From Desulfobulbaceae bacterium (GTDB taxonomy: Bacteria > Desulfobacterota > Desulfobulbia > Desulfobulbales > SURF-16), in NCBI GenBank assembly GCA_020444175.1, contig JAHLLM010000025.1:1-64000 (forward strand): a DNA stretch of 64,000 bases, in the 5' to 3' direction. The notes beneath the pieces were generated by a model. The model made no database searches, had not been told where the DNA came from, and saw nothing but the letters and a program-made list of their open reading frames with translations. Made by a program: the position numbers and the translations under genes. This document shows, in pieces, positions 1-64,000 of the stretch (within the stretch, counting starts at the first letter, position 1; the number at the start of each line of letters is the position of its first letter).

Positions 1-91
1 AAAAACTAAGAACTCTCTTTGTGCTGGCTGAAATACGTTGGTAATCACTATTTTTTTTGGTGATGCCCATCAATCATCAGTCGTTATAGCC

Positions 92-240
92 GTCATTGCC
101 GCGCAAGCGAGAATCCACTGCTGCTATTTCAATCTTTATCCCGTCGGCATGGGAATGCCGACCTACGCTTTTCCCTGTCTCTGATTAAATTCATACAAAC
201 ATGCGACTTGTATCAAGTAGGGCGGCAAACCTTTGCCGCC
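92..240. repeat. Composite intergenic repeat hairpins
   Basis: Three structures lie downstream of the 6-phosphogluconate dehydrogenase gene. Positions 92-117 are a degenerate form of the arm of the inverted repeat at 8012-8083. Positions 143-162 are a perfect palindrome, GTCGGCAT-GGGA-ATGCCGAC, followed by CCTACG; a near-identical hairpin is at 8217-8236. Positions 221-240 are GGCGGCAAA-CC-TTTGCCGCC, which could act as a transcript-end hairpin but has no U-tract. No gene is visible in 1-271. Confidence 0.6.
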
Positions 241-271
241 ATTCCAATACGGTTATTAATTACCTATCTTC

Positions 272-1174
272 TCACGCCTTTTTCACCGCATGACCGCCGA
301 ATTCACGTCGCAAGGCGGCAAGCACTCTGTTTTCAAAAGCATTTTCCTTGCGGGAGGCAAAACGCTGAAAAAGAGCCATGGTGATAACAGGGGCGGCAAC
401 ACTGCTGTTGATTGCCTCTTCAACAGTCCAGCGCCCCTCCCCGGAGTCATCAACATAACCGCTTAATTCGGCCAGTTTAGGATCCTTGGCAAAGGCCTCT
501 TCCAGGAGTTCAAGCAGCCAGGAACGGACGACACTCCCTTGATTCCAGAGATGGGAAATTTTGCCAAAATCAAGATTCTCCCCGTAGGGCGAGGCCTCAA
601 GCAGCGCAAATCCCTCTCCATACGCCTGCATCATGCCGTACTCAATGCCGTTATGGATCATCTTGACAAAATGTCCGGCACCGGCAGCGCCGCAGTACAG
701 ATAACCGTCTATTGGAGCCAAAGATTTAAAAACCGGCTCCAGATATTTAAATATCTTCTGTTCACCACCAACCATGGTGCAATAGCCCACTTTCAATCCC
801 CAGATGCCACCGCTCACACCGGCATCAACATAATGAATGCCATCGGCTCTTAAATCAGCAGAGCGGCGAATATCGTCATGGTAGTTGCTGTTGCCGCCCT
901 CAATAATAATATCATCTTTTTGCAACAACCCTCTCAGCTCAGCAATATGATCGTCAACCGGTTTACCGGCAGGAAGCATGAGCCAGACGATCCTGGGGCT
1001 GTCCAGTTTCCCAACCAACTCGGCCAGGGAGAAACTTCCCTGCGCACCCTCTGCCATGATCTCTTCAGTTTTATCCGGGCTGCGGTTATAGGCGACAACA
1101 TTATGCCCCCCCTGAAGCAGGCGGCGCACCATATTCATACCCATTCTGCCAAGCCCTACCATGCCTATGTTCAT
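272..1174 (-). CDS. 6-phosphogluconate dehydrogenase, decarboxylating, short form
   Basis: About 300 residues. It starts with a Rossmann motif (MNIGMVGLGRMGMNM), then VDAGVSGGIWG and the catalytic-region motif GHFVKMIHNGIEYG. It should oxidise 6-phosphogluconate to ribulose 5-phosphate and CO2 in the cytoplasm. The length matches the short GndA/YqeC-type enzymes, often NAD-dependent, rather than the roughly 470-residue long form. The ATG at 1174 has AAAGGAG a few bases upstream, so it is preferred over an in-frame start at 1210. The next upstream gene on the same strand is an aldehyde dehydrogenase ending 63 bp away, so the two may be cotranscribed. The family call is firm; cofactor preference is inferred from length only. 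Confidence 0.92.
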   Translation of the reverse strand: MNIGMVGLGRMGMNMVRRLLQGGHNVVAYNRSPDKTEEIMAEGAQGSFSLAELVGKLDSPRIVWLMLPAGKPVDDHIAELRGLLQKDDIIIEGGNSNYHDDIRRSADLRADGIHYVDAGVSGGIWGLKVGYCTMVGGEQKIFKYLEPVFKSLAPIDGYLYCGAAGAGHFVKMIHNGIEYGMMQAYGEGFALLEASPYGENLDFGKISHLWNQGSVVRSWLLELLEEAFAKDPKLAELSGYVDDSGEGRWTVEEAINSSVAAPVITMALFQRFASRKENAFENRVLAALRREFGGHAVKKA

Positions 1175-1237
1175 TGCCAAACTCCTTTTCAATTGGTGTC
1201 CAAGGGACAAAAATACCTCATGAACCTCGAATGTTAC

Positions 1238-2665
1238 TTAAACATTTCTTAAAACAAGCAGGCGGATCTCGCTCATATCTTCCATTGCATAACAGATCCC
1301 TTCTCGTCCAAGACCACTGTCCTTTACTCCGCCGTATGGCATCTGATCGGCACGCCAGGACGGAATGTCACCGATGATTACCCCGCCGACCTCAAGCTCA
1401 TTCCAGGCCAGATGGGCTTTGTAGATGTCCCGAGTGAAAATTCCCGCCTGCAGGCCGAAACGGCTGTTGTTTACCTCAACAAGCGCCTTATCAAAACCGG
1501 CAAACGAGGAAAGAACAGCAACCGGGCCAAAGGCCTCTTCCCGGCATATCTTTTCTTCAGAGGATACATTTTCAAGCAGGGTGGCCGGCAGAAAAGCGCC
1601 TTTTCGTTCTCCACCGCAAAGCAAAGTTGCGCCGCCTTCAATTGCAGAATGAATCCAGCTTTCAAGACGCATGGCTTCTTTTTCACTGATCATGGGCCCG
1701 ATAAAGGTATCCTCATGCCTGGGATCGCCCATTTGCAGTTTCCTGGTGGCATCAAGCAGTTTTTCCCGGAATGCGGCATAAATTTTTTCATGGATCATGA
1801 TTCTTTGCACGCCTATACAACTCTGGCCTGATTGGTAAAACGCTCCGATGATAATCCGTGATACGGCCTCATCAAGATTCGCATCTTCATCAACAATACA
1901 TGCAGCGTTGCCGCCAAGTTCAAGAATTACTTTTTTCTTGCCCGCCTTTTTTTTCAACTCCCATCCCACCTGGGGTGAACCGGTAAAACTAAGAAGTTTC
2001 AACCTATCGTCTTCAGTAAAAAGACGGGCTCCCTCCCTGTGGCATGGCAGAATGGAAAAGGCGCCGACAGGCAAATCCGTTTCAGCGAGAGTTTCTCCTA
2101 TAATGAGAGCTCCAAGAGGAGTCAGGCTTGCCGGTTTTAAAACAAAGGGGCAGCCAACTGCCAGGGCAGGCGCCACCTTATGGGCAGCTAGATTTAAAGG
2201 GAAATTAAATGGAGCGATAAAGGAACAGGCTCCCACAGGAACCCGTTTGGTCACGGATATGTATCCGGAAGTACGCGGACTGCGATCAAGCGGCATGTAA
2301 TCACCACCAAATCGTACGGATTCCTCGGCGGCAATCCTGAAGGTTTCAATAAGCCTGTCCACTTCTCCTCTGCTGTCTTTTATGGGTTTCCCAGCCTCAA
2401 TGCAGAGTGACTGGGCCAGTTCATCATAACGGCTGGTAAAACGCTCGACACAATGCTGGAGAACCTTCTGACGCTGGTAGGCCGCCATCTTGCGCATTGG
2501 TTTTTCAGCAGCGACGGCGGCCTCTATGGCAAGATTGATTGCCTGTTCATCAGCAAGCGCCACACGGGTTGCCACCTCACCGCCATACTTGTCCGTCACT
2601 TCAAGATCTTCATTGGCAAAAACTGGCTTATTGGCAAGATAATATGGATAGGACTTTCTGAGCAT
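1238..2665 (-). CDS. NAD(P)-dependent aldehyde dehydrogenase
   Basis: About 475 residues of the aldehyde dehydrogenase superfamily. Visible motifs are FIAPFNFPLNL near the cofactor-binding region, the ELGGNAA segment with the general-base Glu, and QSGQSCIGVQ with the catalytic Cys. A C-terminal PYGGVKDSGLGREG motif is also typical. It oxidises an aldehyde to the acid; the substrate cannot be read from sequence, though the family resembles lactaldehyde or non-phosphorylating glyceraldehyde-3-phosphate dehydrogenases. The ATG at 2665 follows AGGGAG at good spacing. It lies between the 6-phosphogluconate dehydrogenase and acetolactate synthase genes, all on the same strand. A 140-bp inverted-repeat element begins 31 bp upstream of its start codon, so its promoter or leader may lie in that element. 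Confidence 0.9.
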   Translation of the reverse strand: MLRKSYPYYLANKPVFANEDLEVTDKYGGEVATRVALADEQAINLAIEAAVAAEKPMRKMAAYQRQKVLQHCVERFTSRYDELAQSLCIEAGKPIKDSRGEVDRLIETFRIAAEESVRFGGDYMPLDRSPRTSGYISVTKRVPVGACSFIAPFNFPLNLAAHKVAPALAVGCPFVLKPASLTPLGALIIGETLAETDLPVGAFSILPCHREGARLFTEDDRLKLLSFTGSPQVGWELKKKAGKKKVILELGGNAACIVDEDANLDEAVSRIIIGAFYQSGQSCIGVQRIMIHEKIYAAFREKLLDATRKLQMGDPRHEDTFIGPMISEKEAMRLESWIHSAIEGGATLLCGGERKGAFLPATLLENVSSEEKICREEAFGPVAVLSSFAGFDKALVEVNNSRFGLQAGIFTRDIYKAHLAWNELEVGGVIIGDIPSWRADQMPYGGVKDSGLGREGICYAMEDMSEIRLLVLRNV

Positions 2666-2695
2666 GGTCATCTCCCTGTTCGTTATCAATCACAC

Positions 2696-2835
2696 GGTAG
2701 GTTGCGGTTGAGCGGATTTACGTCACATATTTTCGTTGGGTTTCGCTCCTGGTCAGCGACACCACCGTCTCGGTACGCGACAGATGAAGCGAAACTCAAC
2801 AAATTTTCAAAAAATCCGCTCAACCGCAACCTACC
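2696..2835. mobile_element. MITE-like element with 24-bp perfect terminal inverted repeats
   Basis: The left end, 2696-2719, begins GGTAGGTTGCGGTTGAGCGG and is the exact reverse complement of the right end, 2812-2835. A second nested inverted pair lies inside (GTTGGGTTTCGCT near 2735 and AAGCGAAACTCAAC near 2788). It is 140 bp long with no coding capacity, so it would need a transposase in trans. The motif GTAGGTTGxGTTGAGCG is typical of short elements dispersed in many bacterial genomes. A partial relative (ACAGGTTGGGTTGAGCAGAT) is at about 49949-49968. It separates the aldehyde dehydrogenase from the acetolactate synthase gene. Confidence 0.8.
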
Positions 2836-2861
2836 CTGAGCCCTTCACTCCTTTGACTGTA

Positions 2862-4523
2862 TTAAATCGGGCAGTCAATGGCGCCAAGACGTTTGGAAAG
2901 TTTTTTATTTTCCGAATAGTCAATGGGGACAGTAATTAGTACAGGTACATCAAAATCAAAGGCTTTTTCAAGGGTCGGTTTGAAATCAGCGGCGTTTTCC
3001 ACCCGAAACCCTTTACAGCCAAATGCCTCGGCAAGTTTCACAAAATCCGGGTTTGAAAACTCGAGGCTTGAATGCGCCCCGAACTGATTCTCCTGTTTCC
3101 ATTTGATAAGACCGTACTCGTTATCTTCCCATATGAGGACAACGATCTTCGCACCTACCCTTTTTGCAGTTTCAAGCTCCTGGACGTTCATGAGAAAACC
3201 ACCGTCTCCGCAAATAGCCAGCACCTTGCGGTCCGGATGAACGAGTTTTGCCCCTATTGAACCGGGAAGAGCGAATCCCATGGAGCAGAAGCCGTTTGTA
3301 ATGAGGCAGGTGTTCGGCTCATCGCACTGATAATACCTGGCGATCCACATTTTATGCGCACCCACATCACTGAGCAGAATGTCTTCCGGTCCCATGACTT
3401 CACGAACATCCCATAATATCTTCTGAGGCCGGATAGCACCTACCGTAACATCATCCTTGTACTCGGCAAAATCGTTAAGCATGGCCTTTCGCAGAGCCTC
3501 CTGGCAGCACGTTTCGTATTGCGGCTGAAAACCGCTTAACCGCTCATTCATCATCCACAGGGTATGGGCCAGGTCGCCGACAATTTCAACATCAGGATGA
3601 TAGTATTCATCCACCTCTGCCGGCAGAAAATCTACGTGGATTATTTTTTGTGTTTTATTGCCCTTTACAGCACTCTGTCCCCAGAGACGGGGTTCGTATT
3701 CAACAAGATCGTAGCCAAGCGTGATGACAAGGTCCGCCTCCTGAATCGCCACCCGGCTGTAGTCATTGGCCTGCAAGCCGATTGTAAAAAGGCAATGTGG
3801 TGAAGTTCTGGGTATCGATCCTTTACCCATGAAGGTGTTGAGTACACCAATGCCTGTTTTTTCGACAAGTTTTCGCAGCTGCTTGGCCGCCCTTCTCCTG
3901 ATGGCCCCGTTACCGGCAAGAATGATAGGCTTTTTTGAGGCACGGATAAGTTCAACGGCCACATCAACTATCTTGTCACCAGGCACGGGTCTACGCGGAT
4001 TTTCAAGGGGCAGCGGCAAACCGCTTACCTGAAAAGCGGCAATATCGTCGGCAAGTTCAATATGACAGGCGCCCGGTTTTTCCATGACCGCCAACTTAAA
4101 GGCCTTGCGGACAACTTCAGGAATATTTTTGCTGTGAATAATGGGCTGGGCCCATTTGGTGATGGGCCGGAAAAGACGAACAACATCCATGTTCTGATGG
4201 CTTTCCTTATGCTGCCTGCGACTGTCGGCCTGGCCGGTGATAACGACAAGGGGCGATCTGTCCATATTGGCATCAGCCACGCCGGTGACAAGATTTGTTG
4301 CTCCAGGGCCCAATGTTCCAAGGCAGACTCCGGGCTTGCCGGTCATACGGCCATAGACATCCGCAATAAAGGCGGCGCCCTGTTCGTGACGGCAGAGGAT
4401 GAAGTGAATAGAAGACTTTTCCAGTGCCATCATAAAATGGGCATTTTCCTCTCCGGGCACACCGAAAATATACTCAACACCCTCATTTTCCAGACATTTT
4501 ACAAATAATTCAGCCGCATTCAT
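2862..4523 (-). CDS. Acetolactate synthase, large-subunit type (TPP enzyme)
   Basis: About 553 residues. The N-terminal TPP pyrimidine domain carries GVPGEEN with the catalytic Glu and LGTLGPGATNLVTGVADA. The C-terminal PP domain carries GDGGFLMN...EDNEYGLI, the diphosphate/Mg-binding motif. The enzyme condenses two pyruvates to acetolactate. No small regulatory subunit (IlvH) follows, which fits a catabolic AlsS-like or stand-alone enzyme, but other TPP-dependent carboligases are possible. The ATG at 4523 matches the usual family start (MNAAELFVKCLENEGVEY); an in-frame TTG at 4535 also exists, and neither has a clear ribosome binding site. It is followed downstream by the 140-bp MITE-like element. 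Confidence 0.88.
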   Translation of the reverse strand: MNAAELFVKCLENEGVEYIFGVPGEENAHFMMALEKSSIHFILCRHEQGAAFIADVYGRMTGKPGVCLGTLGPGATNLVTGVADANMDRSPLVVITGQADSRRQHKESHQNMDVVRLFRPITKWAQPIIHSKNIPEVVRKAFKLAVMEKPGACHIELADDIAAFQVSGLPLPLENPRRPVPGDKIVDVAVELIRASKKPIILAGNGAIRRRAAKQLRKLVEKTGIGVLNTFMGKGSIPRTSPHCLFTIGLQANDYSRVAIQEADLVITLGYDLVEYEPRLWGQSAVKGNKTQKIIHVDFLPAEVDEYYHPDVEIVGDLAHTLWMMNERLSGFQPQYETCCQEALRKAMLNDFAEYKDDVTVGAIRPQKILWDVREVMGPEDILLSDVGAHKMWIARYYQCDEPNTCLITNGFCSMGFALPGSIGAKLVHPDRKVLAICGDGGFLMNVQELETAKRVGAKIVVLIWEDNEYGLIKWKQENQFGAHSSLEFSNPDFVKLAEAFGCKGFRVENAADFKPTLEKAFDFDVPVLITVPIDYSENKKLSKRLGAIDCPI

Positions 4524-4564
4524 AGAGTAAGACAATTCAATGTTTGATGTTTATGGTTCAAGGT

Positions 4565-5176
4565 TCAAAAGCCATTTTCAAAAAGCACTTCAGACATGGG
4601 CAGCTTTCCCGTTCGCGGATAAGGCTCGGCAACTTTTTTGCCGATAGCGACCATCATGCCGATGATATGATCCTGCGGCAGATTGATCAATTTCCCCACT
4701 GCCTCATAATCAAAGCCATCCATGGGGCAGGAGTCATAGCCCATTTCCTGGGCAAGCAGCATGAGAGACATGGCCAGTATGCCGCAGGAGCGCATGCATT
4801 CATCACGCTGAACCTGTTCTTTGCCGTCGTAATACTCATGGATTTTTGGAAGAATAAAATCCAGGGCCTCCTGGGGCACACCCTGCCAGTATCTTTCCGG
4901 ATTTTTTCGCCAGGCATTAAGATCCATGCAGAGAACAAGCAGCATGGAGGCATCTGTCACCTGAGGCTGGTCCCAGGCCTGTTCACGTATTTTGGCACGC
5001 AACTTCCTGTCCGTTACATCAACTACCCGCCAATGCTGAATATTAAAGGCAGTAGGCGCAAGAAAAGCATGATCAAAGAGCATTTTTTTCTCTTCTTGCG
5101 TCAACTGATGGGAAGGGTCAAACCCTTTAATGGCTCTGCGGTTAACTACAGCCTGACTGATATCTATGATACTCAT
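4565..5176 (-). CDS. Nitroreductase family FMN protein
   Basis: 203 residues. The N-terminal VNRRAIKGFDP with the following APTAFNIQHWRVV segment is the FMN-binding signature of the nitroreductase superfamily. A second FMN-contact region, MGYDSCPMDGFD, and GKKVAEPYPR near the C-terminus fit too. It should be a cytoplasmic NAD(P)H-dependent flavoenzyme that reduces nitro, quinone or similar substrates; the physiological substrate is not evident. The start is supported by AAGGGGAATGCA just upstream. It ends 42 bp upstream of the acetolactate synthase start on the same strand, so cotranscription is possible. Confidence 0.9.
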   Translation of the reverse strand: MSIIDISQAVVNRRAIKGFDPSHQLTQEEKKMLFDHAFLAPTAFNIQHWRVVDVTDRKLRAKIREQAWDQPQVTDASMLLVLCMDLNAWRKNPERYWQGVPQEALDFILPKIHEYYDGKEQVQRDECMRSCGILAMSLMLLAQEMGYDSCPMDGFDYEAVGKLINLPQDHIIGMMVAIGKKVAEPYPRTGKLPMSEVLFENGF

Positions 5177-5572
5177 TGCATTCCCCTTTTTTCATTTTTT
5201 TACCTTACAGCATCCAACTATAAAATAGAATTGTTGGTCAACCCTCATAATGACAAGCTAGAAAAAATTGCCGTCCATCCAGGCGACACGGTGATGTTAC
5301 AAAAAGACATGAAGCTGACCATCCGCCAATGCAATATAAACAGCTTACACGCGTTCCGGCGGTGATCGAACCTTTTTTTGCGAGACCGTTACATTTTATA
5401 CTATCAGTTTTGATGAAACGGCGCCTGAATAAAAGATAACTATTCCGAAAAAGCCTTTAAGTCGAGGTATAGATTCAGAAGGGAACGACAAGGGAAAGGG
5501 AAGAAATTGTATTGATGTTAAATGAAATGCTTTTTTATAAAAACGGCCACACCTGGTAAAATTTGATCAGGT
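5177..5572. other. Intergenic region, no gene seen
   Basis: A 396-bp AT-rich gap between the nitroreductase start and the end of the DUF3562 gene. No conserved protein could be read in any frame. A weak hairpin (ACCTG near 5551 with CAGGT near 5568) close to 5573 might be a transcript end for the DUF3562 gene. Confidence 0.4.
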
Positions 5573-5875
5573 TCAGTGACTGGTGTTCAGTGCATGGGCA
5601 ATATTTTGCTTGAATGTTTTGACATGCAGGTCATCCAGCCTGAGAAAAGAGCTTTCTTCATATCCCATTGCCAGGTCACGAATAATACGACAGACCAGGA
5701 TGGAGAGGTAATCGTGAATTCTTGCCTCCTTTTTCATTTCCAAGAGAATTTCCTCGTAAATGGGCCGTATAACCTCCTCTGGTTTGGACAATTCCTCACA
5801 GAGAAATCGCATAGCGCTCATATGCTGCTTTTCCTCCACCTCATCCGTATAGAGGGAAATCGGGTCTGAAACCAT
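5573..5875 (-). CDS. DUF3562-type small protein
   Basis: 100 residues, predicted helical, with no signal peptide. The stretch CEELSKPEEVIRPIYEEIL followed by EARIHDYLSILVCRIIRDL matches the pattern of the DUF3562 family (a short helical domain around a Y-E-E-E-L / A-R-I-x-D-Y-L-P core). The function is unknown. GGAGAAG sits about 10 bases before the ATG. It lies 34 bp downstream of the histidine phosphatase gene on the same strand and probably shares its transcript. Its UGA stop is followed in frame by no Cys-containing motif, so there is no reason to suspect readthrough. Confidence 0.7.
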   Translation of the reverse strand: MVSDPISLYTDEVEEKQHMSAMRFLCEELSKPEEVIRPIYEEILLEMKKEARIHDYLSILVCRIIRDLAMGYEESSFLRLDDLHVKTFKQNIAHALNTSH

Positions 5876-5909
5876 GATGAATCTTCTCCGGATAAAAATA
5901 AAATTGATA

Positions 5910-6569
5910 TCATTCAGGATACTTCTTCATTCCGAGCCCATCGCTAAAACCAGTCATCCACACATCGGTTTCGGAAACAAAACGGAGTTTCAAAACCGCG
6001 AAGTTGGATATGACAACCGACTGCCGAAGATGATAGTAGGCCTGCATCTGTTTTTCAGGGGATAAGGCAACTCCGGAAGACAACAGCTGCCACAACAGAC
6101 GAATAGTGTGGCCGTGACTGATGATCATCACAAAACCCTTCAACTGCTTCAACCGCTCAATGACCTCGGTCACTCGAGAAAGAAAGACTGAAAAACTTTC
6201 TGCCCCGGGATGATGGAATTTGGGATCACTTTTCCGCCAATATGCATCAATCTGAGGTCTTCTCTGTGCTGCGGTGGTCCCTTGATAGGCCGCAGGAGAC
6301 AGATAGGTAAATTCCTGCACCGGCCATTCTTCCACCGGAGTCTGCGGATATCTCTCACACAGAGGCCGGGCTGACTGAACAGACCGGACATAGGGAGAAA
6401 CAATAATTAAATCAGGTTGCACGTCAATCAACCGGGCAAAGCGAGATGCCTGCCGCCAGCCTGTTTCAGTCAGTCTGGTTGAATGCGGTGACACGGTCGC
6501 AAGGTTGGCATTGGACTCGCTCTGACCATGGCGCACCAGCCAGATTTCGGATCGGACGTCAGGAATCAT
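5910..6569 (-). CDS. Histidine phosphatase (phosphoglycerate mutase-like) family protein
   Basis: 219 residues. LVRHGQSESN at residues 11-20 holds the phospho-accepting His (RHG motif), and ISHGHTIRLL holds the second catalytic His. A central SPYVRSVQSARPL segment supplies the usual third Arg. This is a cytoplasmic phosphatase or phosphomutase of the cofactor-dependent superfamily; the substrate cannot be told. A GAAG element precedes the ATG. It sits just downstream of the CofD-like gene of the GAK cluster (115 bp gap) and could be a peripheral member of that locus. That link is only positional. Confidence 0.85.
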   Translation of the reverse strand: MIPDVRSEIWLVRHGQSESNANLATVSPHSTRLTETGWRQASRFARLIDVQPDLIIVSPYVRSVQSARPLCERYPQTPVEEWPVQEFTYLSPAAYQGTTAAQRRPQIDAYWRKSDPKFHHPGAESFSVFLSRVTEVIERLKQLKGFVMIISHGHTIRLLWQLLSSGVALSPEKQMQAYYHLRQSVVISNFAVLKLRFVSETDVWMTGFSDGLGMKKYPE

Positions 6570-6683
6570 GTCTTCGTAATTCCTGATTTCGTCCCAGTGC
6601 AGGCGATGATAGTATACGGTTCACAATAGCGGCCAAAAATTAAGTTTTGGTTAGTGTTTTGTAAATTATCCATGAAAACAAAA

Positions 6684-7913
6684 TTATGTCAGGGAAAGGA
6701 GAACAGGCAGCAAGAGCTCTTCATCTATCAAAGGGGCTGTTCTTTCAGAGATCAGTCGGCAATCAATAACCTCAATGCCCATCTGCTTTAAACCCGCCTT
6801 ATCCATTTTCCCCTGGTAGGAACCGTTCTGTCCGTCCACAACAACAAACTTTACAATATCAGACGGTGCGATTTCGACACCGTCACGGCAACCATATTCA
6901 ACCAGTTTATGAACCTGTTCGGTTACGCTCATATCAACGCATTCCGGATCATAACCGGTATTCGGCACATAAATTTTGGGTACGGAATTTGAAGCAATGG
7001 CAGCGCCAACTCCCCTGGGTAGGATATTGGCGACAATACTTGAGTAAAAGCTGCCCATGGGATAACAGATCAACTCGGAGTCGCTGATAAGCTTGCGCAT
7101 TTTATCCCGGATAGAGACAGAAATCTCTTCAGGATGATCCGCATCAGCAGCAAGGTAAATCTTCTTAATTTTTGACTGAAGAGGAGCAACCTCTTTGCCG
7201 GTAATCATGTGTTGCCCCACGACAGTGCTGCCGTCCAGCAATTCGGCAACAAGATGCAGGTAACGGTTGATGATGGGGCGAACGGTCCCCTTTGCCTGTA
7301 TCAGTCGTGAAAAGATATATATAACGGGATCAGGATGACTGCGATTCTCAAGATAGCCGGCAGTCAGAATCAGGTTGCCGACGCTGGCGCCTCGCAGGTC
7401 GAAAAAAGCAGGCATTCGCTGCTGAAACCAGAAAAGATGGTTCCTGATAATCCTGCGCATGGGATGATGCACTTTCTGAACAAGGGGATGCTCACCCTGC
7501 ACCATATCATGAAACTCCCTTGCCAGAGTTGCGGAGTCAGCATCTTTTGAAAATCGATAGACAAAAAGGTCATAAATCTCAGGGTTGCCCAAAATCGACT
7601 GGTCGGCAAGATCCATGAGACGGGCGCGCAAATCGCCAATGGCCAGCATTTTAAAGGCCCTGCGCAATACAGCCGAACTGCCGCCGGAATCAAAGGCGGT
7701 AATGACATGGATTGAGTTGTAGGTGTATTTTTTAAGAAGCCTGCTCAGGCTTCTGAGCGCACTGCCGCCGCTGAAAAAAAGAATGCGGGGACCAAGCTCA
7801 GGTGCCTTCTGATAACGTGCAATCTTTATTTTATCAGGTATGGCTATTTTCCTTTGAACGGTCAATCTCATATCACACTGACTGCTCTCGATATTATTGT
7901 CTTTTTCGTTCAT
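6684..7913 (-). CDS. GAK system CofD-like protein
   Basis: 409 residues. RILFFSGGSALRSLSRLL (about 43-60) and ITAFDSGGSSAVLRRAF are the nucleotide/substrate-binding motifs of the CofD/YvcK fold; LICYPMGSFYSSIVANILPRGV and the later PNTGYDPE fit as well. CofD transfers a 2-phospholactate group in F420 synthesis, and YvcK is a UDP-sugar-binding regulator. The version beside an ATP-grasp, an HprK-like kinase and an XXXCH protein is the one named in the GAK system, whose reaction is unknown. It is the last core gene of the minus-strand cluster, separated from the kinase gene by 383 bp that contain repeat hairpins, so it may have its own promoter. Confidence 0.85.
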   Translation of the reverse strand: MNEKDNNIESSQCDMRLTVQRKIAIPDKIKIARYQKAPELGPRILFFSGGSALRSLSRLLKKYTYNSIHVITAFDSGGSSAVLRRAFKMLAIGDLRARLMDLADQSILGNPEIYDLFVYRFSKDADSATLAREFHDMVQGEHPLVQKVHHPMRRIIRNHLFWFQQRMPAFFDLRGASVGNLILTAGYLENRSHPDPVIYIFSRLIQAKGTVRPIINRYLHLVAELLDGSTVVGQHMITGKEVAPLQSKIKKIYLAADADHPEEISVSIRDKMRKLISDSELICYPMGSFYSSIVANILPRGVGAAIASNSVPKIYVPNTGYDPECVDMSVTEQVHKLVEYGCRDGVEIAPSDIVKFVVVDGQNGSYQGKMDKAGLKQMGIEVIDCRLISERTAPLIDEELLLPVLLSLT

Positions 7914-8011
7914 TCCTTTCTATTTTTTATGTGATTACCACTGAAACTCAGCCAGTCTTGCAGCAGGTACTGTAATGCATTAAAAATTCAAAAAATACTG
8001 TCTACACAAGA

Positions 8012-8083
8012 GTCATTCCCGCGAAAGCGGGAATCCAGAGTAGTTGGCTCGTCCGCCTAGATTCCCGCCTCCGCGGGAATGAC
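8012..8083. repeat. REP-like inverted repeat (TCATTCCCGCG family)
   Basis: The left arm 8012-8035 (starting GTCATTCCCGCG) and right arm 8060-8083 (ending CGCGGGAATGAC) pair at 22 of 24 positions, and each arm can form its own small hairpin around CCCGCG/CGCGGG. The pattern is a common extragenic palindrome type in proteobacteria and relatives. A degenerate arm is present at 92-117. Confidence 0.75.
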
Positions 8084-8216
8084 GTATAAAAAGGCTGAAG
8101 ATGAGTGGTAATCATAATTTTTTATCCAGTGTCATGTCAAAAGCCTTTTGGAACAACTATTAAGGTCGGGAGATAGCGAACAAGGAGAGACTTCACCACC
8201 TTCCCAACACTGAAGA

Positions 8217-8236
8217 GTCGCCATGGGTATGGCGAC
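8217..8236. repeat. Short palindrome, second copy
   Basis: GTCGCCAT-GGGT-ATGGCGAC, a perfect 8-bp stem followed by CTAC. It is nearly identical in layout to the palindrome at 143-162. In both places it lies near a TCATTCCCGCG-type arm, suggesting a composite repeat. Confidence 0.7.
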
Positions 8237-8296
8237 CTACACGACAATTGAAGCTTGACATGACACCAGCACGACCGGCACTCTACAACTCTTATC

Positions 8297-9382
8297 TTAG
8301 TTTTTGACAAGAAAATCCATGCAGGCATCAGTGGCAATTTTAAAATCAACTCCGCCGCTGATTTCCAGAACCGTACAATGCGACAACATTTCAAGGTAGT
8401 TGGCTGAGGAGTGATCAAGCTCATGCTCCTTTTCCTCGGGCAGAAAAAACAGGCCTGTTTCTTTCATGAATGCCGGCAGCAGATCAGGCCGTGTCGACAG
8501 ATCAACCTCACGGATAACGGTCTTCTCCTTGTTTCTCTGCCAGTTAAGGATGACAAGACCCTTCATCACGGCAAACAGATCAAAAAGTCCGGTGCCGAAT
8601 GCGTCATCTATAAAAACATCGTATTTGTGTTCCAGATCCCAGAGTTTATGGGTGGGAAGATCAGCAAAACGATTCCTGTCATCAGCAGGGATGACCCCCT
8701 GCAGATTATCATTATTAAGCGCTGTGCCTGGATTAATGCGCGGCAGTTTGGCAACGCCGTACATGGCAATATCGTGGGAGTTACTTTTTACAAGCAGCCT
8801 GTCGTTACTGACAAAACCGGTTCCCCTGCTCATAAGATGAAGAGCCAGGGTTGATTTTCCCATTCCGGAAAACCCGGCCAGGGCAAGACCGGCATCACTC
8901 CATTTGACTCCGGCCGCATGACCGAGCAGGTAACCCTGTTTTAACTTCCAGTTGATAAATCGGTTATTCACAAAATTAATGACCTGATTCGGATTTTCTA
9001 GACAGGGACCAATGGCCACATTATCCGATCCACCAAAGATAAAAACCATGCCGGTCAGACGTTTGCGAACAATACGACCATCATCAAGGTTTAAAAACTC
9101 CTCCTTAATTTTCGTTTTACCGGGATCAGGCTTTTTGATGGTGAACTCTGCTGCAAACTCGGGAACCTGCCCTTCATGGGCAGTAATCTCGATCATTGCT
9201 TTGCCGATGTCATGAGATAAAAAAGGTCGAAAATAATGATTCAGATAATCAGTAAGCTCCGTGGAATTTGTCTTAACAACAAGAGAGCAGTCGGCAAAGG
9301 CAAGACTGGTAACATGATTTGCCGGGTATTTTTCCCGCAATTGCCCTACCAGTTTTTTTCGATTGAGGGAATGATTTTTCAT
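8297..9382 (-). CDS. GAK system HprK-related kinase B
   Basis: 361 residues. A P-loop at residues 170-178 (GFSGMGKST) is followed by LALHLMSRGTGFVSNDRLLV. This resembles the nucleotide-binding core of HPr kinase/phosphorylase, where the P-loop is followed by a conserved S/D-D segment. HprK phosphorylates a serine on HPr; here no HPr gene is present and the target is unknown. The gene overlaps the upstream ATP-grasp gene by 4 bp (ATGA), which implies translational coupling and matched expression. The N-terminal 150 residues look like the family's own domain rather than the HprK N-domain. Confidence 0.85.
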   Translation of the reverse strand: MKNHSLNRKKLVGQLREKYPANHVTSLAFADCSLVVKTNSTELTDYLNHYFRPFLSHDIGKAMIEITAHEGQVPEFAAEFTIKKPDPGKTKIKEEFLNLDDGRIVRKRLTGMVFIFGGSDNVAIGPCLENPNQVINFVNNRFINWKLKQGYLLGHAAGVKWSDAGLALAGFSGMGKSTLALHLMSRGTGFVSNDRLLVKSNSHDIAMYGVAKLPRINPGTALNNDNLQGVIPADDRNRFADLPTHKLWDLEHKYDVFIDDAFGTGLFDLFAVMKGLVILNWQRNKEKTVIREVDLSTRPDLLPAFMKETGLFFLPEEKEHELDHSSANYLEMLSHCTVLEISGGVDFKIATDACMDFLVKN

Positions 9383-10254
9383 TTTTTCAACCTCCTGCAG
9401 ACATAGTCCACATAAAGCCTGGCCGCATCAATATCCCTGGACTCAAGTATCCCCCTGAAACCACCGAAGGCCGAGACTTCAAAAACCATGGGCCCATCGC
9501 TCGTCTCAACCACATCAACACAGGTAAAATCCAGGCCGAATGGTTCCTGGGCCTTTCCGGCCAGTTCAATGAGAGACGGGTCGGGATCAACCGGTTCATA
9601 CTTGCCGCCGGATGCAGTTGTCGTGTTCCAGGCATCGTTTTGTTTCTGCCGGGCATAGGTTGTCATATACTCACCGCCCAGAAAAACGACCCCGAGATCC
9701 CTGCCCCCAAGATCAATTTTCTTTTGAATGTACATGATCTTATTTTCTTTTTTGTACTGGGAGATTATTTCCCGGGCTTCAGGGTCGGGTCTCAACAGGA
9801 ACATTCCCCGCGCCTTGGAGGTATACAGGGGCTTAAAAACAGCCTCGCCATATTGCTCAACAGCGCGCAAGGCGCTGTCAATATTTTCCGTAATGGTCAG
9901 CGGAGGCATGGGAATATTGTTCGACTGCAGGGTAATGGTGCAGGAGAGTCTGTCCAGCACCCTCATTATTTTTAAGGGATCGGAAAAAATGGGCAACCCC
10001 TTTTCAGCGAGATAACGGAAAATCTCCAGACGGTCGATCAGATCCGGAGAATAGCGTGATCCAATTTTCTTGATGATAAGTGCGTCAAGGGAGTTCAGAT
10101 CCGTTCCATTACTCATAACCCGACCGCTTGGCAGATCAAGACAGATCTGTCCAGGCTCGATGAGAATTCTTTCACCGGTAATCTCTTCCACGGTATCGGC
10201 CAGCCTTTCAGAAGACCAGCCGCCTTTGATGCCTATTATGCCTATTCTTAACAT
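9379..10254 (-). CDS. GAK system ATP-grasp enzyme
   Basis: 291 residues with a RimK-like ATP-grasp layout. FSDPLKIMRVLDRL lies near the start of the grasp domain, EAVFKPLYTSKARGMFLL around the ATP-binding Lys, YIQKKID for the adenine-contacting strand, and FTCVDVVETSDGPMVFEVSAFGGF for the Mg-binding acidic/Asn site (here V-F-E-V-S). ATP-grasp enzymes ligate a carboxylate to an amine or thiol through an acyl phosphate. In this setting a peptide or cofactor ligation is likely, but the substrate is unknown. AAGGAAAT precedes the ATG. It lies 18 bp after the PhoU-kinase fusion gene and overlaps the kinase gene by 4 bp. Confidence 0.85.
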   Translation of the reverse strand: MLRIGIIGIKGGWSSERLADTVEEITGERILIEPGQICLDLPSGRVMSNGTDLNSLDALIIKKIGSRYSPDLIDRLEIFRYLAEKGLPIFSDPLKIMRVLDRLSCTITLQSNNIPMPPLTITENIDSALRAVEQYGEAVFKPLYTSKARGMFLLRPDPEAREIISQYKKENKIMYIQKKIDLGGRDLGVVFLGGEYMTTYARQKQNDAWNTTTASGGKYEPVDPDPSLIELAGKAQEPFGLDFTCVDVVETSDGPMVFEVSAFGGFRGILESRDIDAARLYVDYVCRRLKK

Positions 10255-10272
10255 TTCAATTTCCTTACAAAA

Positions 10273-11919
10273 TCAATAATACATGATGCCGGTCGGCAGC
10301 TTGAATTTCTGCCATTCCGTTCCTTCATGGGCAAGAATTTTCTCAAGCAGAAAATGGGCACGCATGTACATTTCATGGGCAAATTTTGTATTGAGTTCGA
10401 ATCTGGTTGAAGTATAAAAGGAACGTGCCAGTGCCAGGGCCATGCGCGCCTCAAAGGTTGTATCCTCCTTTTCTTCAGCAAACCGGCATGCCATTTCATA
10501 CATTTTTTTGGTGGTCCAGTTCAGTCGATCCCGCAACTGGACCTTGAAGGCTGGCTGGCGAAAATTTGAGATGATGAAAACAGAAACATCCTGCACATAA
10601 TCCGCATTTTTGGAGCGATAAAGATCAATAAAATGAATCCGCTCCTTTATACCGTTGTAGAAAATATTATTCACATTAAAATCGCCATGGATAAAAACCG
10701 TAAACGGAGCCTTTAACTCATCTTCAATGAGCAGACATTTTTCCAATATCGTCTCGGTGGACTCAATCCGTGATTTGCCGATATTCTGCTCCATCCTGTA
10801 GAAACTGGGATGAACCTGAAGAATGCTGTCCAGCCGGCTTAATATCTGCTCTACATAATCAACCTTGCGGCTTCCCTCCTGCAGGGTATAATCCCAGATT
10901 TCCTTGACTGTTGCCTGCAGGCGCGTGCAGGCAGTGTGCAGCTCCTCCAGATCGGAAGAGAGAATAATTTCCTCGTATGTGCAGCAGGGAATAAACTCGA
11001 GAAGCAGTGATGATGTTTCCTCGGATTCCTGATAGCTGAATATTTTGGGGACAAGTCCTGGAAAAATTTCACTCCAGATCTCTATATTTTTCTTCTCAGC
11101 CCATATTTTATTGCGATTACCTTCCTTGAAAATACTGCTGGTTGCCTGGGACAGAAATTTATCGTTCTGTTCATGCTGCAGTTTGCGTATCCGGCAGCCC
11201 GACCTGCTGCCGAGAATGGAAGAAAAATCGAGATCTGAGAGCGTGCCCCGATAACCACTGATATTTAATGACTCTTCCAGGGCCTGAAACTGATCGATTT
11301 TAATTTTTTCACCAAGAATTGATAAGAGAAGAGCCTCACCGATATTGAGCAGGGAGTCACCTATTCTCTCAAGATATCGGAAGATGAACAGGACGGTTAT
11401 GAGATTCTCAATATTCTTCCCATCCCGCAGCTCCTCCATGATTTTGCAGAAACTTTCCTTATAGAGATTATCAATCTGATGTTCGGAACGACAGATTGAC
11501 AGGGAGGTGGCAAGGTCGTGCTCTTTAAAGGCAGGAACAATTTTCGGCAGGACCTGCTGAACTTCACTGATAAGGCCCTGATAATTGTATTTATGGACAA
11601 AGGCAACATCGCTCAGATAACCGACCTGTTTGGCGATATTGACGCAGAAATCACCAATTCGTTCAAGATTGACGGTTATGGTATGAATGGCATGAATTGA
11701 ATCGGTTTCTTTTTTTGTTATCTTGCCGGCTTCGGTCAGGATATCAAAACACCACTTTTCAAGAATGGTCTTCAGGTTATCGATATAATCATCTTTACAG
11801 ATGATATTCTGCAGAATTTTTTTATCTCCCGAGCCAAGGAAATCACGTACCGCATCTACCTGATTACTTACCTCCAGTATAAGAAAATTAAAATTTTCTT
11901 CCAGACCCCTGCAAAACAT
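10273..11919 (-). CDS. PhoU-like domain fused to aminoglycoside-phosphotransferase-type kinase (GAK cluster)
   Basis: 548 residues in two parts. Residues 1 to about 225 are all-helical and resemble two PhoU repeats (for example ITVNLERIGDFCVNIAKQVGY and FRYLERIGDSLLNIGEALL, each with the E-R-I-G-D motif). Residues from about 240 on form a kinase of the APH/choline kinase fold, with VFIHGDFNVNNIFYNG as the catalytic loop and IHFIDLYRSK as the metal-binding Asp. PhoU proteins regulate phosphate signalling; APH-type kinases phosphorylate small molecules. The combination inside a GAK cluster suggests a phosphoryl-transfer function, but the substrate is unknown. The start has no clear ribosome binding site; it follows the amphi-Trp stop by 19 bp. 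Confidence 0.8.
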   Translation of the reverse strand: MFCRGLEENFNFLILEVSNQVDAVRDFLGSGDKKILQNIICKDDYIDNLKTILEKWCFDILTEAGKITKKETDSIHAIHTITVNLERIGDFCVNIAKQVGYLSDVAFVHKYNYQGLISEVQQVLPKIVPAFKEHDLATSLSICRSEHQIDNLYKESFCKIMEELRDGKNIENLITVLFIFRYLERIGDSLLNIGEALLLSILGEKIKIDQFQALEESLNISGYRGTLSDLDFSSILGSRSGCRIRKLQHEQNDKFLSQATSSIFKEGNRNKIWAEKKNIEIWSEIFPGLVPKIFSYQESEETSSLLLEFIPCCTYEEIILSSDLEELHTACTRLQATVKEIWDYTLQEGSRKVDYVEQILSRLDSILQVHPSFYRMEQNIGKSRIESTETILEKCLLIEDELKAPFTVFIHGDFNVNNIFYNGIKERIHFIDLYRSKNADYVQDVSVFIISNFRQPAFKVQLRDRLNWTTKKMYEMACRFAEEKEDTTFEARMALALARSFYTSTRFELNTKFAHEMYMRAHFLLEKILAHEGTEWQKFKLPTGIMYY

Positions 11920-11938
11920 AGAAATAGAAACAACTCAC

Positions 11939-12205
11939 TTAAGAAATAATCATGGGTTTTGAGGTATCAAGCTTCTTATCTTTACTCTCAGCCCAGGACA
12001 GTTTGATATTCAGTTTATTGAGGCCATCCTTCTTTTTTGCTCGCACCGTAAATTTCACAAGATCATCAACCTGCATGGATATCTCTTCGCCGTTGGATTT
12101 CAGATTGATACAGCCTTTCTGGATTGAATCGATCAGAGACTCAAGATATGTCTTGATTGTTTCGGTATCCTGCAGTGATTCGTAATTAAATTTCAGATTT
12201 GACAT
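11939..12205 (-). CDS. amphi-Trp domain protein (1 of 3)
   Basis: 88 residues. It contains a predicted helix (TETIKTYLESLIDSIQKG) and amphipathic strands ending in LNIKLSWAES with the single conserved Trp. That layout is the amphi-Trp domain often found beside GAK genes. No catalytic residues are evident, so a binding or scaffold role is inferred. AAGGTGCC lies just before the ATG. It sits between the PHP-like gene and the PhoU-kinase gene in the same transcript. Two further paralogs are at 15353-15637 and 15705-16175. Confidence 0.8.
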   Translation of the reverse strand: MSNLKFNYESLQDTETIKTYLESLIDSIQKGCINLKSNGEEISMQVDDLVKFTVRAKKKDGLNKLNIKLSWAESKDKKLDTSKPMIIS

Positions 12206-12244
12206 GTGGCACCTTCCGTGGAGTGTCCGATTATCATTTTTATT

Positions 12245-13408
12245 TCAGCCAACCAGCCTGGCCATATAGTCTTCAATTACGTTGTGTTTATCCATCTGGG
12301 CGACAATAAGCTTTTTTCTTATGCTTAAGTCATCCCACACCGGTTGAACACCTATCTCCCTGGCTGCTTTCTGCACATCCTGTTCATCAGGTGGTTTCAC
12401 CTTTTCCCCCATATGAGTATCGTCGCCTGTAAAGACAAGATGACGTCTTGCGGATAGAGGGAGGTGTTTATTCTTTTTGATGACCGTGGAAATGAGAAAA
12501 TCCGTGAATTCACGGGATTGCGGGTTCCAGACCTCATAGCCGTCAACATCATATTCAGCCAGCAGGATAGGCCAGAACTGTTCGGGATGCGGAATAACGA
12601 TACCGGCACCGAGGGAACGCGCTTCTTCGATAATCTCAGAGGTGCGGAAGAAGTATTTAGGTGAAAAATGTTTTTTCACCTCCACCTTGACCGCCTTTAA
12701 AAATGCCTGAACCCTGTTGATATAGGAATTGCCGTAATCTTCCCGAAGAGTGTTGAAAAAATTGCGCAGCAATTTATTTTTGACATTATCCCTGGGAATG
12801 CTATCCAGGTTTTCCTCAAGCAAGGTGTTGATTTTCGTGGTGTAGAGCGTTACGAAATGGATAAGCTGCTCGTCTGCTCCCGTTTCCCTGGCAGCAGCAT
12901 CAATCCTCTCACCAATGGGTGTTATAATCGTGTGGATAAAATCAAATAGCTGTGATGCCCTATATTTCCTCGTATGCTCCAGGGCTGCCCGCAGAACGGT
13001 GGCATCGCCGAGATTTGCAGTTTTAAAGTGCAGCAGAAGCTGGACCTTGCGGTTAAAGGAACGGGAATAGCAGTCAACCTCGACTCCGCTGTACTCCCCA
13101 TAACTCATCAGAACATTATGCTGGGTGGGAATGATGAGCTCTGTTTTCCTGTTTGGGAAAGTTGCATTGACCCTCTGCTCGATAAGATCCATGGGCACGA
13201 ACTCAGGGTGCCAGTGAACGGCCATGATATCATTTTGATGCGGGAGAACCAGTGCCGGCGTGGTGACCTGGTCAATCTGTTCCTTTGAAAGGTCAATGGA
13301 AACAATGTGAAAAAAACTCTCCCTGTCTTTTTCAGTAATTTCCTCGGGAACCTCTTCAGTACATGAAGATGACGGATCGTTAAGGCTGTTTTTTTTAATC
13401 AGTTTCAT
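12245..13408 (-). CDS. PHP-like metallohydrolase of the GAK cluster
   Basis: 387 residues, no signal peptide. Metal-ligand motifs in PHP order can be read: AVHWHPEFVP (H-x-H, about residues 64-73), SGVEVDCYS (acidic strand), GAGIVIPHPEQFWP (His-Pro), DGYEVWNPQ and VFTGDDTHMGEK (D-x-H). PHP proteins are metal-dependent phosphoesterases such as histidinol phosphatase. This call is from motifs only; the long helical insert of about 120 residues between the acidic strand and the HP motif is unusual. It has AAGGGGAAC before the ATG and lies 21 bp after the XXXCH gene and 39 bp before an amphi-Trp gene, so it is almost surely in the GAK transcript. Confidence 0.7.
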   Translation of the reverse strand: MKLIKKNSLNDPSSSCTEEVPEEITEKDRESFFHIVSIDLSKEQIDQVTTPALVLPHQNDIMAVHWHPEFVPMDLIEQRVNATFPNRKTELIIPTQHNVLMSYGEYSGVEVDCYSRSFNRKVQLLLHFKTANLGDATVLRAALEHTRKYRASQLFDFIHTIITPIGERIDAAARETGADEQLIHFVTLYTTKINTLLEENLDSIPRDNVKNKLLRNFFNTLREDYGNSYINRVQAFLKAVKVEVKKHFSPKYFFRTSEIIEEARSLGAGIVIPHPEQFWPILLAEYDVDGYEVWNPQSREFTDFLISTVIKKNKHLPLSARRHLVFTGDDTHMGEKVKPPDEQDVQKAAREIGVQPVWDDLSIRKKLIVAQMDKHNVIEDYMARLVG

Positions 13409-13429
13409 GTTCCCCTTTGTTTTCGATCT

Positions 13430-13966
13430 TCATTTATAACGGGAGTGACATTCTTTTTTCATGGCTTTTAGGACCCCATACTGCTCATTAATTGCCTCAA
13501 AAACGCCTGCTGCAAATCTTCTTTTGAATTCATCACAGGCAGCAATATAAGACTCATAAAATTCATCACCATACCCCGGATAGGTAATCATCTGTTTTGA
13601 TTCCTCGAAAAAACCCTGAACAATGGCTGGATCCGGCAATACCCCTGCTTCGAGGCTTTTACCAATGGCCTTGAAATTCTTATCCATGAGCTTTTTCAGG
13701 TTGCCGTATTTCATCTTACCGGGAACCTGGCTTTCAGACGAATCTTCTTCTTTCACAGCAGAAAAAGTCACCTTTGCCTTCATCTCTACAAGCTCATTTT
13801 GGCGTTTAATACCGATTTTGAGCTTCTTGAATTCATCAAGATGAACATTAAATTCCTGCAAAGGCTCTGAATCGCCTTTTTCAATGTTGTCGGCTAGTTT
13901 GCGAAAAAAAACAGCCGCTTCCTGAGCAGTAAACTTTTGTTCAAATTTTATCGAACGACTCGGCAT
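13430..13966 (-). CDS. GAK system XXXCH protein
   Basis: 178 residues. The N-terminal part (KFTAQEAAVFFRKLADNIEKGD) resembles the helix of the amphi-Trp family, and the C-terminal end carries MKKECHSRYK, the Cys-His pair after which the XXXCH family is named. The segment AIVQGFFEESKQMITYPGYGDEFYESY is also typical. The Cys-His near the C-terminus may be a modification or metal site, and this protein could be the substrate of the ATP-grasp and kinase enzymes; that is inference. GGGTGAT precedes the ATG. It appears to be the first gene of the downstream half of the cluster, after the lgt-like remnant. Confidence 0.85.
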   Translation of the reverse strand: MPSRSIKFEQKFTAQEAAVFFRKLADNIEKGDSEPLQEFNVHLDEFKKLKIGIKRQNELVEMKAKVTFSAVKEEDSSESQVPGKMKYGNLKKLMDKNFKAIGKSLEAGVLPDPAIVQGFFEESKQMITYPGYGDEFYESYIAACDEFKRRFAAGVFEAINEQYGVLKAMKKECHSRYK

Positions 13967-14205
13967 ATATCACCCGTGACAATTGAAATTTCCATTTAAA
14001 CGAAACATGAAACTTAAGATTCACAGCTAAAAAACATAACACGTCCAACAAATTCATTGTGTTAAGATTCAGTTAATTTTTGATTAAGATTTTTAGAAAT
14101 CAGCGACATCAGAGTTAATCAAATATTTTATCAGAACAGTAACAAAATCCTGATAAACACCTCTTATTATGGTTTCAAAATTGAAACAGATAAGGATTAA
14201 ACCTC

Positions 14206-14482
14206 ATGCCTGTTGCCGTCTTGCTTTATAACTATTTCTTTTTGATACAAAGACAGCCCATTTCCCTCATGCCGGTGATGGCTGCCCTGGCTACCGGTTA
14301 TATTCTTGGTGAAGGGGTGGGCAGGCTGGCATGCATCAGCTTTGGCTGCTGTTACGGGAAACCGCTTGATGAAGTGGGGATATTGGTTAGAAAAATTTTG
14401 GCTCCCATTGCCTGCAGCTATCAGGGTGACACCAAAAAAAATAGTCTATGCCTCTGGTCTTGGGGGTGTAAAGTCAGAAAAG
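14206..14482 (+). pseudogene. lgt-like fragment, truncated and frameshifted
   Basis: The plus strand encodes GEGVGRLACISFGCCYGKP, the signature of prolipoprotein diacylglyceryl transferase-like proteins (G-R-x-x-C-x-x-G-C-C-Y-G-K-P), from about 14311. After SYQGDT the frame shifts at an eight-A run (about 14439-14446), and the other frame continues KKIVYASGLGGVK, which matches the expected next segment. Removing one A would restore the frame. The N-terminal membrane segments and the C-terminal half are missing, and TAA lies in frame at 14191. It sits inside the GAK cluster on the opposite strand, between ParA and XXXCH. It is most likely a remnant, though a sequencing slip in the A-run cannot be excluded. 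Confidence 0.7.
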
Positions 14483-14505
14483 AAAACATCTGATTCAGTA
14501 AACAT

Positions 14506-15261
14506 TCAGCCATCATCCTGGCAGCACGCAACCTTTATTTCCTTCCAAACGCCTTCAAATGATGCAATATAAGGAGAGACGGGACTGTAAACAGGCAAGG
14601 GAGAACGATGAATTCCCATCTGTTCAATGACCGACCGGGTAGGAATACAGGTTTTTAGAAATCGTCCCCCATCACCAGTCCCCTGATCAAAAGCATCACG
14701 ATGGATCTTTTTACGCCAGTCAAACATGGTAAAAAACGGCAATATCTTAACACTATGATGGCTGCTCTCATCAATGTAACTGCTCACCTGCTCATAAGCG
14801 TTGCGGGAAAGAATAGTCGGAATAACAGGCATGGCCAGACAGTCTACGACACGAAAAAGCACTTCCGACAAAAAGGAAATACTTGGCGGGCAGTCAAGAA
14901 TGATATAGTCATAGCTGCCCGCCATGGATTCAAAAATTTTATTTATCCGTTTCTGCCCCTTTTTTTCATCTTCGAGTAATGCATCGAGATGCCGTATCTG
15001 AAAACTGGCCGGCAAAACATCCAGATTTTCATAGCCTGAAGAACAGATCAACCTGTCTAACTCCTTGTAGGCTTTCAGCACTTTTTTGGCTTTTATGTCA
15101 ACATCGCTTTCAATGTTCAGATAAAAGGTAGCAGCACCCTGGGAGTCCAGGTCCCAAAGAAGAGTGCGGTTCCCTTCTCTTGCACAGAGATAGGCAATAT
15201 TCACGGCAGTGGTTGTTTTCCCCACGCCACCCTTCATATTATAAAAAGCCAAACTGATCAT
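14506..15261 (-). CDS. ParA/MinD-type ATPase (GAK cluster)
   Basis: 251 residues. The deviant Walker A motif YNMKGGVGKTTTAVNIAY starts at about residue 7, with TLLWDLDSQGAATFYL (Walker A') and YDYIILDCPPSISFLS (Walker B). It should be a dimerising ATPase of the ParA family, acting on nucleoid, membrane or a cargo. ATG at 15261 directly follows GTG at 15264. Its neighbours are amphi-Trp proteins and, three genes upstream, a ribbon-helix-helix-like protein. That is a typical partner type for small ParA proteins, so a ParA/RHH positioning or partition pair is possible. The usual ParB is absent. Confidence 0.88.
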   Translation of the reverse strand: MISLAFYNMKGGVGKTTTAVNIAYLCAREGNRTLLWDLDSQGAATFYLNIESDVDIKAKKVLKAYKELDRLICSSGYENLDVLPASFQIRHLDALLEDEKKGQKRINKIFESMAGSYDYIILDCPPSISFLSEVLFRVVDCLAMPVIPTILSRNAYEQVSSYIDESSHHSVKILPFFTMFDWRKKIHRDAFDQGTGDGGRFLKTCIPTRSVIEQMGIHRSPLPVYSPVSPYIASFEGVWKEIKVACCQDDG

Positions 15262-15352
15262 CACAATCTCTCAAAGCTTTTATTCATCAAAATGATTCTT
15301 AGCAATTCATCATCCGGAGTCGGATCATAACTGCAAATTGCCCATAAACGTT

Positions 15353-15637
15353 TTATTCGTTTTCCTTCGATTCTCCGGATCCTATCTTCAAGGTTTCATC
15401 ATCTTTGGCAGCATCCAGCTCCCAGCTGATTTCAATGGAAATTTTATTTTTTTCTTTTTTCTGCTTTGCCCCAATTTCAAATTTTACCTCATTGGGCACA
15501 CTCATCTGCACCGATTCCTTGCCGCATTTAACCAGCACATTGCGGGATTTCATTCCTTCCAGGATATTCTCCAGAAAATAAATGAGCTCGGCTGTCTCCA
15601 CTTTCTTTTTGCATGCAACTTTATTTTTGGCACTCAT
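15353..15637 (-). CDS. amphi-Trp domain protein (2 of 3)
   Basis: 94 residues. The helix VETAELIYFLENILEGMKSRN is followed by a strand pair and KISIEISWELDAA, the amphipathic strand with the conserved Trp. It is paralogous to the proteins at 11939-12205 and 15705-16175. AAAGGTC lies before the ATG. No function is known; it sits between the longer amphi-Trp gene and parA in the same transcript. Confidence 0.78.
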   Translation of the reverse strand: MSAKNKVACKKKVETAELIYFLENILEGMKSRNVLVKCGKESVQMSVPNEVKFEIGAKQKKEKNKISIEISWELDAAKDDETLKIGSGESKENE

Positions 15638-15704
15638 GGTAAAGACCTTTTTTAAATTTCCTCTTCAAAAGAGGATTTATCCGAGAATGTGAATCAAGGA
15701 AGTT

Positions 15705-16175
15705 TTATTTTTTGCCTGCAGTGCCTGATTTGCCTTTCGTCTTTTTAGGATCTTCTTTTTCAGCTTTATTTTCTGCAGGTTTTGCTTGACCGGATTCACT
15801 ATCGTCTTTTTTATGCGGTGTATCACATTTTTCTTTGGCAGAGGTCACATCCTTTTTTTCAGGCTCTTTAGATGCCCCTACCTCATCAGGCTTAACAAGT
15901 TTTGCATCAGGGATTTTTGAAGAAATTTTAAGTTTTGCTTCCTCTGACAACAGGTCATCTTTCCATGAAAGGGCAATATTCAGCTTTTGTTTGCCCTTTT
16001 TCATTGAGGCCTCAACCTTGACATCGATATAGTCACCGGGCTTAAGGCATATTACCTCCTCACCTCTTTCTATACAAACCGTCTTATCTCTATAACTTGT
16101 TGCAAGTTCATCAAGTAAAGTTGCAGTTGCAGAATAATCGAGCATTCCTTTAATGGCGATTTTTTCCTTACACAT
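15705..16175 (-). CDS. amphi-Trp domain protein with charged tail (3 of 3)
   Basis: 156 residues. Residues 1 to about 90 hold the amphi-Trp domain (SATATLLDELATSYRDK helix, LNIALSWKDD strand with the conserved Trp). Residues from about 95 on are a low-complexity Lys/Glu/Asp/Ala/Pro tail (SKEPEKKDVTSAKEK and similar), probably disordered. GGGAGGGAG precedes the ATG and overlaps the end of the upstream RHH-like gene, whose stop is 2 bp away, so the two are translationally coupled. The basic-acidic tail resembles DNA- or polymer-binding tails, but no binding partner can be named. Confidence 0.75.
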   Translation of the reverse strand: MCKEKIAIKGMLDYSATATLLDELATSYRDKTVCIERGEEVICLKPGDYIDVKVEASMKKGKQKLNIALSWKDDLLSEEAKLKISSKIPDAKLVKPDEVGASKEPEKKDVTSAKEKCDTPHKKDDSESGQAKPAENKAEKEDPKKTKGKSGTAGKK

Positions 16176-16177
16176 GG

Positions 16178-16483
16178 CTACTCCCTCCCTTTGTCATTTT
16201 TTTGTTCCTGCTGTTTCGCTGCCTCACTTTCCTCGGTCACATCATGACCAACATCTTCACCGCTGTCATACGTATGGCTTTCGTCATCAAGCCCTAATTC
16301 TGCAAATTTTTTTTCAGCTTTTTTTAAAAATTTCTCAAGGGCCTTATCAATTACATTATCAACATCAAGTTTCTTTCCAAGGAAACGAGCCTTTGACTTT
16401 GCAACTTCAAGCCTATGAGCCAACTCAATATCCACATTAAAAATCACCCTTTTATACTCCTTATCTTCTTTAAAAACACTCAT
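16178..16483 (-). CDS. Ribbon-helix-helix-like protein, first gene of the GAK transcript
   Basis: About 101 residues. The N-terminal YKRVIFNVDIELAHRLEVA segment followed by two helices (NVIDKALEKFLKKAEKK) has the beta-alpha-alpha pattern of RHH DNA-binding proteins. The C-terminal third is acidic and low complexity. ATG at 16483 with AAGGTGAG upstream is preferred over GTG at 16489. It is the first gene of the cluster, and its promoter region holds paired TGTACA sites, which fits autoregulation. It may also act with ParA as a small ParB-like partner. The RHH call is from secondary-structure pattern, not a clear family match. Confidence 0.65.
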   Translation of the reverse strand: MSVFKEDKEYKRVIFNVDIELAHRLEVAKSKARFLGKKLDVDNVIDKALEKFLKKAEKKFAELGLDDESHTYDSGEDVGHDVTEESEAAKQQEQKNDKGRE

Positions 16484-16504
16484 AACCACTCACCTTGCGC
16501 CAAT

Positions 16505-16540
16505 ATTACCCTTATAGATTCTGTACAGTTTATGTACAAA
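16505..16540 (-). promoter_or_regulatory. Candidate promoter with paired TGTACA operator for the GAK transcript
   Basis: On the minus strand TGTACATAAACTGTACA (16522-16538) places two palindromic TGTACA boxes exactly 11 bp apart, one helical turn. TTGTAC (-35-like), a 17-bp spacer and TATAAG (5 of 6 to the -10 consensus) overlap these boxes about 25-55 bases upstream of the RHH-like start codon. RHH proteins bind such iterated short sites as cooperative dimers, so autorepression is likely. A further AGTACA is at 16589-16594 inside a large hairpin. Confidence 0.5.
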
Positions 16541-16568
16541 ATTCATAACTCCAGATAGCACAAAAATC

Positions 16569-16614
16569 AACATTAAAAATACAAAAATAGTACATTTTTT
16601 GTATTTTTAATGTT
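16569..16614. terminator. 19-bp perfect AT-rich inverted repeat
   Basis: AACATTAAAAATACAAAAA (16569-16587) is the exact reverse complement of 16596-16614, with an 8-nt loop TAGTACAT. It lies between the end of the spermidine synthase-like gene and the start of the GAK transcript, both on the minus strand. It may be a terminator for the upstream gene, or, with the GTAC core in its loop, part of the regulatory or partition site next to the TGTACA boxes. Confidence 0.5.
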
Positions 16615-16642
16615 ATGGCGTTGAACACAAACAAAAATACCA

Positions 16643-19237
16643 TTACATAAAAAGTTTACTTCGCAGCAAAAAGGCCTCCCTTTTCATGGGATTCGCCCTT
16701 TCCAGATCTTTCAAAAGCTGCTCGGATGATGCCCGGTCAACAGGGTAAAGCTCATAGGCAATTGCAAGGAGTGGATAATATGCTGAAGAAAAATCAGTAC
16801 TCTTGCGGACAACGGCAAGCAGTGGCTCTCTGACATTCTCATACATTTTTTTCACATCTCTGGTGGGTTTGATCTCAGCACCCGCCTGAAGAAATGCATC
16901 ACGGGCCAGCCAGTAGTTGTGAATGCGCTCCCGGGCCAGATAATCCTCTTCAGTGATGATGGAAGCGAACACCTCATCGGGATCGGCAGGTGAAAGTTCA
17001 TGAAGCAGGGCAAAAAATCTTTCGTAAGGAGGAGACTTTTCGGCATAGACAAAGCGTGGAGCGTTGAAAAGAACAACAGGATTGTCATCCGTGTTGAGAG
17101 GGCTGCTTGCGCTATATTCCCGAAGGGCACTACTGCCGGCCAGAAAAGTACCAAACAGGCTGTAAAAGCTGTCATACTTTAACGAAGCAACCTTCATATG
17201 CAATGAAGGGTCCTGAAGTCTCTTACGGTACCACTTTTCAGGATAACGTAAATGTTTCCGACCGCCGACAAGCCCAATAAGCGGCGACTGCAGACTGTAA
17301 TGAGCCAGATATGCCTGGCCGTCAGGGAAAACTTCAAGAAAACTTCTGGTGATGACCTTGAGCATATCCAGATCGAGTTGGTACAGAGGCAGCCATTGAC
17401 AAAAAAGCCCGTCATCAGTCAAAAGATTGCGTATGGATGAAAAATGTTCAACCGTATACAGTCCTCCGGCTCCGTCTCGTCCAGGATGAAAAAGATCGGC
17501 TATGATCACATCATATTTTTTCGTGCACATCGATATATAGCGTCTGGCATCTGCATTAATGAGATTGAGATTGTCCGAATAATCGGCGAGAGGGCCTGTG
17601 GCTTTTTCAAAATAGGGCATGACGTTGATTACTTCGGGAATCAGCTCCACTCCGTCAGCTTGCAGGTTCGGATAATCTGCTGCAGCTCCGAAGGTAATGC
17701 CTGTGCCAAGTCCGAGAAAAAGCGCAGATTTTGGGTCAGAATGCAGCAGTAATGGTAAATGCGCCTGACGGCGATCTGAAAAAACAGAGGTGGTCCCACC
17801 CATCTGAAAACGATTATTCACCTTAAGGTGCAAATCCTGGCGCTCATCCTCCACCACGGAAACAGAAGCCATCACTCCTTCCTGGTAAGCAACAACCCTG
17901 TCACCTTCAGGCAAAGAAACAAACTGATACTTAAACGGGGAAAACAGAATGAAGCACAGTAGAGCAATTGACACGGAAGTCATGGGTAAGGTTGCAATTC
18001 GCCACCGTGGCACCAGGAAAAGGTAGCTGCCGGCAACAAGAAGCAGACACATCTTTATACCGACTCGGGGAACAAGCCATATGCCAAAAAGAAGTGGAGC
18101 CAGGGAGCCGCCGATGGTATTCATGCAGAGCGCTCTGCCCACCCCGCCTTCAGATCCCCGAAGATATTGGGCCAGATGACTGAATGTTGCCCCCATGGCA
18201 AGAGTGGGAAGAAGAAAAAGAACCAGGGCGAGCACCATCTCAGCGGTTATGGCAGGCCAGAAACCACTACCGAACACAGTTTGCAGGAAGATAAAAATTG
18301 TCTCGGCATAGCGGAGCTCAAGGATACTGAGCAGACAGAAAAAAGAGAGGCAATGCAGCATGACGACAAGTTGACGTTCAAAATCCATACGCCCTTTGGA
18401 ATAGTGGTACAGAGCAGCTCCAGCTGCGGTACCGAACAGGTAGACCGTCAATATTGACGCAAAGGAAAAAACCGTATTCTCAAGAATCTGGCTGAGACTT
18501 CTGACCATGAGAACTTCAAACCCCATGCCCAAAAGACCTGTGCAGAAAAGTATCAGGTAAAGCCGAATGGACGGATGCCAATCATCTGCGGTTATTTCAC
18601 TTTTTTCTGGTACAGCTTTGTATTGAAACTGCAGAAAAAAGACACCTGCCGCACCGAGAAAATTCAAGCAGGCCAGGAATATTGAGGTTGAAGTCATGCC
18701 AAGAGAAGGCAGAATAGAAAAGGTTATGGCAAAAGTTCCTGCCATGGCCCCGAAGGTATTGATACTGTAGAGCCCGGCTACCATCTTTTCATTTCGAAGC
18801 TGCCCAAAGAATCGATCCATGGCCGGAAGTGTGCCGCCCATGGCGGTTGTTGCAGGCAGCAGTATGAAAAAGGGATAGAGAAAGGCCACTGTCCAATGCT
18901 GGACTGCTGTTGGTTCAATGCCAATCAGGGAGGATACTATCGGTGTTGCATGGGGGATATTAAAGGCCAGAATAATGGCCCAGGATCCGATCAGGAGTTC
19001 AAAACCGACATACCAGAGAGCCGGCCTGCCACTCCTGCTTACAGGCCGGTCAAAAATCCATGCCCCGAGTGCCAGCCCGCTGAAAAAAGCGCTGACCACA
19101 GCAAGCATACTGATTATTTCATGGCCAAGACTTACGGTGAGCATTCTTGTCCAGAGAATCTCATAACCAAGTCCGGCTGCCCCGGAGAGAAAAAAAAGAA
19201 TAAAAAGGAAATGATGATGCGTTTTGTTTGGTTGCAT
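16643..19237 (-). CDS. Membrane-fused spermidine synthase-like protein
   Basis: About 864 residues. The N-terminal half has many hydrophobic segments, starting HHHFLFILFFLSGAAGLGYEILWTRML, a hallmark of the fused MFS/spermidine synthase family. From about residue 490 a soluble domain carries SALFLGLGTGITFG (SAM-binding) and YDVIIADLFHPGRDGAGGLY, as in spermidine synthases. A C-terminal helical tail has TPR-like character. It may transfer an aminopropyl or related group at the membrane; the substrate is unknown. ATG at 19237 (MQPNKTHHHF) is chosen because the residues upstream to 19318 look non-coding, but it lacks a clear ribosome binding site. It is 25-30 bp downstream-adjacent to no coupled gene. 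Confidence 0.8.
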   Translation of the reverse strand: MQPNKTHHHFLFILFFLSGAAGLGYEILWTRMLTVSLGHEIISMLAVVSAFFSGLALGAWIFDRPVSRSGRPALWYVGFELLIGSWAIILAFNIPHATPIVSSLIGIEPTAVQHWTVAFLYPFFILLPATTAMGGTLPAMDRFFGQLRNEKMVAGLYSINTFGAMAGTFAITFSILPSLGMTSTSIFLACLNFLGAAGVFFLQFQYKAVPEKSEITADDWHPSIRLYLILFCTGLLGMGFEVLMVRSLSQILENTVFSFASILTVYLFGTAAGAALYHYSKGRMDFERQLVVMLHCLSFFCLLSILELRYAETIFIFLQTVFGSGFWPAITAEMVLALVLFLLPTLAMGATFSHLAQYLRGSEGGVGRALCMNTIGGSLAPLLFGIWLVPRVGIKMCLLLVAGSYLFLVPRWRIATLPMTSVSIALLCFILFSPFKYQFVSLPEGDRVVAYQEGVMASVSVVEDERQDLHLKVNNRFQMGGTTSVFSDRRQAHLPLLLHSDPKSALFLGLGTGITFGAAADYPNLQADGVELIPEVINVMPYFEKATGPLADYSDNLNLINADARRYISMCTKKYDVIIADLFHPGRDGAGGLYTVEHFSSIRNLLTDDGLFCQWLPLYQLDLDMLKVITRSFLEVFPDGQAYLAHYSLQSPLIGLVGGRKHLRYPEKWYRKRLQDPSLHMKVASLKYDSFYSLFGTFLAGSSALREYSASSPLNTDDNPVVLFNAPRFVYAEKSPPYERFFALLHELSPADPDEVFASIITEEDYLARERIHNYWLARDAFLQAGAEIKPTRDVKKMYENVREPLLAVVRKSTDFSSAYYPLLAIAYELYPVDRASSEQLLKDLERANPMKREAFLLRSKLFM

Positions 19238-19345
19238 GGCTTTATGTACTGATATTAAGAGGGGTTCCCCCCCAAAAAAAGAAATCAACGGAAGGGGAAA
19301 ATCCCTCCCGTTGATCAAAATAAATGATATGAAAATCAGAAATGA

Positions 19346-21121
19346 TTAATCATTATGCTTGTGCTCACCATGGCCTTTTTTCTTTCCATGCCGGTCGTCA
19401 TCCTTGTCTTCCTCTTCAACTACCTTGATGAAAATTGGGTTTGAGTAGAACCACAGGTCGGCATAGGCCTCGGCCACTTCATCAAGTTTGCTGTTGGTGG
19501 CAATGGACACATCGCTAAACAGCATGCCCTCGAGGTCTTCCGCATTCATCGGAGCATAGATGTTGTCACTTGCCAGTGAATCAGCAAGCGGGTTCCCTGC
19601 CTCATCTGTCTCAAACGGAACGTTGGCAGGCATGTTGGTGCCGCGCAGACGGACGAACATGGATTTTTCTACCGGAAAAGTTGACACATAGGTCATGTAA
19701 CCATCTTTATCAATACCGCCGTGACGTTCAAATGTGGCGATGACTGCAGTATTGGTTTCATAATCGGTGGCAACGACATCATCAGCATTGGTCATGGGTA
19801 CATTACCGGTAATATCACCAGCTATCATATCGATATGATCAAGAACAGGCATATTGAGTGGTTGGGAAATGCCTATCTGAGCCAGGGAAGGATTGTCCAT
19901 ATCAAGGGGGCAATAGTTGGTGCCGGCGGGATCATGAACTTTGATCTTGATCCTGACTTTATGGCCAGCTTCAACTTCCAGCGTCTCACCCATCATGGCT
20001 GTCTGATGTCCGCTCTTTGCAGTAAATTCGAGTTCATCAATCAGGTCACCCTGTACGTTCCAGACATTGCCGGAACGGTTGCCTTCAAAAACGGCCTGGA
20101 TTTTGTCATCAGCTGTTGTATTAATGTAAGTGTAGTTTTTCTGATACTCACCAGGCCAGAAATCACTGCCGCCCGTTGACCAGTGGTTATGATAGTCGGA
20201 GCTGGCAAAGTTTGTGAATTTACGCCCCTCTGCAAGGAGCCCGTCCCACAGACCGCCGATGGTGGCTACAAAAAAGCCGGTGCCGCCATAGGTGCCGCCT
20301 CCCAGTGAGCCTCGACTGAAACCACGGTCACCGGATGTCTGATGTCCGGGGGCACCTTCAAAGCCGATTGCCACATCAGGACCGGCATCCATCCAGTTGC
20401 GGAAATCTTCGATCAGGTAGCTCCAGGCCCGCTCAACATGGGCAGGCACAACCCACGCCTCTCCAATGCCTGACTCAACCAGGGCCTGCATCCATTTGAC
20501 ACCGAGAAGGGCATCGTCTTTATCATCATTTGTCTTGCTGAGAACATTGCCGTGGTCAGCAGTATCAAGGAGACTTGATTCGCCGTCCCGACTGGTGTCG
20601 TCATCGCTGCGGTCAAAACGATATTCAAACTCGCTTATTGCGGTAGCCTCATCCGTATCCTGGTGAATAGCGGTTGAGCAATGCTCGTGGCCCGGTACGT
20701 TCCATTCAAGACCATTAATCACTGTCTTGTCTGAAAGGTCCATGCGTGTTGTCTGGATATCAGGGTATACGAAATCACGAAGGCTCTGCCAGCGCCACAT
20801 TTCCTGATGCCCCCCACTGAATTCAACATCGCCAAGAATAGGGTTCACTGGATAAACAGCTGGGTCATCCCAGTAATTGCCGTTGCCGTCCCGGTTACGC
20901 TCACCGCCGTGCTCAGAGTTTGCCCACCAGTCAAGACCAAAATTGGCATTTTCCTGCATGACCTGCATAAAGGGATAACTGCCGTCGGTGTACAGAGAAT
21001 GCTGATGGAAATCACCAGGTTGATATTGGCCGGCAGGTTTCTTGGCATGTGCATTTTGGCCAATCACCAACGGCATGGCCAGAGTTACTGTCAAAGCGAT
21101 TGCTTTCAGACTTTTTTTCAT
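19346..21121 (-). CDS. Secreted PHP-type metallophosphoesterase-like protein
   Basis: 591 residues with a Sec signal peptide (MKKSLKAIALTVTLAMPLVI, cleavage after AHA). PHP-type metal motifs follow in order: GDFHQHSLYTDGSYPF (H-x-H), WWANSEHGG, NGLEWNVPGHEH, WVVPAHVER, IGFEGAPGHQ and FASSDYHNHW (D-x-H). It should be an exported metal-dependent hydrolase, possibly a phosphoesterase. The last 20 residues are Asp/Lys/His-rich (EEEDKDDDRHGKKKGHGEHK), which could bind metal. The gene stands alone, with a 556-bp gap upstream and 109 bp to the next gene downstream. The fold call is from motifs, the substrate is unknown. Confidence 0.75.
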   Translation of the reverse strand: MKKSLKAIALTVTLAMPLVIGQNAHAKKPAGQYQPGDFHQHSLYTDGSYPFMQVMQENANFGLDWWANSEHGGERNRDGNGNYWDDPAVYPVNPILGDVEFSGGHQEMWRWQSLRDFVYPDIQTTRMDLSDKTVINGLEWNVPGHEHCSTAIHQDTDEATAISEFEYRFDRSDDDTSRDGESSLLDTADHGNVLSKTNDDKDDALLGVKWMQALVESGIGEAWVVPAHVERAWSYLIEDFRNWMDAGPDVAIGFEGAPGHQTSGDRGFSRGSLGGGTYGGTGFFVATIGGLWDGLLAEGRKFTNFASSDYHNHWSTGGSDFWPGEYQKNYTYINTTADDKIQAVFEGNRSGNVWNVQGDLIDELEFTAKSGHQTAMMGETLEVEAGHKVRIKIKVHDPAGTNYCPLDMDNPSLAQIGISQPLNMPVLDHIDMIAGDITGNVPMTNADDVVATDYETNTAVIATFERHGGIDKDGYMTYVSTFPVEKSMFVRLRGTNMPANVPFETDEAGNPLADSLASDNIYAPMNAEDLEGMLFSDVSIATNSKLDEVAEAYADLWFYSNPIFIKVVEEEDKDDDRHGKKKGHGEHKHND

Positions 21122-21677
21122 TTTCTTGCTCCGTTTTTTTTTGTTAATTTCATTCAGAATATTTTGCCGAAAATCAAAAAACGATCAGTCAAATATGTGT
21201 TCGATAAGCACCTCCTCTGCTCACTGTTAAACTTAACAAATCGGCCACTCTCTCTTTAACGCCTCGTTTATGCCTCTTCAGCCGGAAATACCACCTTGAC
21301 CACCGCCAAAACGCGTATACCTTGTGAAATTTCGTTTTCAAGCGATCAGCTTCAGGACTTTTAACGAGTTCATCTTTTTCAGAGATTCTTAAAAAGGTCT
21401 CTTTACCGTTCAATCAAATGACTGAGTAACTTTTAGCAGGCCAGTATTAAGAAAAGATTAGGAGAGGATTAAAAAATGAACAGCAATTCATTAGTAAAAA
21501 AATAATGAAAATATAACGGGAAGATAAAACAAACATAACATTCGCTTTATAAGTTTGAACTGTTCTCAACGGCAGCTGTTGGAGCTGCCGTTTAATAATT
21601 TTAGGGCAGAGGGTCATTCCTTTCTGTCCTGTTTTTTTGAGGCGAAACTTGAATTAACTTAAAAGAAAAAAAGGCTA
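21122..21677. other. Intergenic region with one hairpin
   Basis: A 556-bp gap between the PhoH gene end and the secreted PHP gene start. At 21568-21592 AACGGCAGCT-GTTGG-AGCTGCCGTT forms a 10-bp stem followed on the plus strand by TTTAATAATTTT. It may terminate transcription downstream of phoH, although the T-run lies on the plus side. No gene was found. Confidence 0.5.
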
Positions 21678-23006
21678 TCAGAGAAGATCGCTGGCAAGTT
21701 CTGCGAGTTTCGACCTTTCGCCTTTCTGCAGATTGGTGTGTGAATAGAGGGGATGGCCCTGCATTTTTTCAATAAGGTTGCTGAGTCCGTTTGACAGTGA
21801 GTCGAGATAAGGGTGATCAATCTGGAAAATATCACCGGTAAAGACTATTTTGGTGCCGTCACCGGCCCGGGTGATGATCGTCTTGATTTCATGGGGCGTA
21901 AGATTCTGGGCCTCATCAACAATGAGGAATATGTTCACCAGACTTCTTCCGCGTATGTAAGCCAGTGGTTCAATCATCAATTTCTCATTTTCAAGGAGTT
22001 CTTTGATCTTTCGCGACCTGTCGCTTCCTTCGGAAAATTGATTGCGGATAACGCCGAGATTATCATAAAGGGGCTGCATATAGGGTCCAAGCTTTGAGTT
22101 GATATCGCCGGGCAGATAGCCGATGTCTTTATTACTCAAAGGGATAATTGGACGGGCCAGTAAAATCTGACGGTAATGGCGTCTGTTTTCAAGGGCCGCA
22201 GCCAGGGCCAGCAGGGTTTTTCCGGTACCAGCCTTGCCGGAAATAGTGACAAGGGGAATATTGGGATTAAGCAGACTATGTAAGGCAAAGGTCTGCTCAG
22301 CATTTTTGGGTGTAATGCCGTATGCCTGGGTTTTGTTAATTCGTTTGATGGTATGGGTTTCACCATCACAGAATGCCAGAACGGATTTGCGCCCATTGCG
22401 CAGAATAAGATACTCATTACAAAGGATAGGGTTTTCGGCAACAACTTTATCCTGACTTACTTCAAAAGGGGCGGTGTAGAGTTTTTCCACCACCTCACCG
22501 CTTTGGTCATCATTAATGCGGGAGCCGGTATACAGTGTTGTAATATCCTTGACATGATCTGTTGTATAATCCTGGGCCATCAATCCTACGGATTTTGCCT
22601 TCATGCGCAGGTTTACATCTTTGGTAACAAGTATCACCTTTTTGGTTTTATTTTCCAGCAACAGGTGATAGCCGATATTTAAAATATGGTGATCCGGTTT
22701 GGCAGGATTAAAATTTGCCCGAAGATGCTCATGCAGTTGCATTTCAAGCCGCACCATGATTTTGCCGTGACCAGGTCCGATTTTGATGCCGCCGTTAAAA
22801 AGCTTGTCACCGCTCAGCTCGTCCAGGGTACGGGCAAACTGACGCGCATGGTAATTGAGAGACTCATTGCCTTTTTTGAAATGATCCAGTTCTTCAAGAA
22901 CCGTGATGGGGATAACGATATCGTGTTCTTCAAATTGGAGAATGCAGGATGAATCATGGAGTATGACGTTGGTATCGAGAATAAAAAGTTTCTTTTTTCG
23001 GGCCAT
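21678..23006 (-). CDS. PhoH family protein with N-terminal PIN domain
   Basis: About 442 residues. The PIN nuclease-like domain spans about 1-140 ([42 protein letters not shown] with conserved acids). The PhoH ATPase domain follows, with [18 protein letters not shown] (Walker A), [23 protein letters not shown] (Walker B) and [12 protein letters not shown]. It is an RNA-targeting helicase/RNase-type protein of the PhoH2 group. ATG at 23006 follows GGGGTGGTA and begins the PIN strand; a longer in-frame start at 23048 lacks support. The next gene upstream, a small coiled-coil protein, ends 205 bp away. Confidence 0.92.
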
Positions 23007-23210
23007 TACCACCCCTGTTGTAATTTTAAAAGTAGAAGGAGCCCACAAGGTAGCTCCACATTCAGAATATACTGAAACTGAAGCCTCGGCAAGATTAATT
23101 CCGTTCCAGCATGACGAATAAAGGTCTTAATAAAGAGAGGAAGCATCCAGAGCTTATTGAGGAAAAAGCAAAGAGACCGGCTTGAGAAATAATGGATAGT
23201 TTTTGTGGAA

Positions 23211-23417
23211 TTAAAAACGGCCTTCACCCAATGCCTCTTTGGCATCTTTATCATCAAAACCAATAAGGCTGATGTATTCTTTTTTCAGCTGATCCAAGGC
23301 TTCCCGGCAGGAACTTTCCTTGTTTTCCAGTAACATCTCAAGCTTTTTTATATAAACCTGCTGTGCTGTTAACTGATCGCGCAAATAATAAAACTCCTTA
23401 AAAAGCGTATCATTCAT
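23211..23417 (-). CDS. Small coiled-coil hypothetical protein
   Basis: 68 residues with a continuous helix (RDQLTAQQVYIKKLEMLLEN and onward) and a conserved-looking C-terminal tail DAKEALGEGRF. Charged and heptad-like, it probably forms a coiled coil. ATG at 23417 has GGGGAT upstream; a GTG at 23432 is possible. No family was recognised. It lies between phoH and the chemoreceptor, both on the same strand. Confidence 0.5.
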   Translation of the reverse strand: MNDTLFKEFYYLRDQLTAQQVYIKKLEMLLENKESSCREALDQLKKEYISLIGFDDKDAKEALGEGRF

Positions 23418-23628
23418 TTTTTGAATCCCCACAAAAAATCTTTACAGCTTTTCACAGATTGGATAGCCGCTATTCATATTTACAATGGAATTTTCATCAG
23501 CTTCATTGCATATTATTTTACCGTACGAGTATTAAAAACAGATTTCATTTACATTAAAATTTTATTTGAAATGCAATATACCTTTATTATGTAGTCTGGC
23601 TGCGCGCTCCCATTCAGCCGACACAGCC

Positions 23629-25638
23629 TCAACCAGTTTGCGGCAGCAACCCATTTATCTCACCTGGGGTTTCCTCCGAATGATCGCAAACACTGTCAGC
23701 CTGTTTCCAAGCGCCTGTGGCACATTCATTCAATTCGTCTTTGGCTTCGTCGGGAAGATCGAGTGATTTGTCAGCTGAACCAGTTGCGTGAGGTTCTGCG
23801 TTTCCACCCAACAGACGCAGCTTTTCTCTTGTTTTATCAAGAAGTCTGCTTACCTCGCTGGCGATTTCTGTCGAATGGTCATGAACACTGTCTGACATGT
23901 CCAATGTGCTCGATGCGGCATCATTCACCTTTTCAATTGTATCGGAAACCTCGATCATATTGTCGGCCGTGCCTACGGCAAGTTGTGAAATTGTTGCTGT
24001 GGCTTTTTCCTGTTCTGTGACTGCCTCTACAATACACAGACCGGTCTGGTTCATTTTTTCGACAGAGAGTTCTATCTGTTGGAGGCTGGAAATCATTGCC
24101 TGACCGGCGGCATCAATTGCTGCAATTTTTAACATGATATCCTCGGTTGCCTTGGCCGTTTCCAGGGAAAGCATTTTTACCTCAGAAGCCACAACGGCAA
24201 ACCCTTTTCCGTGCACTCCCGCCCTGGAAGCTTCAATATTTGCATTCAGGGCAAGCAATTTGGTTTGCTCGGCAATTTTCCGCACAATTCCTGTAATGCT
24301 GTTTATGTCGAGCGTTGCCTGACTCAGCTGTTGGACATTACTTTGGGATTCATGGGCATCATGTATAATTTTCTGAACGATCTTGTTCTGATCATCAATC
24401 TTGCGATGAATATCCGTGACCAGTGTTTCCTGATTTTTAGCTGCCTCTGATACGGTGTTTGTGTTTTCCGCAGTTTTTTGAACATTCTCTACCACACTCA
24501 GCGACTGGTCGCGGGTTTTTGCAGCAAGATCGTGCTGGGAATCGGCTAATTTAACTAATACATCGGCTTTCCTTTCAAGTTTACCAATGATATTTGTGGT
24601 GTTCTCAAGCAGATCGTCAATAATATTTTCTGTCTGCATTCGTCTCCGGTTCTCTTCCTCTTTTTCACGGATTTTTCTTTCATCCTCCCTGCGGAGATCG
24701 AGCAACGCCTGTTTAAAATTTGTTATTGCCCCTGAAAGGATCCCTATCTGGTCACGGCGATATTTGAAAGGAATGTCCGGAAATTTGCCGGCCCTCACCT
24801 CATCAATTACCGAGGTAAGGCGAGAAAGCGGTTTTTCAATAATAGTGCGGGTCAAAAAAAACAGCACAAGCAGGTTTATTGAAAGTGTCAACAGGCTCAC
24901 AAAGAGAGATGTTCGTTCTCTTTGTGAACGTATATCCTGCAGCACCTGTTGCTGTGCTGCTATTTTTTCTACCTGGCCGAGAATTTCATTGCGTGTTTTT
25001 TCAGCCTTGAGCCCTTCCTCGGCAAGGATAAGCGAGAGTTCCCGAACTTTGCTTTTAAAGGCATCGGGATTATTCACCTCTTGCTCGATGGTGGAAACAG
25101 CGTCACGAAGTTGCAGCGCATCCCTGCCAGGAGAATCGCTTTTCAGGGTGATGCGTTCAACAGATTCACTGAAATTGTCATTCTCATCAAAAAGTCCGAA
25201 TGAAACGATCAAGGCGTTCGGTTCTTCCTGTACAATGACTTTATTTTTGGCCAGGTCTCTTCGTTCCTTTCGGGAATAGAGTTTTTTATACTGCTCCCGA
25301 CCTTGCAGAATCTTCTTGTCAGTCGTTTGAAAATGTTGCTCCAGAAAATCATAAATTTTTCTTGTAGGATCAATTTCAAAAAAATGAGGCAGGGAGAGAT
25401 ATTTATTTTGTAATTCAACAACTGTTTCCCTGAGATTACTGCTCAACTGTTCACGAATGGCCAGCAGATCATCTACCTTGCTTTCAACTTGATTATTTGC
25501 CCTGTAATTTACAAAAAAGAGTACTCCTATGCAGATAACTGATATTATGGCAACACCGCTCAGAAGCTTTGTTCCCACGGTAATCCATTTGGTTTCCGGC
25601 TTACATATCTTACGGATCATAAGTTTTTTCAACCTCAT
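23629..25638 (-). CDS. Methyl-accepting chemotaxis protein
   Basis: 669 residues. A first membrane helix (about 22-46, LLSGVAIISVICIGVLFFVN), a roughly 200-residue periplasmic helical sensor region, a second membrane helix (about 243-265), a HAMP-like segment, and a long cytoplasmic helical bundle. The bundle carries the signalling hairpin IAEQTKLLALNANIEASRAG followed by GKGFAVVASEVKMLS. It senses an unknown ligand and signals to CheA/CheW. The sensor domain matches no ligand-binding family I recognise. It is monocistronic, with a 362-bp gap upstream. The C-terminal tail after the signalling domain is about 60 residues and not a recognisable CheR docking motif. Confidence 0.93.
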   Translation of the reverse strand: MRLKKLMIRKICKPETKWITVGTKLLSGVAIISVICIGVLFFVNYRANNQVESKVDDLLAIREQLSSNLRETVVELQNKYLSLPHFFEIDPTRKIYDFLEQHFQTTDKKILQGREQYKKLYSRKERRDLAKNKVIVQEEPNALIVSFGLFDENDNFSESVERITLKSDSPGRDALQLRDAVSTIEQEVNNPDAFKSKVRELSLILAEEGLKAEKTRNEILGQVEKIAAQQQVLQDIRSQRERTSLFVSLLTLSINLLVLFFLTRTIIEKPLSRLTSVIDEVRAGKFPDIPFKYRRDQIGILSGAITNFKQALLDLRREDERKIREKEEENRRRMQTENIIDDLLENTTNIIGKLERKADVLVKLADSQHDLAAKTRDQSLSVVENVQKTAENTNTVSEAAKNQETLVTDIHRKIDDQNKIVQKIIHDAHESQSNVQQLSQATLDINSITGIVRKIAEQTKLLALNANIEASRAGVHGKGFAVVASEVKMLSLETAKATEDIMLKIAAIDAAGQAMISSLQQIELSVEKMNQTGLCIVEAVTEQEKATATISQLAVGTADNMIEVSDTIEKVNDAASSTLDMSDSVHDHSTEIASEVSRLLDKTREKLRLLGGNAEPHATGSADKSLDLPDEAKDELNECATGAWKQADSVCDHSEETPGEINGLLPQTG

Positions 25639-26000
25639 TTTCTTGAATAAAATAAACGCATTAGACTTTTTTTATCTTAATTTGATTTTGTTATTTTTTG
25701 ATCAAGGAATGGTTAAAATGATGTTAAAAAGAGTTATGGGATTGTTTTTTGAAATGCAGATACGTGGGAATGATGGAATGAGAATCAGTTCGGGAAAGTG
25801 CGATTCCAAACGAGGAGGGTTCCGGAATGAAAATCGAGGGGAAGGGATTTCCATTCCGGAACGAGGGAGAGAGAACTTTAACAGTTAAAGCCGTTTCGCC
25901 TCAACTATTTCAAAACTACCTCTCAAATATTCAGATTGTGTTTGGAATGTATTAAAAGAATATTACTTCTTTGCTTATCATCTGAACGCTACATCCTGAA
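25639..26000. other. Intergenic region with an 11-bp inverted repeat
   Basis: A 362-bp gap upstream of the chemoreceptor. GTTCCGGAATG (25819-25829) and CATTCCGGAAC (25852-25862) are exact reverse complements with a 22-nt loop, in a purine-rich segment with several GGAATGA-like words. It looks like a dispersed extragenic palindrome. No gene was found. Confidence 0.5.
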
Positions 26001-26405
26001 CTAATCAGTCACCAATTCAGACATTATGAGACCATAAAAACTGCCGGACAAATCAGATTGGTACTTCCAGCCAAGATGAACGCGGCAGGTAGCGCACATG
26101 CTGTAACGCCAGGAGCAACCGGTAAACCAGGTGCAGTCCTTTGTAGGAGGACCATATGTCACGCAACCGGGAGCTATGGAAAAACAACCAATACCAAACA
26201 CCTTGCCGTAGGGGTTGGCAAAGGTGTGCCTATGACTGCCGTTCATTTCAATCATCTGCCCGGCAGTGGTGATCCTGGCCCGGCAATGACGGCAGCGATA
26301 TACTACTCCCTTGTCACCGGTATCTGTTTTTTCGTCGGTTTTACTGAAAACAGTGTCTTTGGGAGAAAAATCGACTTCCCTGCATGATATTCCCAAATCA
26401 AACAT
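26001..26405 (-). CDS. CULT (cereblon-type) domain protein
   Basis: About 134 residues. CRHC and CATC (each C-x2-C) supply a zinc site, and three Trp residues in DCTWFTGCSWRYSMC and LGWKYQ form the arrangement of the CULT domain's aromatic cage. SHRHTFANPYGKVFGIGCF is the preceding conserved strand set. The CULT domain is the thalidomide-binding fold of cereblon; a single-domain bacterial example from Magnetospirillum is well known. The natural ligand in bacteria is unknown. The ATG at 26405 overlaps the end of yjbQ by 8 bp, so translation is coupled; a longer start at 26435 is less likely. The residues before the zinc site have no recognised domain. Confidence 0.85.
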   Translation of the reverse strand: MFDLGISCREVDFSPKDTVFSKTDEKTDTGDKGVVYRCRHCRARITTAGQMIEMNGSHRHTFANPYGKVFGIGCFSIAPGCVTYGPPTKDCTWFTGCSWRYSMCATCRVHLGWKYQSDLSGSFYGLIMSELVTD

Positions 26406-26838
26406 TTTCGTGCTGCCCGATAAGAGTAACCTCAACCTTCCGGGTCCGGGGTCTGTTGTCGTGATTAATCAGGACAACCTGCTGCCAGGTTCCCAGTGCC
26501 AGACGGCCATTGCGAACGGCAAGAGAAATGGAAGGTCCGAGAAGCGCAGCCTGTACATGGCTATGGCCATTGCCGTCATGCCATGCCTCTTCATGGGCAT
26601 AATTTCTGCCTGGAGGGGCAAGTTCATTAATAGCTCTGGATAAATCCTCTACCACTCCGGATTCATATTCAATGGTGGTGATGGACCCCGTGGAACCGAC
26701 GACAGTTGCATGCACGACGCCGTTTATGACCTGCGCCTCAACGACCGAAGATTCAAGTTGCCTGGTGATATCCTGAATAGAAACACCTGTTTTAAGCTCC
26801 ACGGTCAACTGGTCGCAGTGCATCAGTAAGTCAGCCAT
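26398..26838 (-). CDS. yjbQ: YjbQ (UPF0047) family protein
   Basis: 146 residues. GNGHSHVQAALLGPSISL and GTWQQVVLINHDNRPRTRKVEVTL are the family signature motifs, and NYAHEEAWHDGNGHSH gives the conserved His cluster. Members have been reported to have weak thiamine phosphate synthase activity; the physiological role is unsettled. AGGAGGTAAAG sits just before the ATG. It overlaps the CULT gene by 8 bp, which is an unusual pairing. Confidence 0.92.
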   Translation of the reverse strand: MADLLMHCDQLTVELKTGVSIQDITRQLESSVVEAQVINGVVHATVVGSTGSITTIEYESGVVEDLSRAINELAPPGRNYAHEEAWHDGNGHSHVQAALLGPSISLAVRNGRLALGTWQQVVLINHDNRPRTRKVEVTLIGQHENV

Positions 26839-26896
26839 ATCGCTTTACCTCCTGTATGGTTGAGATGGAAGTCCGTAGCTCTTAGGATTCTTGTCT

Positions 26897-27106
26897 TTAG
26901 GAAGGCCACTGCTGCTTTTTTTTCTCAACGGAATAACAGAAACGGTTCCAGGAAAACTCCCTGCCGCTGACCGGACATCGCAGCTTTATTTTTTTTTCAT
27001 CAACCTCAACAACCAGCCAGTCTCCTCTGCGTTTTCCATCTGCAATATGAATTTTATCACCTGCCGCAAGGGGATATTGACGAAAGATAAGAACGTTCTC
27101 AGTCAT
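26897..27106 (-). CDS. Small hypothetical protein, SH3-like
   Basis: 69 residues. MTENVLIFRQYPLAAGDKIHIADGKRRGDWLVVEVDEKKIKLRCPVSGREFSW reads as a compact beta-barrel (four or five strands) with a single Cys. GGAGGCAGGC precedes the ATG at 27106. It sits 58 bp upstream of yjbQ and may share its transcript. No family was recognised. Confidence 0.6.
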   Translation of the reverse strand: MTENVLIFRQYPLAAGDKIHIADGKRRGDWLVVEVDEKKIKLRCPVSGREFSWNRFCYSVEKKKQQWPS

Positions 27107-27348
27107 GCCTGCCTCCACTTCATCCGTATTCCTATCAAAAAAACATCTCATACTTTTATTTATTTCAATATGGTACTAAAATAAAATCAGATAGAGTAAA
27201 TAATTCTTTTATATCTCACAACGGCACGAAAAAATAAGCTGGATACTTCCAATTTCCCGTCACCATGTATTCCATTTTATCGGCAACGCTGAAAGTGCCG
27301 CTGAAAAACGGTTGATTTAATAAAAATGAAGCATAATAAGGAGAAACA

Positions 27349-27690
27349 ATGATTGTCGATTGGGCATATTTTAGAAAAGGCTGAGCTTCCTGCAAAAAAG
27401 CCCAGGAGGCTCTTGGGAAAACAAAAGTGGAAATTAAAACGGAAATAAATGCCAGAAAAGAACCTGTAGAGGAAGCTGCTGCCTGGGAGCTGCTCAGCAA
27501 GAATAAAAAAATCTTCATTGCCAGGGGGAAAAAAACAAACATGTACACACCTTCAGACGACAACAGGGATGAAATACTCAAAAACGCCCTCGGACGAAGC
27601 GGGACCTTACGCGCCCCTACCCTGCTCATAACCGATACCTGTTATGTCGGTTTTAACGAAGAGATGTATGGACAGCTAACGGGAATCTAA
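27349..27690 (+). CDS. ArsC-family selenoprotein
   Basis: 113 residues when the in-frame UGA at 27382-27384 is read as selenocysteine. The reading is MIVDWAYFRKG-U-ASCKKAQEAL, placing Sec in a U-x-x-C motif at residue 12, as in ArsC/Spx-like thioredoxin-fold (seleno)proteins of Deltaproteobacteria. The rest (KKIFIARGKKTNMYTPSDD and LRAPTLLITDTCYVGFNEEMY) fits the fold. AAGGAG lies 7 bases before the ATG. A shorter start, GTG at 27427, would lose the redox motif. It is probably a redox enzyme of unknown substrate. The gene ends 5 bp before yifB, so the two may be coupled. Confidence 0.85.
27382..27417 (+). promoter_or_regulatory. UGA codon and candidate SECIS hairpin
   Basis: After UGA (27382-27384), CCCAGGA-GGC-TCTTGGG (27401-27417) forms a 7-bp stem with one G-U pair and a 3-nt loop starting with G. 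The loop is 23 nt downstream of UGA. This fits the published bacterial SECIS rule (loop 16-37 nt away, 3-14 nt, a G in its first two bases). An alternative 8-bp stem (GCTTCCTG with CAGGAGGC, 27385-27410) is also possible. Confidence 0.7.
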
Positions 27691-27695
27691 CGAAA

Positions 27696-29231
27696 ATGCT
27701 CGCCAAAATTCTTAGCAGCACCGTCCAGGGGGTTGACGCACTTCCTGTTGAAGTGGAAGTTGATATTGTCTTCGGACTTCCCGGATTTTCAACCGTAGGA
27801 CTACCGGAAGGAGCAGTCAGGGAGAGCAAGGACAGGGTAAAGGCGGCTATAAAAAATAGCGGCTACGAATTCCCGGGTAAAAGAATTACCGTCAATCTGG
27901 CCCCTGCTGATATCAAAAAAGCGGGCACCGGCTTTGATCTTCCCATAGCCCTTGGCATCCTTGCCGCTTCCGAAGTCTTTTCTTCTGATCTGCTGCATGA
28001 TTATGCGGTAGTGGGAGAACTTGCCCTTGACGGATTCATACGTCCAGTACCCGGTATTCTACCAATGGTTCTTGCCGCCCGCAAAAAAGGCCTTACTGGG
28101 ATACTGCTTCCCGCTGAAAATGCCGAGGAAGCTGCTGTTGTCAAAGGCATCGATATCATCGGTGTTGCGTTCCTGCATCAGGCTGTCGAGTTTCTGATGC
28201 AACTTACTCCTATTGAGCCGACGGTTGTTGACCTGGACACACTTCTTTTAAACCAGAGAACCTATGATGTCGACTTTTCCGAGGTCAAGGGGCAGGAACA
28301 TGTGAAGAGGGCTCTTGAGGTGGCAGCGGCTGGAGATCATAATGTCCTTCTAAGCGGCCCCCCGGGTTCCGGCAAGACCATGCTTTCGCGGCGGCTGCCG
28401 ACAATCCTGCCGGATCTCAGTTTTGAAGAAGCCCTTGAAACAACGAAGATTTACAGTGTCTGCGGCCTGTTGCCGGACAGTTGCAGCCTCATGGCTCAGC
28501 GCCCCTTCCGGACACCGCATCACACTATATCAGACGCCGGTCTTATTGGCGGCGGCAACATACCAAAACCTGGTGAGGTTTCTCTTGCCCATAACGGCGT
28601 ACTTTTTCTGGACGAACTGCCAGAGTTTAAAAAACATGTTCTGGAGGTTTTGCGACAACCACTTGAAGACGGACAGGTTACCATTGCCCGAGCCTCCTCT
28701 ACCCTCACCTTTCCGGCCCGCTTTGTCCTCATCGCCGCCTTAAATCCCTGTCAATGCGGCTTTCATGGAGACACCAGGCACCAATGCACATGTACTCCCG
28801 TTCAAATAAAACGTTACCAGGACAAACTTTCCGGACCACTGCTGGACAGAATAGACATCCATCTGGAAGTACCGGCCGTGGCTTTCCAGGAGGTTTCCTC
28901 TTTGAGTGAAGGTGAGTCTTCCCAGGAAATCAAAAAGCGGGTTACCAAGGCAAGAAATATTCAAGCCAAAAGATTTTCGAGAAGAAAAGGTGTCTTCAGC
29001 AACAGCCAGATGAACAGTCGCGACCTGAAAAAGTATTGCCAGCTTGACGAAGCGTCCCTTTTACTTCTTGAACGAGGCATGGACCAGCTCGGCCTTTCGG
29101 CCCGGGCTTATCATCGCATCCTGAAAATTTCCAGAACCATAGCCGATCTGTCAGATAGCACGGATATTGCTCCCCAGCATATTGCCGAGGCCATTCAGTA
29201 TCGCCGCCTTGACAGAGGCAATAGAAGCTAA
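27696..29231 (+). CDS. yifB: YifB/ComM-family Mg-chelatase-like AAA ATPase
   Basis: 511 residues. The N-terminal domain opens MLAKILSSTVQGVDALPVEV with the typical FGLPGFSTVGLPEGAVRESKDRV. The AAA core has LLSGPPGSGKTMLSRRLPTIL (Walker A), VLFLDELPEFKKHVLEVLRQPLEDG (Walker B and sensor region), and a C-terminal Mg-chelatase domain with RDLKKYCQLDEASLLLLERGM. ComM acts as a helicase in branch migration during natural transformation; other members are less defined. No strong ribosome binding site is visible, so it may be coupled to the selenoprotein gene 5 bp upstream. Confidence 0.93.
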   Translation: MLAKILSSTVQGVDALPVEVEVDIVFGLPGFSTVGLPEGAVRESKDRVKAAIKNSGYEFPGKRITVNLAPADIKKAGTGFDLPIALGILAASEVFSSDLLHDYAVVGELALDGFIRPVPGILPMVLAARKKGLTGILLPAENAEEAAVVKGIDIIGVAFLHQAVEFLMQLTPIEPTVVDLDTLLLNQRTYDVDFSEVKGQEHVKRALEVAAAGDHNVLLSGPPGSGKTMLSRRLPTILPDLSFEEALETTKIYSVCGLLPDSCSLMAQRPFRTPHHTISDAGLIGGGNIPKPGEVSLAHNGVLFLDELPEFKKHVLEVLRQPLEDGQVTIARASSTLTFPARFVLIAALNPCQCGFHGDTRHQCTCTPVQIKRYQDKLSGPLLDRIDIHLEVPAVAFQEVSSLSEGESSQEIKKRVTKARNIQAKRFSRRKGVFSNSQMNSRDLKKYCQLDEASLLLLERGMDQLGLSARAYHRILKISRTIADLSDSTDIAPQHIAEAIQYRRLDRGNRS

Positions 29232-29341
29232 TTTTTGTATTTCCTCCCTAAAAAAAGGGTCTTCTTTTTTTCTTGAAAATGATATGGTAGACAAAAATAT
29301 CTTCCTCATTTTCTAAAAGCTCAAATCTAAAAAGGTGTATC

Positions 29342-29701
29342 ATGAGCAGCATGACCGATGATCAAAGAAAAAGCACACGAATACCGGTTCAGTTTGATGT
29401 GAGCATCGTCCACGATGAAGATTATCTTATCTCGTTTACGCGTGATATCTCGGCGGACGGCATGTTCATTAATACGCCAACACCTGTTCCATCAGGAGAA
29501 AATGTCAGTCTATCCTTTGCCATGGGTGTGGGGAAAGAAATTTCCGTAGAAGCCAGAGTGGTATGGGTGAATCTGGATGGTCCTGAAATTGATCGAGGGA
29601 TGGGAGTCAAATTTGTGAATGTCTCCCCTTCGACCAAAAAAAGCATTCTTTTACTTGTAAACAGAATAGCAATCTTACCTGATGATGCCCCAATCAACTA
29701 G
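29342..29701 (+). CDS. PilZ domain protein
   Basis: 119 residues. RKSTRIPVQFDVSIVHDEDY at the start (R-x-x-x-R motif) and FTRDISADGMFINTPTPVPSGE (D/N-x-S-x-x-G motif) mark a PilZ domain, which binds cyclic di-GMP. It is a single-domain protein and probably an effector for a flagellar, pilus or enzyme partner. AAGGTG precedes the ATG. It follows yifB by 110 bp and is convergent with the gene at 29717. Confidence 0.88.
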   Translation: MSSMTDDQRKSTRIPVQFDVSIVHDEDYLISFTRDISADGMFINTPTPVPSGENVSLSFAMGVGKEISVEARVVWVNLDGPEIDRGMGVKFVNVSPSTKKSILLLVNRIAILPDDAPIN

Positions 29702-29716
29702 GACTCAGAAAAGAGA

Positions 29717-30976
29717 CTAACTGCTGCTGGCACCAAACCACTGACCGGGATCACCTGCAAGATTCAAGCTGTCATAGTTTTGCAGCCGGTTATAATCTAT
29801 CATCATCTGGACATCACTCACATACGCGTCACGCCGCTCAGAGTAGTTTTTGAGCCCTTCAGCCAATTGCACTGAGTCATGTGACTGCAGCCTTATATTA
29901 CGAATTTCCTCATGTGCTTCATGCCTGTTCAAGGTAAGAATATAGTCCCGGACTGAGTCAAGAATGGAATCGTAGATTGCAACTTTGTGCGTTTTTCCAA
30001 CCTGCCGCTCGGCAGGGATCATACCCTTACCACTCCAAGTCCACATGCCAAAAATGTTATTTCCCTGTGTGGCAAATCGTGATGTTCCCCAGGAGGACTC
30101 TATAGCGCCTTGGGCAAGTATGAGACTGACCGGAAAAATATCGACTTTAGCAAGCAAATCATCCATTCCCTCAGCGCGATACTTCCGAGCCATTTCACTG
30201 AGCAGCAAACTGTCTTTTTCAGGTAAATAGAGGGAAAAGCCATTTTCAAACTCATCAGACAGCCCTTTGACATCTTCAGGTATTTTTCGTGCAATATCAA
30301 GGAGCTGCTGCCTTTCCTCCTCAACCTCATGGAGTGCGATCTTCGCTATAGGCAGCAGAGTATGAAAAAAGGCTCTTTTCTTGCTCGGCACATCAAGATA
30401 CTGCAGATTGACCGGAAAACCGGTCAGCAGAAGAGGAGTAATTTCTGTTTTGCCGGAAAGATCCCATAAACCATTTGCTTTCAAGCGGCTGATCAAATCA
30501 TTGGTTGAGTAGGGAACAGCTTTGCTTGAGTGCGATAAATCACTTTTATTGTTTGTTGCGGATGCATGGTCTCTCGTTGAAGAAAGAACAATATTACTAC
30601 CAATAAAGGAAGAAACGTCATTTTTTTGACTCTGCTGCCATAAAATGGCAGATAAGATGCCGCAGAAAATGAGCCCAGCCAATGGTGAATGAAGCCGGAA
30701 GCGTTCAACCTGCTGACGGGAAAAGACAGCAACGCTTGATCGGGTAGTTGCACTTAAAATTTGACGGTTTTGCCAAAAATCGTCAAACCTTTGCTGACAT
30801 ATACATAACGTATTGTTATTATATAATTTTAAGGTCAATTTCAGAACTTTCTTTGATTGAGTCAATTTTTGAAAACACCATTCAATGGCACTGCAGGAAA
30901 GACCAAGCACTTTATCCACCGGAACTTTCAGCAGGCTTCCACTTGAAATGGATTTAATTTGAGAACATACCTTCAT
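29717..30976 (-). CDS. Bax-like glucosaminidase domain protein
   Basis: 419 residues. A single membrane helix at about 99-113 (SPLAGLIFCGILSAILW) anchors it to the inner membrane. The C-terminal domain carries SLILAQGAIESSWGTSRFA, GNNIFGMWTWSG and VAIYDSILDSVRDYILTLN, typical of mannosyl-glycoprotein endo-beta-N-acetylglucosaminidase (Bax/FlgJ-like) peptidoglycan hydrolases, with Glu in AIESSWG as the likely catalytic acid. The N-terminal 98 residues are cytoplasmic and unassigned. It probably remodels peptidoglycan. It is convergent with the PilZ gene and has a 464-bp gap upstream. Confidence 0.85.
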   Translation of the reverse strand: MKVCSQIKSISSGSLLKVPVDKVLGLSCSAIEWCFQKLTQSKKVLKLTLKLYNNNTLCICQQRFDDFWQNRQILSATTRSSVAVFSRQQVERFRLHSPLAGLIFCGILSAILWQQSQKNDVSSFIGSNIVLSSTRDHASATNNKSDLSHSSKAVPYSTNDLISRLKANGLWDLSGKTEITPLLLTGFPVNLQYLDVPSKKRAFFHTLLPIAKIALHEVEEERQQLLDIARKIPEDVKGLSDEFENGFSLYLPEKDSLLLSEMARKYRAEGMDDLLAKVDIFPVSLILAQGAIESSWGTSRFATQGNNIFGMWTWSGKGMIPAERQVGKTHKVAIYDSILDSVRDYILTLNRHEAHEEIRNIRLQSHDSVQLAEGLKNYSERRDAYVSDVQMMIDYNRLQNYDSLNLAGDPGQWFGASSS

Positions 30977-31440
30977 AAAAAACTCGTCTTTTCATTTTTA
31001 AATTCTTACTCGATTGCCAAGAGAATCCGTCTCTCACATCTCTATGTTACTGAGATAACATGATATTTCTTGAACAAAAGAGTCTTCCCCCCTTAAGAGA
31101 GGTACTGAACTGAGTCCAGTAACAGATTTAACATTATTCAGTTGTGTAAAACTCAGGAGCAACTCAAGTTAAACGCAAAAATCTGCATATATAACGCAAA
31201 ATTAAGCTTTTAGCACGCTATTAATGATATATGGGGCAAACATCAGAACAGCAGCAGCCACTTGCTCAAACTTGCTTAATTTTGAGCAAGTGTTATGCCA
31301 GAAAGGACAAAAAAATCCCTTTCATGCACAATTTCCACTGGTTACCTCGGAGGACTTAGATGGACTTGCTTGAGGGGAAAAGGCAATTTTTTCCTAAAAA
31401 CAGGAAAAATACTGGGTTATTTTTCAGAAAACTGGATTTT
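30977..31440. other. Intergenic region with an 11-bp inverted repeat
   Basis: A 464-bp gap. CACTTGCTCAA (31259-31269) and TTGAGCAAGTG (31282-31292) are perfect reverse complements around a 12-nt loop containing CTTGCTTAA. A second inverted pair lies at 31386-31410 (TTTTTTCCT with AGGAAAAA). Either could be an operator for the glucosaminidase gene or a terminator for the small gene at 31441. No gene was found. Confidence 0.45.
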
Positions 31441-31641
31441 TTAACCCGTTTTTCGCCGAGAACGGACACGACGGTCATTGGAAATTGAAAGTGAAACAAT
31501 CACACCTTCGCGATGGCTTTTTCTGCGGTCTTGTTTTCGCTTCCGACGCTCTTTAATTTTTTCCTTATTAAGACCTTGATATAACTGAACTTTATCAGGA
31601 TCCTTCTTGACGCTCGGGGAACTGCCGACAATAATATTCAT
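31441..31641 (-). CDS. Small basic protein with DRRK motifs
   Basis: 66 residues from ATG 31641 with GGAGTGG upstream. It reads MNIIVGSSPSVKKDPDKVQL and then a very basic stretch (KEKIKERRKRKQDRRKSHRE) and DRRVRSRRKTG. It resembles small conserved proteins with repeated D-R-R-K words that I have seen in Desulfobulbaceae genomes, but the function is unknown. A nucleic-acid-binding role is inferred from charge only. It stands alone, 98 bp from a repeat copy at 31740. Confidence 0.55.
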   Translation of the reverse strand: MNIIVGSSPSVKKDPDKVQLYQGLNKEKIKERRKRKQDRRKSHREGVIVSLSISNDRRVRSRRKTG

Positions 31642-31739
31642 ACCACCACTCCTCTGCACATCAGATGACATCCATGTCATTCTGCTTCCTTTACTCCTAA
31701 TATCGGCATATTAAAGGAAATACTTTACTTCTTTTTTTG

Positions 31740-31803
31740 TATCTATTCAGCGAGGGCTCGAAATGGGCCTCAACTCCAGGCCGTAACTATTCAGATGTGC
31801 CTT
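31740..31803. repeat. Dispersed repeat copy A
   Basis: TATCTATTCAGCGAGGG... through ...CCGTAACTATTCAGATGTGCC. The same sequence begins copies at 45349, 49687 and 57029. It abuts the 3' end of the nickel transporter ATPase gene (stop at 31811-31813). It contains a GGCCT-x7-AGGCC hairpin. Confidence 0.85.
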
Positions 31804-31810
31804 TTCTTAA

Positions 31811-32539
31811 TCAGGAATGACTGTGAGGGAGGTTTCCCAAAGAGTGTTTATGATAATGTGGATGGAGAATTGAAGAATCACCTTCATAATGGAGACTTTT
31901 GTCAGAAAATCCATAAATTGAAGTACTGGTCCGGCAAAGAAAATCAAATTCATGGGACACGATGATCGTGCTTAACTGCAGGTTGTTTAAAACTTCAAGA
32001 ATACGCTTCCTCGTGGCTTCGTCCAAACCGGTTGTCGGCTCATCAAGAAGAAGGACCTTCGGTTGCATGGCAAGGAGAGTGGCCAGAGAAACAAGTTTTT
32101 TTTCTCCACCTGAAAGTTTTGCTGTGATTCGTTTCTCAAAGCCTTCAAGCTCAAGATCACTCAGGGTTTTACGGGCAATTTTTTCTGCTTCTTCAGGGCT
32201 TTTACCAAGATTAAGTGGACCAAATGCGACATCTTCAAGAACAGTGGGACAAAAAAGCTGGTCATCGGCATTCTGAAAAAGCAGCCCCACCTGTCGCCTC
32301 GCCTGTATAAAATCTGCCTCGGAAAGCATTGGCCGCCCAAAAATACGGATTTCTCCTTTTTGAGGTTTCACGAGTCCCATGATCAGATGAAGCAGGGTCG
32401 TTTTACCACTGCCGTTAGGACCGATCAGTCCAAAACGATCACCCTCCATCAATTGCAGATTAACATCAGCAAAAAGCTCACCCTGCCCCGGGACATGATA
32501 CGTGAGATTTTTGAGTTCAACACAGGGAACAGCCGTCAT
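31811..32539 (-). CDS. nikO: Nickel/cobalt ECF transporter ATPase NikO/CbiO
   Basis: About 242 residues. GLIGPNGSGKTTLLHLIMG (Walker A), LFQNADDQLFCPTVLEDVAFGPLNLG (Q-loop and CbiO-type segment), KLSGGEKKLVSLATLLAMQP (signature) and LLLDEPTTGLDEATRKRIL (Walker B) are complete. It energises metal uptake through NikQ and NikM. ATG at 32539 overlaps the nikQ stop (ATGA), so translation is coupled. The C-terminal tail is His-rich (LHPHYHKHSLGNLPHSHS, seven His), an unusual metal-binding end for an ABC ATPase. Repeat copy A begins 8 bp after its stop. Confidence 0.92.
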   Translation of the reverse strand: MTAVPCVELKNLTYHVPGQGELFADVNLQLMEGDRFGLIGPNGSGKTTLLHLIMGLVKPQKGEIRIFGRPMLSEADFIQARRQVGLLFQNADDQLFCPTVLEDVAFGPLNLGKSPEEAEKIARKTLSDLELEGFEKRITAKLSGGEKKLVSLATLLAMQPKVLLLDEPTTGLDEATRKRILEVLNNLQLSTIIVSHEFDFLCRTSTSIYGFSDKSLHYEGDSSILHPHYHKHSLGNLPHSHS

Positions 32540-33285
32540 AACGAAAAAAACTCCAACCAGGTAAGGGAGGCAAGAAAACACAGACAAACAAACAGAAAAG
32601 AGAAATCAAGCATACGTATATGAAAATTCGTCAAACTGTAAAACCTGCCATGAAAACCACGGCATTTCATGGCTGCCATGATGCGCTCGGATCTTTCCAG
32701 GCTGCGCACAAGCACCATGCCGATTAAATTACCATAGGTCCTGAACGTATGAAGATTGCATTTTGCCTGAAACGAACGCAGTTTCATGGCGTTTCTGAGT
32801 CTTCTGAACTCATCGCCAACTACGTCTATATAACGAACCATGAAAAGAAAGATGTGAATAAATTTTTTCGGCACACCAAAAAACTGCATACTTTTTCCTA
32901 ATGCTGCCGGTTCCATTGTGCCGATGAGACCCGAGACTGTTATCATAATCGTATTTGCTTTCAACGCAATCAAAACTGCTTTTTCCAAACCTTCTTTGCT
33001 GTAAGCCATACTTCCCCACTGCACCAAGGCCTCCCCCTGAACGGAAAAAGGGAAAAAAAGAAGAAGAAAAATCATGAAAAAATTGAGTTCAGCAAGTCTT
33101 CTGAATGTTTGTTTCAGCGAGAGCCTGGCAAGAGCGACAAAAACAAATGAAAGAGGCCCTGCAAGAACTATGGGGAAAAAGCGTGTTGAAAAAGCAATAC
33201 AAAAGGCATAGAGCAGCGCTATGAGCAGACGAACCCTTGGGTCAATGCGATTTATAAAGGAATGGACATTGCCTTCAATTAACAT
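32536..33285 (-). CDS. nikQ: Nickel/cobalt ECF transporter T component NikQ/CbiQ
   Basis: About 249 residues with several hydrophobic helices. RIDPRVRLLIALLYAFCIAF opens the family profile, and two Ala-Arg-Gly-like coupling helices follow (ERIMAAMKCRGFHGRFY and LRNAMKLRSFQAKC) as in ECF T proteins. It couples ATP hydrolysis in NikO to NikM. ATG at 33285 gives the usual CbiQ length and start; a GTG at 33327 is an alternative, and neither has a clear ribosome binding site. It overlaps nikO by 4 bp and lies 134 bp after nikM. Confidence 0.9.
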   Translation of the reverse strand: MLIEGNVHSFINRIDPRVRLLIALLYAFCIAFSTRFFPIVLAGPLSFVFVALARLSLKQTFRRLAELNFFMIFLLLFFPFSVQGEALVQWGSMAYSKEGLEKAVLIALKANTIMITVSGLIGTMEPAALGKSMQFFGVPKKFIHIFLFMVRYIDVVGDEFRRLRNAMKLRSFQAKCNLHTFRTYGNLIGMVLVRSLERSERIMAAMKCRGFHGRFYSLTNFHIRMLDFSFLFVCLCFLASLTWLEFFSL

Positions 33286-33418
33286 GTTTACAAAACTAAA
33301 GTTGATTTTATGTGCCACAAAAACCACGATATAACACGAAAATCAACTCCTTCCATGTAAAACCGTCAATTTTTAATTGATAGAGACTCAATTCCGTGGA
33401 TTATTTTTTAGAGTTTTC

Positions 33419-34039
33419 TCATGATACCAGGGGACCTTTCTGCAACAGTTCCGGTTTCACTTTTTTTAAAAAAGCAACCGCAGAACCGGTAACAAAAGCC
33501 TCAATAACGATAATGGGCAGATGGGCCAGAAGTACGGCCAGGATGGTTTCACCAAAATCCCTGTCGCTCAGAAAGAGAGTAAGCGCAAAAAAAAGACCAT
33601 TTAATAAAATCCCGATTCCTCCTGCCCAGAAACCAATCCAGAAAGGTGTTGCCGGTCTTCCCCCTTCCTTGCGTATAAAAGGAAAAAAGAGAGCGTGGCA
33701 GATAACGGCCGCTGCCCCTGCATTAAGGGTATTGGCTCCCAACGTGGTCAAGCCGCCGTAACCGAAAAAAAGAGTTTGCATTAGAAGGGCTGCAGCAAGG
33801 GCGGGGAATGCCGTCCAGCCAAGCAACAAGCCGAGAAGGCCAGTAAGAAGCAAATGGGCGCTTGAGGGACCGATGTTAATATGCATGAGGGAGGCCACAA
33901 AAAAAGTGGCCGACAAAATACCCGCTTTAGGGATAGTATCATAGTCTACTTTGCTCAGGCCGATTCCCACGCCGGCAAGAGCTAAAGTTGAACTGACAGC
34001 GATAACAGGCCCGGAAAGAACACCATCGGCAATATGCAT
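33419..34039 (-). CDS. nikM: Nickel/cobalt ECF transporter S component NikM/CbiM
   Basis: About 206 residues with five or six hydrophobic helices. It opens MHIADGVLSGPV, the family hallmark in which the N-terminal Met-His-Ile supplies the metal-binding site, and MHINIGPSSAHLLLTGLLG follows. Its start at 34039 (GGAAGGAGC upstream) is 1 bp after the nikL stop, so the genes are coupled. The longer reading to 34204 would hide the essential N-terminal His and is rejected. It binds nickel or cobalt at the membrane. Confidence 0.93.
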   Translation of the reverse strand: MHIADGVLSGPVIAVSSTLALAGVGIGLSKVDYDTIPKAGILSATFFVASLMHINIGPSSAHLLLTGLLGLLLGWTAFPALAAALLMQTLFFGYGGLTTLGANTLNAGAAAVICHALFFPFIRKEGGRPATPFWIGFWAGGIGILLNGLFFALTLFLSDRDFGETILAVLLAHLPIIVIEAFVTGSAVAFLKKVKPELLQKGPLVS

Positions 34040-34040
34040 T

Positions 34041-34679
34041 TCAATGCTCCTTCCGACGCCGGGCTGCAATATATGAAGCAATACCGGCAAGCCCGATGAG
34101 ATACCCGATACCACCCAGGATATCCTGGAGTTTTTTCTTCTCCTCCTGTTCAGCCAACTCGGCACGCAGCTGAGCAAGTTGTTTTTGCAGAGGAACAAGC
34201 TCACTTCGTATGAGAGCTGCCAGCTCCTTGGTATCCGCTGCTAACGATACCGCATTTCCAGTAGCCGCTTCGGCCAAGGAAGTTGACGGCTCCTGCCCTG
34301 TATTCACATCTTTCAGAGTCTCACCAGCTCCAGGATATTCAGGGAGATCAGCAGGGAACTCCTCCTTTGTTATCAGCCACTCGGCACTGTGTCCGTCAGC
34401 GCTATCCAACTTCACCAGGGTATCAACCCGGTAGCGGGCTTCTGTATCAAATTCACCCTGTTCATTGCTTATCAGTTCATCAATTACCTTGCCGCCCGGA
34501 CCGGCAAGAATGATTTTTACATTCTTCGGTCTGGAGCTGGACGTATAATATGCGTATCCATCAATGCTCTTCCCTTCAACAGCGGCAAAAATCTTCACCT
34601 TATGGGCTAAAGCGGAAAGCGGGAAGATTATGCCGGAAAGAAAAACAACACCTGTCACTAAAATAAAAATCTTTTTCAT
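34041..34679 (-). CDS. nikL: Nickel ECF transporter accessory protein NikL
   Basis: About 212 residues. A signal peptide (MKKIFILVTGVVFLSGIIFP, ending ALA) leads to an all-beta periplasmic domain (HKVKIFAAVEGKSIDGYAYY ... KIILAGPGGKVIDELISNEQ), a coiled coil (RSELVPLQKQLAQLRAELAE) and a C-terminal membrane helix (ILGGIGYLIGLAGIASYIAA). This is the NikL layout of NikKMLQO transporters, where NikK and NikL replace the NikN/CbiN anchor. ATG at 34679 is preferred over TTG at 34682. Confidence 0.82.
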   Translation of the reverse strand: MKKIFILVTGVVFLSGIIFPLSALAHKVKIFAAVEGKSIDGYAYYTSSSRPKNVKIILAGPGGKVIDELISNEQGEFDTEARYRVDTLVKLDSADGHSAEWLITKEEFPADLPEYPGAGETLKDVNTGQEPSTSLAEAATGNAVSLAADTKELAALIRSELVPLQKQLAQLRAELAEQEEKKKLQDILGGIGYLIGLAGIASYIAARRRKEH

Positions 34680-34736
34680 CAAATACAGCCCTGACTCCTA
34701 CGCTCACGCAGAGAGAGTTTAAAGTTTAAACGAAAG

Positions 34737-35516
34737 TTACTCCATATCAACGCACTTTATCCAGGTAAGTCCGCCAAGTTCCACATCAACTTTTTTGCCT
34801 TCCGGATTTTCCATTAAACTGTCTCCCTCAACCAAAGCAGCAAAACCCCACCATCCTGCTTTGGGCATGGCATAGGTAAAAACTCCAAACAGATCGGCCT
34901 TGATAACCTGAGTAATGAAAGGATCGGCAGGAATGTCCACCTTTTTATCGGTATTCAGATATTCAACTTCAACTTCAGCTAAAGGAACCGGCTTGCCGTT
35001 ATGCTTTACCATTCCACGAAAAACATTACCAGTCCATGTTCCGTATGGACGAACCAGCGGATCAATTTCCACCGGAAAGTGAACAGGCTCATCCCAGCCG
35101 GATTCATCTCCGAAACCATTTACCACGACCTTGGTATAATGGATAATCATTTTTTGTTCAGCAGGTTCCCAGTAGGGTGCAGGAGCAACGGCAAAAACAT
35201 AATCTCCGGGAGTGGTTATGGAATACGTTGATGTATAGGCAGACTTGCCATCCACCTTTTGCGGCCTGAGGGTCGGTAAAAGATCTTGTTTTTCTCCGCC
35301 ATGGACGACAAAATACTGATCCGGTTTTGCCATCTCCATTGCCGGCCCGTTTTCCATGGGATGACTGAAACGCAGATCCATTTCAACTTTTCTTGCTGAA
35401 CCGGCGCCGACAATATCGGTTGAAGGTATAAGTTCGAGAAAATGGGCTTCAGCAGCAAGCGGCCAGAAGCTCACCGCCAGACTGCCGAGAGCAAGATGAA
35501 TAATATTTTTTTTCAT
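34737..35516 (-). CDS. nikK: Nickel ECF transporter periplasmic protein NikK (DUF4198)
   Basis: About 259 residues. A signal peptide ([20 protein letters not shown] ending AEA) is followed by [26 protein letters not shown], the DUF4198/NikK profile with the first mature residue a His, then [21 protein letters not shown]. It should deliver nickel to NikM from the periplasm. AGGA lies 7 bases before ATG 35516; the residues upstream to 35843 carry no family match and are not part of the gene. It is the first gene of the K-L-M-Q-O operon. Confidence 0.87.
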
Positions 35517-35876
35517 AATTTTTCCTAAAATGCTTAGAATTGATTTTTCAAGGCAACAACACTTCACACATTTGCCGAAAATGTAACACCAACACGCCGC
35601 CATGTCAACACTGTATTCACACAATTGCAACATTCGTAACACCTGCTGATTGACGACTTCCAAATAGTCTGCAAAAGCAAGCTCCTCCTCCTTTCCCATT
35701 GTCGCCTGCACACTTTTGCTCTTGACTTCGCTGATTCTTCCATGACAACATCGAAAAGAGGGACCGGCAAGATTTCCTTCAATTATTAGACCAGGGGCTT
35801 GGCTCCTTGTTTCCTGATGTCTGACTTCGGTTCTTTCCAACAACTGCTATGATCAATAAAAGGAATAAACCTTAAA
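35517..35876. promoter_or_regulatory. Divergent promoter region of the nickel operon
   Basis: A 360-bp AT-rich gap. Two GTAACAC words lie at 35583-35589 and 35636-35642 in the same orientation, and ACATTT-GCCGA-AAATGT (35569-35585) is a perfect palindrome. GTGTTAC...GTAACAC is the NikR site reported for delta-proteobacteria, but the two halves here are not in that inverted arrangement, so this is only suggestive. No gene is visible. Confidence 0.35.
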
Positions 35877-37748
35877 ATGCATATCCGGGATTGGCTGCAG
35901 CAAAACAAAGACCGTGAAATCAAGGCGGAAAATCTGCATCGTTTCATAAAACCGGGTTCACGCATTTACATAGGATCCGGATGCAGCGAACCGGTCCGCC
36001 TGACCGAACAACTTGCAAAAAATAAGAATAAATTTAACGATTGCGAGATAGTTCACTTTCTGACTTTATCTGGAAACAAATTTTTTGATGACCTTGAACC
36101 CTCTCTTTACAGGCACCAGGCTCTCTTTGTCGGCAGCTCGATCCGCCAGGCGGTCAACGAAGGAAAAGCAGACTATATTCCTATTTCCCTGTCCGGTATT
36201 CCCCAACTTATAAAAAGTGGGCAACTCCGCATTGACGTAGCGCTTCTCCAGGTAAGCCCGCCAGATAAATTTGGTTTTTGCTCCTTGGGAATCAATGTTG
36301 ATATCAATCGAACCGTATTTGAAAACTCAAAAAAAATCATTTGCCAGATTAACCCGAAAATGCCGAGAACAAGCGGTGACTCCTTTGTTCGTTTTGATGA
36401 TATCGACCATTTTGTTTACGATGATACAGATCTTCTGGAATTCAAATATCCGGAGTCGGACGAGGTGGCCAAAAGGATTGGTCAGCATTGTGCCAGGATT
36501 ATTGAAAACGGCTCAACCCTGCAGTTTGGCATCGGAAGTATTCCCAATGCGGTGTTGATGTATCTGACGGACAAGAAGGATCTGGCAGTTTACAGCGAAG
36601 TCATTTCCGACTCCATCATGGAATTAATTGAATGCGGGGTGGTCAACTGCCGCAAAAACCGCCACCCTCACATACTCACCTCTTTTGCCATGGGCACCCG
36701 GCAGCTCTATGATTATGTTCACGAAAACCCATTCATTGAATTCAGGTCCACAGAGACGATCAACAACATTCTTCATATTGCTCAAAACACAAAACAGGTC
36801 TCCATCAATGCCGCCCTGTCGGTCTCAATCACCGGACAGGTTAATTCGGACAGCATAGGAAGCGAAATTTTCAGCGGCGTTGGCGGACAACTTGATTTTG
36901 CCATAGGAGCCGCTCTTTCAACAAGGGGCAAACCGATAATCTGTCTGCCCAGCGTCACAGCGGATGGTAATAAATCACGAATCGTAGCAACGCTTGATCC
37001 AGCTGCCGGGGTGGTGGTCCCGAGGAGTGAGGTTCATTACGTCATCACCGAGTGGGGAGTTGCTTTCCTGCATGGGAGATCGATTAGAAGCCGGGTTCTT
37101 CAAATGATAGGTATAGCCCACCCTGATTTCAGGAAGCAACTCCTGGATAAAGCCAAAGAACTCAACTTTGTTTACCAGGATCAGATGCTTCCCTTGAATC
37201 AGAATGGTGTTGTTGTGGTCTATCCGGAAGAATATGAGTGGAGTTATATAGCGCCAAATGCGGAAAAAATATCTTTCCGTCCGGTTAAAACCACTGATGA
37301 GCGTATGCTGCAGGAACTCTATTATGAACTTGAAGAGGAGGACAGAAGATTTCGATTTTTCTCTCCCAAGAACACTTTCTCCCATAAAGAAACCCAGACC
37401 GCAGTCAATGTCGACTATGAATCAATTTTTGCCATTGTCGGACTGGTGGGAGACGAAGAAAAGCAGAAAATCGTATCCATTGGTTCATACTATCTGCATT
37501 GTTCTCTCAATGTGGCGGAAATCGCCTTTACTGTAGCAAAAGGCTTCAGAAACCAGGGCCTTACCAGGCATATGCTGACCAGACTTATTGACATAGCAAA
37601 AGAGAAACGAATTTCCGGGTTCATGGGCGAAGTATTACGCATGAACGACCCGATGATCCATGTTTTAAAAACATCTCCATACGTCATCAAGTTTGAAGCA
37701 GAGGAGGATGCCTTTTCTTTTCATTTTAACTTCAATGAAAAGCGATAA
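35877..37748 (+). CDS. Acetyl-CoA hydrolase/transferase fused to a GNAT acetyltransferase
   Basis: 623 residues. The first about 440 form an acetyl-CoA hydrolase/CoA transferase with IYIGSGCSEPVRLTEQL, LQFGIGSIPNAVLMYL and FSGVGGQLDFAIGAALSTRGKPIICLP, including the Glu-containing (E-V-I-S-D-S / SEVISDS) active-site segment. The last about 170 residues are a GNAT domain with VAFTVAKGFRNQGLTRHML-like acetyl-CoA binding (VAEIAFTVAKGFRNQGLTRH). The fusion is known in sulfate reducers and others, and may acetylate or sense acyl-CoA. AGGAATAA precedes the ATG. It is divergent from the nickel operon. Confidence 0.9.
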   Translation: MHIRDWLQQNKDREIKAENLHRFIKPGSRIYIGSGCSEPVRLTEQLAKNKNKFNDCEIVHFLTLSGNKFFDDLEPSLYRHQALFVGSSIRQAVNEGKADYIPISLSGIPQLIKSGQLRIDVALLQVSPPDKFGFCSLGINVDINRTVFENSKKIICQINPKMPRTSGDSFVRFDDIDHFVYDDTDLLEFKYPESDEVAKRIGQHCARIIENGSTLQFGIGSIPNAVLMYLTDKKDLAVYSEVISDSIMELIECGVVNCRKNRHPHILTSFAMGTRQLYDYVHENPFIEFRSTETINNILHIAQNTKQVSINAALSVSITGQVNSDSIGSEIFSGVGGQLDFAIGAALSTRGKPIICLPSVTADGNKSRIVATLDPAAGVVVPRSEVHYVITEWGVAFLHGRSIRSRVLQMIGIAHPDFRKQLLDKAKELNFVYQDQMLPLNQNGVVVVYPEEYEWSYIAPNAEKISFRPVKTTDERMLQELYYELEEEDRRFRFFSPKNTFSHKETQTAVNVDYESIFAIVGLVGDEEKQKIVSIGSYYLHCSLNVAEIAFTVAKGFRNQGLTRHMLTRLIDIAKEKRISGFMGEVLRMNDPMIHVLKTSPYVIKFEAEEDAFSFHFNFNEKR

Positions 37749-37852
37749 CATTGCAGGAATTACGAAACAGCCTTTCCTCTCAACCTCACAGGTGCCCGCC
37801 AGGGTCAGGTATTTTAGCTGACCTCCCTCGAAAGATGGAACTCAATCAATAT

Positions 37853-38086
37853 TTAATGAGTTTCGGAATGACGCATCTCTTTTTTTTCTGAAGAGAGGTC
37901 AGTTTCTGAGGCAAGAGGTATATTTGTTGCCCTGCGACGCTTGGCAGTATTGCCTGCCGATACTTTACAATCATCCATGTCAATCGAACAACTCTCAGAT
38001 TTTTTCCCTGCATTGATTTTTCTGGGAATTGCCATAATTCCCTGACCAACCCTGATTATAATAGTGTCTGCTATTATTTTTTTCAT
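37853..38086 (-). CDS. Small hypothetical protein
   Basis: 77 residues from ATG 38086 with GGGAGGAAAA upstream. It begins MKKIIADTIIIRVGQGIMAI and continues with basic and polar residues and a single Cys pair (SCSIDMDDC). No family was recognised. It lies between the acetyl-CoA hydrolase/GNAT gene (convergent) and the Hsp20 cluster, with no coupled neighbour. Confidence 0.45.
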   Translation of the reverse strand: MKKIIADTIIIRVGQGIMAIPRKINAGKKSESCSIDMDDCKVSAGNTAKRRRATNIPLASETDLSSEKKEMRHSETH

Positions 38087-38444
38087 TTTTCCTCCCTTTG
38101 AAAATAATTTTGCCCTTGTCAGCAAAGGGCAATTTTATTTCCAGGTCATCAGATTGAAAGTAACCTAAGACATACGACTAAAAGAAAACTTCGGGGTTCA
38201 GCCGTATGTATTGTTGCTGCTATTTTATAGTATTACTACAAGAAAAAAGTCATGCCTATTACTGAAATAAGCCAAAACAGCTTATTCGTCTTGTATGACT
38301 TCAGGTATGCTGCAGTGAGAATAAGAATCGTGAATCTCTGCAGGAGGTCACTTCAATTTGACATCCCAAAAAACAGGTTTGTTCACAAAAAAAACAAGGC
38401 TGTGCCCGACTGCAAAGCCGGGCACGGATTCAGGCAATTCCAAC
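38087..38444. other. Intergenic region at the end of the Hsp20 operon
   Basis: A 358-bp gap. Near 38168 ACATACG pairs with CGTATGT about 30 bp on. A terminator-like hairpin for the Hsp20 genes is at 38387-38425 and is listed separately. No gene was found. Confidence 0.45.
38387..38425 (-). terminator. Terminator of the Hsp20 operon
   Basis: On the minus strand GTGCCCG-x10-CGGGCAC (38402-38425) is followed within about 8 bases by a run of eight T (38387-38394). It lies just downstream of the third Hsp20 gene. Confidence 0.6.
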
Positions 38445-39005
38445 CTATTTGATTTGAATCTGTTTGACAGCAGGCAACGGTAATTCTTTGTGCTTTATAC
38501 TAACATGAAGCACACCATTTTTAAAGGTCGCCTTGATAGAATCCTGATCCGCATCATCAGGCAGCGACAACACTCGCTGGAAGGAGCCGTATGAACGTTC
38601 CATCCGGTAGTAGCCTCTTTCCTTCTCCTCCCTTTCCTGTTTCTTCTCTCCGGTAATCATCAGGGTGTTGTTGACAACCTCAAGTTTTACATCTTGCTGA
38701 TCAACGCCAGGCACTTCGACACTGATTACATATTCTTTGTCATTTGCGCCAATGTCCAGAGTTGGTTTTAGAAGCCCCTCGGCCATAAAACTGGAAAGAT
38801 GTTTACCTGAACGGAAAGGACTGGCACCATTATCCCTGAAAAAATGATCAAACAGTTGCTCCATCTCCTGATGCAGTTGGCCTATGGGACTGTATATCCG
38901 TCCTAATGGCTCATTTGGCCCTGTTCGCTTTACCGGCATTGTCATCTCTGATTCCTCTTCCTCATTCTTAAACCAGTTCCATGGAGCTAATTTCCTGAAA
39001 TCCAT
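38445..39005 (-). CDS. Hsp20 small heat-shock protein (3 of 3)
   Basis: 186 residues. The alpha-crystallin domain runs from about 90 (KPTLDIGANDKEYVISVEVP to HKELPLPAVKQIQIK), with the conserved G-V-L motif as FKNGVLHVSI. An N-terminal extension of 90 residues carries WNWFKNEEEE and an oligomerisation helix. It is an ATP-independent chaperone in the cytoplasm. GGAGGTG precedes the ATG. It is the last of three tandem Hsp20 genes on one strand. Confidence 0.9.
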   Translation of the reverse strand: MDFRKLAPWNWFKNEEEESEMTMPVKRTGPNEPLGRIYSPIGQLHQEMEQLFDHFFRDNGASPFRSGKHLSSFMAEGLLKPTLDIGANDKEYVISVEVPGVDQQDVKLEVVNNTLMITGEKKQEREEKERGYYRMERSYGSFQRVLSLPDDADQDSIKATFKNGVLHVSIKHKELPLPAVKQIQIK

Positions 39006-39158
39006 AACACACCTCCGAGTTTGCTCATCTCAAAAGAAAACGGAAAACCGAGCCAGAGACGATTTCCCGTTTTATAATTACACGATCCTTTAGAGAGAAT
39101 TCACGTCCCTGTTTTCAACGAAACAGCGGGAGTGGAAACGGAGTGCCTTTTCACTTCC

Positions 39159-39545
39159 TCACCCCTCATGAATTTCAATTTGTCTCGGTTTTGCCGCTTC
39201 AGACTTTGGCAGATGAAGCCTGAGCACTCCTTCTTTCAGCTCTGCATTGACCTTGGCAACGTCAATTGTTTGGGGTACTGAAAAGGTTCTATAAAACTCC
39301 ACACTGCCAAATTCTTCCCAGTTTGCGGCTCCCGATGTTTCCAGATTCCGCAGTCCGGTAATCGTTAATTTTCCATTATCGACGTTCACACGGACCTCCT
39401 CCTTGGTAACACCAGGCATGTCAGCGTGCAGAAGAATTTCATCTTCATTCTCATAAATATCAACTACCGGTGTCACGGTCGGGAATTGCCGATTTCTTTC
39501 AAGTTTTGTTTCTTCTTTTTTGACTAGTTCTTTCTTTTCATCCAT
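39159..39545 (-). CDS. Hsp20 small heat-shock protein (2 of 3)
   Basis: 128 residues from ATG 39545 (GGAGGTCCGCC upstream). PVVDIYENEDEILLHADMPG opens the alpha-crystallin domain and LKEGVLRLHLPKSEAAKPRQIEIHEG closes it with the G-V-L motif. The C-terminal KPRQI matches the first paralog (KPRQISIQ), suggesting duplication. Chaperone for aggregation-prone proteins. It lies 153 bp before the third Hsp20 gene. Confidence 0.9.
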   Translation of the reverse strand: MDEKKELVKKEETKLERNRQFPTVTPVVDIYENEDEILLHADMPGVTKEEVRVNVDNGKLTITGLRNLETSGAANWEEFGSVEFYRTFSVPQTIDVAKVNAELKEGVLRLHLPKSEAAKPRQIEIHEG

Positions 39546-39591
39546 GGCGGACCTCCAACTAATACATATCGTAGGGTTAAAAAATAATTCT

Positions 39592-40038
39592 TTATTGTAT
39601 GCTAATTTGTCTTGGCTTCGCGGCCTCAGCTTTGGGCAGAGTGAGAGTGAGAATCCCATTCTTTAAAGACGCCCCGACTTTTTCCGAATCCACCTCAGCA
39701 GGCAAAGTAAAACTGCGGGTGAATGAAGCCGTCCCTCGTTCAACTCGGTGGGCCTTATAGCCGTCTGGGGCATCGGATTTCCGCGTACCGCTCACCTCAA
39801 GATAGTTACCTTGAATCTTGATATTAAGATCATCCTTGGCAAGTCCGGGAACTTCAGCCTTTATTTCAAGCTGATTTCCCCTGTCATAAAGATTTGTCCT
39901 TGGCGCTCCTTCGCTTACCCGCCAGCCATAATCATCCCCATAAGATCTGTCAAAATCCGTGAACAACCTGTCCATGCGGGAGCGAAGCAGATCCATGGCA
40001 CCAAACATCCGGTCAATGTCACTTACTCTTGTCCACAT
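39592..40038 (-). CDS. Hsp20 small heat-shock protein (1 of 3)
   Basis: 148 residues. RTNLYDRGNQLEIKAEVPGL opens the alpha-crystallin domain, with LKNGILTLTLPKAEAAKPRQI at the end. An N-terminal segment MWTRVSDIDRMFGAMDLLRS precedes it. GGAGGAAC lies before the ATG. It is the first of three tandem Hsp20 genes and lies 46 bp upstream of the second. No CIRCE or sigma-32 motif was seen in the 281-bp upstream region. Confidence 0.9.
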   Translation of the reverse strand: MWTRVSDIDRMFGAMDLLRSRMDRLFTDFDRSYGDDYGWRVSEGAPRTNLYDRGNQLEIKAEVPGLAKDDLNIKIQGNYLEVSGTRKSDAPDGYKAHRVERGTASFTRSFTLPAEVDSEKVGASLKNGILTLTLPKAEAAKPRQISIQ

Positions 40039-40271
40039 AACTGTTCCTCCATTTCGTTTTTTTATTGTTCGGCAGATTCGTAAAAATGGCCTTTTTAAAA
40101 AGTGAAAAATTCTTCAGAAGACTGAATCAATAGCTCATTTGTAGCCGCTTCACTGCCAAATTACGAACTCGTCATTCCTTGTGATTCAGAAAATAATTAC
40201 GGAAAGACACATGTCAATATCTTTATTTATTTTTTTATATTTTTTCATCAATATTACTTTTTTCTAAATTA

Positions 40272-40312
40272 TTGACAAAGTAATACAATTGAAATACTAT
40301 TAAGCCAAGGAG
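40272..40312 (+). promoter_or_regulatory. Promoter and palindromic operator candidate of the 40320 gene
   Basis: TTGACA (40272-40277), a 17-bp spacer and TACTAT (40295-40300), then AAGGAG before the ATG. AGTAATACAATTGAAATACT (40279-40298) is an imperfect 20-bp palindrome centred on CAATTG, lying in the spacer and -10. A DNA-binding product would be placed to repress itself. Confidence 0.6.
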
Positions 40313-40319
40313 AGCGAAT

Positions 40320-40907
40320 ATGAATCGAAAGAGACAAAGAACAGAACCTCAGGAACTCAAGCTGACAGTGGGTGAGCTGAAAGGGAAACAGTCAGTCAGA
40401 GCGACATTCAAACTTCCCAGGCATGTTATACAGCTGCTCAGTGTGCTTGCAGGACAGCTCGGCATCAAACAGAAATCCTTATTTGATCAACTTATTGAAG
40501 ATGCATCAGTACTTGGCCAAGTAGCAGAGGAGGCACGAAATTATTCACCTGGAGGAAAAGACCGGTGTCAGAAAACCTTTGTGATCAGTAGAAACTCGCT
40601 GATGTCACTGGACAATATTGCCAAACAGCGCAAAATTTCACGTGACGTTTTGGTGGAAGTATCCATCCGAAGGTTGCTGCCGGTCATTGACTCAGAGCTG
40701 AAAAAACATGAGGGGAGAAAAATTGTTTTAAATGAGATGAAATCCTATTTAGAACAGGGACAAAAACTTTTGGCCAGGGCGGGCGAACTGCTTGGAAGGG
40801 AGGATCGGGTCTACGAAATGATCCAACATCAGGTAAGTCTATCAAAGAAAAATTTTTCGGAAGTCAACAGCATTGTCGAGAAGGGAAAGCCCATGGAAGA
40901 GTGGTAA
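40320..40907 (+). CDS. Putative DNA-binding protein with two RHH-like units
   Basis: 195 residues, no signal peptide. Two segments have the strand-helix-helix pattern: SVRATFKLPRHVIQLLSVLAGQLG (about 24-47) and KTFVISRNSLMSLDNIAKQR (about 84-103), each followed by a second helix. A helical C-terminal third follows (KSYLEQGQKLLARAGELLGR). No family was recognised, so the DNA-binding role is inferred from the pattern and the palindrome over its promoter. It is divergent from the Hsp20 operon, sharing a 281-bp region. A GC-rich hairpin (40950-40975, CCGGGAG...CTCCCGG) follows the stop. Confidence 0.5.
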   Translation: MNRKRQRTEPQELKLTVGELKGKQSVRATFKLPRHVIQLLSVLAGQLGIKQKSLFDQLIEDASVLGQVAEEARNYSPGGKDRCQKTFVISRNSLMSLDNIAKQRKISRDVLVEVSIRRLLPVIDSELKKHEGRKIVLNEMKSYLEQGQKLLARAGELLGREDRVYEMIQHQVSLSKKNFSEVNSIVEKGKPMEEW

Positions 40908-41015
40908 ATTATCCGCAATACCCATGTAAAATTTGCAATTTACCCTTTACCGGGAGAAAAAATTTTTCCTCCCGGCAAGCGTGACACCAAAGAATTCACA
41001 GGAGCGTCCTGCAGG

Positions 41016-41333
41016 TTAACGGCTTACGATACTTAATGCTTCCAAGAGATGGGTTGCATCATGCACGCTCGTTTGTTCTTCTTCAACAACAAGGTTGAAA
41101 AAATCACATTTTGAGCAGTTTGCTGATTTTGCAGCATAGCTTCCCTGAACTTGCCCACCGCAATAAGTCCCGGCAATAATCCAGCAGGCTCTGCCGGCGT
41201 TATCCCCACGATGAATACCATCCATGCTTTTTTCAGTGGATGCCGGGCACACTCCAAATTCATCCACGTTATTCCCACCTGGCTCACGTCCACAGCCTTT
41301 AAATTCCCAACAATTGACAGTCTTTGTTGTCAT
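41016..41333 (-). CDS. Two-CW domain protein
   Basis: 105 residues from ATG 41333 with GGAGGAAAT upstream. NCWEFKGCGREPGG and ACWIIAGTYCGGQVQG are the paired Cys-Trp motifs, with other Cys in FGVCPAS and NCSKCDFF, giving eight or more conserved Cys. This two-CW domain is common in delta-proteobacteria and is thought to bind metal or Fe-S, and it is often fused to signalling domains; here it is alone. The C-terminal 15 residues are polar. Confidence 0.82.
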   Translation of the reverse strand: MTTKTVNCWEFKGCGREPGGNNVDEFGVCPASTEKSMDGIHRGDNAGRACWIIAGTYCGGQVQGSYAAKSANCSKCDFFNLVVEEEQTSVHDATHLLEALSIVSR

Positions 41334-41712
41334 ATTTCCTCCATTAAAAGGGTCTGAGTTACTCTCTGTGCAAAGTAGATTTGTTACTTCCAATTAGATT
41401 GTACAGCAGGATACCTTACAATCTAAAGATGTGCACAGGGCACGGATAAGGAAGAAAACCTACAGCTTTTACCATTCAGCAATTGAGTTTTTATAAAACA
41501 AATTATCGCTAAAAAGTTTTACTGGTGTCAATTTTTTTGTGAAGAATGAGAGGGAATATTTCATTGAGGTATTGGGGATTACCCTGCCGAGAAAAAGAGG
41601 TGAAATTCGTTTTTTTTTACATACCAAAGCAAAATTCACAATTTGAGACTTGTTTAAAACTTGCCGCCTGACAGATTAATCCAAGTGAGCAACCAAACGG
41701 CAAGGAGCAATT
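41334..41712. other. Intergenic region, no gene seen
   Basis: A 379-bp gap between the two-CW and STAS-like genes. No clear repeat or promoter was recognised. Confidence 0.4.
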
Positions 41713-42078
41713 TCATTGCAACCATGCGAGCGCCTCCTTATTGCTTTTAAAATAGCGAATATTGAATCCTTCCAGTTGTGCTACGTTTTCAAAATATTGC
41801 CTATGGTTTTCTGCCTCTGCATATATGAATGCCAGTTTCACATGAGATTGTATTCCAATTATCCTCATGTAGTTTGTCAAATCCAAAGCCCCAATCATAG
41901 GCTCAGCAGGATTAAAAGTTGATTCGGTCAGATCAATAATGACTCTTGAAAAATTATTGATTTTCAAATGGCCGGCTATTGCTGATAATATTTCTTTTCT
42001 CAGCTCCTGATTGAGCAGGCAAGAGGCTTTCACCTTTATGATTTTATATTTTGAGTCAATTTCCAGATCGAAATCCAT
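41713..42078 (-). CDS. STAS/SEC14-like domain protein
   Basis: 121 residues. MDFDLEIDSKYKIIKVKASC and FSRVIIDLTESTFNPAEPM form the strand and the D-L-T-x-S-T-like segment, and KLAFIYAEAENHRQYFENVAQ the second helix region. It resembles single-domain STAS-like proteins seen in delta-proteobacteria, where phosphorylation of the equivalent Ser/Thr is unproven. There is no anti-sigma factor beside it. It probably acts in a partner-switching or lipid-binding role; that is inference. Confidence 0.55.
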   Translation of the reverse strand: MDFDLEIDSKYKIIKVKASCLLNQELRKEILSAIAGHLKINNFSRVIIDLTESTFNPAEPMIGALDLTNYMRIIGIQSHVKLAFIYAEAENHRQYFENVAQLEGFNIRYFKSNKEALAWLQ

Positions 42079-42215
42079 TTTTTTTTATTGTCCGTTGCTC
42101 AAAGCGACACGATTTGCCTGAACAGAATCAAGGATAAGATTTGCAATAGATGCAATGCGGCCCCTACGTATACTTGATTTGTGGAAGTACAGAAGAGTAC
42201 GTGCAAGCGTTGTAT

Positions 42216-42431
42216 TCAGGAAGGTATTTTTCTTTTTTTGGGGGAATGCTGTTTCCGGCTTTCTTCAGTCAATTGCCTCTCCGTGTCATCAGAAAACAGA
42301 AAACCGAGTCCCGCGCAGTTGGGGCAATCTTCGGTGGACAAAAGAAACCTGCTTACTCCCTGAAAAAAGCTTATCTGACCAGATCCACCGCAGGTTTCAC
42401 AGATTGTTTTTGTATCATCTTTCTTCATCAT
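42216..42431 (-). CDS. Small zinc-finger-like protein
   Basis: About 71 residues. ICETCGGSGQISFF and EDCPNCAGLGFLF form two C-x2-C-x-G-x-G-like knuckles as in DnaJ-type zinc domains. The last 20 residues are basic. The start is uncertain (ATG at 42449, 42431 or 42428, no strong ribosome binding site). It may bind metal or act as a chaperone-like helper. It lies 37 bp after fumC. Confidence 0.55.
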   Translation of the reverse strand: MMKKDDTKTICETCGGSGQISFFQGVSRFLLSTEDCPNCAGLGFLFSDDTERQLTEESRKQHSPKKRKIPS

Positions 42432-42467
42432 ATTGAGATTGGTTCGCATTTTTAATGCAAAGATAGA

Positions 42468-43841
42468 CTAGCTGGCCTCGTCAAATATTTCCATTAAAAC
42501 TTTATCAGACACAATCTTTTCTTCCTCTGCCACCTGTCGTATTGTCTTCCCTTGCTCATAGGCTATCTGGGAAATTGCCGCAGCCCTGTCATAACCGATA
42601 TAGGGAATAAGGCGCGTGGAAAGGGCAAGGCTCTGTTCAATATAGGAAGCGCTTTTGGAGCGATTTGCCGTAATACCCTGTATGCATTTATCAGCAAACA
42701 TACGAGAAGCTGACGCAAGAAGAGAAAGAGACTGCAGCAGATTATAACTGATTACAGGCAGCATGGTATTCAGCTCAAAACTGCCCCACTGCCCTCCCAG
42801 GGTGACGGCAGTATCATTTGCCATGATCTGGACAGCTACCTGCATGACGGATTCAGGGATAACAGGGTTGATCTTGCCAGGCATAATAGAAGAGCCGGGC
42901 TGCAGGGCAGGAATATTTATTTCTGCAAGCCCGCAACGGGGACCTGACGAAAGCCATCTGATATCATTGGCTATTTTCATGAGACTGACGGCTATTGTCT
43001 TGAGTGCGCCACTCGTCTCTACTGCACTATCCTGGGCAGCCTGGGCTTCAAAATGATTCTGCGCCTCCCTAAACGTGATCTGCGTTTCTTCACAGAGAAG
43101 ACTTATAACCCTTGGGGCAAAATCATGGTGAGCATTTATGCCGGTTCCCACTGCAGTCCCCCCAAGAGCGAGTTCGGCAAGCCTGCTCTCAAGGGACTCG
43201 ATTCTTTCTCGACCAAGTTCAATCTGCCGGGCATATCCGGAAAACTCATGGCCCAGTGTCATTGGGACGGCATCCTGAAGATGGGTCCTGCCGATCTTTT
43301 TCACATCGGCAAATTCAGCGGCTTTGTCGGCAAACGTCTGTTGAAGCTTCGTGAGGGCAGGAAGGAGGTCTTTCTTTATCAAAATCAAAGCAGCAATGTG
43401 CAGTGCCGATGGAATAACATCGTTACTCGATTGGCAGCAATTGACATGATCATTCGGATGAACCGGCTCTTTACCTGCTCTTTTTCCGGTCAATATCTCA
43501 TTTGCCCTGCAGGCAAGGACTTCATTGACGTTCATATTCGTTGAGGTGCCTGAACCCGTCTGAAACACATCCACAACAAACTGATCAGTAAATTTGCCCT
43601 CCATAGCTTCCTGGGCAGCTTGCGCTATTGCCGCCTCCATCTTCTCGTCAAGGATTCCGAGTTCGGAATTAACCCGTGCGGCACATTTCTTTATATGGGC
43701 AAGGGCGGAAATAAATGAAAAGGGCAGGGGCAGACCACTTATTGGAAAATTTTCCACAGCCCTTTGTGTTTGCGGCCCGAAGTATGAATTCCGCGGTACC
43801 AGCACCGTTCCCATGGTATCTTTTTCTTTGCGATATTCCAT
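42468..43841 (-). CDS. fumC: Class II fumarate hydratase
   Basis: 457 residues. GSSIMPGKINPVIPESVMQV is the substrate-binding loop with the catalytic Ser, RTHLQDAVPMTLGHEFSGY and SSNDVIPSALHIAAL are family motifs, and TGSGTSTNMNVNEV is the other active-site loop. It hydrates fumarate to malate. The loop P-V-I-P-E leans toward aspartase, but RTHLQDA and the SSND motif fit fumarase better. ATG at 43841 is used; TTG at 43847 is possible. Confidence 0.85.
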   Translation of the reverse strand: MEYRKEKDTMGTVLVPRNSYFGPQTQRAVENFPISGLPLPFSFISALAHIKKCAARVNSELGILDEKMEAAIAQAAQEAMEGKFTDQFVVDVFQTGSGTSTNMNVNEVLACRANEILTGKRAGKEPVHPNDHVNCCQSSNDVIPSALHIAALILIKKDLLPALTKLQQTFADKAAEFADVKKIGRTHLQDAVPMTLGHEFSGYARQIELGRERIESLESRLAELALGGTAVGTGINAHHDFAPRVISLLCEETQITFREAQNHFEAQAAQDSAVETSGALKTIAVSLMKIANDIRWLSSGPRCGLAEINIPALQPGSSIMPGKINPVIPESVMQVAVQIMANDTAVTLGGQWGSFELNTMLPVISYNLLQSLSLLASASRMFADKCIQGITANRSKSASYIEQSLALSTRLIPYIGYDRAAAISQIAYEQGKTIRQVAEEEKIVSDKVLMEIFDEAS

Positions 43842-43861
43842 TGCCAAAACCTTGTGCGCCT

Positions 43862-44761
43862 TTACGAACAGACCGTTCCCTGGGCCTGATCCTGAACATA
43901 CGGCTTACTCAGTTGAGCTGCTCTTTCAGCCCGGGCCAGCTCTCTACCGAGATAGGCGGCATGATCAAGCTGCGAAACAAGCCCCATGTCAATTATTGTC
44001 GAACAGATGCTTGACGCATCATTTCCTTCAATAACGTTCTTAAGTTTTCCGTTGTTCTGATAATGTTCAACATGCAGGAGAATATCGCCGCCAGGCCGGG
44101 GAATAATAATAAAATAGCCGTTCGGGTCCAAGCGTAATCTCCTGGCAGGATGAGCCATTACGGGTTCAACAGCTTTGGCGATAATACCTGTGCTGAAAGG
44201 ATTCTTCTTTTTAATGCCGCGAAAGAGTTCCAGCACCTCTCCAGAGTCACCTTTTCCCAGATAATTATGGAGTGTGACCTGGCGCTGCAGGTGTTCCACT
44301 TCAGGCAAAGTCGTGTTCTTTAATACTGGCCGGGCTCCCCTGGCTTTTCTTATTCGCAACGTATCAGATAAACCGTCAGACATGAGCCGGCAAAGTGCAT
44401 CTCCCGGGTAATGACCTGAAATGTCACTCCCGATAAGAACCAGATCACGGATATAAGGATTGGCATTGATATTTTTAAGAATATACTCAACGCCAATGTT
44501 TTCCGTTGTCAGCGAACCGACGATGGCGACATTGTTTTCATCAGCCAAAAAATCCGGTAGATTTGGTTCGGCAATCAGGGCAATGGCGATCTGGCCCCTG
44601 GCATTATATACCCGGAAATCTCCGGGTTGTACCGGCCACGCCTGGCTGCTGAATTTCTCATGGGAAAACTCCGAGAAACTGACCGAAGAAAGATCCTGCT
44701 CGCTCAAAGCATCAAGGGCGTCAATTCTTTCCCGGAATCTATTATATGCCGGAACCGGCAC
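43862..44761 (-). CDS. MtrA-like / DUF4346 protein (C-terminal part of candidate selenoprotein)
   Basis: 299 residues from GTG 44761, which has no ribosome binding site. SSQAWPVQPGDFRVY and VGSLTTENIGVEYILKNINANPYIRDLVLIGSDISGHYPGDAL match methyltransferase subunit A (MtrA) of methanogens. LDPNGYFIIIPRPGGDILLHVEHYQNN is the DUF4346 domain. MtrA in methanogens carries the corrinoid; here the reaction is unknown, and no methanogenesis genes are present. The upstream 78-residue ORF is in the same frame, separated only by a UGA and six sense codons (LGCSPC), so the two probably form one selenoprotein (384 residues). fumC starts 21 bp after its stop. Confidence 0.75.
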   Translation of the reverse strand: MPVPAYNRFRERIDALDALSEQDLSSVSFSEFSHEKFSSQAWPVQPGDFRVYNARGQIAIALIAEPNLPDFLADENNVAIVGSLTTENIGVEYILKNINANPYIRDLVLIGSDISGHYPGDALCRLMSDGLSDTLRIRKARGARPVLKNTTLPEVEHLQRQVTLHNYLGKGDSGEVLELFRGIKKKNPFSTGIIAKAVEPVMAHPARRLRLDPNGYFIIIPRPGGDILLHVEHYQNNGKLKNVIEGNDASSICSTIIDMGLVSQLDHAAYLGRELARAERAAQLSKPYVQDQAQGTVCS

Positions 44762-44782
44762 ACAGGGGCTGCAGCCAAGTCA
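44743..44782 (-). promoter_or_regulatory. In-frame UGA and candidate SECIS hairpin
   Basis: UGA at 44780-44782 is followed in frame by codons for LGCSPC, then the MtrA-like ORF. On the minus strand TGTGTGCCG-GTTC-CGGCATATA (44743-44764) forms a 9-bp stem with two G-U pairs and a loop starting with G. The loop lies 24 nt after UGA, within the 16-37 nt bacterial SECIS rule. Sec would give HK-U-LGCSPC, a UxxCxxC motif. Confidence 0.55.
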
Positions 44783-45016
44783 TTTGTGGAGCGTGACGGA
44801 ATTGGGGATTCGCAACCAGTCAATGAAATCCTCTTCCACATTAAGGAGGCTGCTGTCATTCCATGATTGCCTGAACTCCTGCAATTCATGGAGAATTTTT
44901 GACATCATATCTTCAAAAAGACAGGAACAGGTTCGACACTTTTCCTTTTGCAAAATTTCAGCAAATTCATGATGGACTTCCCGAAATATTTGTCTCTTTT
45001 CTTGCCTTAAGCCCAT
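44780..45016 (-). CDS. Cys-rich short ORF, likely N-terminal part of the candidate selenoprotein
   Basis: 78 codons ending in UGA. It has an early KCRTCSCLFEDMMSKILHEL motif (C-x2-C-x-C) in a helical context, then WLRIPNSVTLHK before the UGA. Read as a separate gene it is an unrecognised small protein. Read through, it is continuous with the MtrA/DUF4346 ORF at 43862-44761. GAAGTGA lies about 10 bases before the ATG, and it starts 7 bp after the small lipoprotein gene. Confidence 0.55.
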   Translation of the reverse strand: MGLRQEKRQIFREVHHEFAEILQKEKCRTCSCLFEDMMSKILHELQEFRQSWNDSSLLNVEEDFIDWLRIPNSVTLHK

Positions 45017-45023
45017 TCGCCGT

Positions 45024-45251
45024 TCACTTCCTGTTCTTTTCTTCGACTATGCGTCTGATTTCTTCCAGGCGTATTCGTGATTTTGCGGCCAGCTCACTTT
45101 TCGGATATTTATTGATGATCTCCTGGTAGAGTGAAGTGGCGTGGGGGTAATTTCTCTGCAAGAGCTCAAGTTCTGCTGTTTCAAACAGCTCGCGAGGCCC
45201 AGATCCACAGGAAATGAGCAGCACAAAGATAAGGATGAGAATTTTTTTCAT
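45024..45251 (-). CDS. Small TPR-like lipoprotein
   Basis: 75 residues from ATG 45251. It has a lipoprotein signal peptide (MKKILILIFVLLISC, Cys at 15) and one helix-turn-helix TPR-like pair (LFETAELELLQRNYPHATSL then IINKYPKSELAAKSRIRLEE). It resembles the start of BamD-type outer-membrane lipoproteins but is far too short, so its role is unknown. AAGGAAC precedes the ATG. It may be cotranscribed with the candidate selenoprotein gene that follows it. Confidence 0.65.
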   Translation of the reverse strand: MKKILILIFVLLISCGSGPRELFETAELELLQRNYPHATSLYQEIINKYPKSELAAKSRIRLEEIRRIVEEKNRK

Positions 45252-45348
45252 AATGATTGTTCCTTGCCTCGGATTTTTACAATGCCTCGTCGTGCTCACA
45301 GCAATATTTACCTGAAAAGCAGCAAACCGGCAAGAGAATGATTACCAG

Positions 45349-45400
45349 TATCTATTCAGCGAGGGCTCGAAATGGGCCTCAACTCCAGGCCGTAACTATT
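45349..45400. repeat. Dispersed repeat copy B
   Basis: TATCTATTCAGCGAGGG...GCCGTAACTATT, near-identical to copy A but without the TCAGATGTGCC end. The TAG stop of the lipoprotein gene (45396-45398) lies inside it. Confidence 0.85.
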
Positions 45401-45848
45401 GATTAAGCTGTTCAATGGCGCTGACCATTCCATCGATAAATTCAACACGGGCTGCAGTGTATTCCTCTTCTGTATCCTTATCGATCCAAACACTCCGATA
45501 ACGGATAACCGTCTTTCCGGAACGGGTGCTTTCACGCACAGGGACACTCATTCGTTCGGTTTCCGTGCGAATTCTTTTCCTGGTGTATGCCCAGACCTTT
45601 GCCACTCCATCATCCGTTATTCTGGTGTATGTTCTATCCGCCCTGCCCCAGGCTATGAGAACCATATCCTGATTAAAACCAATGTCTATCTGGCCCTGGC
45701 GAACCTTTTGCTGTATTTCAGGACTGAATGAATCAAAGGTATCCTGGAAACTGGCAATCCTTCTCTCTCTGAAATACTGGGGAGACATACAGCCGGCAAG
45801 AATAAAAATAATGACAAGTACAACAAGGAAGTTCAGTCGATTCAGCAT
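45396..45848 (-). CDS. Lipoprotein of unknown function
   Basis: 150 residues from ATG 45848 with AAGGAGACGG upstream. Signal peptide with lipobox LAGC (Cys at about 19), then a helix and a beta-rich C-terminal part (VWAYTRKRIRTETERMSVPV, RSVWIDKDTEEEYTAARVEF). GFNQDMVLIAWGRADRTY resembles the SmpA/OmlA-type BamE fold, where the G-R-A-D segment is common; this is a weak match. Its 3' end and stop codon lie in dispersed repeat copy B, so the repeat may have replaced the original end. Confidence 0.65.
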   Translation of the reverse strand: MLNRLNFLVVLVIIFILAGCMSPQYFRERRIASFQDTFDSFSPEIQQKVRQGQIDIGFNQDMVLIAWGRADRTYTRITDDGVAKVWAYTRKRIRTETERMSVPVRESTRSGKTVIRYRSVWIDKDTEEEYTAARVEFIDGMVSAIEQLNQ

Positions 45849-45894
45849 AGCCGTCTCCTTGAAAAAAATGACCAGCACCCTGAACGAAACGGTA

Positions 45895-46518
45895 TTACCG
45901 TACCAATGTGCCGGATAAACGCAACCCGTCAAGCAGCAGTTTTGCGGCCAGCCCCCAGAGAAGAAGCCCCAGAATACGCATAATAAATACGTATATCCTG
46001 CCGCTCATGAAGGAACGACACCTGCCGACAAGAATGGCCAATAAAATCTTGCTGCCGACAAGGAGAATATAGAAACTGCCGATAAAAGCAACTGGTGCAA
46101 GCAGATCTGATTTTGAGGCCTGAGTCACAGCTGGTCCCCCGACAGTGAGCCAGAACAGATAGGGATGAGGGCTCAAAAAATTAACCAAAACCCCTTTCCG
46201 GAGCGAAGTGGCCTCAAGCCTCGGCTCTCGGACATCGGGTCTGCCTTTCCGCAAAGTTTCCCAGCCAAGATAAAAAACAAAAAAACTTCCCACACAGGAA
46301 AGAAAAGCCAATATGGAATGAAAATGGGCAAGCTTTGCCAGGACCAAAAGGGTCAGAACGATAATAGGCGCATCGGTTACGACCGGTGCCAGGGCGACCC
46401 TGACTCCTGACTTTATATCATGCTGCATAGTTTCGGATATGACAAGGGTCAAAAGCGGACCCGGGGCAAATCCTGCCGAAAGCCCAAGGACAATTCCCAT
46501 GAAGAGATACTGAAGCAT
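45895..46518 (-). CDS. LysE/RhtB family exporter
   Basis: 207 residues with about six hydrophobic helices. The N-terminal FAPGPLLTLVISETMQHDIKSGVRVALAP is the family signature, and NFLSPHPYLFWLTVGGP the second. It exports an amino acid or similar metabolite across the inner membrane. Its start follows OMPLA's stop by 18 bp. The next gene downstream, the lipoprotein, begins 46 bp later. Confidence 0.9.
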   Translation of the reverse strand: MLQYLFMGIVLGLSAGFAPGPLLTLVISETMQHDIKSGVRVALAPVVTDAPIIVLTLLVLAKLAHFHSILAFLSCVGSFFVFYLGWETLRKGRPDVREPRLEATSLRKGVLVNFLSPHPYLFWLTVGGPAVTQASKSDLLAPVAFIGSFYILLVGSKILLAILVGRCRSFMSGRIYVFIMRILGLLLWGLAAKLLLDGLRLSGTLVR

Positions 46519-46536
46519 ACTCAGGTGTCCATGGAA

Positions 46537-47607
46537 TCAATTCCAGTCATTAATCATGACACCGATACCAATTCGATTGACGGAATGATCATAGTCAAGA
46601 AGGTTTTCTCCGTAACCGGTAAAGTACTGGATATAGCCGCTCAGGGTATCGAGCAGCGGAAAATTCCACTCAAGCTGCAGGGCACCGCGATTATTGCTGG
46701 TCTGAAGATTGTTACGAACCATTATGCCAAACCGGTGGCCACCGAGAACCCCATAGTCTTTTTCGTCGAAATAGTAGTGCCCCCAGACCTCTCCATAGCC
46801 GAAATAATCATCGGTATCAGGATTATCATCGTCATCCGAGCTCTCAGGAATACGGTACCATGTTTTGACAAGAAGGGTTAAATCGTCTCTCTCAAAGCCC
46901 AAATTTGCCACAATACGGTTCCAGCTCCGGGAGTATGGTTCGGACCTGCCGTTCGACTGATGATTAAAGCCGAGGGTTATCATGCGGCATTTTAAGCCCA
47001 GAAAATCCCTGTCAAAATGGGTACGGTAGTTAAACAGCATTTCAGGCTCATAATTTGTTTCCCGGAAAGGTGAGGACTCAGAGGTGTTAAAAAGTTGCCA
47101 GAAAGACCTCTGGGTATAGCCGAACCACAGGTCAAGATCTTTGCCGAGAATATCAGGCCAGAGCTCGACTTTGAAACTGATCTGATAGGCGACTTCCGTT
47201 TCATCGACATCCATCTCAGCCGTTTCGCCTTTTAGCGGTTTTTTATTGGGCAGATTATTCTGAGAGAAAGGAAGGATATAGGATGACCTGTGGGGAACAA
47301 AGGAAAAATGCGGATGTCGTGTTTGGGGATCAAGTCCCCATAACTTTGAAAGATAGGAAGGCTCTATCGGTTTTTCTTGCTGAAATTGCTGCGTTGCATC
47401 GACATTTTTTTCAGATGGAATGCTTTTCGGGGGGAAAAAAGCATCATAACAATCCAGACGCGATTCCTTGTCTTCAATAGCGGCACATGAAGAGATATCG
47501 GGGGATTTGCCGGCAAGTGCGGAGGTGAAGGATACATAAGGGAGAAACAAAAACGACAAGCCGACAGAGATATACTTCAAAACCGATCCGGTCATGGAAC
47601 CTCTCAT
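46537..47607 (-). CDS. pldA: Outer-membrane phospholipase A
   Basis: 356 residues from ATG 47607 with GGAGAC upstream. Signal peptide (KYISVGLSFLFLPYVSFTSA), a Cys-containing linker, then a beta-barrel. GFNHQSNGRSEPYSRSWNRI carries the catalytic His and Ser (H-Q-S-N-G-R-S) and the conserved Asn (S-R-S-W-N-R). It hydrolyses phospholipids in the outer membrane when active as a dimer. The N-terminal 110 residues before the barrel are longer than in E. coli and are not assigned. Confidence 0.92.
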   Translation of the reverse strand: MRGSMTGSVLKYISVGLSFLFLPYVSFTSALAGKSPDISSCAAIEDKESRLDCYDAFFPPKSIPSEKNVDATQQFQQEKPIEPSYLSKLWGLDPQTRHPHFSFVPHRSSYILPFSQNNLPNKKPLKGETAEMDVDETEVAYQISFKVELWPDILGKDLDLWFGYTQRSFWQLFNTSESSPFRETNYEPEMLFNYRTHFDRDFLGLKCRMITLGFNHQSNGRSEPYSRSWNRIVANLGFERDDLTLLVKTWYRIPESSDDDDNPDTDDYFGYGEVWGHYYFDEKDYGVLGGHRFGIMVRNNLQTSNNRGALQLEWNFPLLDTLSGYIQYFTGYGENLLDYDHSVNRIGIGVMINDWN

Positions 47608-47629
47608 AATGTCTCCTGTATAAAAAAAA

Positions 47630-48874
47630 TCAGTCAGCCTTTGCCGCGGCATGCCCGGCCAGCCAGCCGGTTGAAAAGGCAGCCTGAAGATTATACCCCC
47701 CAGTGTCTCCCTGGATGTCAAGGACTTCTCCAGCCAGATAAAGCCCTTTTATCAAACGCGACTCCATGGTACGGGGATCAATTTCACGTGTATTTATACC
47801 ACCAGCAGTGACGATAGCCTCGGCAAAGGGACGATGTCCTGTTATTTCAAAACGAAAATCCTTGAGCCATACTCGCAGACGCCGACGCTCCTTGGCAGTT
47901 ATGGTGTTCACTTTGCGCTCTGCCCCAATGCCGGTCTGTTCAATACAAACCGGGACCATTTCGCGGGGCAGAAGCCCCCGCAAAACGCTGCTGAAGTCTT
48001 CTTTGCCCCTTGTTTCAAAATCGCGCAAAAGTCTGGCGTCAAGCTTCTTTTCATCAAGAGCCGGTTTCAGATCAAGGGAGACGGTTACTTTATCCTTGTC
48101 CAATATGGCGTCGACTATTTCGCTGCTCAGGGTGAGAATGGCCGGTCCGGTCAGACCAAATGCCGCAAAAACGACCTCGCCAAAGGCCTCCCTGCGTTTT
48201 TTGCCGTTAATATAAAGGCGGACAAGAATATTACGCAGGTTCAGCTCTGCCATTTTCCCGGCAATATCACCTGCGGTCACTAAAGGAACGAGAGCCGGCC
48301 TGATGGGCACAATACTATGCCCCAAGGCTTCTGCAAGAAGGTACCCGTCACCCGTTGAGCCGGTGACAGGATAGGAGGCTCCGCCCGTGGCCAGCACAAT
48401 GGCATGGCAATGCAAAGTCCGTCCTCCCGAAACAACGCCGGTAACCCTGTTTTCATGGGTTAACAGCTTCTCAACAGGCGATGTCGTGTTCATTTCAACA
48501 CCGCAGTTTCGCGCCCATTCCAGGAGAACTTTGAGCACATCGGGCGCCTTGCCACTGGCGGGGAAAACACGCCCTCCCCTTTCAAAGACGAGCTCCAGAC
48601 CGAGCTGTTCAAGAAATTTAATCAGATCGGTGTTAAAAAATTGATGAAATGCCTGGCGCAGAAATTTGCCGGACGTGCTGAAATGGGCGAGAAAATCTTT
48701 TATCTCAGCGATGTTGGTGATATTGCAGCGACCTTTACCCGTGATACAGAGCTTACGGCCGGGACGTTTCATCTTTTCAAGAACAAGCGTCTCGGCTCCG
48801 GCTTCCGCAGCCCGTCCTGCAGCCATAAGACCGGCAGGTCCGCCACCAATTATAATTACTCGGCGTTGCGACAT
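47630..48874 (-). CDS. HI0933/YhiN-type FAD-dependent oxidoreductase
   Basis: 414 residues. RVIIIGGGPAGLMAAGRAAE is the FAD-binding motif, RPGRKLCITGKGRCNITN the second family motif, and LILATGGASYPVTGSTGDGY-like and GGINTREIDPRTMESRLIKGLYLAGEVLDI the C-terminal ones. It binds FAD; the substrate is unknown. pldA begins 23 bp after its stop. It lies just downstream of the iron-sulfur flavoprotein gene. Confidence 0.9.
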   Translation of the reverse strand: MSQRRVIIIGGGPAGLMAAGRAAEAGAETLVLEKMKRPGRKLCITGKGRCNITNIAEIKDFLAHFSTSGKFLRQAFHQFFNTDLIKFLEQLGLELVFERGGRVFPASGKAPDVLKVLLEWARNCGVEMNTTSPVEKLLTHENRVTGVVSGGRTLHCHAIVLATGGASYPVTGSTGDGYLLAEALGHSIVPIRPALVPLVTAGDIAGKMAELNLRNILVRLYINGKKRREAFGEVVFAAFGLTGPAILTLSSEIVDAILDKDKVTVSLDLKPALDEKKLDARLLRDFETRGKEDFSSVLRGLLPREMVPVCIEQTGIGAERKVNTITAKERRRLRVWLKDFRFEITGHRPFAEAIVTAGGINTREIDPRTMESRLIKGLYLAGEVLDIQGDTGGYNLQAAFSTGWLAGHAAAKAD

Positions 48875-48891
48875 ATATAAAAAAATCCTGT

Positions 48892-49551
48892 TTATTTCAC
48901 TTTTTCGTGAAGGCGCTTCGCTATGGCTTCCCCAAGCATCACCGCTTCATCAAGGGCTTTATTCTGCTCCTCAAAGCTGTGAACTCCAACCGAACCGACG
49001 GTTGCCTCCGGCCCATGGAGCATTTTTACTCCTGACATTTTACATTCATCGCCATGACCGCATTTAATGCAGGGGACGTTTCCTTCAACCCGCAGCCCAC
49101 CGACAAAATCCATGCCCTCCTCCATCATAAAAAATTTGATTGCATTTACGCCGAAATCATAGGCAGGGGGAAGCATGTCATTATTTTCAGGAACTGCACA
49201 GGTGATAATTGCCCCGCCTGGTTTTCCCTGCATAAAGCCATGTTTGTGGCGCAGAGGATAAAGTCTTTCAAGAAAGGCTTTGGTGCGGGCATCAAGAGAT
49301 GAATAAGGAGTAAACCCTCCAATGATCAGTGCATCCGCATTTTTTGCCTTTTCAGCCAGCAGCACCCCGTCATCCTTGATAACGCATTTATTGGTCTCAA
49401 GGCAGCCGAGACAGGCAAGACATGGTGCAACAGCGTAATCCGTCAGCTTGACAAACTCAAACTCAAGTCCTGTTGCTTCCAGCGCTTTTTGCACGGCCCG
49501 ATCTGTGTTGCTGTTTTTGATCGGTGAACCTGAAACACCGAGTATTTTCAT
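48892..49551 (-). CDS. Iron-sulfur flavoprotein / flavodoxin-family protein
   Basis: 219 residues. An N-terminal FMN-binding flavodoxin fold (KILGVSGSPIKNSNTDRAVQ). PCLACLGCLETNKC is a compact C-x2-C-x2-C-x5-C cluster, as in [4Fe-4S] iron-sulfur flavoproteins. A second set (CIKCGHGDEC) near 165 is extra. It carries electrons between unknown partners. AGGAGATTT precedes the ATG. Confidence 0.82.
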   Translation of the reverse strand: MKILGVSGSPIKNSNTDRAVQKALEATGLEFEFVKLTDYAVAPCLACLGCLETNKCVIKDDGVLLAEKAKNADALIIGGFTPYSSLDARTKAFLERLYPLRHKHGFMQGKPGGAIITCAVPENNDMLPPAYDFGVNAIKFFMMEEGMDFVGGLRVEGNVPCIKCGHGDECKMSGVKMLHGPEATVGSVGVHSFEEQNKALDEAVMLGEAIAKRLHEKVK

Positions 49552-49980
49552 GGAAATCTCCTGTAAAAAAAGGAAAAAGGAAATCTGTATTTCGAAACAG
49601 ACTCAAGTCAAGAAGTTGCAGCAGGATAAATGGCGCCCGCTTAAATAATGAACTTCCCGTGTTTATGAGAAATAAGAGTATTTTTGTATTTATTCAGCGA
49701 GGGCTGCAAATGGGCCTCAACTCCAGGCTGTAACTATTCAGATGTGCCTTAGATTTGGACAAGCGGGCCTGCGAGGCAGGTAAGCGAGCTTGCGAGACTC
49801 CGATAGCCCGTCTATGTGAGCAGGCCTGATCGTTCAAAGATGAGGTGCAGCTGAATAGTTACGTATTTTTTACCACAGAGAGCTCAAAGGACACGGAGTC
49901 TAACACTTTTTCTCAGAACTCACCAACTCGGTGTCCTTGGGCATATTACAGGTTGGGTTGAGCAGATTACAGGCACGACA
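49552..49980. other. Intergenic region with repeat copy C and a MITE fragment
   Basis: A 429-bp gap between the iron-sulfur flavoprotein start and the moaB end. It is mostly repeat copy C (49687-49863) and a fragment (about 49949-49971) related to the element at 2696. No gene was found. Confidence 0.6.
49687..49863. mobile_element. Dispersed repeat copy C, with terminal inverted repeats
   Basis: TATTTATTCAGCGAGGG... leads to an internal block bounded by TAACTATTCAGATGTGCC (49731-49748) and GGTGCAGCTGAATAGTTA (49844-49861), inverted at 15 of 18 positions. It has no ORF. It looks like a short non-autonomous element, and copies A and B correspond to its leading part. Confidence 0.8.
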
Positions 49981-50484
49981 TCAGCACTTGGCACAATCTT
50001 TCGTTCCGCCCTTTATCTTGTATATTGCATGGTTTAATGCAGGCAAGACAACTTCAAGATTTTCTCTGGCCCCGCGCTCACTGCCGGGAAGATTAATTAT
50101 CAAACTTTCTTTTCTTACTCCGGCAATGCCCCGCGATAAAAGGGCGTTGGGTGTCTTGGCAAAGCTTGCCTGGCGCATGGCCTCGCCGATTCCGGGTATT
50201 TCGTAATCAAGCACCTCACGTGTTGCTTCGGGAGTCCGGTCAGAGGGGCTCACACCTGTACCACCAGTCGTGAGGATAAGATCGATCTTATCCTCATCAA
50301 CCCATTTAAGCAGGGTGCTGCTGATCGAATCAGGCTGATCTGCAACAATGGTGTAATCCACAGTATTAAAAAGGGCTCCCTCCAGCTGTTTCAAGAGCTG
50401 GGGGCCACTGGTATCATCTCTTTCCCCCCTGGAGCCCTTGTCACTGATTGTCAGCACCGCACAGGTAAATACAGGTTTGTCCAT
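49981..50484 (-). CDS. Molybdenum cofactor biosynthesis protein (MoaB/Mog)
   Basis: 167 residues. AVLTISDKGSRGERDDTSGP and LILTTGGTGVSPSDRTPEAT are the MoaB/Mog motifs, with PGIGEAMR and NLPGSERGARENLEVVLPAL. It adenylates molybdopterin. No molybdopterin neighbours are present. The start has no good ribosome binding site and follows the EF-G2 stop by 6 bp, so it is probably coupled to it. Confidence 0.92.
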   Translation of the reverse strand: MDKPVFTCAVLTISDKGSRGERDDTSGPQLLKQLEGALFNTVDYTIVADQPDSISSTLLKWVDEDKIDLILTTGGTGVSPSDRTPEATREVLDYEIPGIGEAMRQASFAKTPNALLSRGIAGVRKESLIINLPGSERGARENLEVVLPALNHAIYKIKGGTKDCAKC

Positions 50485-50490
50485 TTGCTG

Positions 50491-52554
50491 TTAATCTTCC
50501 TTATTCGCCTCGGCAATGACTTTCTCAGCAAGCTGAGACGGCAATTCCTCATAATGGGAAAATTCCGAAGAGAAGGTGCCGCGTCCACCGGTAATGGATG
50601 TAAGATCTGGTGCATACTCCATGATTTCCGACATGGGAACCTGGGCTGAGACAACCTCGGCTTTTCCCTCGGAATCCATGCCCATGACCTTGCCGCGCCT
50701 GCCGTTCAAATCGCCGATAACATCACCGACACAATCTTTAGGGATAAGCACAGTCAGGTTCATTATTGGTTCAAGCAGGACCGGTTTACACTCCTGAGCC
50801 GCCTTCTTAAAGGCAAGTGAACCGGAAATCTTAAAGGCCATTTCAGAGGAATCAACGGCATGGAATGATCCGTCAACCAGGGCCACCTTGACGCCAACCA
50901 CAGGAAAACCGGCTACAACGCCTTTTTCCATGGCCTCCTGTATGCCCTTCTCAACGGCCGGAATATACTGCCGTGGGATAGCGCCACCGACAATCTTATC
51001 CTCAAACTCAAAGTCACTGCCATTAAGCAGCGGTTCCATCTCAATCCAGGAATCAGCAAACTGACCACGCCCACCGGACTGTTTCTTATGTTTTCCCTGA
51101 ACCCTTGCTTTACCCCTGATTGTCTCTTTATACGGCACCTTAGGCACCTTGAGCTGCATCTCAACTCCGTATTTGCGCTTAATCTTCTCACCAAGCACGA
51201 TAAGATGGATCTGACCGACGCCGGAAAGAAGTATTTCGTTTGTTTGCGGCTCCCTGCTCAGCTTCAGAGTGGGATCTTCCTCAAGCATTTTGGTGATGGA
51301 AGAAAAAACCTTGTCCTCGTCATCTTTTTTTGTGGTGGTAACAGCAAAACTCATTACCGGTTTGATCGGATCAAGTCCATCGTAAATAACAGGATTATCT
51401 TTTGAGCAAAGCGTATCACCGGTTGCCGTTTCTTTCAGCTTGGCAAGGGCGATTACCATGCCCGGCACGGCACTGTCCACAGGCTTTGTCTCTTTGCCCT
51501 CCATTATAAAAAGCTGGTTGAATTTCTCTGAATTATCCTTGCTGGCATTATAAAAATTATCGCCGGCAAGTGTTCCTGAGAAAACCCTGAAAATAGTCAG
51601 CTGACCGGCATAGGGATCTGCCATGGTTTTAAATACGAGGGCGGAAAACGGGGCATCTGCCGCAGGAGTCATCTCAACGACATCGCCGGTAGCGGGATGC
51701 GTTCCCATCTGGGCCGGCATGTCGGCAGGGGATGGCATATAGTCGTTTAAAGCATTTAAAAGCAGCTCTGTTCCCATATTTTCCGTTGCCGCTCCAGGAA
51801 TAACCGGACAAAGTGCTCCGGAACGCACAGCGTTTTTCAGCCCATTAATCAAATCATTTTTTTCAAGTTCACCTTCTTCAAGGAATTTCTCAATCAGATC
51901 ATCATCCGTCTCAGCAACCTGCTCCATCAATTGTTCCAGGGCCATCTCAACATCATCGGTCATGTCTGCCGGAATATCTGTTTCTTTTATCTTGCCGTTT
52001 TTGTCGAAGAGATAGGCAACTCCCTTGATGATATCAACGGCTCCTTTGAAATTTTCTTCCGCGCCAATGGGGAGATAGCAGAGAGCTGCCTCCTGGGGAA
52101 GACGTGATTTGATTTCATCAATGACTTTCTCAAAATGAGCACGTTCCCGATCCATTTTATTCAGGAAAATAACCGTGGGTAATCCGGCCTCCTTGATGTA
52201 ATCGGCAATTTTTTCCGTTTGATGCTTAACGCCGAGAACAGCACCGATGACAAATATTGCGCTGTCGCAAACACGGGTTGCAAACTTGGTTTCATTGATA
52301 AAATTGTCATCACCAGGGGTATCGGTGAGAAAGACGCTATGTTTTTTCCAGGTGAAGTTATTAAAAGAGGAGGTGATAGAAAGTTTTCGTTGTACTTCTT
52401 CAGGCTCAAAGTCCATCACTGATGAACCGTCATCAACTTTACCTAAACGATTTGTCTTACCGGCTGTAAACAACATGGCCTCCGCAAGGGAAGTTTTACC
52501 GCTCTTTCCATGACCAAACAATGCAACATTACGAATCATTTTGATATCCTGCAT
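50491..52554 (-). CDS. Elongation factor G-like protein (EF-G2)
   Basis: 687 residues. GHGKSGKTSLAEAMLFTAG is the P-loop, DTPGDDNFINETKF the G3 motif and NKMDRERAHF the G4 motif; domains II-V follow. The DTPGH His needed for GTP hydrolysis in EF-G is Asp here, which is typical of EF-G2 paralogs and hints at altered GTPase. GGAGGAATTC precedes the ATG. It is cotranscribed with moaB. The true EF-G would be elsewhere. Confidence 0.88.
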   Translation of the reverse strand: MQDIKMIRNVALFGHGKSGKTSLAEAMLFTAGKTNRLGKVDDGSSVMDFEPEEVQRKLSITSSFNNFTWKKHSVFLTDTPGDDNFINETKFATRVCDSAIFVIGAVLGVKHQTEKIADYIKEAGLPTVIFLNKMDRERAHFEKVIDEIKSRLPQEAALCYLPIGAEENFKGAVDIIKGVAYLFDKNGKIKETDIPADMTDDVEMALEQLMEQVAETDDDLIEKFLEEGELEKNDLINGLKNAVRSGALCPVIPGAATENMGTELLLNALNDYMPSPADMPAQMGTHPATGDVVEMTPAADAPFSALVFKTMADPYAGQLTIFRVFSGTLAGDNFYNASKDNSEKFNQLFIMEGKETKPVDSAVPGMVIALAKLKETATGDTLCSKDNPVIYDGLDPIKPVMSFAVTTTKKDDEDKVFSSITKMLEEDPTLKLSREPQTNEILLSGVGQIHLIVLGEKIKRKYGVEMQLKVPKVPYKETIRGKARVQGKHKKQSGGRGQFADSWIEMEPLLNGSDFEFEDKIVGGAIPRQYIPAVEKGIQEAMEKGVVAGFPVVGVKVALVDGSFHAVDSSEMAFKISGSLAFKKAAQECKPVLLEPIMNLTVLIPKDCVGDVIGDLNGRRGKVMGMDSEGKAEVVSAQVPMSEIMEYAPDLTSITGGRGTFSSEFSHYEELPSQLAEKVIAEANKED

Positions 52555-53042
52555 GAATTCCTCCGTTGTCCACCAGACAAAATCTTCTGTTTCTAGGTAA
52601 TATTATGAGTTGATGAAGTGTATAAAAATATGAACCGACCCCAAATGTTAAAGTTTTTCCTTCCTGAATGTGTATTGTAAATAAACGTTCATTGCGGAGT
52701 AATACAACAAAAAAATAAAAATGAATGAAGAGTTCGCCAAAAACACTCTTATTACCGCCGATATGCACGCACGTTTTTGATATTACAAGAACGGACAGTC
52801 TCTGTCATAAGGATTTTGGCGAATTCAGCACATTTTCATTTATGTAAAAGATGACGCATAGTATTCTGTAGTTCTATAAAGTCAAGAGTCTACATTGAAA
52901 TTGACGGAAAGTTTGTCATTTTTCTTTAAGCAAGTCACTATTTCAACTAAAATTTATAGGAACATAGGCTACAAAGAGGTAGAATGACACCTCTTTTCCA
53001 ATTTACACCTTTTTGATACTGTCATCTTTTTAAGGAGTGCGA
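52555..53042. other. Divergent intergenic region
   Basis: A 488-bp AT-rich gap between EF-G2 and nnr. AAAGAGGT (52973-52980) pairs with ACCTCTTT (52989-52996) as a hairpin in the probable nnr leader. No gene was found. Confidence 0.45.
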
Positions 53043-54599
53043 ATGAAGCTTGCCCGAGCTGAGCAGATGCAGGAAATTGACAGAAAAGCGATTCATGATA
53101 TTGGCATCCCAGGTGTTGTTTTAATGGAAAATGCCGGAAGAAAAACTGCTGATCTCCTGATTCATCATTATGGCAACGCCCCTGCCGGCAAAGAGGTAAT
53201 AATCATTGCAGGCCCGGGAAACAACGGAGGTGATGGATTTGTCATAGCCCGTCACCTGCAGGAAGCAGGGGGCCGGGTACGTGTCTGTCTTCTCGTTGAT
53301 CCAGGGAAAATGAAAGGTGATGCCGCAATCAATCTTGCCATCCTGAAAAAACTTTCCATTCCTCTCCAGCTGATTTTAAACGAAGCGGATGCTGCTTCTC
53401 TCGATTTCGATTCATGCTTTGCCATTGTAGACGCACTCTTTGGGACAGGTCTTAAGAGAGAGATACAGGGGCATTTCGCGCAGGTTGTTGCAGCAATAAA
53501 TAATGCCCCCTGCCCTGTTGTTGCTGTAGATATCCCCAGCGGTCTTGACAGCGACACGGGAACCATTCTCGGCACTGCCGTGCGTGCCGACATTACAGCG
53601 ACTTACGGTCTTGCCAAGCCTGGACAGTATTTGTATCCGGGCCGTGACCTTGTAGGTCAACTTGAGGTTATCGATATAGGCATACCATCCCGGGTAATTG
53701 CTGAAATGGACTTGCAATGTGAAGCTCTCACCAGAGAAATCCCCTATTCTCTTCCACCCAGGCAGGCAAACAGCCACAAAGGCAGTCATGGCCATCTAGC
53801 CATTATCGCCGGATCACTGGGAAAAACAGGGGCAGCCATTCTTGCCGGAAAAGGAGCATTGCGCTCCGGTGCAGGTCTGGTCTCTCTTTGTGTGGGGCAT
53901 CACATAAATTCAATCATTGAATCCTCTCTGTATGAGGCAATGACTCTGCCCCTTGCCGGAACAAGTGATGGGGCACCTCAAATAGGGGACTTTGAACAGA
54001 TTAAAACTGCACTGACCGGAAAAACCGCGGCCGTTATCGGACCAGGTCTCGGCAGCCGGGAAGAAACAGCGCAGCTGGTCAGAAAGATGTATCAGGAATG
54101 CCCTCTTCCCCTGGTGGTTGACGCTGATGGACTGAATCTTCTTGCCTGTGAACCAGAGGGTCTGATTAATATCAGCCAAGTACCGCGCATTCTTACCCCT
54201 CATCCCGGCGAAATGGCCCGGCTTATCGGCAAGTCAAGTAAATATGTGCAGGCGAGTCGATTTGAAATTGCCCGCAACTTTGCTGCCCGGCACAATGTAT
54301 ATCTCATTTTAAAAGGAGCAGGGACAATAATTGCCTCTCCGCAGGGCTCCATGGCCATTAATGAAAGCGGCAACGCCGGAATGGCCACCGGGGGCATGGG
54401 AGATGTTCTATGCGGTTTCATTGGCGGCCTGCTTGCCCAGGGCATGCAAGTCTGGCAGGCTTGCTGCCTGGGAGTTTTTATTCATGGTTTGGCAGGTGAT
54501 GTTCTTGCAGAAAAAGGCACTCCAGGCTACCTTGCCGCCGAACTTGCTGATACCATTCCTGCATTATTAAATAAAAAAACTGACAATACGTTAAGTTAG
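53043..54599 (+). CDS. nnr: Bifunctional NAD(P)H-hydrate epimerase/dehydratase
   Basis: 518 residues. The N-terminal epimerase domain (about 1-215) has MENAGRKTADLL, GPGNNGGDGFVIARHL and DALFGTGLKREI. The C-terminal dehydratase (about 225-518) has HKGSHGHLAIIAGSLGKTGA, VIGPGLGSRE, VVDADGLNLL and NAGMATGGMGDVLCGFIGGLL. It repairs hydrated NAD(P)H. ATG at 53043 follows GGAG by 5 bases; the GTG at 53037 lies in the ribosome binding site. Confidence 0.93.
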   Translation: MKLARAEQMQEIDRKAIHDIGIPGVVLMENAGRKTADLLIHHYGNAPAGKEVIIIAGPGNNGGDGFVIARHLQEAGGRVRVCLLVDPGKMKGDAAINLAILKKLSIPLQLILNEADAASLDFDSCFAIVDALFGTGLKREIQGHFAQVVAAINNAPCPVVAVDIPSGLDSDTGTILGTAVRADITATYGLAKPGQYLYPGRDLVGQLEVIDIGIPSRVIAEMDLQCEALTREIPYSLPPRQANSHKGSHGHLAIIAGSLGKTGAAILAGKGALRSGAGLVSLCVGHHINSIIESSLYEAMTLPLAGTSDGAPQIGDFEQIKTALTGKTAAVIGPGLGSREETAQLVRKMYQECPLPLVVDADGLNLLACEPEGLINISQVPRILTPHPGEMARLIGKSSKYVQASRFEIARNFAARHNVYLILKGAGTIIASPQGSMAINESGNAGMATGGMGDVLCGFIGGLLAQGMQVWQACCLGVFIHGLAGDVLAEKGTPGYLAAELADTIPALLNKKTDNTLS

Positions 54600-54611
54600 A
54601 GGAGTTACAAT

Positions 54612-55061
54612 ATGCTTACAGCCAAGGAAATAATGTCAAAAGATGTGATCACCGTGACCAAGGACCTGGCAGTTGAAAAACTGGCAGCCCTGTTATGGGA
54701 AAACAAAATCAGCGGGGTACCCGTGGTTGACCTCAATGACCATGTGGTCGCAGTAGTGACGGAAAGCGACTTGATTGATCAGACAAAAAAAATACACATT
54801 CCCACCATGATATCATTTCTCGATTCCGTCATCATGCTGGAAAGCGCGGAAAAGCTGGAAGAACAAATCGGCAAAATTACCGGTACAACGGTTGGGGACA
54901 TATGCAGCAAAAAAGTTGTCACCATTAAAGAAGATACCCCGCTTGACGAAATAGCAAGCATCATGGCGGAGAAAAAAATCCATACCCTGCCTGTTGTCAA
55001 AGACAAGAATCTCGTTGGTGTGGTTGGAAAAAACGATATAATAAAAACACTGGCAAGATAG
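54612..55061 (+). CDS. CBS-domain pair protein
   Basis: 149 residues, two CBS domains: MSKDVITVTKDLAVEKLAAL and ISGVPVVD in the first, VVTIKEDTPLDEIASIMAEK and HTLPVVKDKNLVGVVGKND in the second, with a helical insert. CBS pairs bind adenosyl ligands (AMP, ATP, SAM) and regulate partners. GAGGAGTT precedes the ATG. It begins 12 bp after nnr and is probably in its transcript. Confidence 0.88.
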   Translation: MLTAKEIMSKDVITVTKDLAVEKLAALLWENKISGVPVVDLNDHVVAVVTESDLIDQTKKIHIPTMISFLDSVIMLESAEKLEEQIGKITGTTVGDICSKKVVTIKEDTPLDEIASIMAEKKIHTLPVVKDKNLVGVVGKNDIIKTLAR

Positions 55062-55125
55062 ACTCAGCTAAAAAACTTGGGTAAAATGACTCATCGAGCC
55101 TCCGGGAAAATATCAGGGAAGAGGC

Positions 55126-57021
55126 CTAGGCCAGCTCAACAGGGACGATACCCCGTACTGAATTGGCTACAAATACGGCATCGGCCTGCAAAAGATCATC
55201 CGGGTAGAGTATCTTTTCCTCAACAACGGCACCTTGTGAACCGCCCAGGAAATGATCACGGAATACACCGGGAAGAAGACCGCACGCTATGGGAGGTGTA
55301 TAAAAGACATCTCCCTTTTTGACAAAGACGGTTGAGATTGCCCCTTCAGTTACCTCACCCTTTTCATTGCAGAAGAGAACCTCGTAATAGCCTTCGGCAA
55401 CACACCTTTCTCTTTCCTGATTATAAAGATCGCGCATCGTCGTTTTATGGAAAAGAAAATGATCATCTGATGAAGTGCGTTTGTCTGAGAAAATCACCTT
55501 GGGCAGATTCGCCTTTTTTTGCCCTGGCAGCTTCTTTGGTTCATCACAGTTTGCCGAGGTAATGGAGTATTGCCCATCTTTTCCAAGCAAAAGCCGGACA
55601 CGCTGATTCTTTTGCGTTTGGCGGAATGATTCTGCTTTTTGTAGCAGATTTTCTTTAATTTCCTGCCGATCGCAGGAAAATGAGTAGTAGCGGGCGGAAT
55701 CACAAAGTCTGTCAAGATGTTCGTCAAGCAACCAGTATCCCTTATCCAGTTGCCAGAGGAGTGTTTCAATCAACTGAAAGACAGGAGCTGATTTTGTCAG
55801 AAAATGAGCCTTGAGGCGGCACTCCTGCCACTCATTTTCCGGATCAGAATCATGAACAATACCGGAACCGATTCCCATCTCGCCTCTTCCATTTTCCAGA
55901 ACCACCGTTCGTATGGGAACATTGAACACAGCATCTCCCGATGGAGCAAGATAACCGATTGCTCCGGTATAGACGCCGCGCACATCAGGCTCAAGTTCCC
56001 GGATAATTTCCATTGTCCTGATTTTGGGGGCTCCGGTTACAGACCCGCAGGGGAAGAGAGCCTTCAACAGATCAGACAAACCGGTTTCATCAGGAAGCTG
56101 ACCGGTAATGGTTGAAGTCATCTGATGAAGCGTTTCATATTTTTCAACGTCAAACAGTGAAGAAACCTTCACTGTATCGGGCAGGGACAGTCTGCCAAGA
56201 TCATTTCTGAGCAAATCAACAATCATGACATTTTCGCTTCGGTTCTTGGCATCATTTTGCAGAAAAAGGGTGTTTGCATCGTCCTCGGCGTTTGTCCTTC
56301 CGCGCTTCATGGTGCCTTTCATGGGGCGAACCGTACACACATTCCCATCCTTGCGAAAAAAAAGCTCCGGTGAAAAAGAAAGAATACGATTGTTTTCATG
56401 CTGAATATAAGCAGCGTACGACACACTCTGATTTCGACGTAAATCCTCATAGAGCCTGATGGGCGAGCCATGAAAATCAAAGAGAAGTTTCAACGTGTAA
56501 TTAACCTGATAGGTATCCCCTGCGGCAATATAGGATTTTATGGAATCAATAGCTGAAAGATATTCATTTTTGCCGATGTTCAGGCGCAGGTTCGAGACTA
56601 TATATTCATCTCCATTTTGCTCATCACCACCTATGTTTTGGGGCCTGAAGCTCTGCTTGTCAGTTTCAGAGCCATGGTCAAATACAACAGGTGCCTTATA
56701 AACACCGAGATCTGCCAGAATTTGGTCTTCGGTGAAATCGATCAACCCTGCCAGAGAGGCCTCCAAGAGGTATCCCATCTCGTAGGCAAGCCAGCCGGCC
56801 AGATAAAATCCTTTATCAAGCCAGGTCCTGGCCTGATTGAGAAAGCCCTCAACCTCTGTGCCTCCGATTAAGCGCAACCTTGCGACAGGTTCGGAAAACA
56901 AAAAAGAACAGTGCCCTTCTTCTGTTATTCTGTTTGTGTCCAGAAAAACAAAGTCAGATGAGCCGAGCTCTGCAAGCATCTGAGTAATAGAAGAACTGGA
57001 AAGTGGATTTTTTTTATTCAT
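55126..57021 (-). CDS. Aminodeoxychorismate synthase/lyase fusion (PabB-PabC)
   Basis: About 631 residues. The PabB part (1 to about 390) has SYAAYIQHENNRILSFSPELFF, RPMKGTMKRG and FPCGSVTGAPKIRTMEIIREL. The PabC part (to the end) has LLDEHLDRLCDSARYYSF, FHKTTMRDLYN with the PLP Lys, and EVTEGAISTVFVKKGDVFYTPP. It makes p-aminobenzoate for folate from chorismate, with a glutamine amidotransferase elsewhere. ATG at 57021 has no ribosome binding site. Repeat copy D begins 8 bp upstream, so its promoter or leader may come from the repeat. Confidence 0.9.
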   Translation of the reverse strand: MNKKNPLSSSSITQMLAELGSSDFVFLDTNRITEEGHCSFLFSEPVARLRLIGGTEVEGFLNQARTWLDKGFYLAGWLAYEMGYLLEASLAGLIDFTEDQILADLGVYKAPVVFDHGSETDKQSFRPQNIGGDEQNGDEYIVSNLRLNIGKNEYLSAIDSIKSYIAAGDTYQVNYTLKLLFDFHGSPIRLYEDLRRNQSVSYAAYIQHENNRILSFSPELFFRKDGNVCTVRPMKGTMKRGRTNAEDDANTLFLQNDAKNRSENVMIVDLLRNDLGRLSLPDTVKVSSLFDVEKYETLHQMTSTITGQLPDETGLSDLLKALFPCGSVTGAPKIRTMEIIRELEPDVRGVYTGAIGYLAPSGDAVFNVPIRTVVLENGRGEMGIGSGIVHDSDPENEWQECRLKAHFLTKSAPVFQLIETLLWQLDKGYWLLDEHLDRLCDSARYYSFSCDRQEIKENLLQKAESFRQTQKNQRVRLLLGKDGQYSITSANCDEPKKLPGQKKANLPKVIFSDKRTSSDDHFLFHKTTMRDLYNQERERCVAEGYYEVLFCNEKGEVTEGAISTVFVKKGDVFYTPPIACGLLPGVFRDHFLGGSQGAVVEEKILYPDDLLQADAVFVANSVRGIVPVELA

Positions 57022-57773
57022 TATGTGGTATCTATTCAGCGAGGGCACGAAATGAGCCTCAACTTCAGGCTGTAACTGTTCAGATGCGCCTCAAATTTTG
57101 ACAGGCAAGCGCAACAAAGTGGAGACTCCGAGCAGACCTGCGAAGAAGGGAAGCGAGCTTGCGAGACTCCGATAGCCATCTATGTGGATAGGTCAAATCG
57201 TTCAAAGAGGTAAGCGCAAACTCCGTGGGGTGCATCTGAATAGTTATATTATGTATAGCTTTTATAAAAATAACGTTCAGAGGAGTTTCTATACTCTTGA
57301 GCTAAAAAAAAATCAAACGACTTCTCTGAAAACCAACAGCCTTTGAGTCCAAATCCAGCAATCTCCTGTGTGCTAAGCCATACTACTTCAGCATTGTCCG
57401 GTTAGAGTTTTTGCATCAATATCGCAGGAGTTTAAACTTCTGATTCCCATGGTCTCCGTGGGCACCCATACATGAATCTCCAGGGGCAAATACAACGTCA
57501 AGACAATCTAACTCTACGGAGCTGGATATGTTTCTTTAACAGGTGATAAAATTTGTTTCCAACAAACACCTGGTATTCAATAATTCTTTTTTGGGCAAAT
57601 ATACCCCCAAGACAGTCTAAAATCTTGCGATATCTATGGGAATACTTTATATGTTTGTAACATAAAATATTTTTCTATTTTTGCATAGCAGGCTAACCCT
57701 GCCCCAATGTGACACTATCTTGACGTAACAAATATCAGAGCTGAATTGACAGGAATCAAGAAGGAGATAAAAA
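57022..57773. other. Intergenic region with repeat copy D
   Basis: A 752-bp gap between pabB and the CBS/ACT gene. Its first part is repeat copy D (57029-57246). The rest, 57247-57773, is AT-rich with no gene recognised; CATTGTCCGGTTAGAGTT near 57394-57411 resembles an insertion-sequence end but this could not be checked. Confidence 0.5.
57029..57246. mobile_element. Dispersed repeat copy D, with terminal inverted repeats
   Basis: TATCTATTCAGCGAGGG... leads to an internal block with ends TAACTGTTCAGATGCGCC (57073-57090) and GGTGCATCTGAATAGTTA (57229-57246), inverted at 16 of 18 positions. It shares the left block and parts of the interior (GAGCTTGCGAGACTCCGATA) with copy C and has an extra internal piece. 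It lies 8 bp from the pabB start. Confidence 0.8.
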
Positions 57774-58454
57774 ATGCTGATTCATGAATGGATGACAAAA
57801 AATGTTTTAACCGTGGACGAAAACACATCCCTCATGCGGGCGACCAGAGTTATGAAAGAAAATTCTATTCGTCGCCTGCCGGTCGTTTCACATGGGAAAT
57901 TGATCGGAATCGTCACGGACCGTGATGTCAAAGATGCATCTCCCTCAAAAACCACCTCCCTTGATGTACATGAACTCTACTACCTTCTTTCTGAAATGAA
58001 AGTAAAAGATGTCATGACTCCATCTCCGATAGTCCTGCAGGGTGATGATTCATTGGAAAAAGCAGCTGTCATCATGCTGGAAAGCAAAATCTCCGGTATC
58101 CCGGTTCTTGATTCTTCCGAATATTTAATAGGGATGCTCAGCGAAACCGACGTATTACGCGGTTTTATCCATAGTACCGGCATTAAGGACGGGGCTATGC
58201 AGTATGTTTTCGACCTTATTGATGAGCCAGGCTCAGTAACCAAAGTTGTGCAGGTGCTTCGAGACCACAAAGCGAGGGTCATCAGTGTGCTCACATCTTT
58301 CGAAGATGCACCTGAAGGGGTCAAACGCGTTGCCATTCGCGTTTTAATCAGCGATGACGGAGATGCAGACGAACTCTCCAGCCTGCTTAAAGAAAACTTC
58401 ACCGTTGTTTTCCAGGGCAAAGATGAGCTGAAGGATTTGCCGACACGAAAATAA
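57774..58454 (+). CDS. CBS-CBS-ACT domain protein (AcuB-like)
   Basis: 226 residues. Two CBS units (MTKNVLTVDENTSLMRATRV with RRLPVVSHGKLIGIVTDRDV, and MTPSPIVLQGDDSLEKAAVI with ISGIPVLDSSEYLIGMLSET) precede an ACT-like segment (YVFDLIDEPGSVTKVVQVLR). It should bind a small regulator and control a partner enzyme. AAGGAGATAA precedes the ATG. It is monocistronic. Confidence 0.88.
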   Translation: MLIHEWMTKNVLTVDENTSLMRATRVMKENSIRRLPVVSHGKLIGIVTDRDVKDASPSKTTSLDVHELYYLLSEMKVKDVMTPSPIVLQGDDSLEKAAVIMLESKISGIPVLDSSEYLIGMLSETDVLRGFIHSTGIKDGAMQYVFDLIDEPGSVTKVVQVLRDHKARVISVLTSFEDAPEGVKRVAIRVLISDDGDADELSSLLKENFTVVFQGKDELKDLPTRK

Positions 58455-58473
58455 ACCCGCCTGATCAGAAAAT

Positions 58474-58510
58474 AGAAAAACGGGGCTTAGTCAGCTAAGT
58501 CCCGTTTTCT
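58474..58510. terminator. Bidirectional intrinsic terminator
   Basis: AGAAAAACGGGGCTTAG (58474-58490), loop TCAG, CTAAGTCCCGTTTTCT (58495-58510): a long stem with one mismatch and A/T ends. It serves the CBS-ACT gene (+) and the PBP gene (-). Confidence 0.85.
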
Positions 58511-58517
58511 ATTGCTG

Positions 58518-60518
58518 CTATTGCGTGACAATCTCTCTCTCAACCCATGGCAGCCGATCTTTACTGAATGGTATCCAGGTCGATTTATCCCTGTTTGTCG
58601 GATTAAATACGCCTGTCTCCTGATCAAAGGGCAGAAAAACAATGCCTTCCGGAACAGGGAATTTCTTTTCCCTGGCAGGGACACTCTTCATAAAATCAAG
58701 CCAAATTGGGGCGCAGGCACGACCGCCTGTTTCATTTTTCCCCAGTGACTTTTTACGGTCAAAACCCATCCATACCCCGCAAACCATTTCAGGGGTATAG
58801 CCGATAAAACACGCATCACGATACTTATCCGTTGTCCCCGTCTTTCCGGCAGCCTCCTGGGGTAATCCCCAGGCATTTTTTCCGGTCCCCTCTTCAATAA
58901 CCCCTTTCAAAATCGAAGTCATCTGATATGCGGTTTCTGAATCAATAACGCGCTTTTGAACAGGATGCCACGACTCAAGAACCTTGCCTTCACGATCCGT
59001 AATTTTCGTTATAAAAACAGGAAGTGCCCTTTTACCGAGATTAGCAAAGGTCGTATAGGCTCCGGCAAGTTCGAGCAACGTCAGATCCGAGGAACCAAGG
59101 GCAAGGGAAAGATTTTTATGGAGTTTTGACTTGATCCCCATATCATGGGCGAGCTTTATTACCGGTTCAATACCAATCTCCTGCAGTAATTTGACGGTTA
59201 CCACATTCCTCGAATGGACCAAAGCACTGCGAAGAGTCGTGGGTCCATAAAATTCACCGCTGAAATTCTGTGGCTGCCACCGTGCTCCAGAACCGGCTCC
59301 AGGTAATATAATAGGCTCATCTTCTATAACTGAAACAGGAGTAAAAGACTTTTTCAGGGCAGCAGCATATACAATGGGCTTGAAGGCTGAACCTGGTTGT
59401 CTTTTCGCCTGGGTCACCCTGTTAAACTGGCTTTTACCAAAATCCGTGCCCCCGACTAAAGCCCTGACCTTGCCTGTATGGCTTTCAATGGCAACAAGGG
59501 CGGCCTGGGGCAATTGCGATGATTTTTTTGATCGTCTCACCGCCCATTTGGCAACCCCGCGCCTGATAGATGCTGTAGCTGACTGCTGTAAATCGGAATC
59601 AAGGGTGGTATGCACTGTCAGTCCTGCGGAATAAAGGGATTCTCTGCCGTATTTAGTCTGAATATAATTTCGAACGTACTGGACAAAATACCTGGAATCC
59701 TCATCCGATTCAACCGGGGCCCCCCATAGCAAGGCACGCTTAAAGGCCTTTCTGGCCATGGTAGGTGTTATATAGCCTTCTTCAGCCATACGATTAAGCA
59801 CATAGGCCTGCCTTTTTTTTGTCAGGTCAAAATGCTTAAAGGGCGAGTAGCGGCTTGGAGCCTGGGGAAGCCCGGCAAGAATGGCAATTTCGGCTAGGCT
59901 CAGTTTAACCGCCTCCTTGCCGAAATAGACTCTGGCTGCGGCATCAACCCCATAAGCACCTTCGCCAAAATAAATCTGGTTCAGGTAGATATAAAGAATT
60001 TCCTTTTTAGTCAGCACCTTGTCAATTCGGTAAGCAAGAATTGCCTCTTTAATTTTTCTGGTATAGGTTTTTTCCGGAGTCAAAAGAAGGGCGCGGGCAA
60101 CCTGCTGGGTAATGGTACTTCCCCCCTGTCCCCTGCCGCCGCTTTTTAAATTGTGAATAAGGGCCCGGATAACCGACCAGGCATCAACGCCCTGATGCTG
60201 AAAAAAACGGGCATCTTCTGCTGCTACAAAAGCAAGAGGCAGCTTTTCTGGTAATTTTTCCAGTGGAACAACAAAGCGATTCTGGGTAAAAATCCTGTCG
60301 ATCTGGTTGCCTTTTCTGTCCAGTATGATGGTTGTTGCCGGGGGGTGGTACTTGAGCAGGGAATTAATATCCGGAATGTTTAATGATATAAAAGAAAAAA
60401 GAACCGCACCAATAAAGATGGTCAGGACAAAACTGATGGACAGCAGAAAAATCGAGAGGTGAACATGGGACCACCTCCAGACGCGATTTTTCTTTGTGCT
60501 CTTTTTTTTCAAACCCAT
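58518..60518 (-). CDS. Penicillin-binding protein 1A family, bifunctional transglycosylase/transpeptidase
   Basis: 666 residues. One N-terminal membrane helix (SIFLLSISFVLTIFIGAVLF), then a GT51 transglycosylase domain (FVAAEDARFFQHQGVDAWSV, GGSTITQQVARALLL, KEILYIYLNQIYFGEGAYGV) and a transpeptidase domain with S-x-x-K (QPGSAFKPIVYAAAL), S-R-N (HSRNVVTVKLL) and KTGTT (AGKTGTTDKYRDACFIGYTP). It polymerises and crosslinks peptidoglycan. The cytoplasmic start is basic (MGLKKKSTKKNRVW). It is followed by the bidirectional terminator. Confidence 0.93.
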   Translation of the reverse strand: MGLKKKSTKKNRVWRWSHVHLSIFLLSISFVLTIFIGAVLFSFISLNIPDINSLLKYHPPATTIILDRKGNQIDRIFTQNRFVVPLEKLPEKLPLAFVAAEDARFFQHQGVDAWSVIRALIHNLKSGGRGQGGSTITQQVARALLLTPEKTYTRKIKEAILAYRIDKVLTKKEILYIYLNQIYFGEGAYGVDAAARVYFGKEAVKLSLAEIAILAGLPQAPSRYSPFKHFDLTKKRQAYVLNRMAEEGYITPTMARKAFKRALLWGAPVESDEDSRYFVQYVRNYIQTKYGRESLYSAGLTVHTTLDSDLQQSATASIRRGVAKWAVRRSKKSSQLPQAALVAIESHTGKVRALVGGTDFGKSQFNRVTQAKRQPGSAFKPIVYAAALKKSFTPVSVIEDEPIILPGAGSGARWQPQNFSGEFYGPTTLRSALVHSRNVVTVKLLQEIGIEPVIKLAHDMGIKSKLHKNLSLALGSSDLTLLELAGAYTTFANLGKRALPVFITKITDREGKVLESWHPVQKRVIDSETAYQMTSILKGVIEEGTGKNAWGLPQEAAGKTGTTDKYRDACFIGYTPEMVCGVWMGFDRKKSLGKNETGGRACAPIWLDFMKSVPAREKKFPVPEGIVFLPFDQETGVFNPTNRDKSTWIPFSKDRLPWVEREIVTQ

Positions 60519-60555
60519 TCGCTTAAAAATTAAAAATCCTTACTGTCAAAAAAAT

Positions 60556-60589
60556 AAAAAAAGGCTGCTCTAATGAGCAGCCTTTTTTT
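60556..60589. terminator. Bidirectional intrinsic terminator
   Basis: AAAAAAGGCTGCTC (A-run 60556-60562, stem 60563-60570), loop TAAT, GAGCAGCC followed by TTTTTTT (60583-60589). It lies between the cytochrome c3 end and the PBP start on the minus strand, and ends the cytochrome transcript. Confidence 0.9.
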
Positions 60590-60614
60590 ACCAAATAGCT
60601 AAATAAAATGCTTT

Positions 60615-61007
60615 TTATTTATGACAGCCTGAACATTTGGTTGGACCTTTTTTCTCTGCTTTATGACAACCTTTACATTTTGCGTGGGCAGCATTTTTAA
60701 AGGTTGAAATCTTTTTGTCCAAGCCAGCGGCTTTATTGTGGCAGGACTCACATTTGGCTATTGCCATACCTTCTGTGTATGCAACTTGTTTTCCGTCAGC
60801 TGCGCCATGATGACACTCGGCACATTTAATGGTGTCCTGATGCTTTTTATGCGGAAAAACTGCTGGTTTCGGTTTGCTTGCGGCATCAACGGTTGCCTGA
60901 AGTGTCATTTCCGCAGGACCGGCATCGCTAGCCATTACTGGGCTAACCACGGCAAAACCTGCAAGAAAAGCAAAAGCTGTTGCACAAACGATAGTTTTCT
61001 TAATCAT
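60615..61007 (-). CDS. Tetraheme cytochrome c3
   Basis: 130 residues with a signal peptide (MIKKTIVCATAFAFLAGFAV ... ending VMA) and four heme sites CAECH, CESCH, CKGCH and CSGCH, the class III layout. FPHKKHQDTIKCAECHHG gives axial His ligands. It should be the periplasmic type I cytochrome c3 that takes electrons from hydrogenases or formate dehydrogenases in sulfate reducers. GGGGAGAAGAGAC precedes the ATG. Confidence 0.95.
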   Translation of the reverse strand: MIKKTIVCATAFAFLAGFAVVSPVMASDAGPAEMTLQATVDAASKPKPAVFPHKKHQDTIKCAECHHGAADGKQVAYTEGMAIAKCESCHNKAAGLDKKISTFKNAAHAKCKGCHKAEKKGPTKCSGCHK

Positions 61008-61331
61008 GTCTCTTCTCCCCTAAGTTTAAAGGTTACTCAATAGTACATAAAGTACACACGATACAAAAGTAATAGGTCGATAATCTTTGTACGTTGTCTG
61101 CCAAAATTTGTCAAGAAGCTAAAGATGAAAAAATGAATGATGAATCATTTTTCCTGAATTGTGTCGCTAGTTGCAGTCAATTTAACGTGTTGGAAAAGCA
61201 AAAAACGGAGGAGAGATACAATAATGAATGGCAATGCAGGGGGTAGTGCGTTACAGGTCAGGAGTTGCGGTGCGTATCTGTTATACATTTGATACCTCCG
61301 CAACTCCACGCTTTTTTTATCTTCTGACAAA
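61008..61331. other. Intergenic region upstream of cytochrome c3
   Basis: A 324-bp gap holding the cytochrome c3 promoter region; no clear -35/-10 was found. GTAC words at 61043-61046 and 61052-61055 are not enough to claim a site. Confidence 0.35.
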
Positions 61332-62177
61332 TTAACTGCTTCCGTAGCTATGAAGCCCGGAGAGAAGGAAATTGACTCCAAAATAGGTAAAGATGACTGA
61401 GACAAAACCGATGACGGCAAGCCAGGCAATGCGTTTTCCCTGCCAGCCCCGGGTAAAACGGGCATGCAGGGTCGCTGCGTAAATAAACCAGGTAATGAGT
61501 GACCAGGTTTCCTTCGGGTCCCAACTCCAGTAGGTTCCCCAGGCGGAATTTGCCCAGATTGCACCGGTAATGATGCCTGCACTCAGCCACAGAAAGCCGA
61601 AAATCATGCATTTATGAATAAGATCATCAATGACGCGCAGAGCTGGCAAACTCGCCAAGAGTCCTGTTCCGGAATCATCGGAGGAGGTACTTTTCATCAG
61701 ATACATGCAGCCGAGGCCACAGGCCACGGCAAAGGCAGCATAGCCGATAAAACAGGTCATGACGTGGGCAATCAGCCAGTTGCTCTGCAAGGCAGGAATG
61801 AGCGGAGAAATCTGATCGCTGATTCCTTTGGCAAAAGAGGCATAGGCCATACTGACAAAGGCAAAAGGGATGGCAAATGCTCCAAAAATCCTGTTATTAA
61901 ATTTTACCTCCAGAATGAGGTAAAAAATAACAATGGACCAGGAAAAGAAAACCAGAGATTCATACATATTTGACAGGGGAGCGTGTCCCATGCCCATCTG
62001 ATACGACTCATACCACCTGAGCCCGATAGCTGCAGTTTGCACCAGAAAAGTCAGTACTGTGATAATGGAAGCGACAAGACCTGATTTTTTTGTTTTAAAG
62101 ATCAAGGTGCCGATATAAAGTGCCGAGGCCAAAAGGTACCCTATGGTAGTGATTCCAAACAGTGTCGAACTCGTCAT
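61332..62177 (-). CDS. Cytochrome c biogenesis protein CcsA/CcsB
   Basis: 281 residues with about eight hydrophobic helices. WGTYWSWDPKETWSLITWFI is the heme-handling WWD motif, flanked by conserved His (HVMTCFIGYAAF and TLHARFTRGW). With ResB it attaches heme to periplasmic c-type cytochromes such as the neighbouring c3. It lies 89 bp after resB on the same strand. Confidence 0.93.
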   Translation of the reverse strand: MTSSTLFGITTIGYLLASALYIGTLIFKTKKSGLVASIITVLTFLVQTAAIGLRWYESYQMGMGHAPLSNMYESLVFFSWSIVIFYLILEVKFNNRIFGAFAIPFAFVSMAYASFAKGISDQISPLIPALQSNWLIAHVMTCFIGYAAFAVACGLGCMYLMKSTSSDDSGTGLLASLPALRVIDDLIHKCMIFGFLWLSAGIITGAIWANSAWGTYWSWDPKETWSLITWFIYAATLHARFTRGWQGKRIAWLAVIGFVSVIFTYFGVNFLLSGLHSYGSS

Positions 62178-62266
62178 TGTCTATCCTTATAAAGAAGTGC
62201 TCAAAAATTAAAGAAATATCCAGACAGCCAGAACAAACAGTCTGTCTGATTCCTTTGCTTTCTCTT

Positions 62267-63595
62267 TTATCCTAATTTATTACTAATCGCCTGACTGACG
62301 GCATCAAAGCTTTTTTCAAAGGCCTGTTTGTTCTTGTTGCTGTTTCCACTAACAAGAACAGTTGTATTTTCATCAGCTTTTTTAATATAAACCCAAATTC
62401 GGCGGTGAGAAAGAAAAAAGGCAACATAGAGGCCGAGGAGCATTAAACCGCAACCAATATATACACCCCAGACACCGGGATCTTTTGTCACCTGGAGTCC
62501 TGTTGCAAAAAATTCCTTAAGAGCAAAGGTATATTCCTTGCCACCATGTTTTACTATGGTCGTATCACCATCAACAATCCAGAATGGCTCGGCTACCCCC
62601 GACTCGTTGGCAAACCAGATTTTATATCTGAATTTACCGGGTGTGTCAGTCATATCCCTATTGATAATGCCGAATGTAACTTTTTCACCGTCCCACTTGA
62701 CCTGTTTACCCGGCTCAATAAGGAAACGATCCTGATTTCTTGTCTCATTGTTGGCAATTGAAGTAAGAAACTTCTGATATGACTGATAACTTGACTGATA
62801 AAATGTGAGCCCTTTATAGTTAAGAGGATCGTTAACAACAATGGATTTTGACAATACCTCTTTGCCGTTTTCAAGAATAACCAGGTCGGAGCGAAACTCT
62901 TTCGGCGCACCGTTCGGGTAGTGGCTCAGGGTAAACTTCTTGCACAATACTTCAAAGCCTAATTTGATTGCTTCGTTTGACCCGAACTTGTAAATTTCAT
63001 CGGTAGACCGTGTCTCGGGAATCATTACACTTCCCTTATATCCGAAATACGACCCTACCATTGCGCCGGCAAAGATGACCAAAATGCTGGTATGAACGAC
63101 ATAAACACCGAGGCGGGTCCAGGGCCCTTTCTGAGCAAAAAGAAGAGTTCCGTCATCTCGGCTTGCCTCACTGGCTTTCCAACCGGCTTCAGACAATCCG
63201 GCCTTCACCTGGGAGGCCGCCTCTTCCGGAGATTTGGAGGTTGTTATTTCTTTTCGTGACCGCATTTTGCCAAGCCTGCCGATGTCGGTCTGCAAATTAT
63301 CAAGAACGACCAGACGCCAGACAGAAGGCAATCTCTCGATGGTGCAGACTATCAGGTTGAGAGCCAACAGGATAAGCAGTGTAACGAACCACCAGGAATT
63401 ATACATGTCCGGGATATCGAGTGTCTGGAAAAGTCTGGCCATATTTTCGCCATACATTTTCACATAGGTTTCCGCAGGACTGTTCTGGGGGATAACTGTG
63501 CCGATGACAGAAGATATAGCGAGAAGGAAAAGAACCAAGAGGGCAAGTTTAACCGATGCAAAAAAACTCCAAATGCTGTTTTTCTTTTTACTCAT
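62267..63595 (-). CDS. resB: Cytochrome c biogenesis protein ResB
   Basis: About 442 residues. Four membrane helices (SVKLALLVLFLLAISSVIGT, WWFVTLLILLALNLIVCTI, VYVVHTSILVIFAGAMVGSY and WGVYIGCGLMLLGLYVAFFL) flank a large periplasmic domain. PLNYKGLTFYQSSYQSYQKF is the ResB signature. It pairs with CcsA for System II cytochrome c maturation. ATG at 63595 follows GAAGGACAGC and gives the usual start. Confidence 0.92.
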   Translation of the reverse strand: MSKKKNSIWSFFASVKLALLVLFLLAISSVIGTVIPQNSPAETYVKMYGENMARLFQTLDIPDMYNSWWFVTLLILLALNLIVCTIERLPSVWRLVVLDNLQTDIGRLGKMRSRKEITTSKSPEEAASQVKAGLSEAGWKASEASRDDGTLLFAQKGPWTRLGVYVVHTSILVIFAGAMVGSYFGYKGSVMIPETRSTDEIYKFGSNEAIKLGFEVLCKKFTLSHYPNGAPKEFRSDLVILENGKEVLSKSIVVNDPLNYKGLTFYQSSYQSYQKFLTSIANNETRNQDRFLIEPGKQVKWDGEKVTFGIINRDMTDTPGKFRYKIWFANESGVAEPFWIVDGDTTIVKHGGKEYTFALKEFFATGLQVTKDPGVWGVYIGCGLMLLGLYVAFFLSHRRIWVYIKKADENTTVLVSGNSNKNKQAFEKSFDAVSQAISNKLG

Positions 63596-64000
63596 GCTGT
63601 CCTTCAATTATGTAGTAGAGGTTAAAAATTTTGAGGTAAATTTACAGGAACATGCCTGATACCATGAAGTGTTACACAGTGTCAATAATTAGGCTCCTGT
63701 AAAACAGCACATCCGGAGTATTGACATCAGAATAAGTGACAACGATTATAGCAGAAAGTTCAAAAAAAAGGCGAGCAAACCACAATTTTGCAGATTTAAT
63801 CCTGCCTGAAGGATGAATGGTGCAATACTCCCCACTCTTTCTTTGTGCATCGTTGTCTGAAGCCCCCAGCGAATTCCTTTTTTTTCCATGATATAAAGAT
63901 AAAAGACTTGCCAAGCAAAGCCGTCCGTTGTATAAATCTCGGTTCTATGGTTACACAAGAAATACCTTGTTTTTAATAAAATTGATGATGGTTTCGTAAA
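63596..64000. other. Terminal intergenic region, no gene seen
   Basis: A 405-bp stretch upstream of resB. It may hold the resB promoter. No conserved protein or RNA was recognised before the window ends. Confidence 0.35.

Follow-up and report, generated by a model that had tools for sequence, protein, structure and literature searches.

An in-frame UGA within an MtrA-type corrinoid protein gene of a Desulfobulbaceae bacterium is probably read as selenocysteine, with a tentative link to metal(loid) methyl chemistry

Background

Does a UGA codon lying between two open reading frames of a Desulfobulbaceae genome end a short gene, or is it read as selenocysteine (Sec) inside a longer one? The question arises in a stretch of 64,000 nucleotides (contig JAHLLM010000025.1 of assembly GCA_020444175.1, positions 1 to 64,000; hereafter the window), in which a first-pass annotation, made from the letters and the translated reading frames, had proposed a candidate selenoprotein joining a Cys-rich domain to MtrA and DUF4346 domains. 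Our analysis points, with a probability of about 0.85, to one gene for a Sec-containing MtrA-type corrinoid protein, for which methyl chemistry with metals or metalloids is tentatively proposed.

Results and discussion

Reading frame of the interrupted gene

When TGA is read as a residue, the minus strand of positions 43862-45016 forms a single ORF of 384 codons, the sole interruption of which is the UGA at codon 79. The 78-codon ORF (44780-45016, with its stop UGA at 44780-44782) and the MtrA-like ORF indeed share one frame and are split by the UGA only, and the motif at this codon is U79-L-G-C82-S-P-C85, that is, the UxxCxxC pattern that had been anticipated. Judging from the reading frame and its homologues, translation would almost certainly start at ATG 45016, insert Sec at the UGA by way of SelB, tRNA-Sec and the hairpin downstream, and end at 43862. 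The sequence AGGAAG ends 10 nt 5′ of this ATG. The features of the locus are listed in Table 1. A second invariant motif, CxxCxC, had been missed in the earlier note.

Table 1. Features of the selenoprotein locus and its neighbours in the window
Feature	Position	Strand	Basis
Predicted selenoprotein CDS, 384 residues plus stop, ATG at 45016	43862..45016	-	continuous homologues
In-frame UGA, residue 79, predicted to be read as selenocysteine	44780..44782	-	Cys or UGA in homologues reaching the codon
SECIS-like stem-loop, 9-bp stem (2 G-U), loop GTTC, UGA-to-loop distance 24 nt	44743..44764	-	
N-terminal Cys-rich helical domain, residues 1-108	44693..45016	-	AlphaFold2 model
CxxCxC motif, residues 27-32	44921..44938	-	three Cys invariant in aligned rows
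UxxCxxC motif, residues 79-85; C[LIFYVR]GCxxC in Cys homologues	44762..44782	-	
MtrA corrinoid-binding domain (PF04208), residues 123-273	44198..44650	-	91.6 bits, cut-off 25
His202, invariant; equivalent of the MtrA cobalt ligand His84	44411..44413	-	alignment and PDB profile matches
DUF4346 domain (PF14251), residues 296-376, C-terminal	43889..44131	-	79 bits, cut-off 29.6
GTG, proposed independent start, rejected	44759..44761	-	no ribosome binding site, not conserved
Small BamD-like lipoprotein gene, upstream; stop 7 nt before the ATG	45024..45299	-	
Class II fumarase/aspartase-type lyase gene, directly downstream	42468..43847	-	

The locus could also be read as two genes, the first for a 78-residue protein with a normal UGA stop and the second for an MtrA/DUF4346 protein that starts from GTG 44761. 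A GTG does stand at codon 7 after the UGA, both in the window gene and in its homologue L003, and UGA is the ordinary stop of the BamD-like lipoprotein gene just upstream, which indicates that this genome is not simply reading UGA as an amino acid. However, the GTG is preceded by CTTGGCTGCAGCCCCTGT, where a Shine-Dalgarno-like run is absent, as the first-pass annotation had claimed of its ribosome binding site. Conservation of a start codon was looked for among the homologues in the 20 codons after the UGA, and none was found. An independent start at GTG 44761 would moreover drop the invariant UxxCxxC motif, and we rejected it. Together with the UGA found at the same codon in 8 genes and the fused Cys homologues in 85 listed loci (see below), these observations leave the two-gene alternative very improbable, and a single gene with Sec at residue 79 is the reading followed here.

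Sec and Cys forms of the protein

UGA occupies the same codon in 8 genes, which stand for two lineages and are not independent counts: the window gene, four homologues from the window's order (L002-L005) and three from the Sedimentibacter order of the Firmicutes (L129, L136 and L137). No further stop interrupts L129, L136, L002-L005 or the window gene; L137 is only a fragment, lying at the end of a contig. The gene was found in 5 of 58 relatives and in 5 of 257 genomes of the class. These are the same five genomes, the window's own included, and each of the five genes has exactly one internal TGA. The four same-order homologues are 43-45% identical to the window protein, and the homology extends over both sides of the UGA (identity of 31-40% before it and 45-47% after it).

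The second group includes L129 from Sedimentibacter saalensis DSM 13558, which has UGA at the same codon in the context YT-U-IGCNPC. Matches were obtained in 5 of 249 genomes of the Sedimentibacter order, and TGA is present in all three whose match reaches the codon. This second lineage, with its UGA at the identical codon, is distant from the first. Two other searches were less productive: a contig scan of genomes with a single protein as query yielded 124 stretches and no relative, and a class-wide draw of 391 genomes queried with the Sedimentibacter protein returned only its own genome.

Homologues reading C-LGCxPC continuous with the MtrA domain, the search for which had been suggested in the first-pass annotation, are widespread. 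In a sample of the phylum (395 genomes), 49 genomes gave some match, many of them covering a single domain only, and in eight loci (L006-L013) the match reached the motif over most of the length, with Cys at the position. A named collection was searched with an alignment as query, and at least 80 loci were retained from 558 relatives, so that the family size is a lower bound. Among the 79 listed loci besides L129, Cys stands at the position in 77; the other two, L108 and L120, show no motif in the best-match frame and do not enter the Cys counts. Among the matches listed, the Cys form thus totals 85 loci from many phyla, with the motif C[LIFYVR]GCxxC. Zero branch lengths equate L073 with L009 (G308), L087 with L011 (G277) and L109 with L012 (G452); since these three loci repeat others, the 85 loci correspond to 82 distinct genes, and the 77 linker sequences analysed below to 74. 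In none of these 85 listed loci are the two parts split into genes of their own, with ordinary stops and the Cys missing from the position.

In a phylogenetic tree of 86 proteins, which does not include L137, the Sec rows fall into two distinct clades, and strongly supported branches require a minimum of two Cys/Sec changes.

Selenocysteine machinery and the downstream hairpin

The window's own genome carries tRNA-Sec (67.2 bits, cut-off 47) and SelB (367.8 bits, cut-off 242.25), and the genome of S. saalensis DSM 13558 has tRNA-Sec as well. All 14 genomes tested have both components at scores exceeding the cut-off, whether their form of the gene is Sec, Cys or truncated; the nine tested genomes with a Cys or truncated form are among them, so the machinery is necessary, but its presence is not discriminating.

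The stem-loop claimed downstream of the UGA was reproduced in all its details, with the stem, loop and distance given in Table 1. For a comparison among homologues, a hairpin was counted when it lies 14-32 nt past the codon and has G in the first two loop bases and GU in the first four. Such a hairpin occurs in 7 of 8 Sec genes versus 3 of 85 listed Cys loci (Fisher P 1e-7, uncorrected for relatedness), a P value that is optimistic given that the rule was set after viewing the sequences, partly from bacterial SECIS rules. When the GU condition is dropped, the counts become 7 of 8 and 14 of 85 listed Cys loci (P 8e-5, again uncorrected for relatedness). One Sec form, L002, has no 4-bp SECIS stem. 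Folding energy is a weak SECIS test by itself: compared with synonymous resampling, the window gene alone has a low value after the UGA (P 0.027), L003 is a borderline case (P 0.069), and the other six Sec genes are not significant. An Rfam scan of the whole window gave 0 matches at gathering scores, and is no help for SECIS.

These data also bear on the possibility that the UGA was made by decay of a pseudogene or by a sequencing error. TGA is only one base away from the Cys codons TGC and TGT, and a single substitution would suffice. Yet the TGA recurs at the same codon in two lineages, is accompanied by no other stop in the seven genes named above, and is followed by the hairpin in all but one of the eight. 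We consider decay or error extremely improbable, even more so than two genes, and a functional Sec codon remains our interpretation.

Domain structure

The N-terminal part of the protein (residues 1-107) is modelled by AlphaFold2 as a helical bundle with a mean pLDDT of 90.0. Compared with the PDB, its fold has a best Foldseek E of 3.5 and a VIA-align Z of 5.8, below the level that is meaningful for helical bundles. Across 56 rows of the alignment, there is no variation at C27, C30, C32, residue 79, G81, C82 or C85. The PDB profile matches of the middle domain are the MtrA structures 5laa, 5l8x, 8q3v and 9qtq, and the domain superimposes on 9qtr with a VIA-align Z of 23.7 (rmsd 1.5 over 154 aligned residues). 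In MtrA, His84 is the cobalt ligand and Glu54 its partner (PMC4915002). Their counterparts here, E172 and H202, are likewise 30 residues apart. Neither the His and its Glu partner nor the glycines near them vary in 61 aligned rows, which suggests that the corrinoid works. Binding of a corrinoid by the MtrA domain is well supported by this homology; the domain very probably holds cobalamin, with His202 as the lower cobalt ligand. The first-pass annotation had stated that the protein might bind a metal or a corrinoid. The corrinoid half of that statement is borne out by homology, and the metal half has its support in gene context and cysteines only.

We infer that the N-terminal domain would bring C27, C30, C32, U79, C82 and C85 together beside the corrinoid. 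The resulting Cys/Sec cluster over the cobalt may bind a metal(loid) substrate or, alternatively, an Fe-S cluster. In the Fe-S case, the cluster of the N-terminal domain would re-reduce cob(II)alamin, and the protein would act in one-carbon metabolism as a corrinoid methyl carrier that reactivates itself, in which Sec serves as a redox partner or ligand instead of forming a site for a metal substrate. Several observations are consistent with this possibility. First, the six invariant Cys/Sec residues lie at helix ends of the helical bundle. Second, the CxGCxxC stretch weakly resembles the 4Fe-4S protein PsaC (E of 0.012 or above) and Fer4_21 of Pfam, which matches 4 of 56 members with E up to 0.1. 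Third, metF lies 2.5-2.7 kb upstream of L142 and L143 (genomes G033 and G043). However, none of these resemblances rises above noise: in the profile matches, PsaC is outranked by two designed helical proteins (E 0.0011 and 0.0044), EPF and similar matches are weak too, and the fold search with the N-terminal domain gave no ferredoxin-like match. We regard Fe-S reactivation as rather unlikely, and the gene neighbourhoods described next have led us to prefer a metal(loid) substrate at the Cys/Sec site.

Gene neighbourhoods

Neighbouring genes were called with a simple in-house gene caller around 72 listed loci with Cys forms. ArsR-like genes make up 22 of 254 genes within 1.2 kb (22 loci) versus 8 of the 402 genes lying more than 3 kb away (P 9e-5). 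Close to the Cys forms there are likewise DsbD-like membrane genes (11 versus 0) and CGC-type thioredoxin-like genes (10 versus 0). In these 72 listed loci, the clusters of heavy-metal P-type ATPases, RND pumps (CusA, CzcB, CzcC) and MerR are not enriched near the gene relative to far from it. A Pfam tally of 138 of 161 neighbour genes counted 20 members of the ArsR family and 10 of DsbD; of the 23 genes dropped, one lies at a contig edge, and the other 22 come from 11 loci in which, as judged by eye, a ParA/ParB-like pair is repeated. No MtrH-like partner was seen among the 25 of 128 neighbour families listed.

Individual loci carry further metal-related genes. Plasmid pA30H1 of Planococcus carries genes for an ArsR/SmtB regulator, a cation transporter, a heavy-metal P-type ATPase and the DUF4346 protein, in this order. 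The proteins of pA30H1 and of a P. kocurii plasmid have CxxCxC, read HNCLGCEVC at the Sec position, and contain many CGC repeats in the linker. By eye, the Planococcus plasmid proteins are identical to a protein of Paenibacillus naphthalenovorans (L114), an identity that suggests transfer between the two genera. A MerC-type gene is located just upstream of L061, and L067 has a homologue of that gene. Genome G524 has, on the minus strand, an ArsR-type gene, the Cys-form MtrA gene, two small genes, another ArsR-type gene, a VTT membrane protein gene and an ArsM-like gene with a UGA, the last some 3 kb from the Cys form.

To the eye, the CGC-repeat linker of the Planococcus plasmid protein looks metallothionein-like.

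The Sec forms show a mixed picture. In G006 and G007, an ArsM-like gene with its own in-frame UGA lies directly upstream. The neighbours of the window gene are the fumarase and two small lipoproteins, with no metal genes, and the same genome has an ArsM-like gene with UGA on another contig. At E 1e-15, no ArsM-like gene was detected in 4 of the 16 genomes tested, including all three of the Sedimentibacter order.

The ArsR genes, MerC and heavy-metal pumps beside the Cys forms are left unexplained by corrinoid activation through an Fe-S cluster. The protein could instead be a metal sensor, chaperone or sponge, in which the cysteines bind heavy metals and the corrinoid domain is structural or sensing, with no methyl transfer. 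The ArsR neighbourhoods, the pump operon, the conserved Cys of the Cys forms and the CGC-repeat linkers all agree with such a role, and the metal pumps next to some Cys forms are as compatible with plain metal binding as with methyl transfer. On the other hand, the invariant cobalt His, Glu and glycines speak for a corrinoid that works, and the ArsM-like neighbours point to methyl chemistry. Plain metal binding is unlikely in our view, and more so than the Fe-S alternative. Our preference, which remains tentative, is for methyl transfer between the cobalt and a metal or metalloid, because the Cys forms occur with metal-responsive regulators, some of them also with metal transporters, and one lies near a metalloid-type methyltransferase. 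The Cys/Sec site may then accommodate an organometal or the soft ion of a metal or metalloid, and the methyl group might pass to or from the cobalt in metal(loid) detoxification; we put this forward as a possibility that is favoured over the two alternatives and still short of an even chance.

Relationship to known proteins and novelty

Among the closest known proteins are MtrA, the corrinoid subunit of the methyl-H4MPT:coenzyme M methyltransferase, and its soluble homologues (PDB 5laa, 5l8x, 8q3v, 9qtq), with which the window protein shares the domain, the fold and the corrinoid ligands; like MtrA, it would serve as a corrinoid carrier. It differs from MtrA in having a Cys/Sec-rich N-terminal domain in front, and DUF4346 behind in place of the C-terminal anchor that has been described for MtrA (PMC4915002). 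It also scores under the equivalog cut-offs of the MtrA subunit models (84.1 bits with TIGR01111, cut-off 249.15). The only listed model to span residues 11-381 is NF002128 (PRK00964.1-6; 390 positions), which aligns with them as a single stretch at 255.5 bits, under its cut-off of 568. NF002128 probably represents the nearest described group. Its name, 'tetrahydromethanopterin S-methyltransferase subunit A', implies an Mtr function that is at odds with the gene context of the Cys forms. This context suggests that the name, taken from an enzyme of methanogenesis, misleads, and that all or part of the family has its place in the handling of heavy metals or arsenic.

Two other groups invite comparison. 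ArsM has a SAM-dependent methyltransferase fold and is not known to carry a corrinoid. The ArsM-like arsenite methyltransferases (NF041536, NF041537, NF047649, NF008823) include selenoproteins too, and such genes lie upstream in two genomes, as noted above; the ArsM-like neighbours found here score under the cut-offs of these four models. HgcA, the mercury methylation protein, is likewise a corrinoid protein with predicted Sec forms and is tied to metal methylation. Its Sec forms have a CU motif (NF040863; Table 1 of PMC13188914), and by the description given there it is set apart from the window protein, being of the CO dehydrogenase/acetyl-CoA synthase gamma type with another motif (PMC13188914).

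It had been suggested that an MtrA-type selenoprotein may be new, and the sources covered agree with that. Table 1 of PMC13188914, a 2026 inventory of 119 families and subfamilies, contains no MtrA or DUF4346 entry. No MtrA-type selenoprotein is named in the passages considered from PMC12013277, PMC9312934, PMC8318568, PMC11291895, PMC9723677, PMC7435645 and PMC10418091; the supplementary tables of PMC8318568 hold further predicted selenoproteins of marine deltaproteobacteria. None of the titles and abstracts among the matches listed in the literature searched names such a protein, and DUF4346, PF14251 and PterinBD are not mentioned in that literature. A search of NCBIfam (June 2026) gave no selenoprotein model for the window protein. 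Within these inventories and this literature, the MtrA-type selenoprotein is likely, though not certain, to be new.

On this reading, an MtrA-type family is added to the selenoproteins, and a gene that the standard code splits at the UGA can be read whole. That two distant lineages have Sec at this one site singles out residue 79 as chemically important within a large family of corrinoid proteins. Should the proposed methyl transfer be true, there would be a further biological methyl chemistry of metals or metalloids beside that of ArsM, which uses SAM, and of HgcAB, which uses a corrinoid. Its Cys form would occur in many bacterial phyla and on small heavy-metal-pump plasmids, and it would have been converted to selenium at least twice. 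The idea can be put directly to the test with Sedimentibacter saalensis DSM 13558, a species available from a strain collection that has the Sec form, and with the small plasmids of Planococcus that carry the Cys form.

A cysteine in the linker of the Cys forms

The MtrA domain begins with WP..GxY, and the segment that separates this point from the C/UxGCxxC motif differs between the two forms. Only Cys loci with a clean frame were entered in the count (72 of the 80 listed loci passed), and L093 and L099 were excluded because the segment could not be parsed. At least one Cys is present in this linker in 75 of 77 parsed listed Cys forms (the exceptions being L094 and L095), most often 9 or 11 residues before WP..GxY. 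By comparison, a linker Cys occurs in 0 of 8 Sec forms. That both Sec lineages are without it suggests that a pair made of Cys79 and the linker Cys was replaced by Sec, although two events are few. On this pattern, we consider the chances about even that the two cysteines form a pair replaceable by a single Sec. The more specific proposal, in which a Sec beside the cobalt, carried by a helical Cys-rich domain and standing in for the pair, moves a methyl group to or from a toxic metal or metalloid, is more doubtful.

One further sequence deserves mention here. In the Dethiobacter locus L072, a UGA lies inside the linker and is followed by a 6-bp hairpin with the loop GGA, 20 nt separating the UGA from the loop, and the genome has tRNA-Sec. 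In this single metagenome sequence, the linker UGA possibly encodes Sec at the other partner of the pair.

Methyltransferase genes and lipoproteins near the Sec MtrA gene

Two of the loci carrying the predicted selenoprotein gene (Sec MtrA), L141 of genome G006 and L144 of G007, also contain an ArsM-like methyltransferase gene with an in-frame TGA of its own. In both genes the codon lies in the context SWSH-U-[IV]GGT, and SECIS-like hairpins are present. The closest models are those of known ArsM selenoprotein families, and the scores fall below the cut-offs of those models. Judged from these sequence scores, the two genes may therefore constitute a subfamily of their own. A further ArsM-like gene with one in-frame TGA (L161) is found in the window's own genome, where it is unlinked to the MtrA gene; it is 51% identical to the ArsM-like gene of G007.

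Lipoprotein genes also occur near the Sec MtrA gene in the window and in G006, and by eye the two products are of the same kind. The window lipoprotein has no match in Pfam or NCBIfam.

Features in and around the MtrA-family loci
Feature	Locus	Coordinates	Strand	Remarks
ArsM-like methyltransferase gene	L141	9907-10650	minus	in-frame TGA; directly upstream of Sec MtrA gene
ArsM-like methyltransferase gene	L144	8624-9379		in-frame TGA; directly upstream of Sec MtrA gene
ArsM-like gene	L161	G000:C6:55929-56672
Lipoprotein	window	45396-45932	minus	upstream of Sec MtrA gene
Lipoprotein	L141	8224-8651 region	minus	downstream of Sec MtrA gene
Linker TGA	L072	8328-8330		CDCGGT-U-GTK
MtrA-domain TGA	L082	6565-6567		NLS-U-EQ
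Cys form followed by ParA/ParB-like pair	L106, L107, L111, L113, L118, L119, L121, L123, L127, L130, L131

Context and probable mobility of the Cys forms

Some homologues with Cys at the Sec position (Cys forms) have a different, strongly conserved gene context, a ParA/ParB-like pair (identified by eye) located directly after the gene in 11 loci, 6 of them titled Nitrospirae or Nitrospiraceae. Small Planococcus plasmids (NZ_MN657150.1, L163; NZ_CP013660.2, L164; NZ_MN657143.1) carry a Cys-form DUF4346 gene, followed 3′ by an ISL3 transposase gene on the first two, which were the plasmids examined. Its protein has a CGC-repeat linker and, compared by eye, equals the Paenibacillus naphthalenovorans protein L114, suggesting that the gene probably passes between genera.

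Further TGA codons and separate MtrA-domain proteins

The Cys form of a Dethiobacter MAG (DYEO01000021.1, L072) has an in-frame TGA in its linker, with a 6-bp hairpin (loop GGA) on the 3′ side at a TGA-to-loop distance of 20 nt, and tRNA-Sec was found in this genome. From its sequence, this TGA could possibly encode Sec at the linker Cys site, or else be an error. In a Thermoanaerobaculum MAG (L082) the MtrA domain itself is interrupted by an in-frame TGA, probably an error or a sign of a gene in decay. Finally, three separate bacterial MtrA-domain proteins (L017, L018 and L019) have the C-terminal stretch LPGTNC..CGEKTCRAFASKL, which we take to resemble the 4Fe-4S domain of corrinoid iron-sulfur proteins.
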